Positions 1 through 64,000 of a DNA stretch of 64,000 nt are shown here, one piece after another. Under the pieces are notes generated by a model that saw nothing but the letters and a program-made list of their open reading frames with translations, was not told where the DNA came from and ran no database searches. Source of the stretch: Pseudomonas asiatica. Lineage in GTDB: Bacteria; Pseudomonadota; Gammaproteobacteria; Pseudomonadales; Pseudomonadaceae. Both the position numbers and the translations under genes were made by a program. The DNA lies in NCBI RefSeq assembly GCF_040214835.1, contig NZ_CP157874.1:58501-122500 (forward strand), in the 5' to 3' direction. The number at the start of each line of letters is the position of its first letter. The stretch's first letter is position 1.

Positions 1-1016
1 CCGTCTTCGACCTGCACATGACCATCTTCTGGATCTGCGTGATCATCGGCATCGTTGTCTTTGGCGCGATGTTCTGGTCCATGGTCATCCACCGCCGTTC
101 CACCGGCCAGCAGGCTGCGCATTTCCATGAACACACCTGGGTAGAAATCCTCTGGACCGTGGTCCCCTTCCTGATCCTGGTGGCCATGGCCATCCCGGCC
201 ACCAAGACCCTGATCGACATCTACGATGCCAGCGAGTCGGACATCGATATCCAGGTTACCGGCTACCAATGGAAGTGGCACTACAAATACCTGGGCCAGG
301 ACGTGGAGTTCTTCAGCAACCTGGCCACCCCCACCGAGCAGATCCACAACAAGGCACCCAAGGACGAGCACTACCTGCTCGAAGTCGACCAGCCGCTGGT
401 GCTGCCGGTGGGCGCCAAGGTGCGTTTCCTGGTGACTGCTGCCGACGTCATCCACTCCTGGTGGGTGCCGGCTTTCGCGGTCAAGCGTGATGCCATCCCC
501 GGCTTCGTCAACGAAGCCTGGACCCGTATCGAGAAGCCCGGCATCTACCGCGGCCAGTGCACCGAGCTGTGCGGCAAGGACCACGGCTTCATGCCGGTGG
601 TGGTCGAGGTCAAGTCCAAGGCCGACTACGACACCTGGCTGGGCGAGCGCAAGGCCGAAGCTGCCAAGCTCAAGGAGCTGACCAGCAAGGAATGGACCCT
701 GGAGGAGCTGGTGGAACGTGGTGACAAGGTCTACCACACCACCTGCGTGGCCTGTCACCAGGCCGAAGGCCAGGGCCTGCCGCCGATGTTCCCGGCGCTC
801 AAGGGCTCGAAGATCGCCACCGGGCCGAAGGAAGCCCACCTGGGCATCGTCTTCCACGGCAAGCCCGGCACTGCGATGGCCGCGTTCGGCAAGCAGCTCT
901 CGGAAGTCGACATCGCCGCCGTGGTCACCTACGAGCGCAACGCCTGGGGCAACAACAAGGGTGACATGGTCACGCCGAAGGACGTGCTGGCGCTGAAGCA
1001 GGCAGAAGCGCAATGA
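1..1016 (+). CDS. coxB: Cytochrome c oxidase subunit II with fused cytochrome c domain (5'-truncated by window edge)
   Basis: Subunit II takes electrons from cytochrome c through the CuA centre of the aa3-type terminal oxidase in the inner membrane. The frame is open from base 3, so the true start and signal region lie before the window; 337 residues are visible. A membrane helix at the visible start is followed by a second one, then the periplasmic cupredoxin domain with the CuA ligands in CTELCGKDHGFMP. The C-terminal part carries a heme c site, CVACH, near base 745, so this is the caa3-like architecture common in Pseudomonas. It heads the cox cluster, with coxA following after a gap of 43 bases. 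Confidence 0.96.
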   Translation, partial: VFDLHMTIFWICVIIGIVVFGAMFWSMVIHRRSTGQQAAHFHEHTWVEILWTVVPFLILVAMAIPATKTLIDIYDASESDIDIQVTGYQWKWHYKYLGQDVEFFSNLATPTEQIHNKAPKDEHYLLEVDQPLVLPVGAKVRFLVTAADVIHSWWVPAFAVKRDAIPGFVNEAWTRIEKPGIYRGQCTELCGKDHGFMPVVVEVKSKADYDTWLGERKAEAAKLKELTSKEWTLEELVERGDKVYHTTCVACHQAEGQGLPPMFPALKGSKIATGPKEAHLGIVFHGKPGTAMAAFGKQLSEVDIAAVVTYERNAWGNNKGDMVTPKDVLALKQAEAQ

Positions 1017-1059
1017 ACCGGGTTACTCGCGGCAATCAATGGATTGCAGGAGACAGGAC

Positions 1060-2649
1060 ATGAGTGCAGTGATCGACGACCACGCCCACGGCCATGACCA
1101 TGCGCACGGCCCGGCCAAGGGCCTGATGCGCTGGGTGCTGACCACCAACCACAAGGACATCGGCACGATGTACCTGTGGTTCAGCTTCATCATGTTCCTG
1201 CTCGGCGGCTCGTTCGCCATGGTGATCCGCGCCGAGCTGTTCCAGCCCGGCCTGCAGATCGTCCAGCCGGAGTTCTTCAACCAGATGACCACCATGCATG
1301 GCCTGATCATGGTGTTCGGTGCGGTGATGCCGGCCTTCGTCGGCCTGGCCAACTGGATGATCCCGCTGATGATCGGCGCGCCCGACATGGCCCTGCCGCG
1401 GATGAACAACTTCAGCTTCTGGCTGCTGCCGGCGGCTTTCCTGCTGCTGGTCTCGACCCTGTTCAGCCCCGGCGGCGGGCCCAACTTCGGCTGGACCTTC
1501 TATGCCCCGCTGTCCACCACCTACGCGCCGGCCAGCGTCACCTTCTTCATCTTTGCCATCCACCTGATGGGCATCAGCTCGATCATGGGCGCGATCAACG
1601 TGATCGCCACCATCCTCAACCTGCGCGCCCCGGGCATGACCCTGATGAAGATGCCACTGTTCGTCTGGACCTGGCTGATTACCGCATTCCTGCTGATTGC
1701 GGTGATGCCGGTGCTGGCCGGCGTCGTGACCATGATGCTGATGGACATCCACTTCGGTACCAGCTTCTTCAGCGCCGCCGGCGGTGGTGACCCGGTGCTG
1801 TTCCAGCACGTGTTCTGGTTCTTCGGCCACCCCGAGGTGTACATCATGATCCTGCCGGCCTTCGGCGCGGTCAGCTCGATCATCCCGGCGTTCTCGCGCA
1901 AGCCGCTGTTCGGCTACACCTCGATGGTGTACGCCACCGGCGCCATCGCCTTCCTGTCGTTCATCGTCTGGGCCCACCACATGTTCGTGGTCGGTATCCC
2001 CGTGGTCGGCGAGCTGTTCTTCATGTACGCCACCATGCTGATCGCCGTGCCTACCGGGGTGAAGGTGTTCAACTGGGTCAGCACCATGTGGGAAGGCTCG
2101 CTGACCTTCGAAACGCCGATGCTGTTCGCCATCGCCTTTGTCATCCTGTTCACCATCGGCGGTTTCAGCGGGCTGATGCTTGCCATCGCCCCGGCGGACT
2201 TCCAGTACCACGACACCTACTTCGTGGTGGCGCACTTCCACTATGTGCTGGTGCCTGGGGCGATCTTCGGCATCTTCGCCTCGGCCTACTACTGGCTGCC
2301 GAAATGGACCGGCCACATGTACGACGAAACCCTTGGCAAGCTGCACTTCTGGCTATCGTTCGTCGGCATGAACATGGCCTTCTTCCCCATGCACTTCGTG
2401 GGGCTGGCCGGCATGCCACGGCGGATCCCCGACTACAACCTGCAGTTCGCCGACTTCAACATGGTGTCGTCGATCGGCGCGTTCATGTTCGGCGCCACGC
2501 AGATCTTCTTCCTGTTCATCGTCATCAAGTGCATCCGCGGCGGCGCGCCGGCACCGGCCAAGCCATGGGATGGCGCCGAGGGCCTGGAGTGGTCGATCCC
2601 TTCGCCTGCGCCCTACCACACCTTCCAGACGCCACCGGAAGTGAAATAG
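1060..2649 (+). CDS. coxA: Cytochrome c oxidase subunit I
   Basis: Catalytic subunit carrying heme a and the heme a3-CuB oxygen-reducing site; it couples O2 reduction to proton pumping. The 529-residue product is a polytopic membrane protein with the hallmark FGHPEVY (CuB-ligand His at residue 257, with the Tyr cross-link partner) and a WAHHMF His-His pair further on. The N-terminus is His-rich (DDHAHGHDHAHG). The ATG at 1060 is preferred over an in-frame ATG at 1039 because AGGAGA lies 6 bases before it. It sits between coxB and ctaG in one operon. Confidence 0.97.
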   Translation: MSAVIDDHAHGHDHAHGPAKGLMRWVLTTNHKDIGTMYLWFSFIMFLLGGSFAMVIRAELFQPGLQIVQPEFFNQMTTMHGLIMVFGAVMPAFVGLANWMIPLMIGAPDMALPRMNNFSFWLLPAAFLLLVSTLFSPGGGPNFGWTFYAPLSTTYAPASVTFFIFAIHLMGISSIMGAINVIATILNLRAPGMTLMKMPLFVWTWLITAFLLIAVMPVLAGVVTMMLMDIHFGTSFFSAAGGGDPVLFQHVFWFFGHPEVYIMILPAFGAVSSIIPAFSRKPLFGYTSMVYATGAIAFLSFIVWAHHMFVVGIPVVGELFFMYATMLIAVPTGVKVFNWVSTMWEGSLTFETPMLFAIAFVILFTIGGFSGLMLAIAPADFQYHDTYFVVAHFHYVLVPGAIFGIFASAYYWLPKWTGHMYDETLGKLHFWLSFVGMNMAFFPMHFVGLAGMPRRIPDYNLQFADFNMVSSIGAFMFGATQIFFLFIVIKCIRGGAPAPAKPWDGAEGLEWSIPSPAPYHTFQTPPEVK

Positions 2650-2659
2650 GAACCGTGCC

Positions 2660-3226
2660 ATGAACGGCCTTTCGCTGAAACGCCTGGTATTGCGCCTGTT
2701 GATGCTGACGGTGGTGATGTTCGCCTTCGGCTTCGCCCTGGTGCCTATCTATGACGTGATGTGCAAGGCCTTCGGCATCAACGGCAAGACCGGAGGGCAG
2801 TACGAAGGCAGCCAGGTCAGCGACCCGACGCGTTCGGTGCGGGTGCAGTTCATGTCGACCAATGCCAGCGACATGGTCTGGGACTTCTATTCCACCGCCG
2901 ACCAGTTGGAGGTCAACCCGGGTGCGGTGAACCAGATGATCTTCATCGCCCACAACCCGACCGATCGGCCGATGAGTGCGCAAGCCATCCCCAGCATCAC
3001 CCCCGCCGAGGCTGCGGCGTACTTCCACAAGACCGAGTGCTTCTGCTTCACCCAGCAGGTGCTGCAGCCCGGCGAACGCATCGAGATGCCGGTGCGCTTC
3101 ATCGTCGACCGCGACCTGCCGGCCAGCGTGAAGCACCTGACACTGGCCTACACCTTGTTCGACATCACCGCTCGCCACCCGCCGGTCGCGCATGTCGCGG
3201 CCCAGGACGTCCAGGGCGCCCGTTAA
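2660..3226 (+). CDS. ctaG: Cytochrome c oxidase assembly protein CtaG/Cox11
   Basis: CtaG/Cox11 delivers copper to the CuB site of subunit I. The 188-residue product has one N-terminal membrane helix (about residues 8-30) and a periplasmic domain with the copper-binding Cys pair in ECFCFTQQ (Cys 127 and 129). Size and layout match the family. It starts 10 bases after coxA and precedes coxC, the usual Pseudomonas order. Confidence 0.95.
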   Translation: MNGLSLKRLVLRLLMLTVVMFAFGFALVPIYDVMCKAFGINGKTGGQYEGSQVSDPTRSVRVQFMSTNASDMVWDFYSTADQLEVNPGAVNQMIFIAHNPTDRPMSAQAIPSITPAEAAAYFHKTECFCFTQQVLQPGERIEMPVRFIVDRDLPASVKHLTLAYTLFDITARHPPVAHVAAQDVQGAR

Positions 3227-3242
3227 GGGAAGGAGAACAGCA

Positions 3243-4130
3243 ATGGCAAGTCATGAGCACTACTACGTTCCGGCGCAGAGCAAGTGGCCGATCATCGCCA
3301 CCATCGGCATGTTCATCACGGTGTTCGGCCTGGGTACCTGGTTCAACGACATGAAGGCCGGCCACCCCGAGTCGCACGGGCCGCTGATCTTCTTCATCGG
3401 CGCGTTGTTCCTGGCCTACATGCTGTTCGGCTGGTTCGGTTCGGTGGTGCGGGAGAGCCGCGCGGGGCTGTACAGCCCGCAACTGGACCGCTCGTTCCGC
3501 TGGGGCATGAGCTGGTTCATTTTCTCCGAGGTGATGTTCTTCCTGGCCTTCTTCGGTGCGCTGTTCTACGTGCGCGTGCTGGCCGGGCCGTGGCTGGGCG
3601 GTGAAGGGGCCAAGGGTGTTGCGCACATGTTGTGGCCGACCTTCGAATTCACCTGGCCGCTGCTGCACACGCCCGACCCGAAACTGTTCCCGCCGCCCAA
3701 GGAAGTGATCGACCCGTGGCACCTGCCGCTGATCAACACCATCTTGCTGGTCAGCTCCAGCGTGACCATCACCATCGCCCACCATGCCCTGCGTCGCGGC
3801 CACCGTGGCCCGCTGAAATTCTGGATGGCGCTGACCATCGTCCTGGGCGCCAGCTTCATCGCGTTGCAGGCCTACGAGTACCACGAGGCCTATACCAAGC
3901 TGGGGCTGACGCTGGGGTCGGGTATCTACGGCGCGACGTTCTTCATGCTCACCGGCTTCCACGGCGCGCACGTGACCTTGGGCACGATCATCCTGATCGT
4001 GATGTTCGTGCGCATCTTGCGCGGGCATTTCAACCCGGAGAAACACTTTGGTTTCGAGGCGGCCAGTTGGTACTGGCACTTCGTCGATGTGGTGTGGGTG
4101 GGATTGTTCATCTTTGTCTATGTGCTGTGA
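3243..4130 (+). CDS. coxC: Cytochrome c oxidase subunit III
   Basis: Structural, non-catalytic subunit of the aa3 oxidase. The 295-residue product is a polytopic membrane protein with the subunit III pattern, including the conserved Glu-containing YEYHEAY segment and the C-terminal WYWHFVDVVW motif. The ATG at 3243 is chosen over an upstream in-frame ATG at 3192 because GGAAGGAGAA lies just before it and the upstream start would overlap ctaG. A BIME follows the stop codon. Confidence 0.96.
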   Translation: MASHEHYYVPAQSKWPIIATIGMFITVFGLGTWFNDMKAGHPESHGPLIFFIGALFLAYMLFGWFGSVVRESRAGLYSPQLDRSFRWGMSWFIFSEVMFFLAFFGALFYVRVLAGPWLGGEGAKGVAHMLWPTFEFTWPLLHTPDPKLFPPPKEVIDPWHLPLINTILLVSSSVTITIAHHALRRGHRGPLKFWMALTIVLGASFIALQAYEYHEAYTKLGLTLGSGIYGATFFMLTGFHGAHVTLGTIILIVMFVRILRGHFNPEKHFGFEAASWYWHFVDVVWVGLFIFVYVL

Positions 4131-4138
4131 ATAGAGAA

Positions 4139-4216
4139 CCCTGTGGGAGCGGGCGCGCCCGCGAATGCGTCGGTACATTCAACATCGCATTCGCGGGCAT
4201 GCCCGCTCCCACAGGG
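4139..4216. repeat. BIME: inverted pair of REP elements (family A)
   Basis: Two oppositely oriented copies of a REP unit (core CCTGTGGGAGCGGG...CCCGCGAATGCG) separated by about 15 bases. Each half is itself palindromic around GCCCGC. It sits between the convergent ends of coxC and the DUF2909 gene, where it can also fold in transcripts of both strands. Confidence 0.9.
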
Positions 4217-4229
4217 TCAGGTGAAAACT

Positions 4230-4433
4230 TCAGAAAGGGGCATGAGAAACGAGCTGACCGCTGATGAAGCCCCAGGCGACAAGGCCGATGGTGAGGGCCG
4301 CCAGGGTCACTCGCACGGTCAGCGCTTTCAGTAAACGGGTCGAGTTTTCATCGTCCTTGACCAGAAACACCAGGCCGCTGAACAGGCTGGCAATCGTGGC
4401 CAACAGCATCAGGACAATCGCGGCCTTGAGCAT
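4230..4433 (-). CDS. DUF2909 twin-transmembrane protein
   Basis: A 67-residue protein with two predicted membrane helices (about residues 4-24 and 42-60) separated by a short charged stretch, KDDENSTR. Small proteins of this type are found inside cox gene clusters of many gamma-proteobacteria and are annotated as twin transmembrane (DUF2909) proteins; their role is not established. It is encoded opposite to the rest of the cox cluster and diverges from the SURF1 gene. A much longer minus-strand frame reaches to 4973, but its upstream part lies inside the SURF1 gene; the ATG at 4433 gives the family-size product. Confidence 0.85.
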   Translation of the reverse strand: MLKAAIVLMLLATIASLFSGLVFLVKDDENSTRLLKALTVRVTLAALTIGLVAWGFISGQLVSHAPF

Positions 4434-4496
4434 GGCGATACTCCGGGGGGATGCGGTGATGTGGATAAGTATAGCGATCGGCCCGACGAGGCTCCG

Positions 4497-5234
4497 ATGA
4501 GGCCGTTTCGTCCGGGCTGGGTACCAACCCTGGTGGTGCTTGCGCTGCTGCCGGGGCTGATCGCGCTTGGCTGCTGGCAACTCGGCCGTGCCGAGGAAAA
4601 GCGCGTGCTGCTGGCCGCCTATGCCGAGCGGCGGGTCGAAGCGCCCGTGGCCACGGGCCAGCTGACAGCGAACCAGGACAATGCCTTCCGCCGCGTGCAT
4701 CTCTATGGCCGCTTCGACGCCGAGCACAGCCTGCTGCTGGACAACCGCATGCGTGATGGCCAGGCCGGTGTCGAGCTGCTGCAACCCTTCCATGATCAGC
4801 CCAGCGGCGTGTGGCTGCTGGTCAACCGCGGCTGGCTGCCCTGGCCCGACCGCCGCGTGCCGGTGCATTTCGATACCCCTGCCCAGGCGTTGGCGCTGGA
4901 CGCTTCGGTGTATGTCGCGCCTGGCAGCACGTTCCAGCTGCACCCCGACCCTGCAGGCGGCCAATGGCCGCACCTGCTGACTGCCGTGGATGCCGCGCAG
5001 CTATGGCAACAGCTCGATCGCGAAGGCTTCGCCCATGAGCTGCGCCTGGAACCCGGCCCGGCGACCTATCGCCTGGACTGGCCGGTCGTTGCCATGGGCC
5101 CGGAAAAACACCTGGGTTACGCCGTGCAATGGTTTGCCCTGGCAACCACTTTGGTACTGCTCTACCTCTACTTCGGCTGGCACCACAACAAGGAGAAACG
5201 CCATGGCCACCGCCACTCCACTGGAAGTGCCTGA
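4497..5234 (+). CDS. SURF1 family cytochrome oxidase assembly protein
   Basis: SURF1 proteins help insert heme a into oxidase subunit I. The 245-residue product has the family topology: an N-terminal helix (GWVPTLVVLALLPGLIALGCW), a large periplasmic loop, and a C-terminal helix ending in YLYFGWHH. The GCWQLGRAEEK segment after helix 1 and MGPEKHLGYAVQWF before helix 2 are typical. The ATG at 4497 with GAGG upstream is preferred over the in-frame ATG at 4461. The stop overlaps the next gene by 32 bases. Confidence 0.9.
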   Translation: MRPFRPGWVPTLVVLALLPGLIALGCWQLGRAEEKRVLLAAYAERRVEAPVATGQLTANQDNAFRRVHLYGRFDAEHSLLLDNRMRDGQAGVELLQPFHDQPSGVWLLVNRGWLPWPDRRVPVHFDTPAQALALDASVYVAPGSTFQLHPDPAGGQWPHLLTAVDAAQLWQQLDREGFAHELRLEPGPATYRLDWPVVAMGPEKHLGYAVQWFALATTLVLLYLYFGWHHNKEKRHGHRHSTGSA

Positions 5235-5784
5235 ACGTAGCAAACCCAGAGCCCGCGGGCGTTTGCAGCTGCTGCTGATTCTGCTGGTGGTGCTCGGGCC
5301 GATGGTTCTGGCCACCAGCATGTACAAGCTCAAGTTCTGGGTGCCGGACGGCCGCAGCTACCACGGCGTGATGATCGGCAACGGTGAGAGCCTTTCCGAT
5401 CTCGGCGTGGCGGGCCAGGACGAGCGCTGGCAGCTGCTGGTGAGCGCACCCACAGCCTGTGCCGAGGATTGCCAGCGGCTGGTGTACCTGGCCCGGCAGA
5501 TCCAGGTCGGCCTGGGCCGTGATGCCAGCCGTGCCAGCCATGCCCTGACGGCCGCCCAGCCGGCAAGTGCCGACTTCCAGGCGTTGCTCGGCCGCGAATA
5601 CCCACAGTTGCAGCGTTACCCGCTGGATGCGCAACGCTACCTGCAAAAGGTCGGCGAGGCCGGCCCGCAGCTGTGGATCGTCGACCCACACGGCAACCTG
5701 GTGCTGCGCTACGACGCCAAGGTCAACGGCAAGCATGTGCTGGACGACCTGCGCCACCTGCTCAAGCTGTCCAACATCGGCTAG
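5203..5784 (+). CDS. Membrane-anchored SCO/thioredoxin-like protein of the cox assembly cluster
   Basis: A 193-residue protein of no firmly assigned function. It has one N-terminal helix (about residues 22-40) followed by a soluble periplasmic part. Residues 86-90 are CAEDC, a CxxxC arrangement like the copper-binding CPDIC of the SCO1 protein encoded at 7748, and IVDPHGNLVLRY near the C-terminus resembles the SCO segment VDHSGNLAVV. I infer a degenerate SCO-like fold acting in oxidase assembly or thiol handling. The start ATG at 5203 follows AAGGAGAAACGCC and overlaps the SURF1 gene end. Confidence 0.75.
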   Translation: MATATPLEVPERSKPRARGRLQLLLILLVVLGPMVLATSMYKLKFWVPDGRSYHGVMIGNGESLSDLGVAGQDERWQLLVSAPTACAEDCQRLVYLARQIQVGLGRDASRASHALTAAQPASADFQALLGREYPQLQRYPLDAQRYLQKVGEAGPQLWIVDPHGNLVLRYDAKVNGKHVLDDLRHLLKLSNIG

Positions 5785-5793
5785 GAGCCTGCC

Positions 5794-6873
5794 ATGGCCA
5801 GACCCGGATTCCGCCTTGCTGTGTTCGCCACCTTGCTGGCACTGCTGGTCGTCCTGCTCGGTGCCTATACCCGCCTGACCCACGCCGGCCTCGGCTGCCC
5901 GGACTGGCCGGGTTGCTACGGCTTCATCAGCGTGCCCAAGAGCGAAGCGCAGCTGGCTCATGCCGAGCTGCATTTCCCCGAACACCCGGTGGAAGCCGCC
6001 AAGGGCTGGGCCGAGATGGTCCACCGCTATTTCGCCGGCACCCTGGCGATGGTGATCGCCCTGCTCGCCTTGCAGGCGCTGCGCCGGCATGCCCGCGATG
6101 GCCAGCCTTACCGCCTGCCCTTGCTGCTGCTGGGCGTGGTGCTGGCCCAGGCAGCCTTCGGCATGTGGACGGTTACCCTCAAGTTGTGGCCGCAGGTGGT
6201 CACCGCGCATCTACTCGGCGGCTTCACTACCCTGAGTTTGTTGTTCCTGTTGTCCCTGCGTCTGTCCCGGGCCTTTGCGCCCTTGCCAAAGCTGCCATTG
6301 AGCCTGCGCCGGATCGCTGCGCTGGCCTTGCTGGTGGTGATCGGCCAGATCGCCCTGGGCGGCTGGGTCAGTGCCAACTACGCGGCCGTCGCCTGCATCG
6401 ACCTGCCCACCTGCCACGGCCAGTGGTGGCCGGCCGCGGACTTCAGCAACGGGTTCCACCTGACCCAGCACGTCGGGCCCAATTACCTGGGCGGGCAACT
6501 GGACAGTGATGCGCGCACGGCCATCCACATCAGCCACCGCCTGGGCGCATTGCTGGTGACCTGCGTGCTGCTGATGCTCAGCTGGAAGCTGCACCGCTGC
6601 GGCCTCCCTGGCCTGGCGCGGCTGGTGCTGCTGGCGCTGGTGGTGCAAGTCGGCCTGGGCATCAGCAATGTGCTGCTGCACCTGCCGCTGGCCGTGGCCG
6701 TGGCGCACAACGCTGGTGGGGCACTGTTGCTGCTGAGCATGGTGCTGGTGAACTACCGCATCCGCGTGGTCGACAAGGTTCGCGTGGGTGTCGGCCATGG
6801 CTGGCGCCTGCGGCCAGTGGCTGGCGTGGGCATCTCACACCACATGAGGAATGATTCGTGGCGACGCTTCTGA
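5794..6873 (+). CDS. ctaA: Heme A synthase (COX15/CtaA)
   Basis: Oxidises the C8 methyl of heme O to give heme A for the aa3 oxidase. The 359-residue polytopic membrane protein has the conserved start of the family (GAYTRLTHAGLGCPDWPGCYG), the MVHRYFAG heme-ligand region in the first half and the second His region HISHRLGALLV. Cys residues in CIDLPTCHG form the extracytoplasmic pair. It overlaps cyoE by 16 bases, consistent with coupled translation. Confidence 0.94.
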   Translation: MARPGFRLAVFATLLALLVVLLGAYTRLTHAGLGCPDWPGCYGFISVPKSEAQLAHAELHFPEHPVEAAKGWAEMVHRYFAGTLAMVIALLALQALRRHARDGQPYRLPLLLLGVVLAQAAFGMWTVTLKLWPQVVTAHLLGGFTTLSLLFLLSLRLSRAFAPLPKLPLSLRRIAALALLVVIGQIALGGWVSANYAAVACIDLPTCHGQWWPAADFSNGFHLTQHVGPNYLGGQLDSDARTAIHISHRLGALLVTCVLLMLSWKLHRCGLPGLARLVLLALVVQVGLGISNVLLHLPLAVAVAHNAGGALLLLSMVLVNYRIRVVDKVRVGVGHGWRLRPVAGVGISHHMRNDSWRRF

Positions 6874-7751
6874 GCACACAGAGGGCCAGTTGGCGTGATT
6901 ACCTGGAGCTGACCAAGCCCAAGGTGGTGGTGCTGATGCTGATCACCTCGCTGGCGGGCATGTTCCTTGCCACCCGTGCGGGTGTCAGCTGGAGCGTGCT
7001 GCTGTTCGGCAACCTGGGCATTGGCTTTTGTGCAGGCGGCGCGGCGGTGGTCAACCATGTGGTGGACCGGCGCATCGACGCGCTGATGGCGCGTACCCAC
7101 AAGCGGCCGCTGGCCCAGGGCCGGGTCGAGCCGCTGCCGGCGCTGCTGTTCGCCCTGGCGCTGGCGCTACTGGGCATGGCCCTGCTGCTGGTGTTCACCA
7201 ACGCCCTCACTGCCTGGCTGACACTGGCTTCCCTGCTCGGCTATGCGGTGCTCTACACCGGTTTTCTCAAGCGCGCCACGCCGCAGAACATTGTCATCGG
7301 CGGCTTGGCTGGCGCCGCCCCGCCGTTGCTGGGCTGGGTGGCGGTCAGCGGCCATGTCAGCGCCGAGCCCCTGTTGCTGGTGCTGATCATCTTCGCCTGG
7401 ACCCCACCACATTTCTGGGCCTTGGCCATCCACCGCAAGGAGGAATACGCCAAGGCCGATATCCCGATGCTGCCGGTGACCCACGGCGAGCGCTACACCA
7501 AGCTGCATATCCTGCTGTACACCCTGGTATTGCTGGCGGTAAGCCTGCTGCCGTACGCCATCCACATGAGCGGCCCGCTGTACCTGGCCTGCGCCCTGGT
7601 GCTGGGCCTGCGCTTCCTGCAATGGGCCTGGGTGTTGTACCGTGGCAGCCGGCCGCACGCAGCGATCGGCACCTTCAAGTACTCTATCGGCTACCTGTTC
7701 GCGCTGTTCATCGCGTTGCTCCTCGACCACTATCTGTTGCTGAACCTATGA
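6858..7751 (+). CDS. cyoE: Protoheme IX farnesyltransferase (heme O synthase)
   Basis: UbiA-family membrane prenyltransferase converting heme B to heme O, the substrate of CtaA. The 297-residue product has the Asp-rich substrate motif NHVVDRRIDALMARTHKRPL and the second motif region around YAKADIPMLPVTHG, with about nine helices. It uses a GTG start at 6858 with GAGGA about eight bases upstream, inside the end of ctaA. Its stop overlaps the next ATG (ATGA). The gene is the cox-linked CtaB/CyoE copy. Confidence 0.94.
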   Translation: MATLLSTQRASWRDYLELTKPKVVVLMLITSLAGMFLATRAGVSWSVLLFGNLGIGFCAGGAAVVNHVVDRRIDALMARTHKRPLAQGRVEPLPALLFALALALLGMALLLVFTNALTAWLTLASLLGYAVLYTGFLKRATPQNIVIGGLAGAAPPLLGWVAVSGHVSAEPLLLVLIIFAWTPPHFWALAIHRKEEYAKADIPMLPVTHGERYTKLHILLYTLVLLAVSLLPYAIHMSGPLYLACALVLGLRFLQWAWVLYRGSRPHAAIGTFKYSIGYLFALFIALLLDHYLLLNL

Positions 7752-8380
7752 CCCGAACCCAGAAAACCGTCTTCATCCTCGTTGCCCTGGTCGCGTTGAT
7801 CCTGGGCCTGACCGTCAACAAGGTGCTCAATGGCCGCGACCAGCCCAACCCCACCGAGCTGATCGATGCCGGCATCATCCTGCTGCCGCAGAGCCGTACC
7901 GTGGCCGATGTGACCATGACCAACCAGGACGGCCAGCCGGTGCAACTGGATGACCTGAAGGGCAAATGGTCGCTGCTGTTCTTCGGCTACACCTACTGCC
8001 CGGACATCTGCCCGACCACCCTGGCCCAGCTGCGCCAGGTGAAGAGCGAGCTGCCCAAGGAGGCCGTCGACCGGCTGCAGGTGGTGCTGGTGAGCGTTGA
8101 CCCGAACCGCGACACGCCGAACCAGCTGAAGCAGTACCTGGGTTATTTCGACAAGGATTTCGTCGGGGTGGCAGGGTCGATCAAGGATACCCAGAAGCTG
8201 GCCAATGCCTTGAGCATTCCGTTCATTCCGGCCGATACCAGCAAGCCGGGGTATACCGTGGATCACAGCGGCAACCTGGCGGTTGTGGGGCCGGATGGGC
8301 GTCAGCGCGGGTTCATTCGGGCGCCGTTCAACAACCAGAAGCTGGTGGCGCAGTTGCCCGGGCTTGTGAAGCGGGATTGA
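7748..8380 (+). CDS. SCO1/SenC copper chaperone
   Basis: Thioredoxin-fold protein that delivers copper to, or reduces, the CuA site of oxidase subunit II. The 210-residue product has an N-terminal anchor helix (residues 8-24), the copper ligands Cys84 and Cys88 in YCPDICPTT, and the third ligand His in TVDHSGN. The ATGA overlap with cyoE suggests translational coupling. It is the last gene of the oxidase assembly cluster and a BIME follows. Confidence 0.94.
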   Translation: MTRTQKTVFILVALVALILGLTVNKVLNGRDQPNPTELIDAGIILLPQSRTVADVTMTNQDGQPVQLDDLKGKWSLLFFGYTYCPDICPTTLAQLRQVKSELPKEAVDRLQVVLVSVDPNRDTPNQLKQYLGYFDKDFVGVAGSIKDTQKLANALSIPFIPADTSKPGYTVDHSGNLAVVGPDGRQRGFIRAPFNNQKLVAQLPGLVKRD

Positions 8381-8387
8381 GATTTTT

Positions 8388-8491
8388 GGGCCTGCTGCGC
8401 AGGCCTATCGCGACACAAGGCCGCTCCTACAGGGGAATGCGATCCCATGTAGGAGCGGCCTTGCGTCGCGAATGGGCCGCAAAGCGGCCCC
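8388..8491. repeat. BIME: inverted pair of REP elements (family B)
   Basis: Inverted copies of the family B unit (core TAGGAGCGGCCTTGTGTCGC, here with GCGTCGC in one copy), each capped by a small G/C palindrome such as GGGCCGCAAAGCGGCCC. It lies between the convergent ends of the SCO1 gene and metQ. Confidence 0.9.
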
Positions 8492-8503
8492 GGGGGTTTC
8501 GGA

Positions 8504-9274
8504 TCAGAACGCCGGAACCACAGCGCCTTTGTACTTCTCGTTGATGAACTGCTTCACCTCAGGCGAGTGCAGCGCAGCAGCCAGCTTTTTCATGGCGTCC
8601 GAGTCCTTGTTGTCCGGGCGGGCAACCAGGATGTTCACGTAAGGCGAGTCGCTGCCTTCGATGACCAGAGCGTCTTTCTCCGGGTTCAGCTTGGCTTCCA
8701 GCGCGTAGTTGGTGTTGATCAGGGCAGCATCGACCTGGGTCAGCACGCGCGGGATGGTGGCTGCTTCCAGCTCACGGAACTTCAGGCTTTTCGGGTTCTC
8801 GGCAACATCCTTCACGGTGGACAGGATGTTCTTGTTGTCCTTCAGCTTGATCACACCGGCCTTGTCCAGCAGCAGCAGCGCGCGGCCGCCGTTGGTGGCG
8901 TCGTTGGGGATGACCACGGTGGCGCCGGAGGACAGCTCGTCCAGCTTCTTGATCTTGGTCGAGTACACGCCCAGCGGCTCGATGTGCACGCCGGCAACGC
9001 TCACCAAGTTGGTGCCCTTGGCCTTGTTGAACTCATCCAGGTACGGCTGGTGCTGGAAGAAGTTGGCGTCCAGGCGCTTTTCGGCCACCTGCACGTTCGG
9101 CTGGATGTAGTCGGTGAATTCCTTGACCTTCAGTTCCACGCCCTCTTTCGCCAGTGCAGGTTTGACGAAGTTGAGGATCTCGGCGTGCGGTACCGGGGTA
9201 GCGGCAACGGTCAGGGACTCGGCGTGGGCCGAGAAGGCCGCGACAGCGGCGACAACAGCAAGCAGCTTCTTCAT
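8504..9274 (-). CDS. metQ: Methionine ABC transporter substrate-binding protein
   Basis: NlpA/MetQ-family periplasmic binding protein for D/L-methionine. The 256-residue product has a signal peptide (MKKLLAVVAAVAAFSAHA) and the family start LTVAATPVPHAEIL, plus DYIQPN and FFQHQPYLDEFN. The signal peptide ends in AHA-E without a lipobox Cys, so it should be a free periplasmic protein rather than a lipoprotein. It is the last gene of the metN-metI-metQ order on the minus strand. Confidence 0.93.
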   Translation of the reverse strand: MKKLLAVVAAVAAFSAHAESLTVAATPVPHAEILNFVKPALAKEGVELKVKEFTDYIQPNVQVAEKRLDANFFQHQPYLDEFNKAKGTNLVSVAGVHIEPLGVYSTKIKKLDELSSGATVVIPNDATNGGRALLLLDKAGVIKLKDNKNILSTVKDVAENPKSLKFRELEAATIPRVLTQVDAALINTNYALEAKLNPEKDALVIEGSDSPYVNILVARPDNKDSDAMKKLAAALHSPEVKQFINEKYKGAVVPAF

Positions 9275-9338
9275 TGATCACTCCTTGTGAGGGCCGCGAC
9301 GGCCCCCGAACGGGTCGGCCGGGCCGACCCCATTGGGG

Positions 9339-10010
9339 TTACTTACGGGAAAAATGCACGACCAGTTTGTCGCCCACGCTCTGCAGGACTTGAACCAGTA
9401 CCAGCAACAGCACCACGGTGACGACCATCACGTCGGTCTGAAAACGCTGGTAGCCGAAGCGGATGGCCAGGTCGCCCAGGCCGCCGGCACCGACCACACC
9501 GGCCATGGCGGTGTACGACACCAGGGTGATGGCGGTCACGGTAATGGCGGCGAAGATGCCCGGGCGGGCCTCCGGCAGCAGTGCGCTGGTGATGATCTGG
9601 CGGGTGGTGGCGCCCATCGACTGGGTGGCTTCGATGATGCCGCGGTCCACTTCACGCAGGGCGGTTTCCACCAGGCGGGCGAAGAACGGCGTGGCACCTA
9701 CCACCAGCGGCGGAATGGCGCCGGCGACGCCCAGCGAAGTGCCGGTGATCAGCACGGTGATCGGGATCATCACGATCAGCAGGATGATGAACGGCAGCGA
9801 GCGCAGGATGTTGACGATCAGCGACAGCAGCGCATACACACCCTTCTGCTCGAACATCTGTTTCGGCCCGCACAGGAACAGCAGCACGCCCAGTGGCAGG
9901 CCGAGCAGCACGGTGAAGAACAGCGAGCCGAACAGCATGATCATGGTGTCGACGCTGGCCAGCCAGATTTCGGCCCAGTCGACGTTGGCAAAGAAATTCA
10001 GGGCGTCCAT
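9339..10010 (-). CDS. metI: Methionine ABC transporter permease
   Basis: Inner-membrane permease of the methionine importer. The 223-residue product has about five helices and the EAA-type loop around ATQSMGATTRQIITSALLPEARPGI that contacts the ATPase. The ATG at 10010 overlaps the metN stop (TGATG); a TTG three bases earlier is less likely. MetQ follows after a gap of about 60 bases. Confidence 0.94.
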   Translation of the reverse strand: MDALNFFANVDWAEIWLASVDTMIMLFGSLFFTVLLGLPLGVLLFLCGPKQMFEQKGVYALLSLIVNILRSLPFIILLIVMIPITVLITGTSLGVAGAIPPLVVGATPFFARLVETALREVDRGIIEATQSMGATTRQIITSALLPEARPGIFAAITVTAITLVSYTAMAGVVGAGGLGDLAIRFGYQRFQTDVMVVTVVLLLVLVQVLQSVGDKLVVHFSRK

Positions 10011-11017
10011 CAACGCAGTACCTCCATATGTACATCAGCTGCCTTGAAGCGGGCGAACGCCGCTTCCATGTCACCGCCGATCAGGGCGAGGGTGAGCTGG
10101 CCATAGGGGACATCCTTGATGCGGTCGATACGCCCGGCGAGGATGCTGTAGTCCACGCCGGTTTCGCGGGCCACGGTGCCCAGCAGCGGCGCGTAGGTGG
10201 CATCGCCCTGGAAGGTCAGGCGCACGATACGGCCCGGCACATGGGCGAAGTCGTCCCGCTGCTCGCCTTCGTCGACCTGCTCGTCTTCCTGGACGAAGCG
10301 CTTGGTGGTGGGGTGCTGCGGGTGCAGGAACACCTCGGCCACCGAGCCCTGCTCGACGATCTGGCCGGCGTCCATCACTGCCACGCGGTCGCAGACCCGG
10401 CGGATCACGTCCATTTCGTGAGTGATCAGCACGATGGTCAGCTTCAGCTCACGGTTGATTTCGGCCAGCAATTGCAGGACCGAGGCGGTGGTTTGCGGGT
10501 CGAGGGCGCTGGTGGCCTCGTCGCACAGCAGGATCTTCGGGTTGGTGGACAGGGCGCGGGCGATGCCGACGCGCTGCTTCTGGCCACCGGACAGCTGCGC
10601 CGGGTACTTTCTGGCGTGGTCGGAAAGGCCGACGCGGGCCAGCAGCTCGGTCACGCGCTTGTCGATTTCGCTGCGCGACAGCTCGCCGGCCAGGGTCAGT
10701 GGCAGGGCGACGTTGTCGGCGACGGTCTTGGAGGCCAGCAGGTTGAAGTGCTGGAAAATCATCCCGACCTGCTGGCGGAAACCGCGCAGCTGGCTGGCGT
10801 TGAACGCGGTAACGTCTTCGCCGTCGACGATGATCTTGCCACCGGAAGGCTCTTCCAGGCGGTTGATCAGGCGCAGCATGGTGCTCTTGCCGGCGCCGGA
10901 ATGGCCGATCAGGCCGAACACCTGGCCATCTTCGATGGTCAGGCTGGTCGGATTCAGTGCGGGGATTTCCCTACCGGCGACGCGGTAGGTCTTGTGTACC
11001 TGTTGGAACTCGATCAC
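10010..11017 (-). CDS. metN: Methionine ABC transporter ATP-binding protein
   Basis: ATPase of the methionine importer. The 335-residue product has Walker [10 protein letters not shown], the ABC signature [15 protein letters not shown], Walker [13 protein letters not shown] and the H-loop ITHEMD. A C-terminal domain of about 80 residues (from about 255) corresponds to the NIL/C2 regulatory domain that binds methionine and inhibits transport in this family. It is first in the operon, and the 226 bases upstream separate it from divergent katE. Confidence 0.95.
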
Positions 11018-11243
11018 GTAGCGAACCTTGTGGGGCGCATGGAATTTGGGTCAGCGGTTGGCTGGGGTCGCGCATTTTAGCCTTTTCCCATAGCTGTTCT
11101 TAGCATTTATTTCGTAATGCACCAATCCTTCGGGCATATCGCGACAACCGGTAATCCTGATTGAACGCTCGGCAAAGCCTCCCGGTCACTACTTGCACAA
11201 GCCCGAAACGGGTACGCCTGAAGACTGACGAGGAGAGCCGACC

Positions 11244-13379
11244 ATGCCCAGCAAGAACACGGACGCGCCGAAGCACAGCGAAGCCGCTGGCACCCAGACC
11301 CCGGACCGGGCCAACACCAACGCCAAGTTACAGAGCCTGGAGGCTGACCGTAGCGATGCCACGGGTCATGCGCTGCGCACCAACCAGGGGGTGCGCATCG
11401 CCGACAACCAGAACACGCTGAAGGCCGGAGATCGAGGCCCCTCGCTTCTCGAAGATTTCATCATGCGCGAGAAGATCACGCACTTTGACCACGAACGCAT
11501 CCCTGAGCGCATCGTGCATGCGCGAGGGACGGGGGCGCATGGCTATTTCCAGAGCTATGGCAACCACGCCGAACTGACCAAGGCGGGCTTCCTGCAGGAC
11601 CCGGAGAAAATCACGCCCGTGTTCGTGCGATTTTCCACGGTACAGGGCCCGCGTGGCTCAGCCGACACCGTGCGTGACGTGAGGGGCTTTGCGGTCAAGT
11701 TCTACACCGATGAAGGCAACTTCGACCTGGTGGGCAACAACATGCCGGTGTTTTTCATCCAGGATGCGATCAAATTCCCGGATTTCGTCCACGCCGTAAA
11801 GCCAGAGCCGCACAACGAGATCCCGACCGGCGCTTCGGCCCATGACACCTTTTGGGATTTCGTCTCGCTGGTACCGGAGTCGGCCCATATGGTCATGTGG
11901 GCGATGTCGGACCGTGCTATCCCGCGCAGCTTGCGGATGATGGAAGGTTTCGGGGTGCATACCTTCCGCCTGATCAACGCCCAGGGCGTAGCCAGTTTCG
12001 TCAAATTCCACTGGAAGCCGCGCCAGGGTGTGCACTCCTTGCTATGGGACGAAGCGCAGAAGCTGGCAGGCAAGGACGCTGATTTCCAGCGTCGCGACTT
12101 GTGGGAGGCTATCGAGACGGGCGATTACCCTGAATGGGAATTGGGTGTGCAGATTGTGCCGGAAGCTGACGAGCACAAATTTGATTTCGACCTGCTGGAC
12201 CCGACCAAGATAATCCCGGAAGAACTGGTGCCGGTCACACCTTTGGGCAAGATGATCCTGAATCGCAACCCGGACAACTTCTTTGCTGAAGTGGAACAGG
12301 TGGCGTTCTGCCCGGGTCATATCGTGCCTGGTATCGACTTTACCAACGACCCCTTGCTGCAGGGGCGGCTGTTCTCCTACACCGACACGCAGCTTAGCCG
12401 CCTGGGCGGGCCCAACTTCCACCAGATACCGGTCAACCGCCCCGTCGCGCCCAACCATAACAACCAGCGCGACGCCTTGCATCAGCATGTGGTTCACAAA
12501 GGTCGCGCATCCTACGAGCCCAATTCCATCGACGGTGGCTGGCCGAAGGAAACGCCACCAGCCGCGCAGGATGGCGGCTTCGAGAGCTACCAGGAGCGTA
12601 TCGATGCACACAAGATCCGCCAACGCAGCGATTCGTTCGGCGACCATTTTTCGCAGGCGCGGTTGTTCTTCCAGAGCATGAGCCCGACCGAGCAGCAGCA
12701 CATCATCAAGGCTTACAGCTTTGAACTGGGCAAGGTGGAGCGGGAGACGATCCGTGCTCGGGAAGTGAATGAGATTCTCGCCAATATCGACCTGAAGCTG
12801 GCGGCTGCGGTTGCTGCCAACCTCGGTTTGCCTGCTCCGAGCGCGGGCACTGTTCAAGTGAAGGGAAGCCAGCTTGCGCAGTCGCCTGCCCTGAGCCAGA
12901 TGAACCACCCGGGTTCGGTTGGCATCAAGGGGCGCAAGATTGCCGTGCTGGTAGCAGATGGCGTAGACGCTGCCAGCGTGGACAAGTTGGTCAAGGCCCT
13001 GGAAGCACAGAGTGCCCGGCCATTGCTCCTGGGGCCGACCTCAGCACCGGTGAAGGCTGCGGACGGCAAGCAACTGCCGGTGGATGCTTCCATGGAGGGG
13101 ATGCCATCGATCATGTTCGACGGAATTGTCGTGCCGGGTGGCAAGGCTTCGACCGATGCGCTGGCGACCAGCGGGTTGGCCAAGCATTTCCTGCTGGAGG
13201 GCTACAAGCACCTGAAGGCGATTGTGTTGACCAAAGAGCTTTTGGGCAGCTTGGGGCTGAAAGAAGACAAGGGGTTGCTGCTGGGGGATGAGCAGAAGAC
13301 CGTGGATGCCTTCGTCAAAGCGGTAGAAGGGCATCGGGTGTGGGAGCGGGAGGCGGCTGCGGAGGCTGTGCCTGCCTAA
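11244..13379 (+). CDS. katE: Catalase HPII (large-subunit, clade 2 catalase)
   Basis: Heme catalase that dismutates hydrogen peroxide. The 711-residue length marks the large-subunit type. The catalytic His is in [13 protein letters not shown] (near residue 91) and the proximal heme-ligand Tyr is residue 379 in [10 protein letters not shown]. The C-terminal 150 residues (from [17 protein letters not shown]) form the DJ-1/PfpI-like flavodoxin domain of this class. GAGGAGAG lies before the ATG. Such catalases are usually RpoS-controlled; I did not identify the promoter with confidence. Confidence 0.95.
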
Positions 13380-13380
13380 G

Positions 13381-13481
13381 GGGCTGCTTTGCAGCCCATC
13401 GCGACACAAGGCCGCTCCTACAGGAGATCGCATTCCCTTGTAGGAGCGGCCTTGTGTCGCGAAAGGGGCGCGCAGCGCCCC
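13381..13481. repeat. BIME: inverted pair of REP elements (family B)
   Basis: Two facing copies of the TAGGAGCGGCCTTGTGTCGC unit with G/C caps (GGGCTGCTTTGCAGCCC on one side, GGGGCGCGCAGCGCCCC on the other), between the convergent ends of katE and the lipoprotein gene. Confidence 0.9.
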
Positions 13482-13488
13482 CAGATTC

Positions 13489-14196
13489 TTAACGCTGATG
13501 CGGAACCAGGACCACCTGCGCCGGCAGCGACCGCTGAATCTCGTGCTTCTGCTTCAGCTCGAACCCGCTGTCGATCTTGCGCACGCGCTTCTCCAGCAAG
13601 GTCTTCAGCCAAGGCGCATCCTCGGTGCGCGGCACCTGGAACACCACGTCGCACTGGTAGCTCACCACATCGGCGGCAATGTCATCCAGCTGGCGACGCA
13701 TGGCGCGGCTGTCGGTAGTCTTCAAGGCCACGACGGTGCTCGGTGCAGCCGGGTCGATGATGCGCGCCTTGGGCTTGGCCTCGGCCGCTTTCAACGCCGC
13801 TTCAGCCTTCTCCAGCTCGGCTTTGCGCGCCTGGGTCACGGTATCGCCACCAGTCACTGCCGGGGCCTGCGGCATCAGCGCGCGGGCACGGGCCAAGGCG
13901 GTGGCGGCAGCGTTCACATCACCCTTCTGCAGGAAGATCTGGCTGCGTTGCAGGTAGGCTTCGGCAAGCTGGCGCTGGTATTGCTCCAGGCGCGCGTCGT
14001 CCGGCGCCTGGGCCTGCAGGGCTGCCAGCTGGTCTTCGGCGGTGGCCAGCTCGTTGCTGGCGATGTTCTGTTGCAACTGCTGCCAGGCATCGGCTTGGGC
14101 AGGTGCGGTGGCCTGTTCGACCGGCGCGCTGGAACACGCAGCCAGGAACAGGGAAAACGCGGCAACAAGCAGATAACGGGAGGCGAACGGCTTCAT
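13489..14196 (-). CDS. Conserved Pseudomonas lipoprotein, coiled-coil/TPR-like
   Basis: A 235-residue protein with a lipoprotein signal peptide (lipobox LAAC near residue 20). The mature part is Ala/Gln-rich and predicted helical: QLQQNIASNELATAEDQLAALQAQ, QYQRQLAEAYLQRSQIFLQKGDVNAAATALARARAL resemble TPR-like pairs, followed by a Lys/Glu/Ala segment and a C-terminal domain of about 70 residues ending in QVVLVPHQR. Homologues sit next to znu genes in Pseudomonas; function unknown to me. Its neighbours suggest an envelope role but nothing more specific. Confidence 0.85.
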   Translation of the reverse strand: MKPFASRYLLVAAFSLFLAACSSAPVEQATAPAQADAWQQLQQNIASNELATAEDQLAALQAQAPDDARLEQYQRQLAEAYLQRSQIFLQKGDVNAAATALARARALMPQAPAVTGGDTVTQARKAELEKAEAALKAAEAKPKARIIDPAAPSTVVALKTTDSRAMRRQLDDIAADVVSYQCDVVFQVPRTEDAPWLKTLLEKRVRKIDSGFELKQKHEIQRSLPAQVVLVPHQR

Positions 14197-14295
14197 TCCT
14201 GCGACTCTCTATTTGCGCAAAAAGCGAGCAAGTCTACACCCAGGTGCGCACGCTCGAAAACAAGTCTTACAGACCCTTTACGTGCGAAAAGGTTG

Positions 14296-14324
14296 CAGGG
14301 CGCGCCTTCATGCGCCCTGTTTTT
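14296..14324 (+). terminator. Hairpin with T-run, + strand orientation, without a + strand gene
   Basis: CAGGGCGC and GCGCCCTG form an 8-bp stem with loop GCCTTCAT, followed on the + strand by GTTTTT. On the minus strand, which both flanking genes use, the stem is followed only by CAACCTTTT. It may still end the znu operon on the minus strand, but the better T-run is on the other strand. Confidence 0.6.
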
Positions 14325-15106
14325 CAGCGTTTTGGCAGGGCCAGGCTCAGCAAGAATAGCACCGCCGCGCAGACCACGATCGACGGGCCGGCGGGGGTGT
14401 CCTTGAACCAGGACATGGCCAGGCCACCGCATACCGCGGTCACGCCGAGCAGGCTGGCGCCCAGGGCCATCTGCTCGGGAGAGCGGGCGTGACGTTGCGC
14501 CGCAGCGGCAGGAATGATCAGCAGCGAGGTGATCAGCAGCACGCCGACGATCTTCATGGCCACGGCAATCACCACCGCGATCAGCAGCATCAGCGCCATG
14601 CGCAGCCCGGCCACCGGCAGGCCTTCGACCATGGCCAGCTCTTCGTGCACGGTGACTGCCAGCAACGGCCGCCACAGCGCAGCGAGCAGCAGCAACACCA
14701 GCGCGCTGCCGCCGAGGATCCAGGCCAGGTCGGTGGTGCTGATGGCCAGCAGGTCGCCGAACAGGTAGGCCATCAGGTCGATGCGTACATCATGCATGAA
14801 GCTCAGCACCACCAGGCCCAGCGACAATGTGCTGGGGGCGAGTATGCCGAGCAGGGTATCGGAGGCCAGCGGTTGGCGTTGCTGCAAGGTCACCAGCAAG
14901 ATCGCCAGCAACAGGCAGCCCACGGTTACCGCCAGCGCCGGGCTGACGTCCAGGGCAAAGCCCAGGGCCACGCCGAGCAGGGCGGCGTGGGACAGGGTGT
15001 CGCCAAAATAGGCCATGCGCCGCCACACCACGAAGGATCCCAGTGGGCCGGCCACCAGCGCCAGGGACAAACCGGCAAGCAGGGCGTAGAGAAGAAAATC
15101 AGCCAT
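14324..15106 (-). CDS. znuB: Zinc ABC transporter permease
   Basis: Inner-membrane permease of the high-affinity zinc importer. The 260-residue product is an ABC-3 family polytopic protein with the typical [16 protein letters not shown] segment and [13 protein letters not shown]. The ATG at 15106 overlaps the znuC stop by eight bases, so translation is coupled. An upstream in-frame GTG-like start would run deep into znuC and is not needed. It ends the zur-znuC-znuB operon. Confidence 0.94.
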
Positions 15107-15875
15107 GCTTGCAGTGCGCTCCGTGAACATGGGTGCCAGGGGCGACCACCGAGCCGTGCAGGTCGTGGCTGTGGTCGTGATGGTGGTGGTAGATGGCCAG
15201 GCTGGGTGCGGCGGTCTGGCCGAACAGCTCGACGAACGCCGGGTCGCCGCTGACCTGCTCGGGGTGGCCCGAGCAGCACACGTGGCGGTTCAGGCACACC
15301 ACCTGGTCGGTGGCGCTCATCACCAGGTGCAAGTCGTGGGAAACCATCAGCACGCCGCAGCCGTGGCGGTCACGCAGGCGGGTAATGAGGTTGTACAGCT
15401 CGGTCTGGCCGACCACGTCTACGCCCTGCACCGGCTCGTCGAGCACCAGTAGCTGGGGTTCGCGCAGCAGGGCACGGGCCAGCAGCACGCGCTGCATCTC
15501 GCCGCCGGAAATGGTCTGGATCGGGCTGTCGATGACCTGCTCGGCACCCACTTCCTGCAACGCCGACAAGGCTGCCGCGCGGTCTACACCGGGCACCAGG
15601 CGCAGGAAGCGCAACACCGACAGCGGCAGCGTGGCATCGACCTGGATCTTTTGCGGCATGTAGCCAATGCGCAGTTTCGGCTTGCGCCATACCTTGCCGC
15701 GGTGCGGCTTGAGCAGGCCGAGCACGGCGCGCACCAGGGTGGTCTTGCCCGCGCCGTTCGGGCCGATCAGGGTGACGATCTGGCCAGGTGCGACCGACAG
15801 GTCGATGCTGTCGAGCACCGCCTCGCCACCGAAGGTGACGCCGACCTGCTCCAGGCGGATCAGTGCATCGCTCAT
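15099..15875 (-). CDS. znuC: Zinc ABC transporter ATP-binding protein
   Basis: ATPase of the zinc importer, 258 residues. It has Walker [10 protein letters not shown], the signature [16 protein letters not shown], Walker [13 protein letters not shown] and the H-loop VSHDLH. The last 30 residues are His-rich ([15 protein letters not shown] and ending HGAHCKHG), a likely metal-binding tail. The ATG at 15875 overlaps the zur stop as ATGA. Confidence 0.94.
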
Positions 15876-16357
15876 GCCGCGCTCCGGCAATTGCTGCACA
15901 GACCGACCACTTCCACCGTCTGGGTCTCGACCGTGAAGCCCACGCCCTTGGCGCTGCTGATGATGGCGTCGCTGATACTGTCCTGTTCCAGTTCGATGGC
16001 CACATGGCAGGCCCGGCAGATCAGGAACTGCCCCTGGTGCAGGTGTTCCGGGTGGCTGCAGCCGATGAAGGCGTTGAGCGAGGCGATGCGGTGCACCAGG
16101 CCGTTTTCCAGCAGGAAGTCCAGCGCACGGTACACCGTGGGGGGCGCGGCGCGGCGGCCGTCCTGCTCACTGAGCACGGCGAGGATATCGTAGGCGCCCA
16201 GCGGCTTGTGGCTTTGCCACACCAGTTCCAGCACTCGACGGCGCAGCGCGGTCAGGCGCAGGCCCTGGCGGGTGCACAAGGCGTCGGCTTCAGCCAGTGC
16301 GCTGTGTACGCAATGGGAATGATCGTGAGGACGGTTGGCCAGCGGCGTGATGGACAT
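15872..16357 (-). CDS. zur: Zinc uptake regulator, Fur family
   Basis: Zinc-responsive repressor, 161 residues. The N-terminal winged helix contains [19 protein letters not shown] and the [19 protein letters not shown] recognition region. The C-terminal dimerisation domain has two Cys pairs, CRAC and CSNC, which form the structural zinc site of Zur proteins. It is first in the zur-znuC-znuB operon and divergent from znuA, so it should autoregulate and control both directions. Confidence 0.94.
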
Positions 16358-16383
16358 GGGCAGCGACGGTTCTGGATGGAGAC

Positions 16384-16396
16384 GTTATTATGTTAC
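16384..16396. promoter_or_regulatory. Candidate Zur box between zur and znuA
   Basis: The site GTTATTATGTTAC lies in the 66-base divergent region, 26 bases after the zur start and 27 before the znuA start. It resembles the A/T-rich dyad (GTTATA-N-TATAAC) recognised by Zur in gamma-proteobacteria. The match is imperfect on the right half, so this is an inference from position and similarity. Confidence 0.6.
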
Positions 16397-16423
16397 CTGT
16401 TTCTGACGACTCGAGTATTCACC

Positions 16424-17332
16424 GTGTCCCGATTCCTAGTCCTTTTTGTCGCTTTCATCGCATTTTCCGCCCAGGCCGACGTGCGCGTGCTGACCAGTAT
16501 CAAACCGCTGCAGCAGATTGCCGCCGCCGTGCAGGATGGTGTTGGCAACCCCGAGGTATTGCTGCCGCCGGGTGCGTCGCCGCACCACTACGCGTTGCGC
16601 CCGTCCGACGTACGGCGGGTGGGCGATGCCGACCTGCTGTACTGGATCGGCCCGGACATGGAGGGCTTCCTGCCGCGGGTACTGGGCAATCGCAGCAAGG
16701 CCACGGTGGCCGTGCAGGCGCTACCGGGCATGAAGCTGCGGCATTTTGGCGAGGACAGCCATTCCCACGAGGAAGAAGACCACGACGACCATGATCATGA
16801 CCACCGCCCGGGCAGCCTGGACGCGCACTTGTGGCTATCGTCGGTCAACGCGCGGGTGATTGCAGCGAAAATGGCGGCTGACCTGGCGCAGATCGATCCG
16901 GCCAATGCGGCGCGCTACCAGAGCAACCTCAAGACCTTCGACGAACGCCTGGACGCACTGGATGGACGGATCAAGGCGCGGGTGGCCGGGATTGCCGGCA
17001 AGCCTTACTTCGTGTTCCACGAAGCGTTCGACTACTTCGAGGCCGAGTATGGCCTGAAGCACACCGGAGTGTTCAGCGTGGCGTCCGAGGTGCAGCCGGG
17101 TGCGCAGCACGTGGCAGCCATGCGCAAGCGCCTGCAGGAAGTGGGCAAGACCTGTGTGTTCAGCGAACCGCCGCTGCGGCCGCGGCTGGCCGAGACCTTG
17201 ACCGCCGGGCTGCCGGTGCGCCTGGCCGAGCTGGATGCCCTGGGCGGTACCGACCCGGTGGATGGCAAGGGCTATGAGCGCTTGCTGGAGAAGCTGGGTG
17301 GCGACCTGGTTGGGTGCCTGGAGCAGTTGTAA
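16424..17332 (+). CDS. znuA: Zinc ABC transporter periplasmic binding protein
   Basis: Periplasmic zinc-binding protein (302 residues) that feeds ZnuB/ZnuC. A signal peptide (SRFLVLFVAFIAFSAQA) precedes the family start DVRVLTSIKPLQQIAAAV. Zinc ligands are expected in PHHYALRPSD, in AHLWLS and in VFHEAFDYF. A His/Asp/Glu loop (HSHEEEDHDDHDHDH) at about residues 110-125 is characteristic of ZnuA. The GTG at 16424 is chosen because the signal peptide follows directly; the frame is open far upstream into zur but without coding sense. Confidence 0.92.
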   Translation: MSRFLVLFVAFIAFSAQADVRVLTSIKPLQQIAAAVQDGVGNPEVLLPPGASPHHYALRPSDVRRVGDADLLYWIGPDMEGFLPRVLGNRSKATVAVQALPGMKLRHFGEDSHSHEEEDHDDHDHDHRPGSLDAHLWLSSVNARVIAAKMAADLAQIDPANAARYQSNLKTFDERLDALDGRIKARVAGIAGKPYFVFHEAFDYFEAEYGLKHTGVFSVASEVQPGAQHVAAMRKRLQEVGKTCVFSEPPLRPRLAETLTAGLPVRLAELDALGGTDPVDGKGYERLLEKLGGDLVGCLEQL

Positions 17333-17340
17333 GCCTGGAC

Positions 17341-17422
17341 CGGCCTCTTCGCGGGTAAACCCGCTCCCACAGGGATAGCGCCAGCCTCACGCCTGTGTGG
17401 GAGCGGGTTTACCCGCGAAGAA
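17341..17422. repeat. BIME: inverted pair of REP elements (family A)
   Basis: Facing copies of the unit with core TGGGAGCGGGTTTACCCGCG and the flanking CGGCCTCTTCGC, between the convergent ends of znuA and thrB. This is the classical 35-bp P. putida REP type. Confidence 0.92.
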
Positions 17423-17433
17423 GCAGACACGCT

Positions 17434-18384
17434 CTAGAGGGCGAACGGCAGGTGCAAAGCCACCTGCTGACGCTGCGCCAAACGCACTTCGAACTCGCTC
17501 GGGTCGTGGATCATCACATCCATCCCGGCAAACGATTCCGCTGCAATCAGGCGCGACAGCCAGAAGCGCACGCAGCCTACCCGCAACATCTCCGGCCACA
17601 GCTCGGCTTCGGCCGCGGTGAACGGCCGCAGCGCCGCATAGGCCGCCAGCAATGCCTGGGCGCGTGGCACATCGATCGCGCCGTGTTCATCCAGGCACCA
17701 GTCGTTCACGGTGATGGCGATGTCATACAGCATCGGCCCGGAACAGGCGTTGTAGAAGTCGATCACACCGGTCAGGTGGGTGCCTTCGAACATCACGTTG
17801 TCGCGGAACAGGTCGGCGTGCAGGTTGGCCCGTGGCAGGGCCAGGATCTGTGCCTTGTGCGCGCTGATTTCATCCAGCGCCGGCTGCAGCAGCGCGGCTT
17901 GCTCGGCGGTAAGGCGCGGCAGCAGCTCGGCACCCGAGGCCAGCATCCAGTCCAGGCCGCGGTCGGTGCGGCGCTCGATGATGTGCTCGCGGGTAGCCAG
18001 GTGAATGTGCGCCAGCAGCTCGCCGACCTGGGCGCAGTGCTGGGCGTTCGGTGCCTTGATGTGCTTGCCCGACAGCCGTGGCTGCAGCAGCGCCGGCTTG
18101 CCGCACAGCTCGCGCAGGCCATTGCCGTCGCGGTCGCGTATGGCATAGGGCACCGGCATGTCGGCTGCGTGCAAAGTGTCCAGCAGCTCGATGAAGAACG
18201 GCATGTCCTCGCTGGGCCCGCGCTCGATCAGCGTCAGGACGAACTCCCCCTGTTCGAGGCTGACGAAGAAATTGCTGTTCTCTGTGCCGGCGGCGATGCC
18301 CTGGAAGTCGAGCAGACGACCCAGCGCGTACGGCGCCAGAAAGGTTTCCAGCTCAGGCCGGGTCACGGGGGTGAAGACTGACAT
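17434..18384 (-). CDS. thrB: Homoserine kinase
   Basis: Phosphorylates homoserine in threonine biosynthesis. The 316-residue product belongs to the aminoglycoside-phosphotransferase-like (protein-kinase-fold) type of homoserine kinase used by Pseudomonas, not the GHMP type. The N-terminus FTPVTRPELETFLAPYALG is typical. The catalytic loop is HADLFRDNVMFE and the metal-binding Asp follows in GVIDFYNAC. Upstream, with a gap of about 70 bases, is the DUF2782 gene on the same strand. Confidence 0.93.
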   Translation of the reverse strand: MSVFTPVTRPELETFLAPYALGRLLDFQGIAAGTENSNFFVSLEQGEFVLTLIERGPSEDMPFFIELLDTLHAADMPVPYAIRDRDGNGLRELCGKPALLQPRLSGKHIKAPNAQHCAQVGELLAHIHLATREHIIERRTDRGLDWMLASGAELLPRLTAEQAALLQPALDEISAHKAQILALPRANLHADLFRDNVMFEGTHLTGVIDFYNACSGPMLYDIAITVNDWCLDEHGAIDVPRAQALLAAYAALRPFTAAEAELWPEMLRVGCVRFWLSRLIAAESFAGMDVMIHDPSEFEVRLAQRQQVALHLPFAL

Positions 18385-18453
18385 GATGAAAAATTGCCCA
18401 TACGGGCACTTCCGCCGGGAAGTGCCGGGTTGATGTGAACGGTGCGCGTCAGA

Positions 18454-18741
18454 TTACCACTCGAAGATCTTCCAGGACGGAATCAGCATGTCCGGCTGGT
18501 CGGATCGAATGAAATTGCCATCAGAGCCATCGGCGCGTACCAGGAAATAAGGCTTGCCGTTTTTCGGCGTGATCTTGATCGCATACAGGAACCCGTTCTG
18601 CCGGTACTCCTGGATGGTTTTGTCGCCTTCCGTGCGAATGGTCACCTCGGGATCGGCCGAGGGGGCGTCGTCCGCCGCCAGGGTGACGACAGGCATGGTG
18701 GCCAACAGACCGAGCAGTAACAGGCGATTGAGTGTACGCAT
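18454..18741 (-). CDS. DUF2782 periplasmic protein
   Basis: A 95-residue protein with a cleavable signal peptide (about residues 1-22, ending VTLAA) and a small domain with [35 protein letters not shown], the pattern of DUF2782. It is conserved beside polA and thrB in Pseudomonas. Function unknown. It is divergent from polA, and its start lies 75 bases from the polA start. Confidence 0.88.
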
Positions 18742-18816
18742 GATAACCTTGTCCCTTTGTCGTCAATGATTCTGGCTATTCTAGCGCCGGACCCGTCGAA
18801 AAGGTTGATTCTGCTC

Positions 18817-21564
18817 ATGAGCCAAGCGCCCCTCGTCCTGGTGGACGGTTCCTCCTACCTGTACCGCGCCTTCCACGCGCTGCCGCCGTTGACTACCTCC
18901 AAAGGCATGCCGACCGGCGCGGTGAAGGGGGTGCTGAACATGCTCAAGAGCCTGCGCAAGCAATACCCCGACAGCCTGTTCGCGGTGGTGTTCGACGCCA
19001 AGGGTGGCACCTTCCGCGATGCCATGTTCGCCGAATACAAGGCCAACCGCCCAAGCATGCCGGACGACCTGCGGGTGCAGATCGAGCCGCTGCACGCCAG
19101 CGTCAAGGCGCTGGGCTACCCACTGCTGTGCGTCGAGGGGGTCGAGGCCGACGACGTGATCGGCACCCTGGCGCGCAGCAGCGCCGCGCTGGGCCGCCCG
19201 GTGATCATCTCGACCGGTGACAAGGACATGGCGCAGCTGGTGGACGGGCACATTACCTTGGTCAACACCATGACCGGAAGCGTGCTCGACGTGGCTGGCG
19301 TGCACGAGAAATTTGGCGTCGGCCCGGAACATATCATCGACTTCCTGGCGCTGATGGGCGACAAGGTCGACAACATTCCCGGTGTGCCGGGCGTGGGCGA
19401 AAAAACCGCGGTGGGCCTGCTGACCGGTATCGGCGGCGGCCTCAGCGACCTGTACGCCAACCTGGACAAGGTCCCGACGCTGGCCATTCGCGGCGCCAAG
19501 ACCCTGCCGGCCAAGCTGGAAGAGCACCGCGACGCGGCGTTCCTGTCTTATGAGCTGGCTACCATCAAGGTCGACGTGCCCCTGGATATCGAAGTAGATG
19601 CCCTGGTGTGCGGCGAACCTGATCGCGACGCGTTGCTGGCGCTGTACACCGAGATGGAATTCAAGAGCTGGGTCGCCGAGGTGCAGCGTGACGCTGCCAA
19701 GGCCGGTGACGACATCGCGCCGATCGCGGAGCCGGTGGCCAAGACCGAGCCCAGGTACGAAACCATTCTCGACCAGCAACGTTTCGACTTCTGGCTGGAG
19801 AAGCTGCGTCAGGCGCCACTGTTTGCCTTCGACACCGAGACCACTGGCCTGGACGCACAGCAGGCGCAGCTTGTCGGCCTGTCGTTCGCCGTCGAGCCGC
19901 ATGAAGCGGCCTATGTGCCGCTGGCCCACGACTATGAAGGCGCGCCGGTCCAGCTGGACCGCGCCGCCGTGCTGCTGGCGCTGAAGCCGCTGCTGGAAGA
20001 CCCGGCCAAGGCCAAGGTCGGGCAGAACGCCAAGTACGACATCAACATCCTCGCCAATGGCTCGCCCGCCATCGAAATGCGCGGCGTTGCCTACGACACC
20101 ATGCTCGAGTCGTACGTGCTGAACTCCACCGCCACCCGTCACGACATGGACAGCCTGGCACTGAAGTACCTCGACCACACCACCATCGCCTTCGAGGACA
20201 TCGCCGGCAAGGGCGCCAAGCAGCTGACCTTCAACCAGATCCACCTGGACAAGGCCGGCCCCTACGCTGCCGAAGACGCCGACATCACCCTGCGCCTGCA
20301 CCAAGCGCTGCAGGCGCGCCTGGCGCAGACGCCGAGCGTGCAGCCGGTGCTGATGGACATCGAGATGCCGCTGGTGCCGGTGCTGGCCAAGATCGAGCGC
20401 CAGGGGGCGCTGGTCGATGCCGCGCTGCTGCAGGTGCAGAGCGGTGAGCTGGGGGTGAAGATGGCCGAGCTGGAGCAGCGCGCCTATGAGCTGGCCGGTG
20501 AGGAGTTCAACCTCGGCTCGCCCAAGCAGCTGGGCGCGATCCTCTACGACAAGCTGGGCATGCCGGTGCTGAGCAAGACCACCAAGGGCCAGCCATCCAC
20601 GGCAGAGGCGGTGCTCGACGAACTGGCCGAGCAAGGCTACCCGCTGCCGGAGGTACTGATGCAGTACCGCAGCCTGAGCAAGCTCAAGAGCACCTACACC
20701 GACAAGCTGCCGGGGCAGATCAACCCGCGCACCGGGCGTATCCACACCTCCTACCAGCAGGCGGTAGCGGCCACCGGCCGGCTGTCGTCCAGCGACCCGA
20801 ACCTGCAGAACATCCCGATCCGCACTGCCGAAGGCCGGCGCATCCGTCAGGCCTTCGTCGCCAGCCCGGGCTACAAGCTGCTGGCGGCGGACTACTCGCA
20901 GATCGAGTTGCGCATCATGGCCCACCTGGCCAAGGACGAAGGCTTGCTGCATGCCTTCCGCAACGACCTGGACGTGCACCGCGCCACGGCGGCGGAAGTA
21001 TTCGGCGTAGCCCTGGAAGACGTCACCACCGACCAGCGCCGCAGTGCCAAGGCCATCAACTTCGGCCTGATCTACGGCATGAGCGCCTTTGGCCTGGCCA
21101 AGCAGATCGGCGTCGACCGCAAGCAATCGCAGGATTACATCGACCGCTACTTCGCCCGCTACCCGGGCGTGCTGGCCTACATGGAGCGCACCCGCGCCCA
21201 GGCGGCGGAGCAAGGCTTTGTCGAAACCCTGTTCGGTCGCCGCCTGTACCTGCCGGATATCAATGCCAAGAACCCGGCCCTGCGCAAAGGCGCCGAGCGC
21301 ACGGCGATCAACGCCCCGATGCAGGGCACTGCGGCCGATATCATCAAGCGGGCCATGGTCAATGTGGATAACTGGCTGAGCGAGAGCGGGCTGGACGCCC
21401 GGGTGATCCTGCAGGTACACGACGAACTGGTGCTGGAAGTGCGCGAGGACCTGGTGGAGCAGGTGAAAGATGAAATTCGCCAGCACATGAGCAAGGCCGC
21501 GCAGCTGGATGTACCGCTGCTGGTCGAGGCAGGAATTGGTGCGAATTGGGACGAAGCTCACTGA
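18817..21564 (+). CDS. polA: DNA polymerase I
   Basis: Family A repair and Okazaki-fragment polymerase, 915 residues. The N-terminal 5'-3' exonuclease domain has [12 protein letters not shown] and [18 protein letters not shown]. The 3'-5' proofreading domain has the catalytic DTETTGLD, so proofreading appears intact. The polymerase domain has motif [13 protein letters not shown] (from residue 692), motif [17 protein letters not shown] and motif [10 protein letters not shown]. The ATG at 18817 is preferred over 18757 because the family starts with a short leader before [14 protein letters not shown]. Confidence 0.97.
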
Positions 21565-21678
21565 TCGGGCGGGGAAAGCTGTGTAGGATCCGTGATGTAG
21601 GGATGCGGATCCTGGCACTGCTCAGTGCCAGTGGTGCTGAGGTTTCATGAAACTATCGCAAATAGTTTTCAGGGCTTT

Positions 21679-21707
21679 GGAACTAAACCGGTGAAGCGGA
21701 ACTCAGA
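21679..21707 (+). promoter_or_regulatory. AlgU (sigma-22/RpoE)-like promoter of ErsA
   Basis: GGAACTA (21679-21685) and TCAGA (21703-21707) are separated by 17 bases and resemble the AlgU consensus GAACTT-N16/17-TCTGA. The predicted start near 21713 gives a transcript of about 131 bases to the end of the terminator, which agrees with the known size of ErsA. ErsA is known to be driven by AlgU in P. aeruginosa. Confidence 0.7.
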
Positions 21708-21712
21708 GTAAC

Positions 21713-21843
21713 TGAATGGCTGGTGAAGCCTTTCGATGCTCCTATGTTGTGTTAAGTGTTGGCAGATATCTGGACCCCGCCCTAGCGGTCCGGACTTGGA
21801 CCCCGAACTTCCCCCTCCCCATACGAAGTCCGGGGTTTTTTTT
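21713..21843 (+). ncRNA. ersA: ErsA small regulatory RNA (Pseudomon-1 motif, Spot 42 position)
   Basis: Located between polA and engB, the conserved site of ErsA in Pseudomonas. Visible structure: a stem GGACC/GGTCC with inner GC pair (21772-21791), then a terminator stem CCCCGAACTTC/GAAGTCCGGGG (21801-21811 with 21825-21835, one mismatch) and eight T. The apical loop is very C-rich (21812-21824), which fits the known ErsA mechanism of pairing with G-rich ribosome binding sites such as algC. The 5' end is inferred from the promoter. Confidence 0.85.
21801..21843 (+). terminator. Rho-independent terminator of ErsA
   Basis: Stem of 11 pairs with one mismatch, C-rich loop, then TTTTTTTT at 21836-21843. 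It doubles as the functional C-rich module of the RNA. Confidence 0.9.
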
Positions 21844-21874
21844 GCCCGGAATTTGACTTATGGCTAATAGAGAG

Positions 21875-21951
21875 CCCTGTGGGAGCGGGTTTACCCGCGA
21901 ATGCGATGTCGGATGCACCGCCGCATTCGCGGGTAAACCCGCTCCCACAGG
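21875..21951. repeat. BIME: inverted pair of REP elements (family A)
   Basis: Facing copies of TGGGAGCGGGTTTACCCGCG with the CGAATGCG flank, directly after the ErsA terminator and before the convergent end of engB. Confidence 0.92.
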
Positions 21952-21965
21952 TTACGAGCAAACCT

Positions 21966-22598
21966 TCAAATGACTGGCTTGTCTTCCAGCTCCATCCAGT
22001 CTGCCAGCACTCGGTAGGCCTCTTCCACGCCCAGGCGCTTGGGCGCCGAGAACAGCTGGATGGTCACGCCGTCGCCCCAACCCTTGCGGATTTCCGACTG
22101 CACCTTGAGCAGAGTGTTCTTGCCCGCGCCGTGGGTCAGCTTGTCGGCCTTGGTCAGCAGGATGTGCATCGGCATGCTGCTGGCCTTGGCCCAGTCGAGC
22201 ATCATCTTGTCGAAGTCGGTCATCGGGTGGCGCACGTCCATCATCAGGATCACGCCACGCAGGCACTCCCGGCTGCCCAGGTAGGCTTCCAAGTGTTTCT
22301 GCCAGTGCTGCTTGAGCGGAATCGGGACTTTTGCATAACCGTAGCCTGGCAGGTCGACCAAACGCCGTTCATCGTCCAGACTGAAGAAATTCAACAGCTG
22401 GGTGCGCCCGGGGGTTTTCGAGGTGCGCGCCAGGCTGGCATGAGTCAGGGTGTTGAGGGCGCTGGATTTGCCGGCGTTGGAGCGGCCGGCGAAAGCCACC
22501 TCGTAACCCTGGTCGTCCGGGCATTGTTCGACCTTGGCAGCGCTGAGGGCGAATTTGGCTTTCTGGCAGAGGCCGAGGATGGGGTTCTTGACTTGCAT
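21966..22598 (-). CDS. engB: Ribosome biogenesis GTP-binding protein EngB/YsxC
   Basis: Essential-type small GTPase involved in large-subunit ribosome assembly. The 210-residue product has G1 [13 protein letters not shown]2 around [14 protein letters not shown]3 [10 protein letters not shown] and G4 LTKADKL. The ATG at 22598 ([16 protein letters not shown]) gives the normal family length; the frame stays open upstream to 23105 but that part lies over the cytochrome gene. It is divergent from the cytochrome c5-type gene. Confidence 0.95.
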
Positions 22599-22799
22599 GG
22601 GATATCCGATGTGGGTGTTGCCTGACTCTATAGGCCCGAGCCTGGCAAGCGGTGTCGTTTCCGTTTGGATGGCGGAAGTATATAATGCCCCAGTTTTTGT
22701 GTGCTCATTCTCCCGGCGAAGGAGAACGGGCATGGGGTGTCGAACAATAGCTCGCGCAACAGAACGCAGCGCGGCCCCCAACCCTGAAGGTCGTTCCGC

Positions 22800-23102
22800 A
22801 TGGCGAAATGGCTGCTTGCTGTCGGTATGTTCCTGCCGTTTTTCAGCGCACAGGCTACACAGGATCCCGAGGTGTTGTACAACCGCACGTGTGCGGCCTG
22901 TCACACCGGGCAGTTGCCACAGGCACCCAGGCAGGGTGACCGGGCAGCATGGGAGCCAAGGCTGGCGCAAGGCATGGATGTACTGGTGAAGCACGTGACC
23001 CAGGGTTTCAAGGCTATGCCGCCGCGTGGATTGTGCATGGACTGCAGTGCCGAGGACTACCGTTTGGTCATCCTTTGGATGAGTGGCAGTCCCGATACAT
23101 AA
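22800..23102 (+). CDS. Cytochrome c5-type monoheme protein
   Basis: A 100-residue exported protein with a signal peptide ([19 protein letters not shown]), heme motif CAACH and a probable Met axial ligand in [11 protein letters not shown]. The extra CMDC Cys pair is a feature of cytochrome c5. It should carry electrons in the periplasm. The cytochrome c4 gene follows 31 bases later, probably co-transcribed. The 200 bases upstream, to engB, hold its promoter. Confidence 0.88.
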
Positions 23103-23133
23103 CATTTCACCCTTAGCCGTGTTGGATTAGCTG

Positions 23134-23751
23134 ATGAACAAACTAGTCGTGAGTCTGCTGTTGACCTTGGGTGTCGCAGGTGCGGCCACTGCTGCGCAAC
23201 CCGTCAAAGGCGATGCCGCCGCCGGCCAGGCCAAGACGGCCGTCTGTGGCGCCTGCCACAACCCCGACGGCAACAGCCTGGCACCGAACTTCCCGAAACT
23301 GGCCGGCCAAGGCCAGCGCTATCTCGAAAAACAAATGCACGATATCAAGTCGGGCAAGCGTACCGTACTGGAGATGACCGGCATGCTGGCCGCATTCAGC
23401 GACCAGGACCTGGCCGATATCGCCGCCTACTTCTCCAGCCAGAAAGGCAGCGTGGGCGCGGCCGATCCCAAGCTGGTCGAACGTGGCCGGGCGCTGTTCA
23501 ACGGCGGCGACCTGGAAAAAGGCATGCCTGCCTGCACCGGCTGCCACTCGCCGAACGGCGCGGGTATCGCCCTGGCCGGCTTCCCGCACCTGGGCGGGCA
23601 GCATGCACAGTACGTGACCAAGCAGCTCACCGACTTCCGCGAAGGCAACCGCACCAACGATGGCGATGCCATGACCATGCGCACCATCGCCGGCAAGCTG
23701 AGCAACCACGACATCGAGGCGCTGGCCAGCTACATCCAGGGCCTGCACTGA
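23134..23751 (+). CDS. Diheme cytochrome c4
   Basis: A 205-residue periplasmic protein with a signal peptide (LVVSLLLTLGVAGAATAAQ) and two similar cytochrome domains, heme motifs CGACH and CTGCH, each followed by a Met ligand region (GKRTVLEMTGM and DAMTMRTIAG). Cytochrome c4 donates electrons to terminal oxidases. It pairs with the preceding c5-type gene and is followed by a BIME and a terminator. Confidence 0.93.
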   Translation: MNKLVVSLLLTLGVAGAATAAQPVKGDAAAGQAKTAVCGACHNPDGNSLAPNFPKLAGQGQRYLEKQMHDIKSGKRTVLEMTGMLAAFSDQDLADIAAYFSSQKGSVGAADPKLVERGRALFNGGDLEKGMPACTGCHSPNGAGIALAGFPHLGGQHAQYVTKQLTDFREGNRTNDGDAMTMRTIAGKLSNHDIEALASYIQGLH

Positions 23752-23761
23752 GGCCCTTCGG

Positions 23762-23877
23762 CCGCCTGTGATGGCCCTATCGCCGGCAAGCCAGCTCCCA
23801 TAGATGCTGCATATGGCTTGAGGTCGATGCGCTCGAGGTGGGAGCCGGCTTGCCGGCGATAGGGCCATCACAGGCGG
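23762..23877. repeat. BIME: long inverted repeat of REP family C
   Basis: Two arms of about 38 bases (CCGCCTGTGATGGCCCTATC... and its complement) around the core GCCGGCAAGCC. The arms extend beyond the usual REP unit by the CCGCCTGTGAT/ATCACAGGCGG ends, making the most symmetric BIME in the window. Lies between cytochrome c4 and its terminator. Confidence 0.9.
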
Positions 23878-23916
23878 TGCATTAACCTTCAGTTAATGTT
23901 GTAGGCCAATGATGAA

Positions 23917-23941
23917 AGGGCGGCCGGACCGCCCTTTTTTC
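23917..23941 (+). terminator. Rho-independent terminator after cytochrome c4
   Basis: GGGCGG and CCGCCC stem with loop CCGGA, followed by TTTTTTCC. It separates the cytochrome genes from dsbA. Confidence 0.85.
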
Positions 23942-24036
23942 CGTCCGCAGCCGTTACACTACAGAACTCGGCCCCTTCCCGGCCTGTCTCAGTGCAGGTC
24001 GCGTCGTGGCGACCAATGACTGCCCAGGAGTAAAGC

Positions 24037-24669
24037 ATGCGTAAACTGATTCTCAGCGCCGCGCTGGTCGCTGCCAGCGTATTCGGTATGACTGCCGTCC
24101 AGGCCGCCGAGCCTGTCGCCGGCAAGGAATACCTCGAGCTGAGCAACCCTGTTCCGGTTTCCGTGCCTGGCAAGATCGAAGTGGTCGAGCTGTTCTGGTA
24201 CGGCTGCCCACACTGCTACCACTTCGAGCCGACCATCAACCCGTGGGTCGAAAAACTGCCCAAGGACGTCAACTTCAAGCGCGTACCAGCCATGTTCGGT
24301 GGCCCATGGGACGCCCACGGCCAGATGTTCCTGACCCTCGAAGCCATGGGCGTCGAGCAGAAGGTACACGCCGCGGTGTTCGATGCCATCCAGAACCAGA
24401 AAAAGCGCCTGACCGACCCGCAGGACATGGCCGACTTCCTCGCCACTCAGGGCGTGGACAAGGACAAGTTCCTCGCCACCTTCAATTCGTTCGCCATCAA
24501 GGGCCAGGTCAACCAGGCCAAGGAACTGGCGAAAAAGTACGAGATCACCGGCGTACCGAGCATGGTGGTCAACGGCAAGTACCGCTTCGACCTGGGTACC
24601 GCCGGCGGGCCGGAAGGCGTACTGAACGTTGCCGACCAGCTGATCGCCAAGGAGCGCGCCGCTAAGTAA
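24037..24669 (+). CDS. dsbA: Thiol:disulfide interchange protein DsbA
   Basis: Periplasmic oxidase that introduces disulfide bonds. The 210-residue product has a signal peptide (about 1-22, ending VQA-AEP), the active site CPHC at residues 57-60 in LFWYGCPHCYHF, and the cis-Pro loop GVPSMVVNGKY. Size fits DsbA. AGGAG lies upstream of the ATG. The next gene starts 12 bases after its stop. Confidence 0.96.
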   Translation: MRKLILSAALVAASVFGMTAVQAAEPVAGKEYLELSNPVPVSVPGKIEVVELFWYGCPHCYHFEPTINPWVEKLPKDVNFKRVPAMFGGPWDAHGQMFLTLEAMGVEQKVHAAVFDAIQNQKKRLTDPQDMADFLATQGVDKDKFLATFNSFAIKGQVNQAKELAKKYEITGVPSMVVNGKYRFDLGTAGGPEGVLNVADQLIAKERAAK

Positions 24670-24681
24670 GCGGCGTAACCC

Positions 24682-25536
24682 ATGCGCCGCTTCAGAACCG
24701 CGCGTGGCATTGGCCTGCACCAGCCGCAGGTCAACGAGCATCACCTGCACGCCCCTGGCCTGCCCGAGGATGGTCGTCTGCGGCTGCTCAGTTTCAACAT
24801 CCAGGTGGGCATCAGCACCGAGCGCTACCGGCATTACGTGACCCGCAGCTGGCAGCACCTGCTGCCGCACAACGGGCGTGCAGGCAACCTGCAGAAGATT
24901 GGCCAACTGCTGGGCGACTTCGACCTGGTGGCCTTGCAGGAGGCCGATGGCGGCAGCCTGCGCTCGGGCTATGTCAACCAGGTCGAGCACCTTGCCCACC
25001 TGGGTGCCTTCCCCTACTGGTACCAGCAACTCAACCGCAACCTTGGGCGTTTTGCCCAGCACAGCAATGGCGTGCTCAGCCGCCTGAAGCCACAACTGCT
25101 CGAGGATCACCCATTGCCCGGCCCGGCTGGGCGTGGTGCGATTCTGGTGCGCTTTGGCGAGGGCGAAGATGCGCTGATCGTGGTGATGATGCACCTGGCC
25201 CTCGGCGCCAAGACCCGCGCCCTGCAACTGGGTTACATCCGCGAGCTGATTGGCGGTTACCGCCACCAGGTGCTGATGGGCGACATGAATACCCATGCCA
25301 CCGACCTGCTGGAGCACTCGCCGTTGCGCGACCTGGGCCTGATTGCCCCACAAGTCGAGGCCACCTTCCCCAGCTGGCGTCCACAGCGTTGCCTGGACCA
25401 CATCCTGCTCAGCCCAAGCCTCACGCTGGAGCGTGTCGAGGTGCTGGCGCAGCCAATTTCCGACCACCTTCCCGTTGCTGTCGAGATTCGATTGCCTGAT
25501 GCATTGACTGTGGATACGCTGCCGGTCCTGAGCTAA
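24682..25536 (+). CDS. Endonuclease/exonuclease/phosphatase (EEP) family protein
   Basis: A 284-residue cytoplasmic protein with the EEP metal-dependent phosphoesterase motifs in order: LLSFNIQVG, LVALQEAD, HSNGVLSR, MMHLALGAKTR, MGDMNTHA, CLDHILLS and the final SDHLPVAVEI. Catalytic Glu, Asp, Asn and His positions are all present, so it should be active on a phosphodiester substrate that I cannot name. The start is 12 bases after dsbA and the gene is probably in that transcript. Confidence 0.9.
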   Translation: MRRFRTARGIGLHQPQVNEHHLHAPGLPEDGRLRLLSFNIQVGISTERYRHYVTRSWQHLLPHNGRAGNLQKIGQLLGDFDLVALQEADGGSLRSGYVNQVEHLAHLGAFPYWYQQLNRNLGRFAQHSNGVLSRLKPQLLEDHPLPGPAGRGAILVRFGEGEDALIVVMMHLALGAKTRALQLGYIRELIGGYRHQVLMGDMNTHATDLLEHSPLRDLGLIAPQVEATFPSWRPQRCLDHILLSPSLTLERVEVLAQPISDHLPVAVEIRLPDALTVDTLPVLS

Positions 25537-25563
25537 TTGCCATCACCGTTTGCGGACCCGGGC

Positions 25564-27507
25564 ATGACTGAAGACGCTGAGCGCTGGAAAGAAAAATACC
25601 TGAAAAGCATCGAGCAGCAGGAAAAGCTCGAGCGCCGTTGGGACGCCCGTCTCGACCTGCTGCGTCGCGGCCTGGTACGCAGCACCCTGGCTGCCGAAGG
25701 CAGTGACAAGGTGGTGGACCAGTGCATGAAGGAAATGCGCGAGGTTATCCGCAGCGACAACATGGACGCTGGCCTTGCCGGGCTGATTCCGCGTCTTGAG
25801 AAGGCGGTGCTGGACTCCGAACAGCGCCGGGAAGCTCGCATGAATCAGGTCAGCGATGCGCTGACCGCGCTGGTCGACCAACTGCAAGGCCTGCCATTGC
25901 CGAACGATGTGTCGCGGCCGTTGAAAAAGCTGGCGAAGAAGCTCGACGGTGGCGTGGCCCAGTCACGCGACCTGCCACCGTTGCTGGGCGAGTTGAGCGG
26001 CTTGCAGGGCCGTGCGCTGTCAGCCCTGGGCAAGTCGGGGGAGGACGCCCGACCCGGCTTCTTGCAGCGCTTGTTCGGTAGCCGCGAGGATGACGCGCAA
26101 GGCGAGCCAGCGCTTGTGCCGCTGACGCTGCCGGTTGCCGAGGCGCAGCCCTTGGCAGCACCGGCCAACGTCGGTGCTCCGCAGCCCGACGACGTGGACG
26201 CGCTGCAGCCGCTGCCAGTCTCTTCAGCATCTGTTGTCGAGGCGCCCGTAGTGCCAGAGCCCGCGCTGGAGACACCTGGCCCGGCGCTGATCGAAACAGC
26301 CGAACTGTCACCAGCCCCGCTGCCGCAGCCGCTACCGGACGATGTGCCGGCACCGGAAGCTGTCGCCAGCGAGCCTCCGGCTGAAGCAGGACCGGCGCAA
26401 ACACTCGAAGAAACCTTCGGCGAAGACGGCCCCTATGCCCTGCCCTACGCGGTGGAGCCGCCCTACAGCCAGGTTGCCGAGCACATCGAGCACACCCTGA
26501 TCGGCCTGCTCGATGACCTCAGCCTGCCGGAGCGACACAAGGCCCAGGCGCTCGAGATGCGTGAGCGGGTCGCCCGCGGCTTGAATTGGTATGAGCTGAT
26601 CCCGGTGCTGGATGACCTGGCTGTGCTCATGCTGGCGATCACCGACAGCGGCCAGCACGAATTCGAAACCTACCTGCAGCAGCTCAACGAACGCCTGGAA
26701 GGTTTCCAGAGCCACCTGCACGAGGCCAGCGCCGGTCACGCCGACAACAGCTCGGCCGCCCGCGAGCTGGATACCCAGCTGCGTGAGCACGTCGACGGGC
26801 TGCAGAGCAGTGTGCAAGGTGCCGCCGACGTCGACAGCCTCAAGCACATCCTGGAAAACCGCCTGGAAGGCCTGTTGGTGACTATGGACGAGCACAAGCA
26901 TGAGCGTGATCGCCGCGAGCAGGAGCTGGCTGGGCGCCTGCAAGGGCTGTCGGAGCGGGTGGCGAACATGGAGCAGGAGGCGCTCGGCTACCGCGAGCAC
27001 CTTGAAGAGCAGCGCCAGAAGGCCTTGCTCGACCCCCTCACCGGTTTGCCCAACCGTGCGGCCTGGAGCGAGCGGGTCGAGCGCGAAATGCTCGAATGGC
27101 AGGCACATGGCGGCCATCTGGCGATGGCGATCCTCGACCTGGACCATTTCAAGCGTATCAACGACAGCTATGGGCACCTGGCCGGGGACAAGGTACTGAA
27201 GATCGTCGCCGACCAGTTGCGCAAGCGCCTGCGCAGCGGTGACTTCATCGCCCGCTTCGGCGGCGAGGAGTTTGTCCTGTTGCTGCCGCAGACCTCGCCG
27301 GCCGCCGCTGCCCAGATAGCCGAGGTGCTACGGGCCACGGTCGAGGCGTGCCCGTTCCACTTCAAGGGCGAACGGGTGGTGATCACCACATCCATCGGCC
27401 TGGGTGCATTCCGTTCCGGCGAGCGCGGCGACCAGGTACTCAAGCGCGCCGATGCGGCGCTGTACCGGGCCAAGGAGTCGGGGCGCAACCGCGTCGAGCA
27501 GGCGTAG
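25564..27507 (+). CDS. dgcH: GGDEF diguanylate cyclase (DgcH type)
   Basis: Makes c-di-GMP. The 647-residue product has a helical N-terminal half, a Pro/Ala-rich linker at about residues 170-290, a second helical region with coiled-coil character (EHKHERDRREQELAGRLQGL), and a C-terminal GGDEF domain with active-site GGEEF at residues 566-570. The inhibitory I-site RSGD begins at residue 557, five residues before GGEEF. No membrane helix is seen. The ATG at 25564 is chosen; an in-frame TTG at 25537, next to the previous stop, is possible. Position matches PA5487 (dgcH). Confidence 0.9.
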   Translation: MTEDAERWKEKYLKSIEQQEKLERRWDARLDLLRRGLVRSTLAAEGSDKVVDQCMKEMREVIRSDNMDAGLAGLIPRLEKAVLDSEQRREARMNQVSDALTALVDQLQGLPLPNDVSRPLKKLAKKLDGGVAQSRDLPPLLGELSGLQGRALSALGKSGEDARPGFLQRLFGSREDDAQGEPALVPLTLPVAEAQPLAAPANVGAPQPDDVDALQPLPVSSASVVEAPVVPEPALETPGPALIETAELSPAPLPQPLPDDVPAPEAVASEPPAEAGPAQTLEETFGEDGPYALPYAVEPPYSQVAEHIEHTLIGLLDDLSLPERHKAQALEMRERVARGLNWYELIPVLDDLAVLMLAITDSGQHEFETYLQQLNERLEGFQSHLHEASAGHADNSSAARELDTQLREHVDGLQSSVQGAADVDSLKHILENRLEGLLVTMDEHKHERDRREQELAGRLQGLSERVANMEQEALGYREHLEEQRQKALLDPLTGLPNRAAWSERVEREMLEWQAHGGHLAMAILDLDHFKRINDSYGHLAGDKVLKIVADQLRKRLRSGDFIARFGGEEFVLLLPQTSPAAAAQIAEVLRATVEACPFHFKGERVVITTSIGLGAFRSGERGDQVLKRADAALYRAKESGRNRVEQA

Positions 27508-27587
27508 CCGGCAGCCGCTGACTCGCGGCAAGCACGGCCCTTGGGGAGCACGTTATACTGTAGCGCTCATACGCTGAGGCTACTGAC

Positions 27588-28376
27588 GTGCTTTCCACGC
27601 TTAAAAAAACCCTGATTTCCTTCCTGCTGTTGTCTGTCGCCGGTTGCTCGACAGGCCTGCGCATCGACCGTAGCCACCCTTCGGTCAACCAGGACAACCG
27701 CATCCAGTTCGTGGTCTTGCATTACACCAATGCTTCGCTGGAGCGTTCCCTGGCGTTGCTGACCCATGGCGAAGTCAGCAGCCACTACCTGATTGGCGAT
27801 GGCCCGGCGACGGTGTATCAGCTGGTGGATGAAAACCGCCGCGCCTGGCATGCCGGTGATAGCCAGTGGCAGGGTCGGACCTGGCTGAACTCCTCGTCCA
27901 TCGGTATCGAAATCGTCAACCCGGGCTTCACCGATACGCCGAATGGCCGGGTCTGGCACCCTTACAGCGAAGCGCAGGTCCAGTCGCTGATCGCGCTGCT
28001 CAAGGACATCGTCAAACGCAACAACATCGAGCCACGGCACATCATTGGCCACAGCGATATCGCGCCGCTGCGCAAGCTTGACCCGGGGCCGCTGTTCCCG
28101 TGGAAGCGCCTGGCCGACGCCGGATTGGGTGTCTGGCCGGATGCAAATGCCGTGGCACGGCAGCAAGCCTATTTCAGCGTCAACCCGCCGAGCGTTGGCT
28201 GGTATCAGCAGGAGCTGGCGCGGTTTGGCTATGCGATCGAGCAGACCGGGGTACTGGATGTTGCCACCCGCCATGTGATCGCCGCGTTCCAGATGCGTTT
28301 CCGCCCGCAGCGCTTCGATGGCATGCCGGATGCGCAGACGGCGGCGATGCTGCAGGTGCTCAACCGGATGCGTTGA
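27588..28376 (+). CDS. ampDh2: N-acetylmuramoyl-L-alanine amidase, lipoprotein (AmpDh2 type)
   Basis: Peptidoglycan amidase of the AmpD-homologue class. The 262-residue product has a lipobox (SVAGC), so it is anchored to a membrane facing the periplasm. The amidase_2 domain (about 35-175) has the zinc ligands in VVLHYTNAS and HIIGHSDIAPLRKLDPG. A C-terminal peptidoglycan-binding domain follows (about 190-260: ELARFGYAIEQTGVLD...). The start is GTG at 27588 with GAGG upstream. Location next to dgcH and kinB/algB matches P. aeruginosa ampDh2. Confidence 0.92.
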   Translation: MLSTLKKTLISFLLLSVAGCSTGLRIDRSHPSVNQDNRIQFVVLHYTNASLERSLALLTHGEVSSHYLIGDGPATVYQLVDENRRAWHAGDSQWQGRTWLNSSSIGIEIVNPGFTDTPNGRVWHPYSEAQVQSLIALLKDIVKRNNIEPRHIIGHSDIAPLRKLDPGPLFPWKRLADAGLGVWPDANAVARQQAYFSVNPPSVGWYQQELARFGYAIEQTGVLDVATRHVIAAFQMRFRPQRFDGMPDAQTAAMLQVLNRMR

Positions 28377-28400
28377 GCTGCCAAGGTGGGACGGGCTCTT

Positions 28401-28516
28401 GTGTAGGAGCGGCCTTGTGTCGCGACGGGCTGCACAGCAGCCCCAGGATCTTGGTTCCAGCACAGACTGCCGGGGCCGCTTTGCGGCCCTATCGCGACAC
28501 AAGGCCGCTCCTACAA
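28401..28516. repeat. BIME: inverted pair of REP elements (family B)
   Basis: TAGGAGCGGCCTTGTGTCGC and its complement about 60 bases apart, each capped by a G/C hairpin (GGGCTGCACAGCAGCCC and GGGGCCGCTTTGCGGCCC). Between ampDh2 and the EAL gene. Confidence 0.92.
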
Positions 28517-28595
28517 CAGGCCCCGGCGATTGTAGCGAAACGCCAAACGGCGAGGTGATTCCTGATTCAGTTGCTATACCTTAGTTATCAACTGG

Positions 28596-30209
28596 ATGCC
28601 CTCGATGTCAGCCTTCATCGCCTTGATGCGCCAAATTTTTTACCGTCCCTGGATGCTGGCCACATTGGCAGCACTGGCCAGCGCGGCACTGTTGCTCTCT
28701 GCCAGCATCGGCATTGCCCTGCAACAGATGAAGCAAAGCGAGAGCGCACAGATGAATGCCCAGGGCGAGCGCTTTCTCGAGCGCCTCGAGCAGGTGTTCG
28801 GCCAGTTGCGCGAAGGGGTCGACCTGCTGCAGGCGCAGCCCTTGCGCGGCTGCAGCCCGGCGATGCTGACGGCATTGCAGCAGGTAGGCCTGAGTTCACG
28901 CTTCATTTATGAAGCGGCATACGTGGATGGGGATATCGCCTGTTCGAACCGCGGTGATGAGCGGGCGTTCGAACCCTTGCGGGTCCCCGACATCCAGGGG
29001 CCGACCTACAGCTACTGGCTGAACACAACGACCGAGCCGAACGAAAACCTGGCCGCGTTGATGCTGGGGCGGGGCAAGTTCGTGGTATCCACCTCTCGTG
29101 GCCACCTGACCGATGTGGTCGACCTGCCCCCTGGCGGCAGCCTTGTGGTGGTGCTGGACAACGGTACCCGGGCCATCCCTGTGCTGGGCCCACCACAGGT
29201 ATGGCCGCCACCCTCGGCCTGGTCGACCAGCCACAAGTCGCTGCTCGAGCTCAGCGACCGCCTGATCTACCGCATGCCGACCAAGTCACCGGACTACCAG
29301 CTTGTGCTGATTGCCCCGCGGGCGAGCCTGCCGTTGAGGATGAATGGCATGCTCTGGCTCCTGTTCCCCGGCAGTGTGCTGGCGGCCTGCTGCATCGGCT
29401 GGCTGGTGCTGCAACTCATCCTGCAGCGGCGGTCGATGAGCTCGGAATTGCAGAATGCCTTGCGCCGCGGCGAACTGCAGGTGCTCTACCAGCCGATCTT
29501 CGAGCTCGACAGCCGGCGCTGTGTCGGAGCCGAGGCCCTGGTGCGCTGGCGTCGCCCGGACGGCACCCTGACCAGCCCGGACCTGTTCATCCCGCTGGCG
29601 GAAAACACCGGGCAGATTCGCCAGATCACCGACTTTGTCCTGCAGCGTGTGCTGGAACAGTTAGGGCAACTGCTGCGCTCGCACCCCAACTTGTACATTT
29701 CGGTGAACCTGGCAGCTTGCGATGTGATGGTGCCGCGTATTGGCCGGGTAGCTGCGCGCTTGCTGGCAATGCACCGGGTGGCGGCCAGCCAGATTGCCTT
29801 CGAAGTGACCGAGCGCGGCCTGATCGACGTGGTGGTGGCGCGCGACAATCTGCAGGCGTTGCGCGCAGTAGGGCATCAGGTGCTGATCGACGACTTTGGT
29901 ACGGGTTATTGCAGCCTGGCCTACCTGCAGACCCTGCCGGTGGACTGCCTGAAGATCGACAAGGCCTTTATCGATGCCCTTGGGCATGACGCCGCCAGCA
30001 GCGGTGTTGCCCCGCATATCATCCGCATGGCCCACGACCTGCACCTGCGGGTGATTGCCGAAGGCATCGAGTGTGAAGACCAGGCGGTGCTGCTGAACAG
30101 CGAAGGGGTCAATTATGGCCAGGGCTGGCTGTTTGCCCGGCCACTGAATGCCCGGCAGTTTGCCGAGCTGGTGACCCGCGGACGGCTGCCGCGGCGGGTT
30201 GAGCATTGA
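28596..30209 (+). CDS. Membrane CSS-motif EAL-domain c-di-GMP phosphodiesterase
   Basis: Degrades c-di-GMP. The 537-residue product has helix 1 (about 18-42), a periplasmic CSS domain with Cys residues in GCSPAML and DIACSNRG, helix 2 (about 250-272) and a C-terminal EAL domain (from about 285). Catalytic residues are all seen: EALVRW (Glu 313), SVNLAA, FEVTERGL, DDFGTGY, LKIDKAF, IAEGIE and YGQGWLF. CSS-EAL enzymes are regulated by periplasmic disulfide state through DsbA/DsbB in E. coli; dsbA is 4 kb away here. The ATG at 28605 is an alternative start. Confidence 0.92.
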   Translation: MPSMSAFIALMRQIFYRPWMLATLAALASAALLLSASIGIALQQMKQSESAQMNAQGERFLERLEQVFGQLREGVDLLQAQPLRGCSPAMLTALQQVGLSSRFIYEAAYVDGDIACSNRGDERAFEPLRVPDIQGPTYSYWLNTTTEPNENLAALMLGRGKFVVSTSRGHLTDVVDLPPGGSLVVVLDNGTRAIPVLGPPQVWPPPSAWSTSHKSLLELSDRLIYRMPTKSPDYQLVLIAPRASLPLRMNGMLWLLFPGSVLAACCIGWLVLQLILQRRSMSSELQNALRRGELQVLYQPIFELDSRRCVGAEALVRWRRPDGTLTSPDLFIPLAENTGQIRQITDFVLQRVLEQLGQLLRSHPNLYISVNLAACDVMVPRIGRVAARLLAMHRVAASQIAFEVTERGLIDVVVARDNLQALRAVGHQVLIDDFGTGYCSLAYLQTLPVDCLKIDKAFIDALGHDAASSGVAPHIIRMAHDLHLRVIAEGIECEDQAVLLNSEGVNYGQGWLFARPLNARQFAELVTRGRLPRRVEH

Positions 30210-30236
30210 GTGATTACTGCTGGACTGCGAGATCTC

Positions 30237-30355
30237 TGTAGGAGCGGCCTTGTGTCGCGATAGGGCTGCGGAGCAGCCCCAGCAATTTGTGCACTGGTGC
30301 TGAAATCCTGGGGCCGCTTTGCGGCCCTATCGCGACACAAGGCCGCTCCTACAGG
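30237..30355. repeat. BIME: inverted pair of REP elements (family B)
   Basis: Facing TAGGAGCGGCCTTGTGTCGC units with GGGCTGCGGAGCAGCCC and GGGGCCGCTTTGCGGCCC caps, between the convergent ends of the EAL gene and kinB. Confidence 0.92.
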
Positions 30356-30372
30356 GGGCGCGTCACAGGCCG

Positions 30373-32154
30373 TCAGACCGGCAGTGCCATGTAGAACTGG
30401 GTCCCCTGCCCCGGTCGGGAAAACACGCCCATGCGCCCGCCATGCAACTGCACGATTTCTTTGCACAATGCCAGCCCCAGCCCCGCGCCGCCTTTCTTGC
30501 GCCCTACCTGCACGAAGGGCTCGAAGATGCGCCCCTGTTGCCCATAGGCAATGCCCTCTCCGTTGTCCTCGACACTGATGATCACCCGCTCCGCATGCCG
30601 TCGTGCATGCAAGCGGATACGCCCGCCGCTGGCGGTATGGCGGATGGCGTTGTGCAACAGGTTGTCCAGCACCCGGTCGAGTTGGGAGACGTCGGCCTGG
30701 ATACGCGGTAGCGGCGGCTCCAGCTCCGTGATCAGCTCGATCTGCTTGTTCACCGCCGGCTCGGCAAAGCGCTGTTGTGCACGCTCCAGCAATTCGTCGA
30801 TGGCGCAGGGAGCCAGCTCGAGCTTCTGCATCCCGCTCTGGTAGCGGCTGAAGTTGAGCAGATCGTTGATCAACTGGGTCAGGCGCTGCATTTCCTCGCC
30901 GATGGTTTCCAGCAGGTCATGTTCGCGCGCCTCGGGCGGAAACTTGAGCCGCTCGCGCAACAGGCCGAAGGCCATGTGCATGCCGGTCACCGGGGTGCGC
31001 AGCTCGTGGGAAGCGCGCAGCACGAATTCGCTGCGCACGCGTTCGAAGGCTCGCTGCTCGGTTACATCGTGCAGCACCATCACCGCGCCAAGGATCGGCC
31101 CTTGCGGGTGGCTGACCGGAGTCAGGCTGTAGGCGAGCAGGCGCGTTTCGTCATCGACCTCCATGTTCAGGTCGTCCGGCTGGCGGTCGAGGTTGCCGCC
31201 GCGCAGTACCTGGCGTAGCTGCTGCTCCAGCTCCGGGCGCTGCAGGGCTTCGGCCAGGCTGCTGCCCACGCGGCTATCGGTCCAGCCCAGCTGGCGTTGC
31301 GCCACCGGGTTGAGGTGCTCCAGCCGGCCTTGGCGGTCGATGATCAGCAGGCCATCGTCAATGCTGTCCAGTACCGCCTGCAAGCGTTGCTGGCCGGCCA
31401 GCAGTTCATCAACGTTGGTGGCCTGGTGCTTGCGCAAGGCATCGGCCATCAGGCCGAAGCGGCGGGTCAACTGGTTAAGTTCGGTGGCCTGGGTGACCGG
31501 CAGGGTTACGTCGAAATTACCCTTGCCGAGTTGGTCGGCCGCTATGGCCAAGGCTTCGATTGGCTGGCCGAAGCGCCGGGCAATGTTGTGCGCGGTGATG
31601 AAGCCCAGCACCAGCACCACCAAGCCCATCAGGCCAAGTACGCCGCTGACCAGCAAGGCGTGGTCGCGGGTGTGCTCCTCGCTGCGGGTGATGTGCTCCA
31701 AGGCCTGCTTGTGGGAATCGATCAGGTCGGTGCGGACCTGGTTGAACGCGGCCCCCAGTGGTTGTTCAACCCCCATGCTGCGCGAAGGCGCCGGGCTGTC
31801 GCGGTAGGCCTGGAGAAAAGCCTGGTAATTGCTGCTGGCCTTGCTGAAGCCGGTGCGCTCGCCACCTTGGTCCAGCCCTTGGTTGAGCAGGGTCTGGAAG
31901 TTGTCCTGCAGTAGCCGCAGGTTTTCCGGGGCGGTCTCGTCATCGAGGATCAGGGTCAACTGTTCGCCAAGGTTCTGGCGCAACTTCAGCCCAATTTCCA
32001 GGGCGTGGGTGGTATCGCGCACCAGTCGCTGTTGCACCGTGGCCATCTGCAGCACGCTGACCAGGCCCAGCAGCAGCCCGAGCAGGGCCACGGTGACCAG
32101 CGCCGAAATGCTGAGGAAAAGCCGCGTGCGCAGCTTCATGGGCGGCCACCTCAT
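30373..32154 (-). CDS. kinB: Sensor histidine kinase/phosphatase KinB
   Basis: Membrane sensor paired with AlgB; in P. aeruginosa it negatively controls alginate synthesis, mainly as a phosphatase. The 593-residue product has helix 1 (about 12-38), a helical periplasmic sensor domain, helix 2 (about 168-192), HAMP, PAS (LLAGQQRLQAVLDSIDDGLLIIDRQG), HisKA with His383 in ASHELRTPVTG and a HATPase domain (NLLHNAIRH, VEDNGEGIA, GAGLGLALCKEI). ATG at 32154 overlaps the algB stop as ATGA, and the few residues before MKLRTRL match the P. aeruginosa arrangement. Confidence 0.94.
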   Translation of the reverse strand: MRWPPMKLRTRLFLSISALVTVALLGLLLGLVSVLQMATVQQRLVRDTTHALEIGLKLRQNLGEQLTLILDDETAPENLRLLQDNFQTLLNQGLDQGGERTGFSKASSNYQAFLQAYRDSPAPSRSMGVEQPLGAAFNQVRTDLIDSHKQALEHITRSEEHTRDHALLVSGVLGLMGLVVLVLGFITAHNIARRFGQPIEALAIAADQLGKGNFDVTLPVTQATELNQLTRRFGLMADALRKHQATNVDELLAGQQRLQAVLDSIDDGLLIIDRQGRLEHLNPVAQRQLGWTDSRVGSSLAEALQRPELEQQLRQVLRGGNLDRQPDDLNMEVDDETRLLAYSLTPVSHPQGPILGAVMVLHDVTEQRAFERVRSEFVLRASHELRTPVTGMHMAFGLLRERLKFPPEAREHDLLETIGEEMQRLTQLINDLLNFSRYQSGMQKLELAPCAIDELLERAQQRFAEPAVNKQIELITELEPPLPRIQADVSQLDRVLDNLLHNAIRHTASGGRIRLHARRHAERVIISVEDNGEGIAYGQQGRIFEPFVQVGRKKGGAGLGLALCKEIVQLHGGRMGVFSRPGQGTQFYMALPV

Positions 32155-33497
32155 AGGTTGTACTGCTTGCGCTTGCGGTACAGGGTGGAGGCATCGATCC
32201 CCAGGGTCTTGGCGGCTTGGTCCAGGGTGTCGCTTGCGGCCAGCACCGCACCGATGTGGGCGCGTTCCAGCTCATCCAGGCTCAGCGCGGCGCCAACCCG
32301 CGGGGCATTGCCTGCGGGCTGCTCGCCCATGCCCAGGTGGCTGATTTCCACACGTTCCTGCGGGCAGATGATGCTGGCCCGCTCCACCACGTTGCGTAAT
32401 TCGCGAATGTTGCCGGGCCAGCGGTAGTTGAGCAGGGCCGTACGGGCTTCGTCACTGAAGCCGCGGGCAGGCCGGGAGTATTCCTTGACGAAGCGGGCGA
32501 GAAAGCGGTCGGCCAAGGTCAGGATGTCTTCACTGCGCTCGCGCAGGGGCGGCAGGTGCAGGGTGATGACGTTCAGGCGATACAGCAGGTCTTCGCGGAA
32601 GCGGCTTTCACGCACCATCTCTTCGAGGTTGAGGTTGGTGGCGGCGAGAATCCGCACATCGGCGCGACGGGTGACCGGGTCGCCGACGCGCTCGTATTCC
32701 TTGTCCTGGATGAAGCGCAGCAGTTTGGGCTGCAAGGTCAGTGGGAAATCGCCGATCTCGTCGAGGAACAGCGTGCCCCCATCAGCCTGGTTGACTCGCC
32801 CCAGGGTGCTTTCGCTGGCGCCGGTGAAGGCGCCGCGGGTGTGGCCGAACAACTCGCTTTCCATCAGCTCGGCGTTCAGTGACGGGCAGTTGATGGTCAC
32901 GCAGGATTTGCGCGCGCGCTTGCTCCAGCCGTGGATGGCCCGGGCCAGCTCACCTTTACCTGTGCCCGACTCGCCAAGGATGAGGATGTTGGCGTCGGTG
33001 GTAGCGACCTGGCGGGCGGTTTCCAGTACCGCCATCATGGCCGGGCTGTGTGAGTCGAGGCCGTCCTTGGGTTTGCGTACTTCACCTTCCAGGGCCTCCA
33101 GGCGCGCGGAAAGCTGGCGCACTTCCAACTGCTTGGAGGTAGCCAGGCGCAGCTGGTCGGGGCTGCACGGTTTGACCAGGTAATCGGCGGCGCCTGCCTG
33201 GATCGCGTCTACCGCCGTATCGATCGCCGAGTGTGCGGTGACGATCACCACCCGCATCCATGGGGCCTGGATACGCATCTGCGCCAGCACATCGAGGCCG
33301 TTGTCCTCGCCCAGGCGCAAATCGAGGAAGCACAGGTCGAATACCTGGCGCTGCAGCAGGGCTTCGGCCTGAGCAGCGCTGTTGGCCGTCGCCACGCTAT
33401 AGCCCTCGTCCTCCAGGCAGTAGCGGAAGGTGCGCAGGATCGCGGACTCGTCATCCACCAGCAGAATGCGGCCTTGGTTGTCCTGGGCTGACTCCAT
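32151..33497 (-). CDS. algB: Sigma-54-type response regulator AlgB
   Basis: NtrC-family regulator, 448 residues: receiver domain (GRILLVDDESAILRTF, phospho-Asp near residue 59 in LCFLDLRLG), AAA+ domain with Walker A GESGTGKGEL, the sigma-54 contact loop GAFTGA, Walker B GGTLFLDEIGDF and a C-terminal Fis-type helix-turn-helix ending STLYRKRKQ. The ATG at 33497 has AAAGGAG nine bases upstream and is preferred over the frame opening at 33527. Operon algB-kinB is translationally coupled. Confidence 0.95.
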   Translation of the reverse strand: MESAQDNQGRILLVDDESAILRTFRYCLEDEGYSVATANSAAQAEALLQRQVFDLCFLDLRLGEDNGLDVLAQMRIQAPWMRVVIVTAHSAIDTAVDAIQAGAADYLVKPCSPDQLRLATSKQLEVRQLSARLEALEGEVRKPKDGLDSHSPAMMAVLETARQVATTDANILILGESGTGKGELARAIHGWSKRARKSCVTINCPSLNAELMESELFGHTRGAFTGASESTLGRVNQADGGTLFLDEIGDFPLTLQPKLLRFIQDKEYERVGDPVTRRADVRILAATNLNLEEMVRESRFREDLLYRLNVITLHLPPLRERSEDILTLADRFLARFVKEYSRPARGFSDEARTALLNYRWPGNIRELRNVVERASIICPQERVEISHLGMGEQPAGNAPRVGAALSLDELERAHIGAVLAASDTLDQAAKTLGIDASTLYRKRKQYNL

Positions 33498-33710
33498 GTG
33501 CTGCGCTCCTTTAGGAAAGATCTTCATTTAGTGTGGGAAAAATCGGGCAAGTTGCATGGTCCATTGTGAAGGAACCTGTCCTTTGCATGCTAGCCAATGG
33601 CCAATCAACGCCTGGAAGGCCGCGATATCCCGATGATTTCCTTAGAGGTCCACGGTGGCACATTGGTTGCGAGGATTTTTAGCTTTTGCTCTACAAAAGG
33701 AGGCACTGCC

Positions 33711-34532
33711 ATGTCCTTTTCCATTCGCACCGCCGTGTTGGCAACCACCCTGCTGCCGATGTTCACCCCGGCATTCGCCGGCCCGGTGCAGGACGCCCGC
33801 CTGGAGGGGGCCCTGCAAACTGCCCTGTCGCTGAACCGCATGCTCGACCCGTTCCGTATCCAGGTCGAGGTGGACGGCAAGCAGGCGCGGCTTTCCGGTG
33901 AGGTGGAGAACGACGTCGAACGCCAGCTGGCCGAGCATGTGGCGCTGGCTACCCGTGGCATCGAGCAAGTCGACAACCAGCTGCGGGTCAATGCCCAGCT
34001 GGTGGAGCGCCCGCTGGCGCTGCGTGCCTATGCCCAGCGCCTGGAGGATGCCACTCTGGCCGCGGTGATCCGTGCGCGGCTGTTATGGAGCCGCACCACC
34101 GAGAAGGCGCCTATAGATGTACAGAGCAGCGAAGGTGTGGTGACCCTGCGTGGCAAGGTCGACAGTGCCGAGGCCAAGGAGCTGGCCGGCGTGGTGGCGC
34201 GTACCACCGAGGGTGTGCACCTGGTCAACAACCTGGTCAGCCTCGATAGCGCCGCCATGGCCAAGGCCCGGGAAACCCCGGTGGGGACGCCGACTGGGCC
34301 GCAACCGAGCGACAGCTGGATCATCGACAAGATCCAGAACAGCTACCGCTTCAGCCGTAACCTCGATGGCCTGAACCTGAAAGTGGCCAGCGAGGAGGGT
34401 TTGGTGCGGCTTTCGGGCGAGGTGGTCAGCAGCGAGCAGAAAACCATTGCCGTGGAAATCGCCCGGCAGATCATCGGCGTGCGCGGGGTGGATGCCGACC
34501 TGCTCAAGGTGGCGACCAAGGTCGAGGGCTGA
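33711..34532 (+). CDS. BON-domain periplasmic protein
   Basis: A 273-residue exported protein: signal peptide (about 1-23, ending PAFA-GP) then three BON-like repeats. The repeats contain VEVDGKQARLSGEVENDVER, DVQSSEGVVTLRGKVDSAEA and LKVASEEGLVRLSGEVVSSE, each followed by the VDNQL/VNNLV-type strand. BON domains bind phospholipid surfaces in envelope proteins such as OsmY. AAAGGAGG precedes the ATG at 33711. Divergent from algB, with 213 bases between them. Confidence 0.9.
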   Translation: MSFSIRTAVLATTLLPMFTPAFAGPVQDARLEGALQTALSLNRMLDPFRIQVEVDGKQARLSGEVENDVERQLAEHVALATRGIEQVDNQLRVNAQLVERPLALRAYAQRLEDATLAAVIRARLLWSRTTEKAPIDVQSSEGVVTLRGKVDSAEAKELAGVVARTTEGVHLVNNLVSLDSAAMAKARETPVGTPTGPQPSDSWIIDKIQNSYRFSRNLDGLNLKVASEEGLVRLSGEVVSSEQKTIAVEIARQIIGVRGVDADLLKVATKVEG

Positions 34533-34606
34533 TCGTGCAATTCGCACGACGGCCCGGGCGGCATCGTGCAGGATACGTCCTTGCCGGTTTTGCAGAATTC
34601 ACATAA

Positions 34607-35200
<594 letters not shown>

Positions 35201-35202
35201 AG

Positions 35203-35673
35203 ATGGGCAGGAAGCGTTGGACATCCCTGGCTGCCGCCCTGTTACTGGGCGGCAGTGCGGCGGCGATGGCGGCCAATGACGGCCAGGTCCGGGTCGACCA
35301 GCTGCTCGGCTCGGACCCGGAGTACCGGGAAACCTGGCAGGACACGATTGAAGGCGAGGAACGTCTGCCTGATTGGGTGGTCAATCTGACCGGCAGTGCC
35401 CAGCAGCAGATGTCTGCCGTTACCGAAGACGGCGACAAGTACCTGGTCGGCCCATTGTGCGAACGCCAGGACAACTGCACCTACAAGCGCCTGATCGTGG
35501 CGTTCAGCTGGGACAAGGACGATGCCTACGGGATGCTCGTGGAGGTACCCGAAGGTTTGCCGAGCGACAAGTCGCCCACCCGTCACGCGCAGTACCGCTG
35601 GCTGGGTAAGCCGGACGACGGCATGAAGGCGATGCTGCAGGAGCAGCTCAAGCGTGACCCGAACTGGTACTGA
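35203..35673 (+). CDS. Ivy-family C-type lysozyme inhibitor
   Basis: A 156-residue periplasmic protein: signal peptide (about 1-23, ending AAAMA) and an Ivy domain. The diagnostic disulfide loop is CERQDNC in GPLCERQDNCTYKRLIV, followed by FSWDKDDAYGMLVEVP. Ivy proteins insert this loop into the active site of vertebrate lysozyme, and may also restrain the cell's own lytic transglycosylases. Position next to algB matches the second Ivy paralogue (PA5481) of P. aeruginosa. ATG at 35203 follows GAGGTTGAAG. Confidence 0.85.
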   Translation: MGRKRWTSLAAALLLGGSAAAMAANDGQVRVDQLLGSDPEYRETWQDTIEGEERLPDWVVNLTGSAQQQMSAVTEDGDKYLVGPLCERQDNCTYKRLIVAFSWDKDDAYGMLVEVPEGLPSDKSPTRHAQYRWLGKPDDGMKAMLQEQLKRDPNWY

Positions 35674-36418
35674 GCATTTGCACCCGGTACGGAGTAAAGG
35701 TCATGCACTGTCACGAAATAGAAGCTGAACCTTTCTATATTTCAGCCTTCTATGATGCGCCGCCCCGAGGAGGGGCTGCACATGACCAAGGGGCCGGGCT
35801 GTTCTGATTGTTGCAGGATCGGAGTGGCCTAGGGGTACAGGGAGTGCCTCCAGCAATGGGCCGGGTCAGGAAAGGCGGAATCGGAAGTTTCAGGTCGGCG
35901 GTGCCATAGGGGCACCTGACCAGACCTGACTTCCGAGGAGCCATGTAGGAAACGTCTCTTCCCTGCGCGATTTCCTCTTCGAGACACATTTTGTCTCGAC
36001 CGTACATCAATTTTTTTTCGATCAGCCTGGCGCTTGTTCAAGAGGCATTTCGGCCATTCGGATTGTCGAACAAGCCATCGCCCCTGTCCTTTTTACCCTG
36101 CCAAATCTGCCTAAATATGGCGGTTTGGTCTTGTTCGGGATTCCGAACGTTGTAAATCAAGCACTTGCGAACCTCCCGTTTTGGTCAGAAATGTTATGCA
36201 CAAACGGCATGGGGTATGCGCTTCCGGCATTAGATTTCCCCCTTTGCCATCGCAATAGTTGCCGCCTTTTTCGCCGGCCCGAGCGCCCTGTCGCTCGCCT
36301 GCGGTGTCCTTACATGAAGTCGCCGGACGGAAGCATCTGCTGCTCGTGACCTTGCCAACGGCTCTGTTACGCGCGTTTCCGTTGGGTGCCCATGACCACT
36401 AGAACAAAGGGTAAAGAC
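35674..36418. other. Long non-coding interval before gltP
   Basis: About 745 bases with no convincing protein gene on either strand. The first half (to 36018) is rich in stem-loops and is listed separately. The second half (36019-36418) is lower in G+C, with A/T-rich stretches such as TAAATATGG near 36110, and presumably holds the gltP promoter and leader; I could not pin down a -35/-10 pair. This is by far the longest non-coding gap apart from the rRNA leader. Confidence 0.8.
35718..36018 (+). ncRNA. Candidate structured RNA (five stem-loops), unknown family
   Basis: Read on the + strand: a 12-bp stem with a one-base bulge (35718-35729 with 35741-35753); GCCCC/GGGGC with loop GAGGA (35762-35776); a two-part stem CGGAAGT+CAGGTC (35882-35896) with GACCTG+ACTTCCG (35923-35935) enclosing GGTGCC/GGCACC (35900-35916); AGGAAACG with CGATTTCCT (35947-35976); and CGAGACA/TGTCTCG (35980-35998), then TTTTTTTT at 36011. 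Alternative pairings compete with these. Strand and ends are inferred; expression is not shown by sequence. Confidence 0.5.
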
Positions 36419-37747
36419 ATGAAGAAGGCAAAACTGAGCCTCGCCTGGCAGATCGTCATCGGTCTGGTCCTGGGTGTTGCAATCGGCGCGCTACTGAATC
36501 ATTTCAGTGCAGAAAAGGCATGGTGGATCAGCAACGTCCTCCAGCCCGCTGGTGACATCTTCATTCGCCTGATCAAGATGATCGTCGTCCCGATCGTGAT
36601 TTCGTCGCTGATCGTGGGTATCGCCGGGGTTGGCGACGCGAAGAAACTGGGCAGCATCGGCCTGAAGACCATCATCTACTTCGAAGTGGTGACCACCATC
36701 GCCATCGTCGTAGGCCTGGTGTTGGCCAACCTGTTCCACCCGGGCGCCGGCATCGACATGAGCACCCTGGGTACCGTGGACATCTCCAAGTACCAGGCTA
36801 CCGCGGCCGAAGTGCAGCATGAGCACGCGTTCATCGAAACCCTGCTGAACCTGATCCCGTCGAACATCTTCGCAGCGCTGATGCGTGGCGAAATGCTGCC
36901 GATCATCTTCTTCTCGGTGATGTTCGGCCTGGGCCTGTCGAGCCTGCAGGCAGAGCTGCGCGACCCGCTGGTGCGTACCTTCCAGGCGGTTTCCGAGACC
37001 ATGTTCAAGGTCACCCACATGATCATGAACTACGCCCCTATCGGCGTGTTCGCCCTGATCGCCGTGACCGTCGCCAACTTCGGTTTCAGCTCGCTGCTGC
37101 CGCTGGCCAAGCTGGTGCTGCTGGTGTACTTCGCCATCGCCTTCTTCGCCTTCATGGTGCTGGGCCTGGTTGCCCGCCTGTTCGGTTTCTCGGTGATCAA
37201 GATCATGCGCATCATGAAAGATGAGCTGATCCTCGCCTACTCCACCTCCAGCTCGGAAACCGTGCTGCCGCGCGTGATCGAGAAGATGGAGAAGTACGGT
37301 GCACCGAAGTCGATCTGCTCGTTCGTGGTACCGACCGGCTACTCGTTCAACCTCGACGGCTCGACCCTGTATCAGAGCATCGCGGCCATCTTCATTGCGC
37401 AGCTGTACGGTATCGACCTGTCCTGGAGCCAGCAGCTGCTGCTGGTGCTGACCCTGATGGTCACTTCCAAGGGTATCGCTGGCGTACCGGGTGTTTCCTT
37501 CGTGGTGCTGCTGGCCACCCTGGGCAGCGTGGGCATCCCGCTGGAAGGCCTGGCCTTCATCGCCGGTGTCGACCGCATCATGGACATGGCCCGTACCGCC
37601 TTGAACGTTGTGGGTAACGCCCTGGCAGCCCTGGTCATCGCTCGCTGGGAGGGTATGTACGACGCCGCCAAGGGCGAGAAGTACTACGCCTCGCTGATGG
37701 CCGGCAAGCAGGAAGCGGCCATGGTTGGCGAAGCTGCCAAGCGCTGA
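36419..37747 (+). CDS. gltP: Glutamate/aspartate:proton symporter
   Basis: DAACS-family dicarboxylate/amino acid:cation symporter, 442 residues, about eight helices plus two hairpins. Family marks: the Ser-rich loop AYSTSSSETVLPRVIEKM, the VVPTGYSFNLDGSTLYQ motif and GIAGVPGVSFVVLL. It imports glutamate and aspartate. The ATG at 36419 after AAAGGGTAAAGAC is preferred to the in-frame GTG at 36386. A strong terminator follows. Confidence 0.94.
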   Translation: MKKAKLSLAWQIVIGLVLGVAIGALLNHFSAEKAWWISNVLQPAGDIFIRLIKMIVVPIVISSLIVGIAGVGDAKKLGSIGLKTIIYFEVVTTIAIVVGLVLANLFHPGAGIDMSTLGTVDISKYQATAAEVQHEHAFIETLLNLIPSNIFAALMRGEMLPIIFFSVMFGLGLSSLQAELRDPLVRTFQAVSETMFKVTHMIMNYAPIGVFALIAVTVANFGFSSLLPLAKLVLLVYFAIAFFAFMVLGLVARLFGFSVIKIMRIMKDELILAYSTSSSETVLPRVIEKMEKYGAPKSICSFVVPTGYSFNLDGSTLYQSIAAIFIAQLYGIDLSWSQQLLLVLTLMVTSKGIAGVPGVSFVVLLATLGSVGIPLEGLAFIAGVDRIMDMARTALNVVGNALAALVIARWEGMYDAAKGEKYYASLMAGKQEAAMVGEAAKR

Positions 37748-37763
37748 GCCTGATGAGCTGAAC

Positions 37764-37792
37764 AAAAAGCCCCGACCTGTCGGGGCTTTTTG
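37764..37792 (+). terminator. Rho-independent terminator of gltP
   Basis: AAAAAGCCCCGAC and GTCGGGGCTTTTT: a stem of AAAAAGCCCCGAC/GTCGGGGCTTTTT type with a CT-centred loop and T-run; symmetric, so it can act on both strands. Confidence 0.92.
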
Positions 37793-37807
37793 TTGCCTGT
37801 GAGATCT

Positions 37808-37918
37808 TGGGGCCGCTTTGCGGCCCTTTCGCGACGCAAGGCCGCTCCCACAACGGCCGGCGTACACCGACCTCTGTGGGAGCGGCCTTGTGTCGCGATA
37901 CGAGGGCGCAGCCCTCGC
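37808..37918. repeat. BIME: inverted pair of REP elements (family B)
   Basis: Facing copies of the GGGAGCGGCCTTGTGTCGC-type unit with GGGGCCGCTTTGCGGCCC and GAGGGCGCAGCCCTC caps, between the gltP terminator and the following gene on the same strand. Confidence 0.9.
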
Positions 37919-37983
37919 CTGCGGTCTCCAGCCTTACGCCCCGATACGCTATCATTCGGGCATTTTTCAGGGGGAACACACGG

Positions 37984-39213
37984 ATGCTCAACGGCCTTTG
38001 GCTTGGCTTTTTCCTGGTGGCGGCAGTGTCCGCCCTGGCCCAATGGCTGGTAGGCGGCAACGCCGGCATCTTCGCGGCGATGGTCGAGAGCATCTTTGCC
38101 ATGGCCAAGCTGTCGGTCGAGGTGATGGTGCTGCTGTTCGGCACGCTGACCCTGTGGCTGGGCTTTCTCAAGATCGCCGAGAAGGCTGGCATCGTCGAGT
38201 GGCTGGCCAAGGTGCTCGGCCCGCTGTTTGCCCGGCTGATGCCGGAAGTTCCGCCCGGCCACCCAGCCCTGGGCCTGATCACCATGAACTTCGCCGCCAA
38301 CGGCCTGGGCCTGGACAACGCCGCCACGCCGATCGGCCTGAAGGCCATGCGCGCACTGCAGGAGCTGAACCCCAGTAGCACCACGGCGAGCAACGCGCAG
38401 ATCCTGTTCCTGGTGCTCAACGCCTCGTCGCTGACGCTGCTGCCGGTGACGATCTTCATGTACCGGGCCCAGCAAGGCGCGGCGGACCCGACCATGGTGT
38501 TCCTGCCCATCCTGCTGGCCACCAGCGTCTCGACCCTGGTCGGCCTGCTGTCGGTGGCGGTGATGCAGCGCCTGCGCCTGTGGGACCCGGTAGTGCTCGC
38601 CTACCTGATCCCCGGTGCATTGCTGCTGGGCGGCTTCATGGCCTTTCTCGGCACCCTCTCGGCGGCCGCGCTGGCGAGCCTGTCGTCGATCCTGGGCAAC
38701 CTCACTTTGTTTGGCGTGATCATCCTGTTCCTGGTGATCGGCGCCTTGAAGCGGGTGAAGGTGTATGAAGCCTTTGTCGAAGGCGCCAAGGAAGGCTTCG
38801 ATGTGGCCAAGGGCCTGTTGCCTTATCTGGTGGCGATGCTGGTGGCGGTGGGTGTATTGCGGGCCTCAGGCGCCCTGGAGCTGGCCTTGGACGGTATTCG
38901 CCATGCGGTGACCTGGCTGGGCCTGGACACCCGCTTCGTCGAAGGCCTGCCCACGGCGCTGGTCAAGCCGTTCTCCGGCAGCGCGGCGCGGGCGATGCTG
39001 ATCGAGACCATGCAGACTCACGGTGTGGACAGCTTCCCGGCGCTGGTGGCGGCGACGATTCAGGGGAGTACCGAAACCACCTTCTACGTGCTGGCGGTTT
39101 ACTTTGGTGCGGTGGGTATCCAGCGCGTGCGCCATGCCGTCGGTTGCGCATTGCTGGCGGAGTTGTCCGGTGTGATCGCAGCGATCTTCGTCTGCTACTG
39201 GTTCTTCGCCTGA
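37984..39213 (+). CDS. Fused SpmA/SpmB-like nucleoside-recognition (Gate) membrane protein
   Basis: A 409-residue polytopic membrane protein. Two Gate-type halves are visible: the first with FMNFAANGLGLDN-like TMNFAANGLGLDNAATPIG and LKAMRALQELN (as in spore maturation protein SpmA), the second from about residue 245 with LVKPFSGSAARAMLIE and TIQGSTETTFYVLAVYFGAVG (as in SpmB). SpmA and SpmB are separate in Bacillus; in Pseudomonas they are one chain. The substrate is unknown. GGGGGAAC lies before the ATG at 37984. Confidence 0.88.
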   Translation: MLNGLWLGFFLVAAVSALAQWLVGGNAGIFAAMVESIFAMAKLSVEVMVLLFGTLTLWLGFLKIAEKAGIVEWLAKVLGPLFARLMPEVPPGHPALGLITMNFAANGLGLDNAATPIGLKAMRALQELNPSSTTASNAQILFLVLNASSLTLLPVTIFMYRAQQGAADPTMVFLPILLATSVSTLVGLLSVAVMQRLRLWDPVVLAYLIPGALLLGGFMAFLGTLSAAALASLSSILGNLTLFGVIILFLVIGALKRVKVYEAFVEGAKEGFDVAKGLLPYLVAMLVAVGVLRASGALELALDGIRHAVTWLGLDTRFVEGLPTALVKPFSGSAARAMLIETMQTHGVDSFPALVAATIQGSTETTFYVLAVYFGAVGIQRVRHAVGCALLAELSGVIAAIFVCYWFFA

Positions 39214-39239
39214 CTTATCTGCTTGGCATGCGCGGGCAT

Positions 39240-39356
39240 TTGTAGGAGCGGCCTTGTGTCGCGACGGGGCGCGAAGCGGCCCCCGAATGTTAGCGTCAAT
39301 GCAGAAATCGTCGGGGCCGCTTTGCGGCCCATCGCGACGCAAGGCCGCTCCTACAA
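39240..39356. repeat. BIME: inverted pair of REP elements (family B)
   Basis: Facing TAGGAGCGGCCTTGTGTCGC-type units with GGGCGCGAAGCGGCCC and GGGGCCGCTTTGCGGCCC caps, between convergent gene ends. Confidence 0.92.
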
Positions 39357-39370
39357 AAGCAGGCAGGGCT

Positions 39371-39988
39371 TCAGTGAGCAGGAACGCTGGCTGCTTGCGC
39401 AATGGTCCAACTGACCACCTGCCCGGTCAGCTGGTCGCAGGCCTTCCCGAAGCCGGCAACCACCGCTGATACCTGCTTGTCGGCCAGCGGCTGGCGGATT
39501 TCGAAGCGTTTGCTGGCCAGAATGCGTTGGCTGCGGCCCTGGACCAGACGTGCGTCATAGCGGATCACTACCTCTACCGCCCCGCCCTCGCGGTATTCGG
39601 CCTGGAACGCCTGCAGCTCGCCAGCCAGCTCGTAGTCGGCCTGCAGGTTGCTGTCGTCGGCGCTAAGGCGCTGTACCTGGCCGTCACGCTGGAAACCGTC
39701 GAGCAGGCGGTTGCGCAGCAGCACCGGTACTGCGTCGCTCCAGCGCGCGCCTTTGTAGCTGCTGACCACATCGCCCTGGGGAATCACGGCAATCCGTGGC
39801 CCGGCCAGCACTTCGCTGGCCAGCGGCTTGTTAAGGCGCAATGACCAGTCCAGCGCCGACGCCGTCCGGCCGGGCTGGTCCACCGGCAGACGGTACAGGT
39901 CGACGGGCTCGCTCTGCGGCAGGATCGAGCAGGCACTGGCCAGGCTCAGTGCGGCCGCCAGGGCCAGCAGGCGCAGTGACGGTTTCAT
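39371..39988 (-). CDS. PqiC/ABC-type transport auxiliary lipoprotein
   Basis: A 205-residue lipoprotein (lipobox SASAC) with the pattern of PF03886-type auxiliary lipoproteins: PVDLYRLPVDQPGR, GPRIAVIPQGDVVSSYKGARWSDAVPVLLRNRLLDGFQRDG and the C-terminal RILASKRFEIRQPL. PqiC-like proteins are outer-membrane partners of MCE systems. The ATG overlaps the MCE gene stop (ATGA), so it is the last gene of the four-gene MCE operon. Confidence 0.9.
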   Translation of the reverse strand: MKPSLRLLALAAALSLASACSILPQSEPVDLYRLPVDQPGRTASALDWSLRLNKPLASEVLAGPRIAVIPQGDVVSSYKGARWSDAVPVLLRNRLLDGFQRDGQVQRLSADDSNLQADYELAGELQAFQAEYREGGAVEVVIRYDARLVQGRSQRILASKRFEIRQPLADKQVSAVVAGFGKACDQLTGQVVSWTIAQAASVPAH

Positions 39989-40923
39989 GGTTGGAACTCC
40001 TTGTTGTTGTCGCGGCCGAGCAGGTAGCCGCTAGGGTCGGCCTCCAGTTGCCGGGAAATGCCTTTGAGTGCGTTGAGGGTTTCGCGCAGCTCGCGAATCG
40101 CCGGGGTCAGCTGGTTCAGGCCCTGGGCACCGTCGCCGATGGCCTCGCGGTTGTCCTCGAGCAGGCGGTTGATGGTGGCGGTGCTCTCGGCCAGTGACTG
40201 CATGGCCTGCTCGGCGCTGCCGATTGCCTGCTTGCCTTCGCTGCCCAGCAGGCCGTTGGCATTGCGCATCAGTGCCTGGGTTTCGGCCAGGGTGGCGCTG
40301 GCCTGCTTGCCCACCTGCACCAGTTGCTCGATGGCCTGGGTGATGCTGCCGTGCTGGCCAGCGAAGGCGCCGGTGGTCTTGTCGAGGTTGGACAGGGTGT
40401 TGCTGAGGTGGCCGATGTTGTCCTCGGAAAACATCTGGTTGGCGTTGTGCAGCAGCAGGTTGATGTTGGTCACCAGATCGCTGCTGTCATTGAGCAGGCG
40501 CGAGATTGGCGAGGGCGATGCGATGATCACCGGCAGCTTGCCGTCCTTGCCTTTCAACTCGGGGCTTTGCGGGGTGCCCCCGCTGAGCTGGATGAACGAG
40601 TTGCCGGTCACGCCGGCCAGGGTCAGCTTGGCCTGGGTGTCTTCCTTCACCGGGGTGTCAGCGCTCAGGCGCACCCGTGCCAGTACCCGGCGCGGGTCTT
40701 TCGGGTCCAGGCGCAGGGTGGACACGTCGCCTACCTTGATGCCGTTGTACTGCACCGGGCTGCCACGGGACAGGCCGGAGACGGCTTCGTTGAATACCAC
40801 TTCGTAGTCCTTGAAGGCGTCGTCGACACTCGACTTGGCCAGCCACAGGCCGAACAGCATGGCGCCGGCCACCACCAGGACGGTGACCAGGCCGATAAGA
40901 ACGTGATGGGCTCGGGTTTCCAT
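39985..40923 (-). CDS. MCE (MlaD-type) substrate-binding protein
   Basis: A 312-residue protein with an N-terminal membrane anchor (about 9-29) and a single MCE domain (about 38-115: YEVVFNEAVSGLSRGSPVQYNGIKVGDVSTL, LTGVTGNSFIQL-like AGVTGNSFIQLSGG). The long C-terminal helical part (QANATLAETQALMRNANGLLG region) is longer than in canonical MlaD. MCE proteins form hexameric rings that bind lipids. It lies between the ATPase (3-base gap) and the lipoprotein. Confidence 0.92.
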   Translation of the reverse strand: METRAHHVLIGLVTVLVVAGAMLFGLWLAKSSVDDAFKDYEVVFNEAVSGLSRGSPVQYNGIKVGDVSTLRLDPKDPRRVLARVRLSADTPVKEDTQAKLTLAGVTGNSFIQLSGGTPQSPELKGKDGKLPVIIASPSPISRLLNDSSDLVTNINLLLHNANQMFSEDNIGHLSNTLSNLDKTTGAFAGQHGSITQAIEQLVQVGKQASATLAETQALMRNANGLLGSEGKQAIGSAEQAMQSLAESTATINRLLEDNREAIGDGAQGLNQLTPAIRELRETLNALKGISRQLEADPSGYLLGRDNNKEFQP

Positions 40924-40926
40924 TGT

Positions 40927-41718
40927 TCAGCGCTCCTGCCCGGCACGGGTGGCGGCCTGCTCGGCTGCGCGCCCGCGTGGGCCATGAAAGTATTCTTGAA
41001 TCCAGGCGTCGTTGGTCTGCTCGACCTCGGCCAGTGGGCCGGCCACCAGGACCTTCTTCTGCGACAGCACGGCGATGCGGTCGGTAATGGTGTACAGGGT
41101 GTCGAGGTCGTGGGTGATGAGGAACACCGACAGGCCCAGGGCATCGCGCAGGGTCAGGATCAACTGGTCGAAGGCGGCGGCGCCGATCGGGTCCAGGCCG
41201 GCGGTGGGTTCGTCGAGGAACAGGATGTCCGGGTCCAGTGCCAGGGCCCGGGCCAGCGCGGCGCGCTTGATCATGCCCCCCGACAGCGAGGCCGGGTACT
41301 TGTCAGCGGCCGAGATCGGCAGCCCGGCCAGGGCCAGCTTCACTCCGGCCAGGTGCTCGGCATCGGCGCGGGACAGCCCGGCGTGCTCGATCAGCGGCAA
41401 CGCCACGTTTTCGGTGACGGTCAGCGAAGAGAACAGCGCGCCCTTCTGGAACAGCACGCCGAAGCGCCGCTCGACCAGTGAGCGCTGCTCTTCGCGCAGG
41501 CCGGCCAGGTCCTGGCCGAACACCTTGATCTGCCCTTCGTCGGGCCGCCGCAGGCCGACGATGCTGCGCAGCAGCACCGACTTGCCGCTGCCCGAGCCGC
41601 CGACCACGGCGAGGATCTCGCCGCGATACAGGTCGAGGTCGAGGTTTTCGTGCACGCTCTGGCGGCCGAAGCGGTTGCAGATGCCGCGGGCCTCGATCAC
41701 GCGTTCCTGGCCACTCAC
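40927..41718 (-). CDS. MCE-system ABC transporter ATP-binding protein (MlaF-like)
   Basis: A 263-residue ATPase: Walker A GGSGSGKSV, signature SLSGGMIKRAALARAL, Walker B ILFLDEPTAGLD, H-loop ITHDLDTL. The SGGMxKR signature and FQKGALFSSLTV are typical of the MlaF branch. Its start overlaps the permease stop (ATGA). It should power lipid movement between membranes through the permease encoded upstream. Confidence 0.94.
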   Translation of the reverse strand: MSGQERVIEARGICNRFGRQSVHENLDLDLYRGEILAVVGGSGSGKSVLLRSIVGLRRPDEGQIKVFGQDLAGLREEQRSLVERRFGVLFQKGALFSSLTVTENVALPLIEHAGLSRADAEHLAGVKLALAGLPISAADKYPASLSGGMIKRAALARALALDPDILFLDEPTAGLDPIGAAAFDQLILTLRDALGLSVFLITHDLDTLYTITDRIAVLSQKKVLVAGPLAEVEQTNDAWIQEYFHGPRGRAAEQAATRAGQER

Positions 41719-42848
41719 CAGCCCATCTCCATGAAGAACAGTGCGGCCACCGCATCCAGCACGATGACCACGAATATCGACTGCACCACCGCCGAGGTGG
41801 TGTGTGCGCCCACCGATTCGGCGCTACCACTGACCTTGAAGCCTTCCAGGCAGCCGATGGCGGCGATCAGGAAGGCGAAGAACGGTGCCTTGGCCAGGCC
41901 GACCAGGAAGTGCTGCACGCCGATGTCGCTTTGCAGCAGCGACAGGAACATGGCTGGCGAGATGTCCAGTGACAGCGCGCACACCACCGCACCGCCGACG
42001 ATGCCGCAGATCATCGCGATGAAGGTCAGCAAGGGCAGCGAAATCAACAGCGCCAGTACGCGCGGTACCACCAGCATCTCCATGGGGTTCAGGCCGAGGG
42101 TGCGGATGGCATCGATTTCCTCGTTGGCCTTCATCGAGCCGATCTGCGCGGTGAACGCGCTGGCGGTGCGGCCGGCCATGAGGATAGCGGTGAGCAGCAC
42201 GGCGAACTCGCGCAGGAACGAGAATGCCACCAGGTCGACGGTGAAGATGGTCGCACCGAAATCGGCCAGCACCGTGGCGCCGAGGAAGGCCACCACCGCG
42301 CCCACCAGGAAGGTCAGCAGGGCGACGATGGGCGCGGCGTCCAGGCCGGTCTGTTCGATGTGTGCCACGACCGGGGTGAAGCGCCAGCGATGAGGTTGCA
42401 GGGCGCGGCGCAGCAGGGTTTCGAGGATCAGGCCAACGAAGCCGAGCACCTGCATGGTGTCTTGCCACAGGGTACCGACGGCGCAGCCGATGCGTTCCAG
42501 CAGCAACAGCAGCACGTTACGCTCGGGTTCCTTGACCGGGATGCAGTAGTCCTGCACCGAGCAGTAGACGTTCTTGAGCAGAGCGCGGCTGGCTTCGGGC
42601 AGGCCGTGGGTGCAGCGCGACAGGCGCTCGGAGCCGAGCAGTTCGGCCAGCAGCGAGGCACCGGCGGTATCCAGGCGGCCCAGTTGGCTGAGGTCGGCGA
42701 CGGTATCGGCAGCGTATTGCGCGCGCAGGCGCTCGCTCTCACGCTTGAGGCTGGCGTAGTGCGCCAGGGTCCAGTCACCGGTAATGCGCAGGCAGGCCGG
42801 TTGGCTACTGGTGTCCAGGGTGGCGCTGGGGGTGGTCATCGGCTCCAT
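41715..42848 (-). CDS. MlaE-family permease with N-terminal STAS domain
   Basis: A 377-residue fusion. Residues about 15-110 form a STAS domain like MlaB (CLRITGDWTLAHYASLK, DLSQLGRLDTAGASLLAELL). From about 130 on is an MlaE permease with TFLVGAVVAFLGATVLADFGA, FLREFAVLLTAILMAGRTASAFTAQIGSMKANEEIDAIRTLG and GMxEG-like GCLEGFKV. Two ATGs (42848 and 42839) can start it. First gene of the operon. Confidence 0.93.
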   Translation of the reverse strand: MEPMTTPSATLDTSSQPACLRITGDWTLAHYASLKRESERLRAQYAADTVADLSQLGRLDTAGASLLAELLGSERLSRCTHGLPEASRALLKNVYCSVQDYCIPVKEPERNVLLLLLERIGCAVGTLWQDTMQVLGFVGLILETLLRRALQPHRWRFTPVVAHIEQTGLDAAPIVALLTFLVGAVVAFLGATVLADFGATIFTVDLVAFSFLREFAVLLTAILMAGRTASAFTAQIGSMKANEEIDAIRTLGLNPMEMLVVPRVLALLISLPLLTFIAMICGIVGGAVVCALSLDISPAMFLSLLQSDIGVQHFLVGLAKAPFFAFLIAAIGCLEGFKVSGSAESVGAHTTSAVVQSIFVVIVLDAVAALFFMEMGW

Positions 42849-42935
42849 GCTACTGACTCGGCGCTAAGGCTTAGGGCCTGATCATAGCGCAGCGGGCATG
42901 GGCTGTTTGGTGATTATGTGCTGTCTTCACGGACC

Positions 42936-42960
42936 TTGGGGGCCGCAAAGCGGCCCCTTT
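42936..42960. repeat. Isolated REP cap hairpin
   Basis: GGGGCCGCAAAGCGGCCCC forms a perfect 8-bp hairpin with a short loop, the same cap that flanks family B REP units, here alone. It lies between DUF5924 and the MCE permease gene, and is followed by CTTT on the + strand, so it may act as a weak terminator. Confidence 0.7.
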
Positions 42961-42963
42961 CAC

Positions 42964-43986
42964 TCACCCCGCGGGCGCTTCGTCGACCACCTTGAAGCGC
43001 AGCACGCCGATGACCTGCCCATCTTCGGTCAGTACCCTCACCTGCCACTTGCCCACCGGGTTCGGCGGGAAGTTCTGCTTGTGGGTCCAGGCCCGGTAGC
43101 CTTCCTTGCGCCCGCCGTGGATGTCCAAGGCAATACGGTCGACTTCCTGGCCGTCCTTTTGCCACACATGGTAGATCCGCTCGTTCAGGCCGCGTGGCGC
43201 GTTGATCGCGGTGTAGGCGTACAGGCCGCTGCTACGGATGCGGCTGGCAGCAACTTCGTCCAGCGAATCGCCCGGCTGGCGGTTCAGCACTTCGGTGCTG
43301 ACCGCCACTTCGGTCATCCACAGGGTCGCTGGCGGCACCCAGGAACGCAGCAGCCAGCCCCCGCCGCCGACCGACAGGGTGACCAGCACCAGGGCCACGG
43401 CGCGGCGCCAGTTGTTGATCGGGAAGCTGCTGGCCAGGCTGGGGAACGACAGGGCCATGGCTGCAATCAGGGCCAGCTTGAAGCTTTGCGCTGTGGTCAG
43501 GTGCAGGATGATCGGCAGCGCGGTCAGCAGGGCGGCGAACAGGGTCAGGGTATGCAGCGCCAGGAACAGCCAGCGCCGCGGTGCCAGCCACTTGTAGTAC
43601 AGCGGGTCGATGATCGAAATCAGCCCGGCGGCGCCGAGCAGGCCGGTGAACACCAGTTGGCCGCTGTTCCAGGTGGTGGTGATGAAGAAGAACGGCAGTA
43701 CGAAGAACAGTGATTCCTGGTGGATCATCTGCGTCGCGTAGCGCAGCAATGGCTGCGGTATTTCGCGGTTGAAGGTGCGCGCGAACAGGCCGGTGAGGGT
43801 GTTTTCCAGCATCAGCCAGAGCCAGCTGACCAGCATGAGCACAGCTACCCAGCTGGCCAGGCCAGCCTGACGGTCGACCAGGATGAAACTGCCGATGCCG
43901 GAGAGGAAACCACCGAGCGCGATGATGCCGGGGTAGCGTTTGAGCAGTTCGATGATGCGCTGGACGATGTGGGGGATTTGGGGCAT
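42964..43986 (-). CDS. DUF5924/DUF2914 membrane protein
   Basis: A 340-residue protein. The N-terminal 210 residues hold about six to seven membrane helices (starting PGIIALGGFLSGIGSFILVD). The C-terminal domain (about 240-335) is soluble with AINAPRGLNERIYHVWQKDGQEVDRI and GYRAWTHKQNFPPNPVGKWQVRVLTEDGQVIG, the DUF2914 pattern. Function unknown. It is separated from the MCE operon on the same strand by an isolated REP cap and from the M16 gene by a BIME. Confidence 0.85.
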   Translation of the reverse strand: MPQIPHIVQRIIELLKRYPGIIALGGFLSGIGSFILVDRQAGLASWVAVLMLVSWLWLMLENTLTGLFARTFNREIPQPLLRYATQMIHQESLFFVLPFFFITTTWNSGQLVFTGLLGAAGLISIIDPLYYKWLAPRRWLFLALHTLTLFAALLTALPIILHLTTAQSFKLALIAAMALSFPSLASSFPINNWRRAVALVLVTLSVGGGGWLLRSWVPPATLWMTEVAVSTEVLNRQPGDSLDEVAASRIRSSGLYAYTAINAPRGLNERIYHVWQKDGQEVDRIALDIHGGRKEGYRAWTHKQNFPPNPVGKWQVRVLTEDGQVIGVLRFKVVDEAPAG

Positions 43987-44023
43987 TGGGGGCTACAACA
44001 GAATGGGTGAGGTGACTGTGCTG

Positions 44024-44105
44024 GGCTCTTCGCGGGCGGGCCCGCTCCCACAGGGTCCGGGTTGTCACTGACCTTTGTGGGAGCGGGCGTGCCCGCGAAG
44101 AGGCC
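44024..44105. repeat. BIME: inverted pair of REP elements (family A)
   Basis: Facing copies of the TGGGAGCGGGCGTGCCCGCG variant with CTTCGC/GCGAAG flanks, between two genes on the minus strand. Confidence 0.92.
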
Positions 44106-44131
44106 GGTACTGGCAAAAGGATACCGTCGTT

Positions 44132-45538
44132 TCACTGCTCGCGTGTAGCACCGCTCGGTTTTTCCGGACCATGCCGACGCCAGCGCAGCAGCCCCGCTGC
44201 CAGGATCAGCCCCAACAGCAAGGCAACCAGCCCGTAGAGCTCATCATAGCCAAGCAATGGTTTCTCGATACGCACATAGCCATCTTCCTTGAGCAGTTCC
44301 TTCAGCGCCTCGTTGGCCTGCACCAGACTGACCTGGCGCAGCTTGCGCACCGGGTTGACGAAGCGCCCGTCGCTATAGTCGTTCAGCGCGCCCCAGTAGT
44401 AGTCGGCCAAGGCACTGTTGCCCTGAGTGCTCCAGCTTTCCTTGGCGACGCTGGCGTACTTGATGCGCTCGAAGGTATCCGGGTCGAGGCCTTCCTTGCG
44501 CAGGTGGTCGAACAATTTCTGCATCACCTCGACCGCCTGGTCGATATCCTCGCGCTCCAGGTCGGCATTGAGGCTTAGCAGGCCGGTGTCGCCAAAGCTT
44601 TCGCGTTTTGCCGAAGGGCCGTAGGACAAACCGTTGCGCAGGCGCATCTGGTCGTACAGCGCCCAGTCCAGGTAGTGCGACAGCAGGTCGAGGGTGGCCT
44701 GGTGGTCGTTGTCCAGCACCGGCTCGACGAACAGCCAGTGCAGCTTGACGCTGTCACCCAGCCAGCCGCGGGTCAGGTCGCGGCGCTGTGCAGCTTGCTG
44801 GCCGATGCTTTCCAGGGTGCGGCGCTCCTCCGGCTCGGTGGCGGGCAGTTCGCCAAAGGTGCGCTCCAGGTAGGCCGGCAGCAGGCGGTCGAGGCCGCCG
44901 ACCACGATCAGGGTCATGTTGTTGGCCGCGTACCAGCGGTCACGCAAGGTGTTCACCTGCTCCAGGGTCATGTCGTCGAGGTTGGAGCGCTCCGGGCATT
45001 TCAGGCCCAGCTCGGTGGCCAGTTGGTCACTGGCGGGGTGGCCGATGTCCTGGCGGTCGAGCCAGCGCTGCAGGTGGCCATAGTGGCCGCCATCCTCGCG
45101 CTCGATGATGCGCTTGGCGGTGGCCAGGGCCTTGGCATCGATGCGGGTGTCGTGGATCACCGCCAGCAGCAGGTCGAGGATTTTGCGCTGGTTGCGCGCC
45201 GGGGCTTCGATGACGAAGGTGGTGTCGGCGCTGCTGGTGTAGGCGTTCCACTCGCCGCCCAGCGATTGCAGGCGCTCTTCCAGGCCGCCCTCGCCAGTTT
45301 CGTCGATGCCACTGAACAGCAGGTGCTCGAGCAGGTGCGGCAGCTCTTTCTGCTCGCAATTGAAGTCATCCAGGCCGACGCCGACCACCAGGCGAATCGC
45401 CACATGGTCACGTTCATAACCGTTTTTCAGGATGACCTGCAGGCCGTTGGGCAACAGGTAACCTTCAACCCGCGAGCGGTCGAGGGCGAATGAGGGCAGG
45501 CTGCAGATCAGCAGGCAAACGAACATCAGGCAACGCAT
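44132..45538 (-). CDS. M16 (insulinase-like) metallopeptidase homologue with C-terminal membrane anchor
   Basis: A 468-residue protein with a signal peptide (about 1-19) and an M16 domain. The inverted zinc motif HxxEH is intact as HLLEH (His68, Glu71, His72), with the second-Glu region about 75 residues on (AKRIIEREDGG). The second half is the inactive M16 C-domain type. The last 40 residues form a membrane helix (LYGLVALLLGLILAAGLLRW) and a basic tail, so the enzyme should face the periplasm tethered at its C-terminus. Its substrate is unknown. Confidence 0.88.
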   Translation of the reverse strand: MRCLMFVCLLICSLPSFALDRSRVEGYLLPNGLQVILKNGYERDHVAIRLVVGVGLDDFNCEQKELPHLLEHLLFSGIDETGEGGLEERLQSLGGEWNAYTSSADTTFVIEAPARNQRKILDLLLAVIHDTRIDAKALATAKRIIEREDGGHYGHLQRWLDRQDIGHPASDQLATELGLKCPERSNLDDMTLEQVNTLRDRWYAANNMTLIVVGGLDRLLPAYLERTFGELPATEPEERRTLESIGQQAAQRRDLTRGWLGDSVKLHWLFVEPVLDNDHQATLDLLSHYLDWALYDQMRLRNGLSYGPSAKRESFGDTGLLSLNADLEREDIDQAVEVMQKLFDHLRKEGLDPDTFERIKYASVAKESWSTQGNSALADYYWGALNDYSDGRFVNPVRKLRQVSLVQANEALKELLKEDGYVRIEKPLLGYDELYGLVALLLGLILAAGLLRWRRHGPEKPSGATREQ

Positions 45539-45568
45539 GGGCGAGCTTGGGTCCTCAGGTAGGCGAAA

Positions 45569-47227
45569 TCACGGCAGACGGGCTTCGTCCGGCACGCTGT
45601 CGAGCATCAGCCCGCCCGTGTCCGAGCCGCCCAGTACCACATAGGCACTGCTACAGAACAAAGAGTTCAACCGTTTCATGTCGGCGATCAGCTCCAAGTG
45701 TAGCGAACTGGTCTCGATACTTTGCAATACCTTGCGCTGCAAGCGGCTGACATGGGCGTGGGCAAGGCGCCGTTCCTGGGCGCGAAAACGGCGTTTTTCC
45801 CGCAGCAGCAAGCGGGCGCTTTCCGGGTCGGCACTGAGGAACACCGACAAGCCCAGGCGCAGGTTGGCCAGCAGCTGTTCCTGCAAGCCGGTCAGCTCTT
45901 CCAGGCCCACCTGGGAGAACTCCCGGCGCTGGCTGGTTTTCTGCTGTTGGACCTTGCGCAGCATGCGCTCGATCAGGTCGCAGGCCAGCTTGAGGTTGAT
46001 CGCCAGTTCGATGATTTCCGCCCAGCGGCGGTTGTCCTGTTCGCTGAGGTCTTCACGCGACATCTGCGCCAGGTACAGCTTGATCGCGCTGTACAAGGCT
46101 TCGGCGTCCTCGCCGAGGGCGCGGACCTGCTGCGGCAAGGCGGCCTGGGTACCGCGCAGGGCACCGAGCATGGCTTCGAGCAGGCTGTCGACGATATCGC
46201 CCAGGCGCAGGGTTTCGCGGGAGGCGTTGGCCAGGGCCAGGCTGGGTGTTTCCAGCGCCGAGGTGTCGAGATGGCGCGGGCGAATCTGGCCGTTGCCGTT
46301 TTCCCGTTCGGGGAGCAGGGTGTTGCACAGCCGGCCCATGGGTTTGACCGTGGGCAGCATGATCAGGCAACGCAGTGTGTTGTAGAGCAGGTGGAAGCCG
46401 ATGACCAGCTCCTGTGGGCTGAAGCTCAGTGAGTCCATCCAGCTCACCAGCGGGTGCAGCACAGGAATGATCAGCAGCAGGCCGATCAGCTTGTACAGCA
46501 GGCTGCCCAGAGCCACTCGGCGCCCGGCGGCGTTTTGCATGCTGGTGCTGAGGAAGGCCAGCAGCCCGCTACCGATATTGGCGCCCACCACCAGGCCGAT
46601 GGCCACCGGCAGGCTGATCACTTCGGCACCGGCCAGCGTTGCGGTGAGCAGCACGGCCGCCAGGCTGGAATAGGAAATCATGGCGAACAGAGCGCCGACC
46701 AAGGCGTCGAGCATGATGTCACCGGTCAGCGAGGCGAACAGCACCTTCACGCCTTGGGCGTGGGTAATCGGCGTAGCTGCCTGCACGATCAGCTCCAATG
46801 CCAGGATGATCAGGCCAAGCCCGATGCCTACCCTGCCCAGCTGGCCGGCCCTCGTCTGTTTGCGTGAGAGGAAGAAGATAACACCCAGGAAGATCAGCAG
46901 CGGCGACAGCCAGGACAGGTCCAGGGTCAGCACCCGGGCCATCAGCGCGGTACCCACGTCGGCGCCGAGCATGATTGCCAAGGCCGGGGTCATGGCCATC
47001 AGGCCCTGGCCGACGAACGAGGTGACGAGCATGGCGGTGGCGTTGCTGCTTTGCACCATGGCCGTGACCAGAATGCCGGCGACGAACGCCAGCGGGCGTT
47101 TGCTCATGTTCTGGCTGATGATGCGCCGCAGGCTCGAGCCGAATACCCGAAGGATGCCGGTACGCACGATGTGGGTGCCCCAGACCAGAAGCGTAACGGC
47201 CGAGAGCAGGTTGAGCAGGGTCAGCAT
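45569..47227 (-). CDS. Na/Pi-cotransporter family protein with PhoU-like tail
   Basis: A 552-residue protein: an N-terminal Na_Pi_cotrans membrane domain in two repeats (GTHIVRTGILRVFGSSLRRII, TAMVQSSNATAMLVTSFVGQG and later ISYSSLAAVLLTATLAGAEV), then a cytoplasmic PhoU-like helical domain (from about 345). The QSS motif that binds the substrate is present in the first repeat. YjbB-type relatives export phosphate. ATG at 47227 follows AGGGGG; the frame opens seven codons earlier. Confidence 0.9.
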   Translation of the reverse strand: MLTLLNLLSAVTLLVWGTHIVRTGILRVFGSSLRRIISQNMSKRPLAFVAGILVTAMVQSSNATAMLVTSFVGQGLMAMTPALAIMLGADVGTALMARVLTLDLSWLSPLLIFLGVIFFLSRKQTRAGQLGRVGIGLGLIILALELIVQAATPITHAQGVKVLFASLTGDIMLDALVGALFAMISYSSLAAVLLTATLAGAEVISLPVAIGLVVGANIGSGLLAFLSTSMQNAAGRRVALGSLLYKLIGLLLIIPVLHPLVSWMDSLSFSPQELVIGFHLLYNTLRCLIMLPTVKPMGRLCNTLLPERENGNGQIRPRHLDTSALETPSLALANASRETLRLGDIVDSLLEAMLGALRGTQAALPQQVRALGEDAEALYSAIKLYLAQMSREDLSEQDNRRWAEIIELAINLKLACDLIERMLRKVQQQKTSQRREFSQVGLEELTGLQEQLLANLRLGLSVFLSADPESARLLLREKRRFRAQERRLAHAHVSRLQRKVLQSIETSSLHLELIADMKRLNSLFCSSAYVVLGGSDTGGLMLDSVPDEARLP

Positions 47228-47390
47228 GGCGACGGCCCCCTGTTGCATTGGCCCAGAGGGCCAAGAGACGAAGCGTGAGCGTTTGAAGAATTTTCAGTGC
47301 TCACTCAAAGCTTTAGTTGTTTTGCGTAGCTGTCGCCAGCTTCGCATGGCTGCCATTTATTTGAAACACACTGGAAATGAATGATTGCTT

Positions 47391-47493
47391 GTGCCGGCCT
47401 CTTCGCGGGTGAACCCGCTCCCACAGGATCACCATAATCTCAAGGCCTGTGTGGCCCCTGTGGGAGCGGGTTTACCCGCGAAGAGGCCGGCAC
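47391..47493. repeat. BIME: inverted pair of REP elements (family A)
   Basis: Extended arms GTGCCGGCCTCTTCGCGGGT and its complement, with a 30-base spacer, between the Na/Pi promoter region and the terC terminator. Confidence 0.93.
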
Positions 47494-47524
47494 AGGACAG
47501 CTCCATTTCTGATACCCAGAAATG

Positions 47525-47558
47525 AAAAAAGGGCCCCGAACAGAACGAAGGGCCCTTT
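47525..47558 (-). terminator. Rho-independent terminator of the TerC gene
   Basis: AAAGGGCCC and GGGCCCTTT form a 9-bp stem (47528-47536 with 47550-47558). Read on the minus strand the stem is followed by a T-run (TTTTTTCATT), just after the terC stop. Confidence 0.88.
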
Positions 47559-47578
47559 ATGTCCTGCACTTCCTGATC

Positions 47579-48349
47579 TTATTGACCCGGAATGTCCTTG
47601 CGCAGTTTCACCGGCTCATGCTCTTTGCCGTTCTTGCGGGCCAAGGCAGTGCGCATGCGGATGTTGATGGCTTCCACCGCCAGCGAGAACGCCATGGCGA
47701 AGTAGACGTAGCCCTTTGGTACATGCACGTCGAAAGCTTCGGCGATCAGCACGGTACCGACCACGATCAGGAACGATAGTGCGAGCATCTTCAGCGACGG
47801 GTGCTTGTCGATGAAGTCGCTGATGGTGCCGGCGCACAGCATCATCACCAGCACGGCGACGATGATCGCGGCGATCATCACCGGTACGTGGGACACCATG
47901 CCCACCGCAGTGATCACCGAGTCCAGCGAGAACACGATATCGATGATGGCGATCTGGATGATGGTGTAGAAGAACTTGCCACCCGCGCCTTTCGGCTCTT
48001 CCGGGTTCTCGTCCTCGCCTTCCAGGCCGTGGTAGATCTCTTGCGAGCTTTTCCACAGCAGGAACAGGCCACCAAAGAACAGGATCAGGTCACGCCCGGA
48101 GATGCCCTGGCCCAGGACCACGAACAGGTCGGCGGTAAGGCGCATGACCCAGGTGATCGACAGCAGCAGCATGATACGGGTGACCATGGCCAGGGCCAGG
48201 CCGAAGATCCGGGTGCGCGGCTGCATGTGCTTGGGCATGCGGCTGACCAGAATCGAGATCATGATGATGTTGTCGATACCGAGGACGATCTCAAGCGCGG
48301 TAAGGGTGAAAAAGGCAACCCAGATTTCCGGGCTGGTCAGCCATTCCAT
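47579..48349 (-). CDS. TerC family integral membrane protein
   Basis: A 256-residue polytopic protein with the TerC signatures EIVLGIDNIIMISIL and IIDIVFSLDSVITAVGM, each carrying the conserved Asp in a membrane helix. TerC relatives export manganese or support metal loading of secreted proteins; the exact ion here cannot be read from sequence. The short loop GLEGEDENPEEPKGAGG is acidic and cytoplasmic. It stands downstream of a CitMHS transporter gene on the same strand, separated by a GC-rich hairpin. Confidence 0.93.
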   Translation of the reverse strand: MEWLTSPEIWVAFFTLTALEIVLGIDNIIMISILVSRMPKHMQPRTRIFGLALAMVTRIMLLLSITWVMRLTADLFVVLGQGISGRDLILFFGGLFLLWKSSQEIYHGLEGEDENPEEPKGAGGKFFYTIIQIAIIDIVFSLDSVITAVGMVSHVPVMIAAIIVAVLVMMLCAGTISDFIDKHPSLKMLALSFLIVVGTVLIAEAFDVHVPKGYVYFAMAFSLAVEAINIRMRTALARKNGKEHEPVKLRKDIPGQ

Positions 48350-48371
48350 GTGTTTTCCTTCGAACGGTAAA

Positions 48372-48401
48372 GGCGACGCGCCCGGATCAGGGCGCGTCGC
48401 G
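48372..48401 (-). terminator. GC-rich hairpin between the CitMHS and TerC genes
   Basis: GCGACGCGCCC and GGGCGCGTCGC form a perfect 11-bp stem with a 6-base loop. On the minus strand it is followed only by CTTTACC, so termination is plausible but the T-run is weak. Otherwise it could be an mRNA processing or stability element. Confidence 0.55.
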
Positions 48402-48420
48402 TTAGGGAAATACGCGTTTA

Positions 48421-49728
48421 TTAAAGACTACTGAACAGCGGGAAAATGCCCATCAGCAGCGCGGCGAGCATTATGCACAGGCACACCAGCACTGCCCACT
48501 TCAAGGTGAAGCGCTGATGATCGCCGAACTCGATGCCTGCCAGGGCCACCAGCAGGTAGGTGGAGGGTACCAAGGGGCTGAGCAGGTGTACCGGTTGCCC
48601 GACGATCGACGCACGGGCCATTTCCACCGGGCTGATGCCGTAGTGGCTGGCAGCTTCGGCCAGCACCGGCAGCACGCCATAGTAGAACGCGTCGTTGGAC
48701 ATGAAGAAGGTGAACGGCATGCTCACGATCGCGGTGATCACCGCCAGGTATGGGCCCAGCGCCTCGGGGATGACCGACAGCAGGCTCTTGGACATGGCGT
48801 CGACCATGCCGGTGCCCGACAGGATGCCGGTGAAGATGCCGGCGGCAAAGATCAGCCCGGTTACCGCCAGCACGCTGCCGGCGTGGGCGGCGATGCGGTC
48901 TTTCTGCTGCTGCAGGCACGGGTAGTTGACGATCATGGCGATGCTGAAGGCGATCATGAACAGCACTGGCAGCGGCAGCACGCCGGCAATCAGCGCGACC
49001 ATCAGGGCAGCGGTCAGGGCGCCGTTGAAGTACAGCAGTTTTGGCCGGCGCGCGTCCGGGTACTGCGAAACAGTGATTTCGCTGTGGTCGATGTCGTCGG
49101 TGGGCAGGTGCAACTCGCCCAGACGGGCACGTTCGCGCTTGCCGTACATGTAGGCGATGGCCAGGATTGCCAGCACGCCGAACAGCATGGCCGGGATCAT
49201 CGGCACGAAGATGTCCGACGGGTCCACGTGCAGGGCGCTGGCGGCACGGGCGGTCGGGCCACCCCAGGGGGTCATGTTCATCACCCCGCCGGCGAGAATG
49301 ATCAGGCCGGCCATGATCCGCGGGCTCATGCCCAGGCGGCTGTACATCGGCAGCATGGCGGCGCAGCAGATCATGTAGGTGGTGGCGCCGTCACCGTCGA
49401 GCGAGACCACCAGGGCCAGTACTGCGGTGCCGACGGAGACTTTCAGCGGGTCACCCTTGACCAGCTTGAGGATCTTGCGCACGGCCGGGTCGAACAGGCC
49501 GGAGTCGATCATCAGGGCGAAATAGAGGATGGCGAACATCAGCATCACGCCGGTAGGTGCGAGCTTGCTGATGCCCTCGAGCATCATCGGGCCGATCTTG
49601 GCGGAAAAACCGCCGAACAGGGCGAACAGGATCGGTACCAGGATCAGCGCGATCAAGGCCGAAAGGCGCTTGGTCATGATCAGGTACATGAAGGTGATGA
49701 CCATGGCAAAGCCGAGGAAGGTCAGCAT
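48421..49728 (-). CDS. CitMHS family citrate:metal ion symporter
   Basis: A 435-residue polytopic transporter of the CitMHS family (citrate complexed with Mg2+ or other divalent ions). Family features: MLTFLGFAMVITFMYLIMTKRLSAL start, SLDGDGATTYMI, GGVMNMTPWGGPTARAASAL and the late SNDAFYYGVLPVL segment. About 12 helices with a central cytoplasmic loop (HLPTDDIDHSEI). No regulator gene is adjacent; its upstream 265 bases hold no other gene. Confidence 0.93.
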   Translation of the reverse strand: MLTFLGFAMVITFMYLIMTKRLSALIALILVPILFALFGGFSAKIGPMMLEGISKLAPTGVMLMFAILYFALMIDSGLFDPAVRKILKLVKGDPLKVSVGTAVLALVVSLDGDGATTYMICCAAMLPMYSRLGMSPRIMAGLIILAGGVMNMTPWGGPTARAASALHVDPSDIFVPMIPAMLFGVLAILAIAYMYGKRERARLGELHLPTDDIDHSEITVSQYPDARRPKLLYFNGALTAALMVALIAGVLPLPVLFMIAFSIAMIVNYPCLQQQKDRIAAHAGSVLAVTGLIFAAGIFTGILSGTGMVDAMSKSLLSVIPEALGPYLAVITAIVSMPFTFFMSNDAFYYGVLPVLAEAASHYGISPVEMARASIVGQPVHLLSPLVPSTYLLVALAGIEFGDHQRFTLKWAVLVCLCIMLAALLMGIFPLFSSL

Positions 49729-49995
49729 GGCAATACTCCAGGCGTGGCGCGGCGAAAGGAACGTCGATTCGGGCGGATCAGCGCGTTTGGCGCTGTGCGG
49801 GGAGCATGCGGAGGGGGGCTACGGAAAGTCGGGCACAGGAATACATCAGAATCACCATTGTTGTTGTTGATTGGGCCGGGCGCGGTGGATACCGGGTGCC
49901 CTGGCTGACCGGTCTTGTGCCGGTAGTGGGGGCTATCCTATGAGGGCAAGCTTTCAGCCAGCTTTCGCCGAAGCAAAGGCGACGAGAGGTAGGTG

Positions 49996-50397
49996 ATGCA
50001 GGATGTGACCGAGGGTGGCTGCCATTGTGGCGCCTTGCGTTATCGGTTGGAGGGCGACCTGACGGACATTGCCCATTGCCATTGCTCGATCTGCCGGCGG
50101 GTCAGTGGCGGGCTGGTGGTGACCTGGCTCACCGTGCCCCGCTCGGGGTTCCAGTGGCTGGCGGGCGAGCCGAACTGCTATGTGGCACCGGCCAGTTGCA
50201 GCCGGTACTTCTGTGGGCATTGCGGGGCGCATGTGGCGTTGGTTACTACACATAGCCCGGAGACGGTGGATGTGACGGTGGCGACCTTGGACCACCCGGA
50301 ACGGGTCAGGGCCAACCGGCATATCTGGGTGGATAGCCGGTTGCCTTGGTTGCATCTGGACGAGGATTTGCCTTCGGAGGCGGAGGAGAACCTGTAA
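49996..50397 (+). CDS. GFA (glutathione-dependent formaldehyde-activating enzyme-like) zinc protein
   Basis: A 133-residue protein of the GFA/CENP-V fold: zinc-binding CHCGAL near residue 10, CHCSICRR around residue 30 and CGHCGAH near residue 75. Founding members bind glutathione with formaldehyde, but most homologues have unknown substrates. GAGAGGTAGG precedes the ATG at 49996 (a GTG three bases before is an alternative). It diverges from the CitMHS gene. Confidence 0.9.
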   Translation: MQDVTEGGCHCGALRYRLEGDLTDIAHCHCSICRRVSGGLVVTWLTVPRSGFQWLAGEPNCYVAPASCSRYFCGHCGAHVALVTTHSPETVDVTVATLDHPERVRANRHIWVDSRLPWLHLDEDLPSEAEENL

Positions 50398-50418
50398 GAG
50401 ATTGTGTTGGTGCTGCTG

Positions 50419-50512
50419 GCTCTATCGCCGGCAAGCCAGCTCCCACAGGTACCCCAACACCCTTCAGACCTGTGGGGATCTTGTGGGAGCTGGCTTGCCG
50501 GTGATAGGGCCG
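50419..50512. repeat. BIME: inverted pair of REP elements (family C)
   Basis: CTATCGCCGGCAAGCCAGCT and GGGAGCTGGCTTGCCGGTGA arms around a 35-base spacer, between the convergent ends of the GFA and DUF4105 genes. Confidence 0.9.
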
Positions 50513-50524
50513 GTACAGCCATAC

Positions 50525-52480
50525 TTACAACTGCAGGCCTCCTGCAGCCTTGTGCAATGCCCGCAGATGCTCGCCCACCTGCTTCACGTTGGCTTCCACC
50601 GCCGCAATCTCCCTGGCCCGCGACGGCTCCAGCAGCGCCCTCACCTCTTTGTCCAGGCTCGTGCTCAAGCGCAGCAACTGCGCTTGCCGCTCGCTGCTGA
50701 CCTGTTCCAGGTGCTTGCGCTCCTGCGGCTGCGGCAGCCCGTAGCCCTTGCTATCGAGCAATTCTGCCGGGCGGCTGAGGAAGCCACTGTTGGCAAGCAT
50801 CTGCCTGAGGGTCGCATCGGCCTTGCTGACGCTGCCATCGTTCAGCGCGGCGGCGTTAAGGTACCGCTGCTTGACCTCGTCCTGGGCCAGCAGCAGTTGC
50901 CGGCGCAAGCTGGCCTGTTCAAGCAGCAGCAAGGCGGCGCTGGTGCGCAGGTCGGCCTGGGCGAACCAGCCCCGCCGTTGCTCGGCGTCAAGGGCCAGCC
51001 AGTCCTCGACCTTGTCCTGTTTGATTGGCAACTGTTTCTTCAACACCTCGAACATGGCCTGGTAACGGTCGCGGTAGGAGTCGAAGCGATAACCCAGGCG
51101 CAGCGCCTCGCGGGGGTCGTCGAGCACACTGGTGTCGGCGAGCCCCCTGCCCTTGAGCACAGCCAGCAAGCCATTGGGCATGATGCTATCGAGGTCGTTC
51201 AGGCGTGGGTTGGCGGTGCCGCTGCGCAGCAGCTTCAACGACTCTACTGCGCAGTTGTTGGACAGGAACCAGTAGTTGCCATCGTAGCTCCAGTGCATTT
51301 CGGCGGCCTGACGCACCAGGTTCTCGATCTCGTCGCGGTCGAGCCGCAAGGGCACCGAGGCCAGGCTGCGCAGTTCGGTCTTGGTGTACTCGTCGATCAC
51401 CTGGCCCAGCGGCAGCACGAACAGGCGCGAGGGGTAGGCACCGACCAGGCCGTCCCAGCTGGAAAGCTGCACATCGTTGACGAAGGCGCGGTACGACAGC
51501 ACCAGGCTCTGGTCGAGGTCCAGGCGGCAGTCCGGCCCGCGTGGGCGGCCCGGCTTGCAGATCACCAGGCGCAGCATGCTGTGGCCCCAGCGGCTGACCA
51601 GGTTCTGGTTGGCTTCGGCCAGCAGGTAGTCCACCTCATAGACCCGCTCGGGGTCGATTTCGCCCAGCGGTTGGCGGGCGAAGTCGCTGCCGGCATTGAT
51701 GAACGGCAGGCCCTTGGCGCAGCTGTCCTGCTGCGGTGCCCAGCCGAAGTGTTCGCGCAGGTACTGGTTCAGCGCCGGACGGCGGCAGCCGTAGCTCGGG
51801 TCGAGGAGGAAGTACTCCATGTTGACCGCGATGTACTCCTTGGGGCTGCTCAGTTCATAGCTGTCGGGGCTGCGCACGAACTGGCCGTTGTGCTGCTCGC
51901 GCTCGCCGCGTCGGCCCACGTACTGCTGCCAGCCGGCCAGGTCGAGCAGGCGCGGGTCGTCGCTGAGGGTGAAGCGGCGCTCGGCCTGGCCACGGCATGC
52001 TTCGGGCAGGCCGACCTTGCCCAACGTCCCTTGCTGGCGCTTGCAACGGGCGATCAGCGCGTTCTCGGCGCTGGGCCACAGCCGGGCGCGGTCGTAGATA
52101 TGGGTGAGTTCGTGCAGCACGGTGGCCAGCAGTTCTTCTCGCACCGTGCCATGCGGGCGGTTGGTGCGCTCGGTGGCAGCACTGCCATTGGTGAGGCTGG
52201 GCAGCAGGCGGCGATTGAGTTCGAGGGTAGATACCAGCGATGCCTGGCCATAGGCGTCGGCCTGCATGTTGTCGCTCCAGCTGACCCGCACCCGGCGGTT
52301 CAGCTGTTGCTTGAAGCGAGGGGGCAGCTTGCCCATGGCTTCGTCGAGCAGAGCCTGAGTGGCTTGGGCCTGCTGCGAGTCAAGGCCGGACGCCTGCAGC
52401 TCGAGCTGCAGGTCGGCCAGGGCGGGCGTGCCGAGCAGCGTCAGGGCGCAGCCGAGCAGCCAGGCGCGCACGCGGTTCAC
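50525..52480 (-). CDS. DUF4105 envelope protein with N-terminal HExxH domain
   Basis: A 651-residue exported protein (signal peptide about 1-22, ending TPALA). The N-terminal region carries HELTH (residues 123-127) inside EELLATVLHELTHIYDRAR, a zincin-like zinc motif. The central region (about 270-440) is DUF4105, with WGHSMLRLVIC, LSYRAF and the FLSNNCAVESLKLL Cys motif; in Bacteroides a DUF4105 protein is the lipoprotein N-acyltransferase Lnb. The C-terminal part is helical. It starts with GTG at 52480, overlapping the preceding DUF2388 stop (GTGA). Confidence 0.85.
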   Translation of the reverse strand: MNRVRAWLLGCALTLLGTPALADLQLELQASGLDSQQAQATQALLDEAMGKLPPRFKQQLNRRVRVSWSDNMQADAYGQASLVSTLELNRRLLPSLTNGSAATERTNRPHGTVREELLATVLHELTHIYDRARLWPSAENALIARCKRQQGTLGKVGLPEACRGQAERRFTLSDDPRLLDLAGWQQYVGRRGEREQHNGQFVRSPDSYELSSPKEYIAVNMEYFLLDPSYGCRRPALNQYLREHFGWAPQQDSCAKGLPFINAGSDFARQPLGEIDPERVYEVDYLLAEANQNLVSRWGHSMLRLVICKPGRPRGPDCRLDLDQSLVLSYRAFVNDVQLSSWDGLVGAYPSRLFVLPLGQVIDEYTKTELRSLASVPLRLDRDEIENLVRQAAEMHWSYDGNYWFLSNNCAVESLKLLRSGTANPRLNDLDSIMPNGLLAVLKGRGLADTSVLDDPREALRLGYRFDSYRDRYQAMFEVLKKQLPIKQDKVEDWLALDAEQRRGWFAQADLRTSAALLLLEQASLRRQLLLAQDEVKQRYLNAAALNDGSVSKADATLRQMLANSGFLSRPAELLDSKGYGLPQPQERKHLEQVSSERQAQLLRLSTSLDKEVRALLEPSRAREIAAVEANVKQVGEHLRALHKAAGGLQL

Positions 52481-52797
52481 AGCGCGAGGATGGCTTCAGC
52501 CAGTACCTGGTCGCTGGCGTCGCGCGCTTGCGGCACGCGCTCACGCAGGGTGTTGAAGGCGGCCTCGAGCTGGGCGCCGCGGATGTCACCGTTGCTGGCG
52601 ACAAAGCTGGCGGCGTCGTCATGGGCTTCGCGCACCACTTTGGAATCGCGGATCGAGGTGGTGGTGTCAGAGGTGAAATCGATCGAACGGCCAAAGGCCC
52701 GCACGATGATATTGCTGGTGGCCACCAGGGTCTGTGCCTGGGCCAGGTCGGCCAGCAGCAGCATGCCGAGGGTAGCGGCAATCAGCGGTTTACGCAT
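52477..52797 (-). CDS. DUF2388 exported protein, paralogue 1 (coupled to DUF4105 gene)
   Basis: A 106-residue protein with a signal peptide (about 1-21, ending AQA). The mature part has VREAHDDAASFVASNGDIRG and ends LAEAILAL. The stop overlaps the DUF4105 GTG start, so the two are made together. Nothing beyond the family name DUF2388 is known to me. It is the first of three adjacent paralogues, read here in the order of coordinates. Confidence 0.85.
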   Translation of the reverse strand: MRKPLIAATLGMLLLADLAQAQTLVATSNIIVRAFGRSIDFTSDTTTSIRDSKVVREAHDDAASFVASNGDIRGAQLEAAFNTLRERVPQARDASDQVLAEAILAL

Positions 52798-52833
52798 GGA
52801 GCATCTCCGAAAAATACAGGGAGTCAGATGTAA

Positions 52834-53127
52834 TTATTGGACGAGAATTGCCTGCGCCAGTTCCAGATCGCCGACGGTATGCCGTGCGCAATTGTGGCGT
52901 AGTGATTCCAGCGCTGCCTCCAGCCGCGCACCGCGGATCTGGCCGTCGCTGGCGACGAAGGCCGCAGCATCGTCCTGGGCCTGGCGGACCAGTTTGCGGT
53001 CGAACGGTGCGGTGGTGACCTGGCTGGTGACATAGCCGGTGATGACCAGGCTTTGCGTAGTGGTATCCATGGCATGGGCGCTGGCCATGCCAACAACGGA
53101 GAACAGCAACGGCAACAGATAACGCAT
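52834..53127 (-). CDS. DUF2388 exported protein, paralogue 2
   Basis: A 97-residue protein with a signal peptide (about 1-19, ending SAHA). It shares LVRQAQDDAAAFVASDGQIR and the C-terminal LAQAILVQ with its neighbours, and has one Cys (LRHNCARH) that the other two lack. The ATG at 53127 gives a standard signal peptide; the frame opens 11 codons upstream. 36 bases separate it from paralogue 1. Confidence 0.83.
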   Translation of the reverse strand: MRYLLPLLFSVVGMASAHAMDTTTQSLVITGYVTSQVTTAPFDRKLVRQAQDDAAAFVASDGQIRGARLEAALESLRHNCARHTVGDLELAQAILVQ

Positions 53128-53215
53128 GGGCTCTACAACAGCTGGAAACGTGGGCGGCAATGGTGAGTACGGCTGTGCTGGTGGTGACCAGCACAGCTGA
53201 ACGGCTCAGCCGGGG

Positions 53216-53533
53216 TCAGAGCGCCAGGATGGCCTGGGCCAGTTGCGCGTCGCTGGCCTGCAGGGCTGGCATCTGCGAGCGGATGTGCAGGAAAGCGCTT
53301 TCCAGCTTGGCACCGCGGATGTCGCCCTGGCTGCCAACGAAGCTGGCGGCGTCGTCACGGGCGGCCTGGACGATCTTGTCGTCACGGAACGAGGAGGAAA
53401 TATCGGAAGTGGCATCGGTGGACGCGGCCACTGCGCCAACGACGGCGTCGGTGGTGACAACGAAGCTGGTGGCGTTTGCGGTGCCGGCCAGGCTCAGCAT
53501 CAGGGCGGCGCCAATCAGGTATTTACGGGACAT
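53216..53533 (-). CDS. DUF2388 exported protein, paralogue 3
   Basis: A 105-residue protein with a signal peptide (about 1-22, ending GTANA). It shares IVQAARDDAASFVGSQGDIR and the tail LAQAILAL. The ATG at 53533 follows AGGAGTCC; an upstream in-frame start is not needed. About 90 bases separate it from paralogue 2, so it may be first in a four-gene transcript. Confidence 0.85.
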   Translation of the reverse strand: MSRKYLIGAALMLSLAGTANATSFVVTTDAVVGAVAASTDATSDISSSFRDDKIVQAARDDAASFVGSQGDIRGAKLESAFLHIRSQMPALQASDAQLAQAILAL

Positions 53534-53765
53534 GATCGTGGACTCCTGGACTAGGGTCGGGTGGTTCTGCTTTATCGGACGCTCGCACAGCTCGTCGCGG
53601 TACTTTTTCAACAGTGCGTTCTACCAGACTGTCACGCCAAGCGTATCACGCGCCGGTGTTTCTGGATGTTAATGAACAGCGCACCAATAAACTGTTATGG
53701 TTTGTTTTAGGATTTTCCAAACTGTACATGCTCGTCTGCAAAAGGCTCTGGCATGCCGCCTGCAA

Positions 53766-53800
53766 ACAAAAAACCCGTCGCAGTCACCTGCAACGGGTTT
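53766..53800 (-). terminator. Rho-independent terminator of the DUF1127 gene
   Basis: AAACCCGT and ACGGGTTT form an 8-bp stem (53771-53778 with 53793-53800). On the minus strand it is followed by the T-run TTTTTTG. Confidence 0.88.
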
Positions 53801-53840
53801 CGGGAATTCGCGGTGCCGGCCGAAGCCGGCAAGCCGGAGC

Positions 53841-54056
53841 TTAGCGCCAGAAAGGCTTGCTCAGCTCTTCGTAACGCTGCGACTCGCTGATGCCGGCGTC
53901 GGCCAGCAGGCGGGCGTCCAGGCGAGCCAGTTGACGGCGGCTGGCCATGCGGCGCTGCCACAGCAGCAAGGTGGACAGAGCGCGCAGCGGCAGCGAAGCG
54001 TTGGATTGTTGGGCGTTGCTTTCAAAAACCAGACCGGAACTGAGGGTACGTTCCAT
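53841..54056 (-). CDS. DUF1127 small protein
   Basis: A 71-residue basic protein whose C-terminal half, LLLWQRRMASRRQLARLDARLLADAGIS, is the DUF1127 (YjiS-like) domain. Members in other proteobacteria bind RNA and affect phosphate and carbon metabolism. In Pseudomonas, DUF1127 genes are often next to MocR-type regulator genes; none is in this window, but the upstream region has repeated motifs (listed separately). Own terminator downstream. Confidence 0.9.
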   Translation of the reverse strand: MERTLSSGLVFESNAQQSNASLPLRALSTLLLWQRRMASRRQLARLDARLLADAGISESQRYEELSKPFWR

Positions 54057-54141
54057 GATGTTTCATCCTTCCGCTTATGGCGGGATTAGGTAGTGATTTA
54101 ACTGATGCCAATGATCCTCCTCTGTCGTCCATAACAGTAGA

Positions 54142-54304
54142 TACAGTTCGGTTGAAAGACGATGGTCCAGTTAACTGTGTAACCCTACTGTTGCACTCGA
54201 AACTGGCGTAACTGTACTGGTCTGCCCTTGTTTGGTGCGTTCTGACTTAGGGTGAGGGATTTTTCAGGCGGAAGAGCTAAAAATTACCAGTACAGTAGTA
54301 CAGT
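54142..54304. promoter_or_regulatory. Repeated ACTGTACTGGT/ACCAGTACAGT operator-like motifs
   Basis: ACTGTACTGGT at 54211-54221 is the exact reverse complement of ACCAGTACAGT at 54286-54296. Further TACAGT copies lie at 54142-54147 and 54299-54304, and ACTGT at 54174. Such paired repeats are typical of GntR/MocR-type regulator sites. They lie 90-250 bases upstream of the DUF1127 start. Confidence 0.6.
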
Positions 54305-54336
54305 TTTGTTTAAAAATAAGTGATGGCTGTAATGCT

Positions 54337-54387
54337 TGCCCCTGTAGGAGCGGCCTTGTGTCGCGAAAGGGCCGCAAAGCGGCCCCA
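54337..54387. repeat. Single REP element (family B)
   Basis: One copy of TAGGAGCGGCCTTGTGTCGC with the GGGCCGCAAAGCGGCCCC cap, with no inverted partner. Confidence 0.85.
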
Positions 54388-54449
54388 GGATTACAAGAAT
54401 AAAGACAGGAACAGCGGAAGCAGGGCCGCCGTTCCATTCCTCATCTGTA

Positions 54450-55943
54450 TCAGCTAGCCAGCATGCGCCCGGTTTCTTCCAGGTTCTCGTGCCAGCTCAG
54501 GGCTTCGCGCAGGATGTGCGGGGTGTGGCCGCCACGCAGGCAGGCGCGATCGAAGTAGTCGTTCAGCGCTGCGCGGTAGTCCGGGTGCACACAGTTGTCG
54601 ATGATCGCCCGGGCGCGCTCGCGTGGCGCCAGGCCACGCAGGTCGGCCAGGCCTTGCTCGGTGACCAGGATGTCAACGTCGTGCTCGGTATGGTCGACAT
54701 GGCTGACCATCGGCACCACGCTGGAAATCGCGCCACCCTTGGCAATCGACTTGGTGACGAACACGGCCAGGTGGGCGTTACGGGCGAAGTCACCCGAGCC
54801 GCCGATGCCGTTCATCATCTTGGTGCCGCAGACGTGGGTGGAGTTGACGTTGCCGTAGATATCGAACTCCAGCGCGGTGTTGATACCGATGATGCCCAGG
54901 CGACGGACCACTTCCGGGTGGTTGGAAATTTCTTGCGGGCGCAGTACCAGCTTGTCCTTGTAACGCTCCAGGTTGCCGAACACGTCGGCGTTGCGGCGGG
55001 TCGACAAGGTAATCGAGCTGCCCGAGGCGAAGCTCAGCTTGCCGGCGTCGATCAGGTCGAAGGTGGAATCCTGCAGTACTTCGGAGTACATGGTCAGGTC
55101 TTCGAACGGCGACTCGATCAGGCCGCACATCACTGCGTTGGCGATGCTGCCGATACCGGCCTGCAGCGGGCCAAGCTTGTTGGTCATGCGGCCAGCTTCG
55201 ACTTCTTTCTTGAGGAAGTTGATCAGGTGGTCGGCGATGCCCTGGGTTTCGTCATCCGGCGGCAATACGGTGGACGGCGAGTCCGGCTGGTCGCTGATGA
55301 CGATGCCGACGATCTTGGCCGGGTCGATCGGGATGGCGGTGCTGCCGATACGGTCGTCTACCTTGACCAGCGGGATTGGCGTGCGGGTCGGGCGGTAGGT
55401 CGGGATATAGATGTCGTGCAGGCCTTCGAGGTTGGTGTTGTGCGAGAGGTTGATCTCGACAATCACCTGCTTGGCGAAGATCGCGAAGCTGGCCGAGTTG
55501 CCCACCGAGGTGGTTGGCACGATGTGGCCCTGCTCGGTGATGGCCACGGCTTCGATGACCGCGATGTCCGGCAGCTTCAGCTGCTGGTTGCGTAGCTGCT
55601 CGACGGTTTCCGACAGGTGCTGGTCGATGAACATCACCTGGCCGTCGTTGATGGCCTTGCGCAGGGTGCTGTCGACCTGGAATGGCATGCGGCGAGCCAG
55701 CACGCCGGCCTCGGTCAGTTGCTTGTCCAGGTCGTTGCCCAGGCTGGCGCCGGTCATCAGGCTGATTTTCAGTGGCGACTGCTTGGCACGTTCGGCCAGT
55801 GCATGTGGTACGGCCTTGGCTTCGCCGGCGCGGGTGAAACCGCTCATGCCGACGGTCATGCCGTCCTCGATCAGACCAGCGGCATCAGCCGCACTCATTA
55901 CCTTGCTGTGCAGGGAGGACAAGCGGATACGATCACGGTACAT
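54450..55943 (-). CDS. Acetyl-CoA hydrolase / succinate(acetate):CoA-transferase family protein
   Basis: A 497-residue class I CoA-transferase-type enzyme. Features: N-terminal GLIEDGMTVGMSGFTRAGEAKAVPHAL, the catalytic-Glu region MYSEVLQDSTFDLIDAGK, GIGGSGDFARNAHLAVFVTKS and EHDVDILVTEQGLADLRGL. Relatives are annotated as acetyl-CoA hydrolases but often transfer CoA between succinate and acetate or propionate. It stands alone between a REP unit and the pnt operon terminator. Confidence 0.92.
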   Translation of the reverse strand: MYRDRIRLSSLHSKVMSAADAAGLIEDGMTVGMSGFTRAGEAKAVPHALAERAKQSPLKISLMTGASLGNDLDKQLTEAGVLARRMPFQVDSTLRKAINDGQVMFIDQHLSETVEQLRNQQLKLPDIAVIEAVAITEQGHIVPTTSVGNSASFAIFAKQVIVEINLSHNTNLEGLHDIYIPTYRPTRTPIPLVKVDDRIGSTAIPIDPAKIVGIVISDQPDSPSTVLPPDDETQGIADHLINFLKKEVEAGRMTNKLGPLQAGIGSIANAVMCGLIESPFEDLTMYSEVLQDSTFDLIDAGKLSFASGSSITLSTRRNADVFGNLERYKDKLVLRPQEISNHPEVVRRLGIIGINTALEFDIYGNVNSTHVCGTKMMNGIGGSGDFARNAHLAVFVTKSIAKGGAISSVVPMVSHVDHTEHDVDILVTEQGLADLRGLAPRERARAIIDNCVHPDYRAALNDYFDRACLRGGHTPHILREALSWHENLEETGRMLAS

Positions 55944-56062
55944 GGATTGTTATCTCGGGCTACTGAAACTACTGCAGCGCAGTCTAGAGACTTCGCCCCT
56001 TGCCGTCCCACGACCATGGTCGTATGAGACGCCTTGGAATAGAGCCGTTGATCCGGATCAAT

Positions 56063-56100
56063 AAAAGAAAAGCCCCGGCAGATTCTGACCGGGGCTTCCT
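56063..56100 (-). terminator. Rho-independent terminator of the pnt operon
   Basis: AGCCCCGG and CCGGGGCT form an 8-bp stem (56071-56078 with 56089-56096); on the minus strand it is followed by TTTTCTTTTA, shortly after the pntB stop. Confidence 0.9.
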
Positions 56101-56129
56101 TTATATCAGCTGGTTTGCAGCGGCCGTTG

Positions 56130-57566
56130 TCACTCCACAGCCTTGACCATGTCTTCGATGACCTTCTTGGCGTCGCCGAACACCATCATGGTCTTGTCGA
56201 GGTAGAACAGTTCGTTGTCCAGGCCGGCATAGCCGCTGGCCATGGAGCGCTTGTTGACGATGATGGTCTTGGCCTTGAACGCTTCGAGGATCGGCATGCC
56301 GGCGATCGGCGACTTGGGATCGTTCTTCGCCGCCGGGTTGACCACGTCGTTGGCGCCCAGCACCAGCACCACATCGGCCTGGCCGAACTCGGCGTTGATG
56401 TCTTCCATCTCGAATACCTGGTCGTACGGTACTTCGGCCTCGGCCAACAGCACGTTCATGTGCCCGGGCATACGGCCTGCCACCGGGTGGATCGCATACT
56501 TCACGGTCACGCCGTTGTGGCTCAGCTTTTCGGTCAGCTCCTTCAGCGCGTGCTGGGCGCGAGCCACAGCCAGGCCGTAACCCGGGACGATGATCACGCT
56601 GTCGGCGTTGCTGAGCAGGAAGGTAGCATCGTCGGCAGAGCCGGACTTCACCGGGCGCTGCTCTTTGGAGCCTTGCGCCGCGCCGGCATCGGTATCACCA
56701 CCGAAGCCACCGAGGATGACGTTGAAGAACGAACGGTTCATCGCCTTGCACATGATGTACGAGAGGATGGCACCGGACGAGCCGACCAGGGACCCTGCAA
56801 TGATCAGCATCGAGTTGTTCAGCGAGAAGCCGATACCGGCCGCTGCCCAGCCCGAATAGCTGTTGAGCATCGACACCACCACCGGCATGTCGGCGCCCCC
56901 GATCGGAATAATGATCAGCACGCCCATGATGAAGGCCAAGACCAGCATCAGGGTGAAGGCACTGTAGTGGCCAGTGAAGGTGAACAGCAGGCCCAGGGCA
57001 ATGGTGGTCAGGCCGAGGATCAGGTTCAGCTTGTGCTGGCCGGCGAACTGTACCGGTGCGCCCTGGAACAGGCGGAACTTGTACTTGCCCGACAGCTTGC
57101 CGAAGGCGATCACCGAGCCGGAGAAGGTAATGGCACCGATGGCTGCGCCGAGGAACAGCTCCAGGCGGTTGCCGGTGGGGATCGGGTCGCTCATGGCGGC
57201 AACGATGCCCATCGATTGCGGTTCCAGCACCGCGGCGATGGCGATGAACACCGCTGCCAGGCCGATCATGCTGTGCATGAAGGCGACCAGTTCCGGCATC
57301 TTGGTCATCTCGACGCGCTTGGCCATGATCGAGCCGGCGGTGCCGCCGACCAGCAGGCCAACGAGGACGTAGCCGATGCCGGCGGTGGCAAGCTCGGCCC
57401 CGAGCTTATAAATGAGGCCGACCGTAGTGACGATGGCGATACCCATGCCGATCATGCCGAACAGGTTGCCGCGCCGCGAGGTAGTCGGGTGCGACAGGCC
57501 CTTGAGCGCCTGGATGAAGCACACCGAGGCGACGAGGTAGAGGAGCGTTACCAGATTCATGCTCAT
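56130..57566 (-). CDS. pntB: NAD(P) transhydrogenase subunit beta
   Basis: Proton-pumping transhydrogenase, beta subunit (478 residues): about nine helices, then the NADP-binding domain III (from about 300) with VPGYGLAVARAQHALKEL, GRMPGHMNVLLAEA, GANDVVNPAAKNDP and the closing VFGDAKKVIEDMVKAV. It starts two bases after the pntAB stop. With PntAA and PntAB it links NADH oxidation and NADP+ reduction to the proton gradient. Confidence 0.95.
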   Translation of the reverse strand: MSMNLVTLLYLVASVCFIQALKGLSHPTTSRRGNLFGMIGMGIAIVTTVGLIYKLGAELATAGIGYVLVGLLVGGTAGSIMAKRVEMTKMPELVAFMHSMIGLAAVFIAIAAVLEPQSMGIVAAMSDPIPTGNRLELFLGAAIGAITFSGSVIAFGKLSGKYKFRLFQGAPVQFAGQHKLNLILGLTTIALGLLFTFTGHYSAFTLMLVLAFIMGVLIIIPIGGADMPVVVSMLNSYSGWAAAGIGFSLNNSMLIIAGSLVGSSGAILSYIMCKAMNRSFFNVILGGFGGDTDAGAAQGSKEQRPVKSGSADDATFLLSNADSVIIVPGYGLAVARAQHALKELTEKLSHNGVTVKYAIHPVAGRMPGHMNVLLAEAEVPYDQVFEMEDINAEFGQADVVLVLGANDVVNPAAKNDPKSPIAGMPILEAFKAKTIIVNKRSMASGYAGLDNELFYLDKTMMVFGDAKKVIEDMVKAVE

Positions 57567-57568
57567 GC

Positions 57569-57883
57569 TTACTTCTGCGCCTCGTTCTTGGTTTTCTTCT
57601 TGAACATCTCAAGCATGCGACGGGTGACCAGGAAGCCACCGAACACGTTGACCGCGGCCAGGGCCACCGCCAGGGTGCCCATCAGCTTGCCGGCCGGGGT
57701 CACCGTCAGGGCGGCGGCCAGCATGGCGCCGACGATGACGATCGCGGAGATGGCGTTGGTCACGGCCATCAGCGGCGTGTGCAGTGCCGGGGTGACGTTC
57801 CACACCACGTGGTAGCCCACATAGATGGCCAGCACGAAGATGATCAGGTTGTAGATGCCATGGGAAATCAGCATGTCTTCCAT
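57569..57883 (-). CDS. pntAB: NAD(P) transhydrogenase subunit alpha part 2
   Basis: The 104-residue membrane part of the split alpha subunit, with three helices (HGIYNLIIFVLAIYVGYHVVW, ALHTPLMAVTNAISAIVIVG and MGTLAVALAAVNVFGGFLVTRRM). In E. coli it is fused to the NAD-binding part; in Pseudomonas it is separate. It sits between pntAA (11-base gap) and pntB. Confidence 0.95.
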   Translation of the reverse strand: MEDMLISHGIYNLIIFVLAIYVGYHVVWNVTPALHTPLMAVTNAISAIVIVGAMLAAALTVTPAGKLMGTLAVALAAVNVFGGFLVTRRMLEMFKKKTKNEAQK

Positions 57884-57894
57884 TGTCGTGCTCC

Positions 57895-59016
57895 TTAGCC
57901 GTTCTTGCGGACGACCTGACCATCACGGCACATCAGGCAGGCCGCGACGATGTCGTCTTCGAGGTTGATGACCAGCGCGCCGTCCTTGTCGAACAGCAGC
58001 TTCATGAAGTCCAGCAGGTTGCGTGCATACAGTGCCGAGGCATCGGCGCCCACCTGGGCCGGCAGGTTGGTCGGGCCGACGATGATCACGCCGTTCTCCT
58101 GTACCACCTGGTCGGCGACGGTCAGTGGGCAGTTGCCGCCTTGGGCTGCTGCTAGGTCGATGACCACCGAGCCGGGCTTCATCTGCGCGACGGTTTCGGC
58201 GCTGAGCAGGGTCGGCGCCTTGCGCCCCGGGATAAGCGCAGTGGTAATGACGATATCCGCCTGCTTGGCGCGCTCGTGCACGGCCTGGGCCTGGCGTTGC
58301 ATCCAGCTGGCCGGCATAGGCCGGGCGTAACCGCCGACACCTTCGGCGCACTCGCGTTCTTCATCGGTTTCGTAGGGTACGTCGATGAACTTGGCGCCCA
58401 GCGACTCGATCTGCTCCTTCACGGCCGGGCGTACGTCGGACGCCTCGATCACTGCGCCCAGGCGCTTGGCCGTGGCAATGGCCTGCAGGCCGGCAACGCC
58501 CGCGCCCAGGATCAGCACGCGTGCGGCCTTGACGGTACCGGCGGCGGTCATGAGCATGGGCATGAAGCGTGGGTAGTGATGGGCAGCCAGCAACACCGCC
58601 TTGTAACCGGCGATGTTGGCCTGCGACGACAGCACGTCCAGGCTCTGCGCCCGCGAAGTGCGCGGCGCGGCTTCCAGGGCGAACGCGGTAATGCCGCGCT
58701 CGGCCATCTTGCCGATCAGCTCGCTGTTGAAGGGGTTGAGCATGCCCACCAGGAGGCTGCCACTGTTGATCAGGGCCAGTTCCTGGTCGTTGGGAGCGAC
58801 CACTTTGAGCACCAATTGGGCGCCGTAGGCATCGGCTGCACTCCCCAGGGAAGCACCCACGGCCTCATAGGCACTGTCCGGAATGCTGGCATTGAGCCCT
58901 GCCCCCCGTTGGACGGTGACCTGATGGCCCTGGCCAATCAGTTTCTTGATGGTTTCCGGGGTCGCAGCGACCCTTGTCTCACCGGTCTGCGTCTCGAGAG
59001 GAACACCAATGTGCAC
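57895..59016 (-). CDS. pntAA: NAD(P) transhydrogenase subunit alpha part 1
   Basis: The 373-residue NAD(H)-binding domain I: start MHIGVPLETQTGETRVAATPE, nucleotide motif ARVLILGAGVAGLQAIATAKRLGA, and the RQD-type mobile loop region YARPMPASWMQRQ. It is alanine dehydrogenase-like. The start is GTG at 59016 with GCAGGAGAAATA upstream. First gene of the operon; the leader contains a hairpin (listed separately). Confidence 0.95.
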   Translation of the reverse strand: MHIGVPLETQTGETRVAATPETIKKLIGQGHQVTVQRGAGLNASIPDSAYEAVGASLGSAADAYGAQLVLKVVAPNDQELALINSGSLLVGMLNPFNSELIGKMAERGITAFALEAAPRTSRAQSLDVLSSQANIAGYKAVLLAAHHYPRFMPMLMTAAGTVKAARVLILGAGVAGLQAIATAKRLGAVIEASDVRPAVKEQIESLGAKFIDVPYETDEERECAEGVGGYARPMPASWMQRQAQAVHERAKQADIVITTALIPGRKAPTLLSAETVAQMKPGSVVIDLAAAQGGNCPLTVADQVVQENGVIIVGPTNLPAQVGADASALYARNLLDFMKLLFDKDGALVINLEDDIVAACLMCRDGQVVRKNG

Positions 59017-59454
59017 GACTATTTCTCCTGCGGTGACCTTTTTGTCTTTTTAAAAGCCAGCGCACTTCGGATGGTGCGCTGGGGCGGCTGTGGAGCGCCG
59101 ACCCGCCGAATCCCGGGCGGGCGAAGCATTTTGCAGACGAAGCCAGAGGCCTTCAACCGGTTCTGGAGCGAAACGAAGTCAAAACTACAAGTCACCCTGT
59201 GACCGTATGTCGCAACGGTCAGGCTGCAGCCTGTCAAACATGGGCTATTGGCAGATTAGGAGAAAAAAACAAAAATTTTGCGGTCAATTCGCTTACGGCT
59301 TGGTGAATGTCGCAAAATAACCCGCAAAGCCGCGCCGTAAGCAGGGTTAAAGCGGATTTTTGCACCCTGCATAACAGTTTATGTAGATGCGACAAATACA
59401 TATATCTGTAGGCGTTCAATATAATTGACTACGGAGTCAATTTGTCGCGCTTGC
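59017..59454. other. Intergenic gap between gcdR and pntAA
   Basis: About 440 bases. The pntAA-proximal part has a terminator-like hairpin; the rest is A/T-rich with four copies of a TGTCGC-type motif. The promoter of the pnt operon must lie here. No protein gene was found. Confidence 0.75.
59047..59082 (-). terminator. Terminator-like hairpin in the pntAA leader
   Basis: CCAGCGCAC and GTGCGCTGG form a perfect 9-bp stem (59057-59065 with 59074-59082); on the minus strand it is followed by CTTTTTAAAAAG-like sequence (TTTT). It is only about 40 bases upstream of the pntAA GTG, so it either ends readthrough from gcdR or attenuates pnt transcription. Confidence 0.6.
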
Positions 59455-60354
59455 CTACGTCTTCGCCGTATACGCCTGAGCCTGGCTCACCAGCCAGTCG
59501 CGGAAGGCGCGCAGCGAAGCCGACTCCACCTTGCGCTCCGGAATCATCAGATAGTAGGCCTTGTCACTACTCAGGGCATGCCTGTTAGCGACCACCAACC
59601 TACCCTCCTCCAACTCCCGCTGGATCAGGAACGGCGGAATCAGCGCGATGCCCATCTCATGCATGGCCGCCTGGGCGAGCATCGAGAATAGTTCATAGCG
59701 CGGGCCTGTCATGTCGCGTTCCACATTCATGCCGACACTGCCGAACCATTGCCGCCAGGCATAGGGACGCGTGCTCTGCTGCAGCAGTGGCAGTTGGGCA
59801 ATACGCTGCGCGTCGAGTGTGCCCTGCCCGCCCAGCAGCGCCGGGCTGCACACCGGTACCGGGTTTTCCCCCATCAGCCGGTGCGACTGGGTGCCGGACC
59901 AGTCAGCATCGCCGAAGTAGATAGCGGCATCGAAGGTGGTGTCGGCAAACAGGAATGGCCGGGTGCGGTTGGTGAGGTTGACCGTGACCTCCGGGTGGCG
60001 CTGCTGGAAGTCCTTGAGCCGCGGTAGCAGCCATTGGGTGCCGAAGGTGGGCACCACGGCCAGCTCTATCACGTTGGCGCCCTGCTGGCGCATTACCGAC
60101 AAGGTGTCGCGCTCTACCGCGTCCAGTTGGGCGGCCACCTGGCGGCTGTAGGAAAGGCCGGCTTCGGTCAGTTTCACGCCGCGGCGCGAGCGGCGGAACA
60201 GTTCCACATTGAGGAAGGCTTCCAGGCCGCCTATCTGCCGACAGACAGCACCCTGGGTCAGGGCGAGTTCCTGGGCGGCCTTGGTAAAGCTCTCGTTGCG
60301 CGCCGCCGCCTCGAAGCAGACCAGGGCGGCGGTACTGGGGATCTTGCGGCGCAT
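59455..60354 (-). CDS. gcdR: LysR-family regulator of glutarate catabolism
   Basis: A 299-residue LysR-type regulator: winged helix (RKIPSTAALVCFEAAARNESFTKAAQELALTQGAVCRQI), then the effector-binding domain. It diverges from gcdH, so it is assigned as GcdR, which responds to glutarate in P. putida. The ATG at 60354 gives the family length; the frame is open to 60423 but those residues lie over the promoter. Confidence 0.9.
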   Translation of the reverse strand: MRRKIPSTAALVCFEAAARNESFTKAAQELALTQGAVCRQIGGLEAFLNVELFRRSRRGVKLTEAGLSYSRQVAAQLDAVERDTLSVMRQQGANVIELAVVPTFGTQWLLPRLKDFQQRHPEVTVNLTNRTRPFLFADTTFDAAIYFGDADWSGTQSHRLMGENPVPVCSPALLGGQGTLDAQRIAQLPLLQQSTRPYAWRQWFGSVGMNVERDMTGPRYELFSMLAQAAMHEMGIALIPPFLIQRELEEGRLVVANRHALSSDKAYYLMIPERKVESASLRAFRDWLVSQAQAYTAKT

Positions 60355-60369
60355 GTACGTCAACCTCAC

Positions 60370-60423
60370 TCGTAAGGCTGTAAATATGGTGTTTTGCCGA
60401 TTTACGAAGTGACAAATTATCAC
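60370..60423. promoter_or_regulatory. Dyad-symmetric candidate GcdR operator
   Basis: In the divergent 161-base region: TCGTAA (60370-60375) with TTACGA (60402-60407), GTAAAT (60380-60385) with ATTTAC (60400-60405), and GTGA (60409-60412) with TCAC (60420-60423). Nested dyads with T-N11-A spacing are usual LysR sites. Binding is inferred from position. Confidence 0.5.
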
Positions 60424-60515
60424 TAATTGGTGCGCAATCCTCGTTTGTCCCGGCGGCCGATCAGGCCTAGGCTCAAAGGCACAAGAAACTGCCCACTATT
60501 TCGAGGATTTCGCTC

Positions 60516-61697
60516 ATGGCCGGTAAAGCAAGCTTCAACTGGATCGACCCGCTGCTGCTTGATCAGCAGCTCACTGAAGAAGAGCGCATGGTGCGTGACA
60601 GCGCTTATCAGTTCGCCCAGGACAAGCTGGCCCCGCGTGTGCTCGAGGCCTTCCGTCATGAACAGACCGACCCGGCAATCTTCCGTGAAATGGGTGAGGT
60701 CGGGTTGCTGGGCGCCACCATTCCCGAGCAATACGGTGGCAGTGGCCTGAACTACGTGTGCTACGGCCTGATTGCTCGCGAGGTAGAGCGCATCGACTCG
60801 GGTTACCGCTCGATGATGAGCGTGCAGTCGTCGCTGGTGATGGTGCCAATTAACGAGTTCGGTACCGAGGCACAAAAGCAGAAGTACCTGCCCAAGCTGG
60901 CCAGCGGCGAGTGGATCGGTTGCTTCGGCCTGACCGAGCCCAACCATGGTTCCGACCCGGGTTCGATGATCACCCGTGCCCGGAAGGTCGACGGCGGCTA
61001 CCGCCTGACCGGCAGCAAGATGTGGATCACCAACAGCCCGATCGCCGATGTATTCGTGGTATGGGCCAAGGACGATGCGGGTGATATCCGCGGCTTTGTT
61101 CTGGAAAAGGGTTGGCAAGGTCTCAGTGCGCCGGCGATTCACGGCAAGGTTGGCCTGCGCGCCTCGATCACTGGCGAAATCGTCATGGACAACGTGTTCG
61201 TGCCGGAGGAAAACATCTTCCCGGAGGTGCGCGGCCTCAAAGGTCCGTTCACCTGCCTGAACTCCGCCCGCTATGGCATCTCGTGGGGTGCGCTGGGCGC
61301 TGCGGAAGCCTGCTGGCACACCGCGCGTCAGTACACCCTGGACCGTCAGCAATTCGGTCGCCCTTTGGCTGCCAACCAGTTGATCCAGAAGAAGCTGGCC
61401 GACATGCAGACCGAGATCACCCTGGCACTGCAGGGCTGCCTGCGTCTGGGGCGGATGAAGGACGAAGGCACGGCTGCAGTGGAGATCACGTCGATCATGA
61501 AGCGCAACTCCTGTGGCAAGGCACTGGATATTGCCCGCATGGCGCGTGACATGCTGGGTGGCAATGGCATTTCCGATGAATTCGGCGTGGCTCGTCACCT
61601 GGTCAACCTGGAGGTGGTCAACACCTATGAAGGTACTCACGATGTGCATGCACTGATCCTGGGGCGTGCGCAGACCGGCATCCAGGCCTTCTATTGA
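60516..61697 (+). CDS. gcdH: Glutaryl-CoA dehydrogenase
   Basis: FAD-dependent acyl-CoA dehydrogenase that oxidises and decarboxylates glutaryl-CoA to crotonyl-CoA (lysine, 5-aminovalerate and glutarate degradation). The 393-residue product has the glutaryl-CoA dehydrogenase start [63 protein letters not shown] and the catalytic Glu372 in [14 protein letters not shown] lies upstream of the ATG. Confidence 0.96.
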
Positions 61698-61711
61698 TAA
61701 GGAGCCAGCCC

Positions 61712-62932
61712 ATGGGCGCGCTATCACATCTGCGGGTGCTGGACCTTTCTCGCGTGTTGGCCGGCCCATGGTCTGGCCAGATTCTCGCTGACCTTGGTGC
61801 CGATGTGATCAAGGTCGAGCGCCCTGGCAGTGGTGACGATACCCGCTCGTGGGGGCCGCCCTTCCTCAAGGATGCCGAGGGTGAGAACACCAGTGAGGCG
61901 GCCTATTACCTGTCGGCCAACCGCAACAAGCGCTCGGTTACCATCGACTTCACACAGGCCGAGGGGCAGCGCCTGGTACGTGAGTTGGCGGCGAAGTCCG
62001 ATATCGTCATCGAAAACTTCAAGGTTGGTGGGTTGGCTGCCTATGGCCTGGACTACCAGAGCCTGAAGGCGATCAACCCGCGGCTTATCTATTGTTCCAT
62101 CACCGGGTTCGGCCAGACCGGGCCTTATGCCAGGCGTGCGGGTTATGACTTCATGATCCAGGGGTTGGGCGGGCTGATGAGCCTGACCGGCCGCCCGGAA
62201 GGTGAAGAAGGTGCGGGGCCGGTCAAGGTAGGGGTGGCGCTGACCGACATCCTTACCGGGTTGTATTCCACGGTGGCGATCCTCGCTGCCCTCGCCCATC
62301 GCGAGCAGACCGGGGTGGGCCAGCATATCGACATGGCGTTGCTCGATGTGCAGGTGGCCTGCCTGGCGAACCAGGCGATGAACTACCTGACCACGGGCAA
62401 CCCACCTCGTCGCCTGGGTAATGCGCACCCCAATATCGTGCCTTATCAGGATTTTCCGACGGCGGATGGCGACTTCATCCTTACCGTGGGCAACGATAGC
62501 CAGTTCCGCAAGTTCGCCGAGGTGGCCGGGCAGCCGCAGTGGGCGGACGACCCGCGTTTCGTTACCAACAAGCTGCGGGTTGCCAACCGGGCCGAGCTGA
62601 TTCCTTTGATCCGCCAGGCCACGGTGTTCAAGACCACGGCGGAGTGGGTGAGCCAACTGGAGGCTGCAGGGGTGCCGTGCGGGCCTATCAATGACTTGGC
62701 GCAGATGTTCCAGGACCCGCAGGTTCTGGCGCGCGGATTGGCGGTGAGCATTCCGCATCCGTTGGCGGGGAGTGTGCCGCAGGTGGCGAGCCCGATACGG
62801 TTGTCGGAGACGCCGGTTGAGTACCGTCGGGCGCCGCCGTTGCTGGGTGAACATACCGAGGTGGTGCTGGAGGATGTATTGGGGCTGGATGCCGGTGAGG
62901 TGCAGCGGCTGCGCAGCACCGGTGTGCTTTAA
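61712..62932 (+). CDS. gcdG: Family III CoA-transferase (glutarate:CoA-transferase type)
   Basis: A 406-residue CaiB/BaiF class III CoA-transferase with HLRVLDLSRVLAGPWSGQILADLGADVIKVERPG at its start and the catalytic Asp in HIDMALLDVQ. Next to gcdH and GcdR it most likely activates glutarate to glutaryl-CoA using succinyl-CoA. The ATG at 61712 has AAGGAG before it and is preferred over a frame opening at 61694. Confidence 0.92.
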   Translation: MGALSHLRVLDLSRVLAGPWSGQILADLGADVIKVERPGSGDDTRSWGPPFLKDAEGENTSEAAYYLSANRNKRSVTIDFTQAEGQRLVRELAAKSDIVIENFKVGGLAAYGLDYQSLKAINPRLIYCSITGFGQTGPYARRAGYDFMIQGLGGLMSLTGRPEGEEGAGPVKVGVALTDILTGLYSTVAILAALAHREQTGVGQHIDMALLDVQVACLANQAMNYLTTGNPPRRLGNAHPNIVPYQDFPTADGDFILTVGNDSQFRKFAEVAGQPQWADDPRFVTNKLRVANRAELIPLIRQATVFKTTAEWVSQLEAAGVPCGPINDLAQMFQDPQVLARGLAVSIPHPLAGSVPQVASPIRLSETPVEYRRAPPLLGEHTEVVLEDVLGLDAGEVQRLRSTGVL

Positions 62933-62953
62933 GGGCGTTTGGCCTTGGTGAAA

Positions 62954-62990
62954 AGCGGGGAGGCCGTCAGGCCTCCCCGCTTTGCTTTTC
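62954..62990 (+). terminator. Rho-independent terminator of the gcd operon
   Basis: GCGGGGAGGCC and GGCCTCCCCGC form an 11-bp stem with loop GTCA, then TTTGCTTTT. Confidence 0.93.
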
Positions 62991-63020
62991 AGCGATATCA
63001 GGGTTTCTTGAAATTAAAGG

Positions 63021-63048
63021 TTGACGCGGTTTCGAATCCCCTTATAAT
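63021..63048 (+). promoter_or_regulatory. rRNA operon promoter P1
   Basis: TTGACG (-35, 63021-63026) and TATAAT (-10, 63043-63048), spacer 16. The discriminator after the -10 is GC-rich (GCGCCCC), typical of stringently controlled rRNA promoters. An A/T-rich UP-like stretch (GAAATTAAAG) is just upstream. Confidence 0.9.
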
Positions 63049-63164
63049 GCGCCCCACTTCTGACGTAGTCGAAGCGCAAAACTTCTTGTAAATCAATTAG
63101 TTAGGCAATTCAGGTAGTATCAGGAGTGCTTCGGTCGAATGATCGGCAGCGGTTGAGATGATGG

Positions 63165-63192
63165 TTGACAGCGCTTCTAAACGCTGTATGAT
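63165..63192 (+). promoter_or_regulatory. rRNA operon promoter P2
   Basis: TTGACA (63165-63170) and TATGAT (63187-63192), spacer 16, followed by a TCGCCTCC discriminator. Confidence 0.85.
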
Positions 63193-63274
63193 TCGCCTCC
63201 CGCTACGAGAGATCGCAGCGAGTCAAGTGTTTGAAGCTAAACGAGTTTCTCGCAAAAAACTTCAAAATAAACGC

Positions 63275-63302
63275 TTGACAGCAAATGAGGAAAGCGTAGA
63301 AT
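63275..63302 (+). promoter_or_regulatory. rRNA operon promoter P3 with UP element
   Basis: TTGACA (63275-63280) and TAGAAT (63297-63302), spacer 16, followed by GCGCGCC. The A-tract CAAAAAACTTCAAAATAAAC upstream looks like a strong UP element. Confidence 0.88.
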
Positions 63303-63338
63303 GCGCGCCTCGGTTGAGACGAAAAGCTCTTAACCAAA

Positions 63339-63351
63339 CGCTCTTTAACAA
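63339..63351 (+). promoter_or_regulatory. boxA antitermination element of the rRNA leader
   Basis: CGCTCTTTAACAA matches the conserved boxA (TGCTCTTTAACA) that loads the Nus antitermination complex on rRNA transcripts; it lies 160 bases before the mature 16S start. Confidence 0.88.
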
Positions 63352-63473
63352 ATCGAATCAAGCAATTCGTGTGGGTGCTTGTGAGTACGGACTGATAGTC
63401 ACAAAGATTATCAGCATCACAAGTGGCCATGCGAGAAATCACATAGTCATTTGAGATTGCTGAGCCAAGTTTA

Positions 63474-63490
63474 GGGTTTCTTAAAAACCC
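63474..63490 (+). other. Leader hairpin next to the 16S 5' end
   Basis: GGGTTT and AAACCC form a 6-bp stem with loop CTTAA, 10 bases before the mature 16S start; probably part of the precursor processing region. Confidence 0.6.
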
Positions 63491-63500
63491 AAGCAGTATT

Positions 63501-64000
<500 letters not shown>

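Follow-up and report, generated by a model that had tools for sequence, protein, structure and literature searches.

The ivy-DE RNA of Pseudomonas extends beyond its Rfam model into flanking helices and accompanies the DUF1328-(ivy) unit

The window, by which we mean the whole 64,000-nt stretch of Pseudomonas asiatica DNA that was analysed, carries a gene for a 53-aa DUF1328 protein (PF07043-type; 35039..35200, + strand), placed by tblastn with the window protein. It is followed on the + strand by an ivy-like gene (35203..35673), which is part of an open reading frame, was also placed by tblastn, and takes its name from an earlier, sequence-only reading of this DNA and from the name of an Rfam family. 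Between the end of ivy at 35673 and gltP, the start of which is taken as 36419, lies an interval that holds a structured element on the + strand, with ivy directly upstream of it. The element begins with hairpin A, a stem of 12 pairs with one bulge (35718..35753) for which covariation is the evidence. Hairpin B (35755..35782), which has a GAGGA loop, abuts helix P1 of the Rfam-matched core (35783..35876), and the core comprises P1, P2 and P3, the last with an AGGGA loop. Hairpin C (35874..35942), a two-part stem, overlaps the final 3 nt of the Rfam match; as for B, the evidence comes from covariation and folding. A palindrome, TCGAGACA-CATTT-TGTCTCGA (35979..35999), assessed by pairing counts in the window's own clade, follows further downstream and is probably not part of the RNA element. 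At the far end of the window, a 16S rRNA gene begins at 63501-64000 and runs off the end.

A cmscan of the window identifies the core as RF02999 (ivy-DE), with a score of 98.5 bits against a gathering score of 41.4 (E 3.1e-18), and the match at 35783-35876 covers the full model (positions 1-93 of 93). This is the one RF02999 match in the window's genome. Within the interval, every other family stays under its gathering score; matches to potC and Vax2os1_2 were rejected because they fall far short. The family name implies a position downstream of ivy, which is where the core is found here. In P1, TGACC (35783-35787) pairs with GGTCA (35864-35868). Rfam types the family as Cis-reg and names it after ivy, but at the loci described below DUF1328 remains where ivy is absent. 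The Rfam model of 93 positions occupies the middle of the element and leaves helices A, B and C outside, while the span from B to C measures 188 nt in the window. The family is said to have been described by Weinberg and colleagues in 2017; a literature search on "ivy-DE" returned, by title, no publication on the RNA, and as far as these tools show, ivy-DE is an orphan RNA family whose function is unexplained.

The sequence-only reading had proposed a highly structured region of unrecognized family between ivy and gltP, and much of what it described is indeed there. Folds contain its bulged stem at 35718-35753, its GAGGA-loop stem (inside 35755-35782) and its two-part stem enclosing GGTGCC/GGCACC (inside 35874-35942), and the sequence contains GGTCAGG at 35864, CCTGACC at 35915, the repeated ACCTGAC and the GAGAC/GTCTC motifs. 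The stems it listed are present, but it overlooked that 35783-35876 forms a single ivy-DE domain, and the family that it could not name is given by cmscan. As it had itself held that a match to a known Rfam family would make the structure a described one, the core counts as described. The structure is real, then, but its core is already known as ivy-DE, and its flanking helices are absent from the Rfam model; what is new here, within the literature searched, is the extended architecture and the association with DUF1328.

Single-sequence folding cannot assign a strand to the element, because both strands of a 331-nt stretch fold nearly equally well: the + strand has a z of -2.78 (1 of 100 shuffles as low) and the reverse strand a z of -2.71 (2 of 100). 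Since both fold below their shuffles, strand and reality were tested by comparison. We clustered 163 flanked sequences and aligned them clade by clade with MAFFT, excluding one locus that contains N letters (L165). In five clusters, the paired cells of the + strand are far richer in G-U than in A-C (491:79, 333:64, 296:16, 119:22 and 58:9), and the corresponding counts on the - strand are about equal (139:146, 109:112, 73:73, 28:36 and 26:25). This asymmetry points to an RNA read from the + strand.

Covariation was tested in cluster 30 (34 sequences, the window's own), cluster 27 (41), cluster 26 (23) and cluster 22 (7), against simulated alignments that preserve the tree and the per-column change counts. 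In each of the four, the alifold energy lies under that of all 60 simulated alignments. The covariation score of hairpin A is reached by 0 of 200 simulations in cluster 30, 0 in cluster 27, 175 in cluster 26 and 4 in cluster 22; the corresponding counts are 0, 1, 0 and 18 for hairpin B and 0, 0, 3 and 57 for hairpin C. The signal is thus not significant everywhere, failing for A in cluster 26 and for B and C in cluster 22, but in clusters 30 and 27 all three helices covary beyond the tree-preserving null. Together with the G-U/A-C asymmetry, these covarying pairs bear out the proposal of a genuine, conserved + strand structured RNA. The number of pairs with a double change is a weaker measure, and alone it gives no clear excess over the null: of the 200 simulations for cluster 30, 79 attain the observed number for A, 23 for B and 97 for C, and for cluster 27 the figures are 27, 19 and 16. 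In cluster 26, an extra stem upstream of hairpin A, GGTTCCGT/ACGGGGCC (for example in L035), also scores 0 of 200, and because helices confined to one clade can score in this way, any one helix seen in just one clade calls for caution. Two alignments, A1 and A2, have 42 and 39 flanking pairs with 92.4% and 90.2% paired cells, and 15 and 21 of these pairs show a double change. When partners are slid, 30.8-43.0% of cells are paired, a control that favours the A1 and A2 structures because they were derived from those same alignments.

The hairpins next to the core were also folded without alignment. The set comprised 51 sequences, namely a representative of every one of 34 clusters and 17 further loci from a genus labelled g9; L165 and L183 were omitted (N letters or a short flank). 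The 75-nt stretch of hairpin C has z < -2 in 47 of the 51, with all four exceptions in g9, and hairpin B has z < -2 in 29; a control stretch 150 nt downstream does so in 6. Among the representatives, the layout of hairpin C (a short outer stem, an internal loop and a long inner stem) is kept although its letters differ, apart from exceptions such as L102, L140 and L149, in which the chosen fold lies elsewhere. The loop letters of hairpin B are not conserved. A natural control exists in the genome G030, where the core at locus L217 (871-918) matches the 93-position model over 48 nt with 30.2 bits. By eye, P3 is gone altogether and P2 in part, so that about half the positions of the core are missing, while the surrounding A, B, P1 and C look intact.

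The element is widespread. Of 398 genomes sampled from the genus, 309 have an RF02999 match above the cut-off. Across the family, 99 genomes from 19 genera were sampled; 46 of them have a match at E <= 0.001 and 42 have one above the cut-off, and 9 of the genera are represented. In g9, 24 of 25 genomes have RF02999. For gene context, we analysed 182 loci, one per genome, of which 164 came from the genus and family searches and 18 from g9; they are a sample made up of the best-scoring and selected places among the matches listed, weak and divergent matches included. Context was read by tblastn with five window proteins (algB, BON, DUF1328, ivy and gltP). The nearest upstream queried gene on the same strand is ivy at 148 of the 182 loci and DUF1328, with no ivy match, at 33; at the one other locus (L166), algB is the sole queried gene upstream. 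The core follows the ivy stop by a median of 79 nt (range 18-237). At the 33 loci with DUF1328 alone, it follows the DUF1328 stop by a median of 135 nt, and because this gap is only 14-296 nt, there is no room in it for ivy. The element is dispensable, however, since 26 of 35 surveyed genomes without an RF02999 match retain DUF1328 (12 of the 26 with ivy as well); the genus sample holds 89 genomes without a match, 69 of which lie outside this context survey. We conclude from these comparisons that the element accompanies the DUF1328-(ivy) unit where it is present, yet is dispensable.

The downstream side is less constant. A gltP gene follows on the same strand at 142 of the 182 loci and is absent from the examined flank, about 900 to 1500 nt long in most cases, at 40; where present, its match begins a median of 546 nt beyond the core. 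Inspection of 15 loci by eye showed a following gene that is transporter-like on the + strand (6), WrbA-like on the - strand (5), gltP-like (1), lipoprotein-like on the - strand (1), HlyD-like on the - strand (1) or unclear (1), so that 7 of the 15 lie on the opposite strand. The region before gltP has features of its own. A motif ACCGTAYATC (at most one mismatch), at 36000-36009 in the window, lies 84-666 nt after ivy-DE at 89 of the 182 loci, including 41 of 41 in cluster 27, and a near form, ACCGTACGTC, precedes gltP in L212 and L216, both of which lack the element; the motif is perhaps a gltP promoter or operator. Further downstream, but still upstream of gltP, an inverted repeat, TTCGGATTGTCGAACAAG / CTTGTTCGGGATTCCGAA (36057-36074 and 36130-36147), looks like a putative operator pair, and ATTCGGATTGTCGAACA recurs in relatives.

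The sequence-only reading had suggested a switch-like leader of gltP, that is, a riboswitch or attenuator in which GGTCAGG pairs alternatively with CCTGACC, and GAGAC with either of two GTCTC copies. Because P1 pairs TGACC with GGTCA, GGTCAGG is chiefly the 3' strand of the known P1 helix. A 6-nt complement of this strand occurs within the 110 nt downstream at 11 of the 182 loci against 10.8 expected from mononucleotide shuffles, and a 7-nt complement at 6 against 1.8. The 7-nt excess is local, residing among the window's relatives: in the cluster to which the window belongs (34 sequences), 4 have the 7-nt complement against 0.4 expected, and 6 have the 6-nt complement against 1.9. In the alignment, 56.9% of the cells of the alternative helix are paired and no double change is seen; sliding it by one column gives 57.4%. 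Of the 34 cluster-30 sequences, 29, the window's own included, have the loop motif; GAGAC can form at least 7 of 8 pairs with GTCTC at 35993 in 13 of these and has a 5-nt complement at 35954 in 4, with 1.5 expected. A conserved switch was rejected for both sets of pairings: neither set is conserved, and the alternative helix of GGTCAGG does not covary. A leader of gltP would fit the 142 loci at which gltP follows on the same strand, and it would also fit the genomes without RF02999: in 26 readable stretches from 27 such loci, at least 14 run, by eye, straight into the gene that lies beyond gltP in the window, so that element and gltP seem to have been lost together. The loci without gltP, the distance to it, and L212 and L216, which retain gltP with neither ivy nor element, speak against it. 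We find neither the conserved, mutually exclusive helices nor the constant downstream gene family of a riboswitch or attenuator, as the following genes vary and lie on both strands. A gltP leader, unlikely on this comparison of loci, is in our judgement the least probable of the readings considered here.

An independently transcribed, trans-acting sRNA that has its own promoter, starts at hairpin B and merely happens to follow ivy is a doubtful but more substantial alternative. A sequence GAACYY-N16-TCTAT, positioned such that transcription would start at hairpin B, precedes this hairpin in 27 of 34 sequences of cluster 30, 8 of 11 of cluster 28, 2 of 3 of cluster 29 and one g9 locus, at a nearly constant distance from the core (29 nt in 31 of 38). 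The form in the window's clade, GAACCT-N16-TCTAT, we take to be sigma-22-like. The same pattern is found in 0 of 41 sequences of cluster 27 and 0 of 23 of cluster 26, and it overlaps the arms of hairpin A. Counted with the N16 spacing across the window's genome, it is not enriched (3 occurrences against 3 for the reversed control), and GAACTT-N16-TCTRA occurs 0 times against 7 in the control. The promoter-like sequence of the window's clade would suggest an independent gene, but the genome counts do not support a promoter, and a sigma-22-like promoter within hairpin A, though kept in that clade, was rejected as no more frequent than the control.

RNAs reported from P. aeruginosa bear on the same alternative. 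The gltP gene of strain PAO1 is presumably PA5479, and the genome G495, which we take to be PA7, has gltP, the element, ivy and DUF1328 in the same order. In two studies, the PAO1 RNAs SPA0121 (6171700-6172000) and As246 (232 nt, 6171684-6171915) are classed as antisense to PA5480, with SPA0121 assigned to the - strand, included in a table of Northern-validated candidates and annotated MRE, for multiple read ends (PMC3349714, PMC4180829). The two RNAs resemble the element in that their target is numbered beside ivy (PA5481), and they are listed on the corresponding strand, which would favour a separate transcript. Anchoring on the PAO1 position of ErsA given in PMC7264166, and assuming no net indel, we expect the element near 6172129-6172286, which would put SPA0121 129 nt and As246 214 nt to its gltP side, between the expected element and gltP. 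On that assumption, the places do not coincide, and each RNA is at best a candidate for the element. An antisense ORF of 151 aa covers the element in G495, and one of 86 aa lies antisense to it in the window (35750-36010, - strand); such ORFs are probably spurious, but they may be the reason that RNAs of this region have been annotated as antisense. ErsA itself (Pseudomon-1, RF01719; 21736-21851 in the window, 144.3 bits) is, like the element, a structured RNA of this chromosome region, but its model does not match the element and, in contrast to hairpin C of the window, it ends in a T-run. A C-rich stretch of ErsA, CCCCCTCCCC, could be a candidate for pairing with short G-rich loops such as GGGAG.

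The GGA triplets near loops had also been taken to recall RsmA/RsmE targets. The consensus bound by these proteins is ANGGA in a hairpin loop, and RNAs that titrate them carry several GGA hairpins. The likeness holds for P3, the loop of which is CAGGGAG at 137 of 181 loci and contains GGA at 152. It does not hold for the remaining 29, the P3 loop has five nucleotides rather than six, and the GAGGA of hairpin B is not conserved (GGA in the middle 14 nt of this region at 98 of 182 loci), leaving one constant GGA hairpin instead of several conserved in hairpin loops. An RsmA/RsmE (CsrA)-titrating RNA therefore seems very unlikely on these comparisons, although this reading is not exclusive of the others and its probability overlaps with theirs. 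Unlikely too, if to a lesser degree, is that the element acts purely in cis, stabilising or terminating the 3' end of the DUF1328-ivy mRNA, and has no trans partner. Such a device would fit the place of the element behind the unit, as well as the great stability of hairpin C (a median of -36.1 kcal/mol across 179 loci). A T-run (at least 7 T in 12) follows hairpin C at 8 of 180 loci, which would suit termination in a few lineages; the window's copy lacks one, and hairpin C was rejected as a general intrinsic terminator. A plain stabiliser, moreover, would need no conserved letters in its core, and those of the element, P1 and the P3 loop included, are kept in 9 of 19 genera sampled.

We slightly favour a complete ivy-DE RNA that lies in the 3' UTR of the DUF1328-(ivy) mRNA and the core of which binds a partner, either attached to the message or released from it. 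Comparison across loci establishes, at the level of sequence, conservation, the + strand, helices A to C and association with the upstream genes. The probable placement in a 3' UTR is favoured in that ivy or DUF1328 precedes the element at 181 of 182 loci and the genes after it vary in kind and strand. That most copies of hairpin C are without a T-run and that the element is dispensable count against this reading, as do the promoter-like sequence of the window's clade and the clusters in which covariation is not significant. In the mechanism we propose, DUF1328, ivy where present, and the element would be transcribed together on the + strand, so that the 3' untranslated end of the message would carry hairpin A, hairpin B, the ivy-DE core and the long hairpin C in that order. 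Hairpin C would cap the 3' side of the RNA, followed in a few lineages by a T-run resembling an intrinsic terminator. The core, which is conserved and whose P3 hairpin has a G-rich loop, could then bind a partner RNA or protein, acting while attached to the mRNA or, after a presumed release, as a 3'-UTR-derived sRNA.

With regard to the family, we offer a reading that is tentative and that we hold at less than even confidence: instead of being an ivy element, ivy-DE may be a regulatory RNA that belongs to the DUF1328 unit and remains behind DUF1328 where ivy is absent. It would be a 3'-UTR RNA of approximately 190 nt made up of B, the core and C, working through the core and P3 either in trans or as an RNP, with hairpin A apparently an addition in clades of the window's genus. 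The unit is probably about twice the size of the Rfam model. If this reading is correct, a conserved RNA would be tied, in nine of nineteen sampled genera, to DUF1328, a small membrane protein of unknown role. The boundaries of the unit, its reading from the + strand, and an association with DUF1328 rather than with ivy or gltP provide a basis on which this orphan family can be tested.
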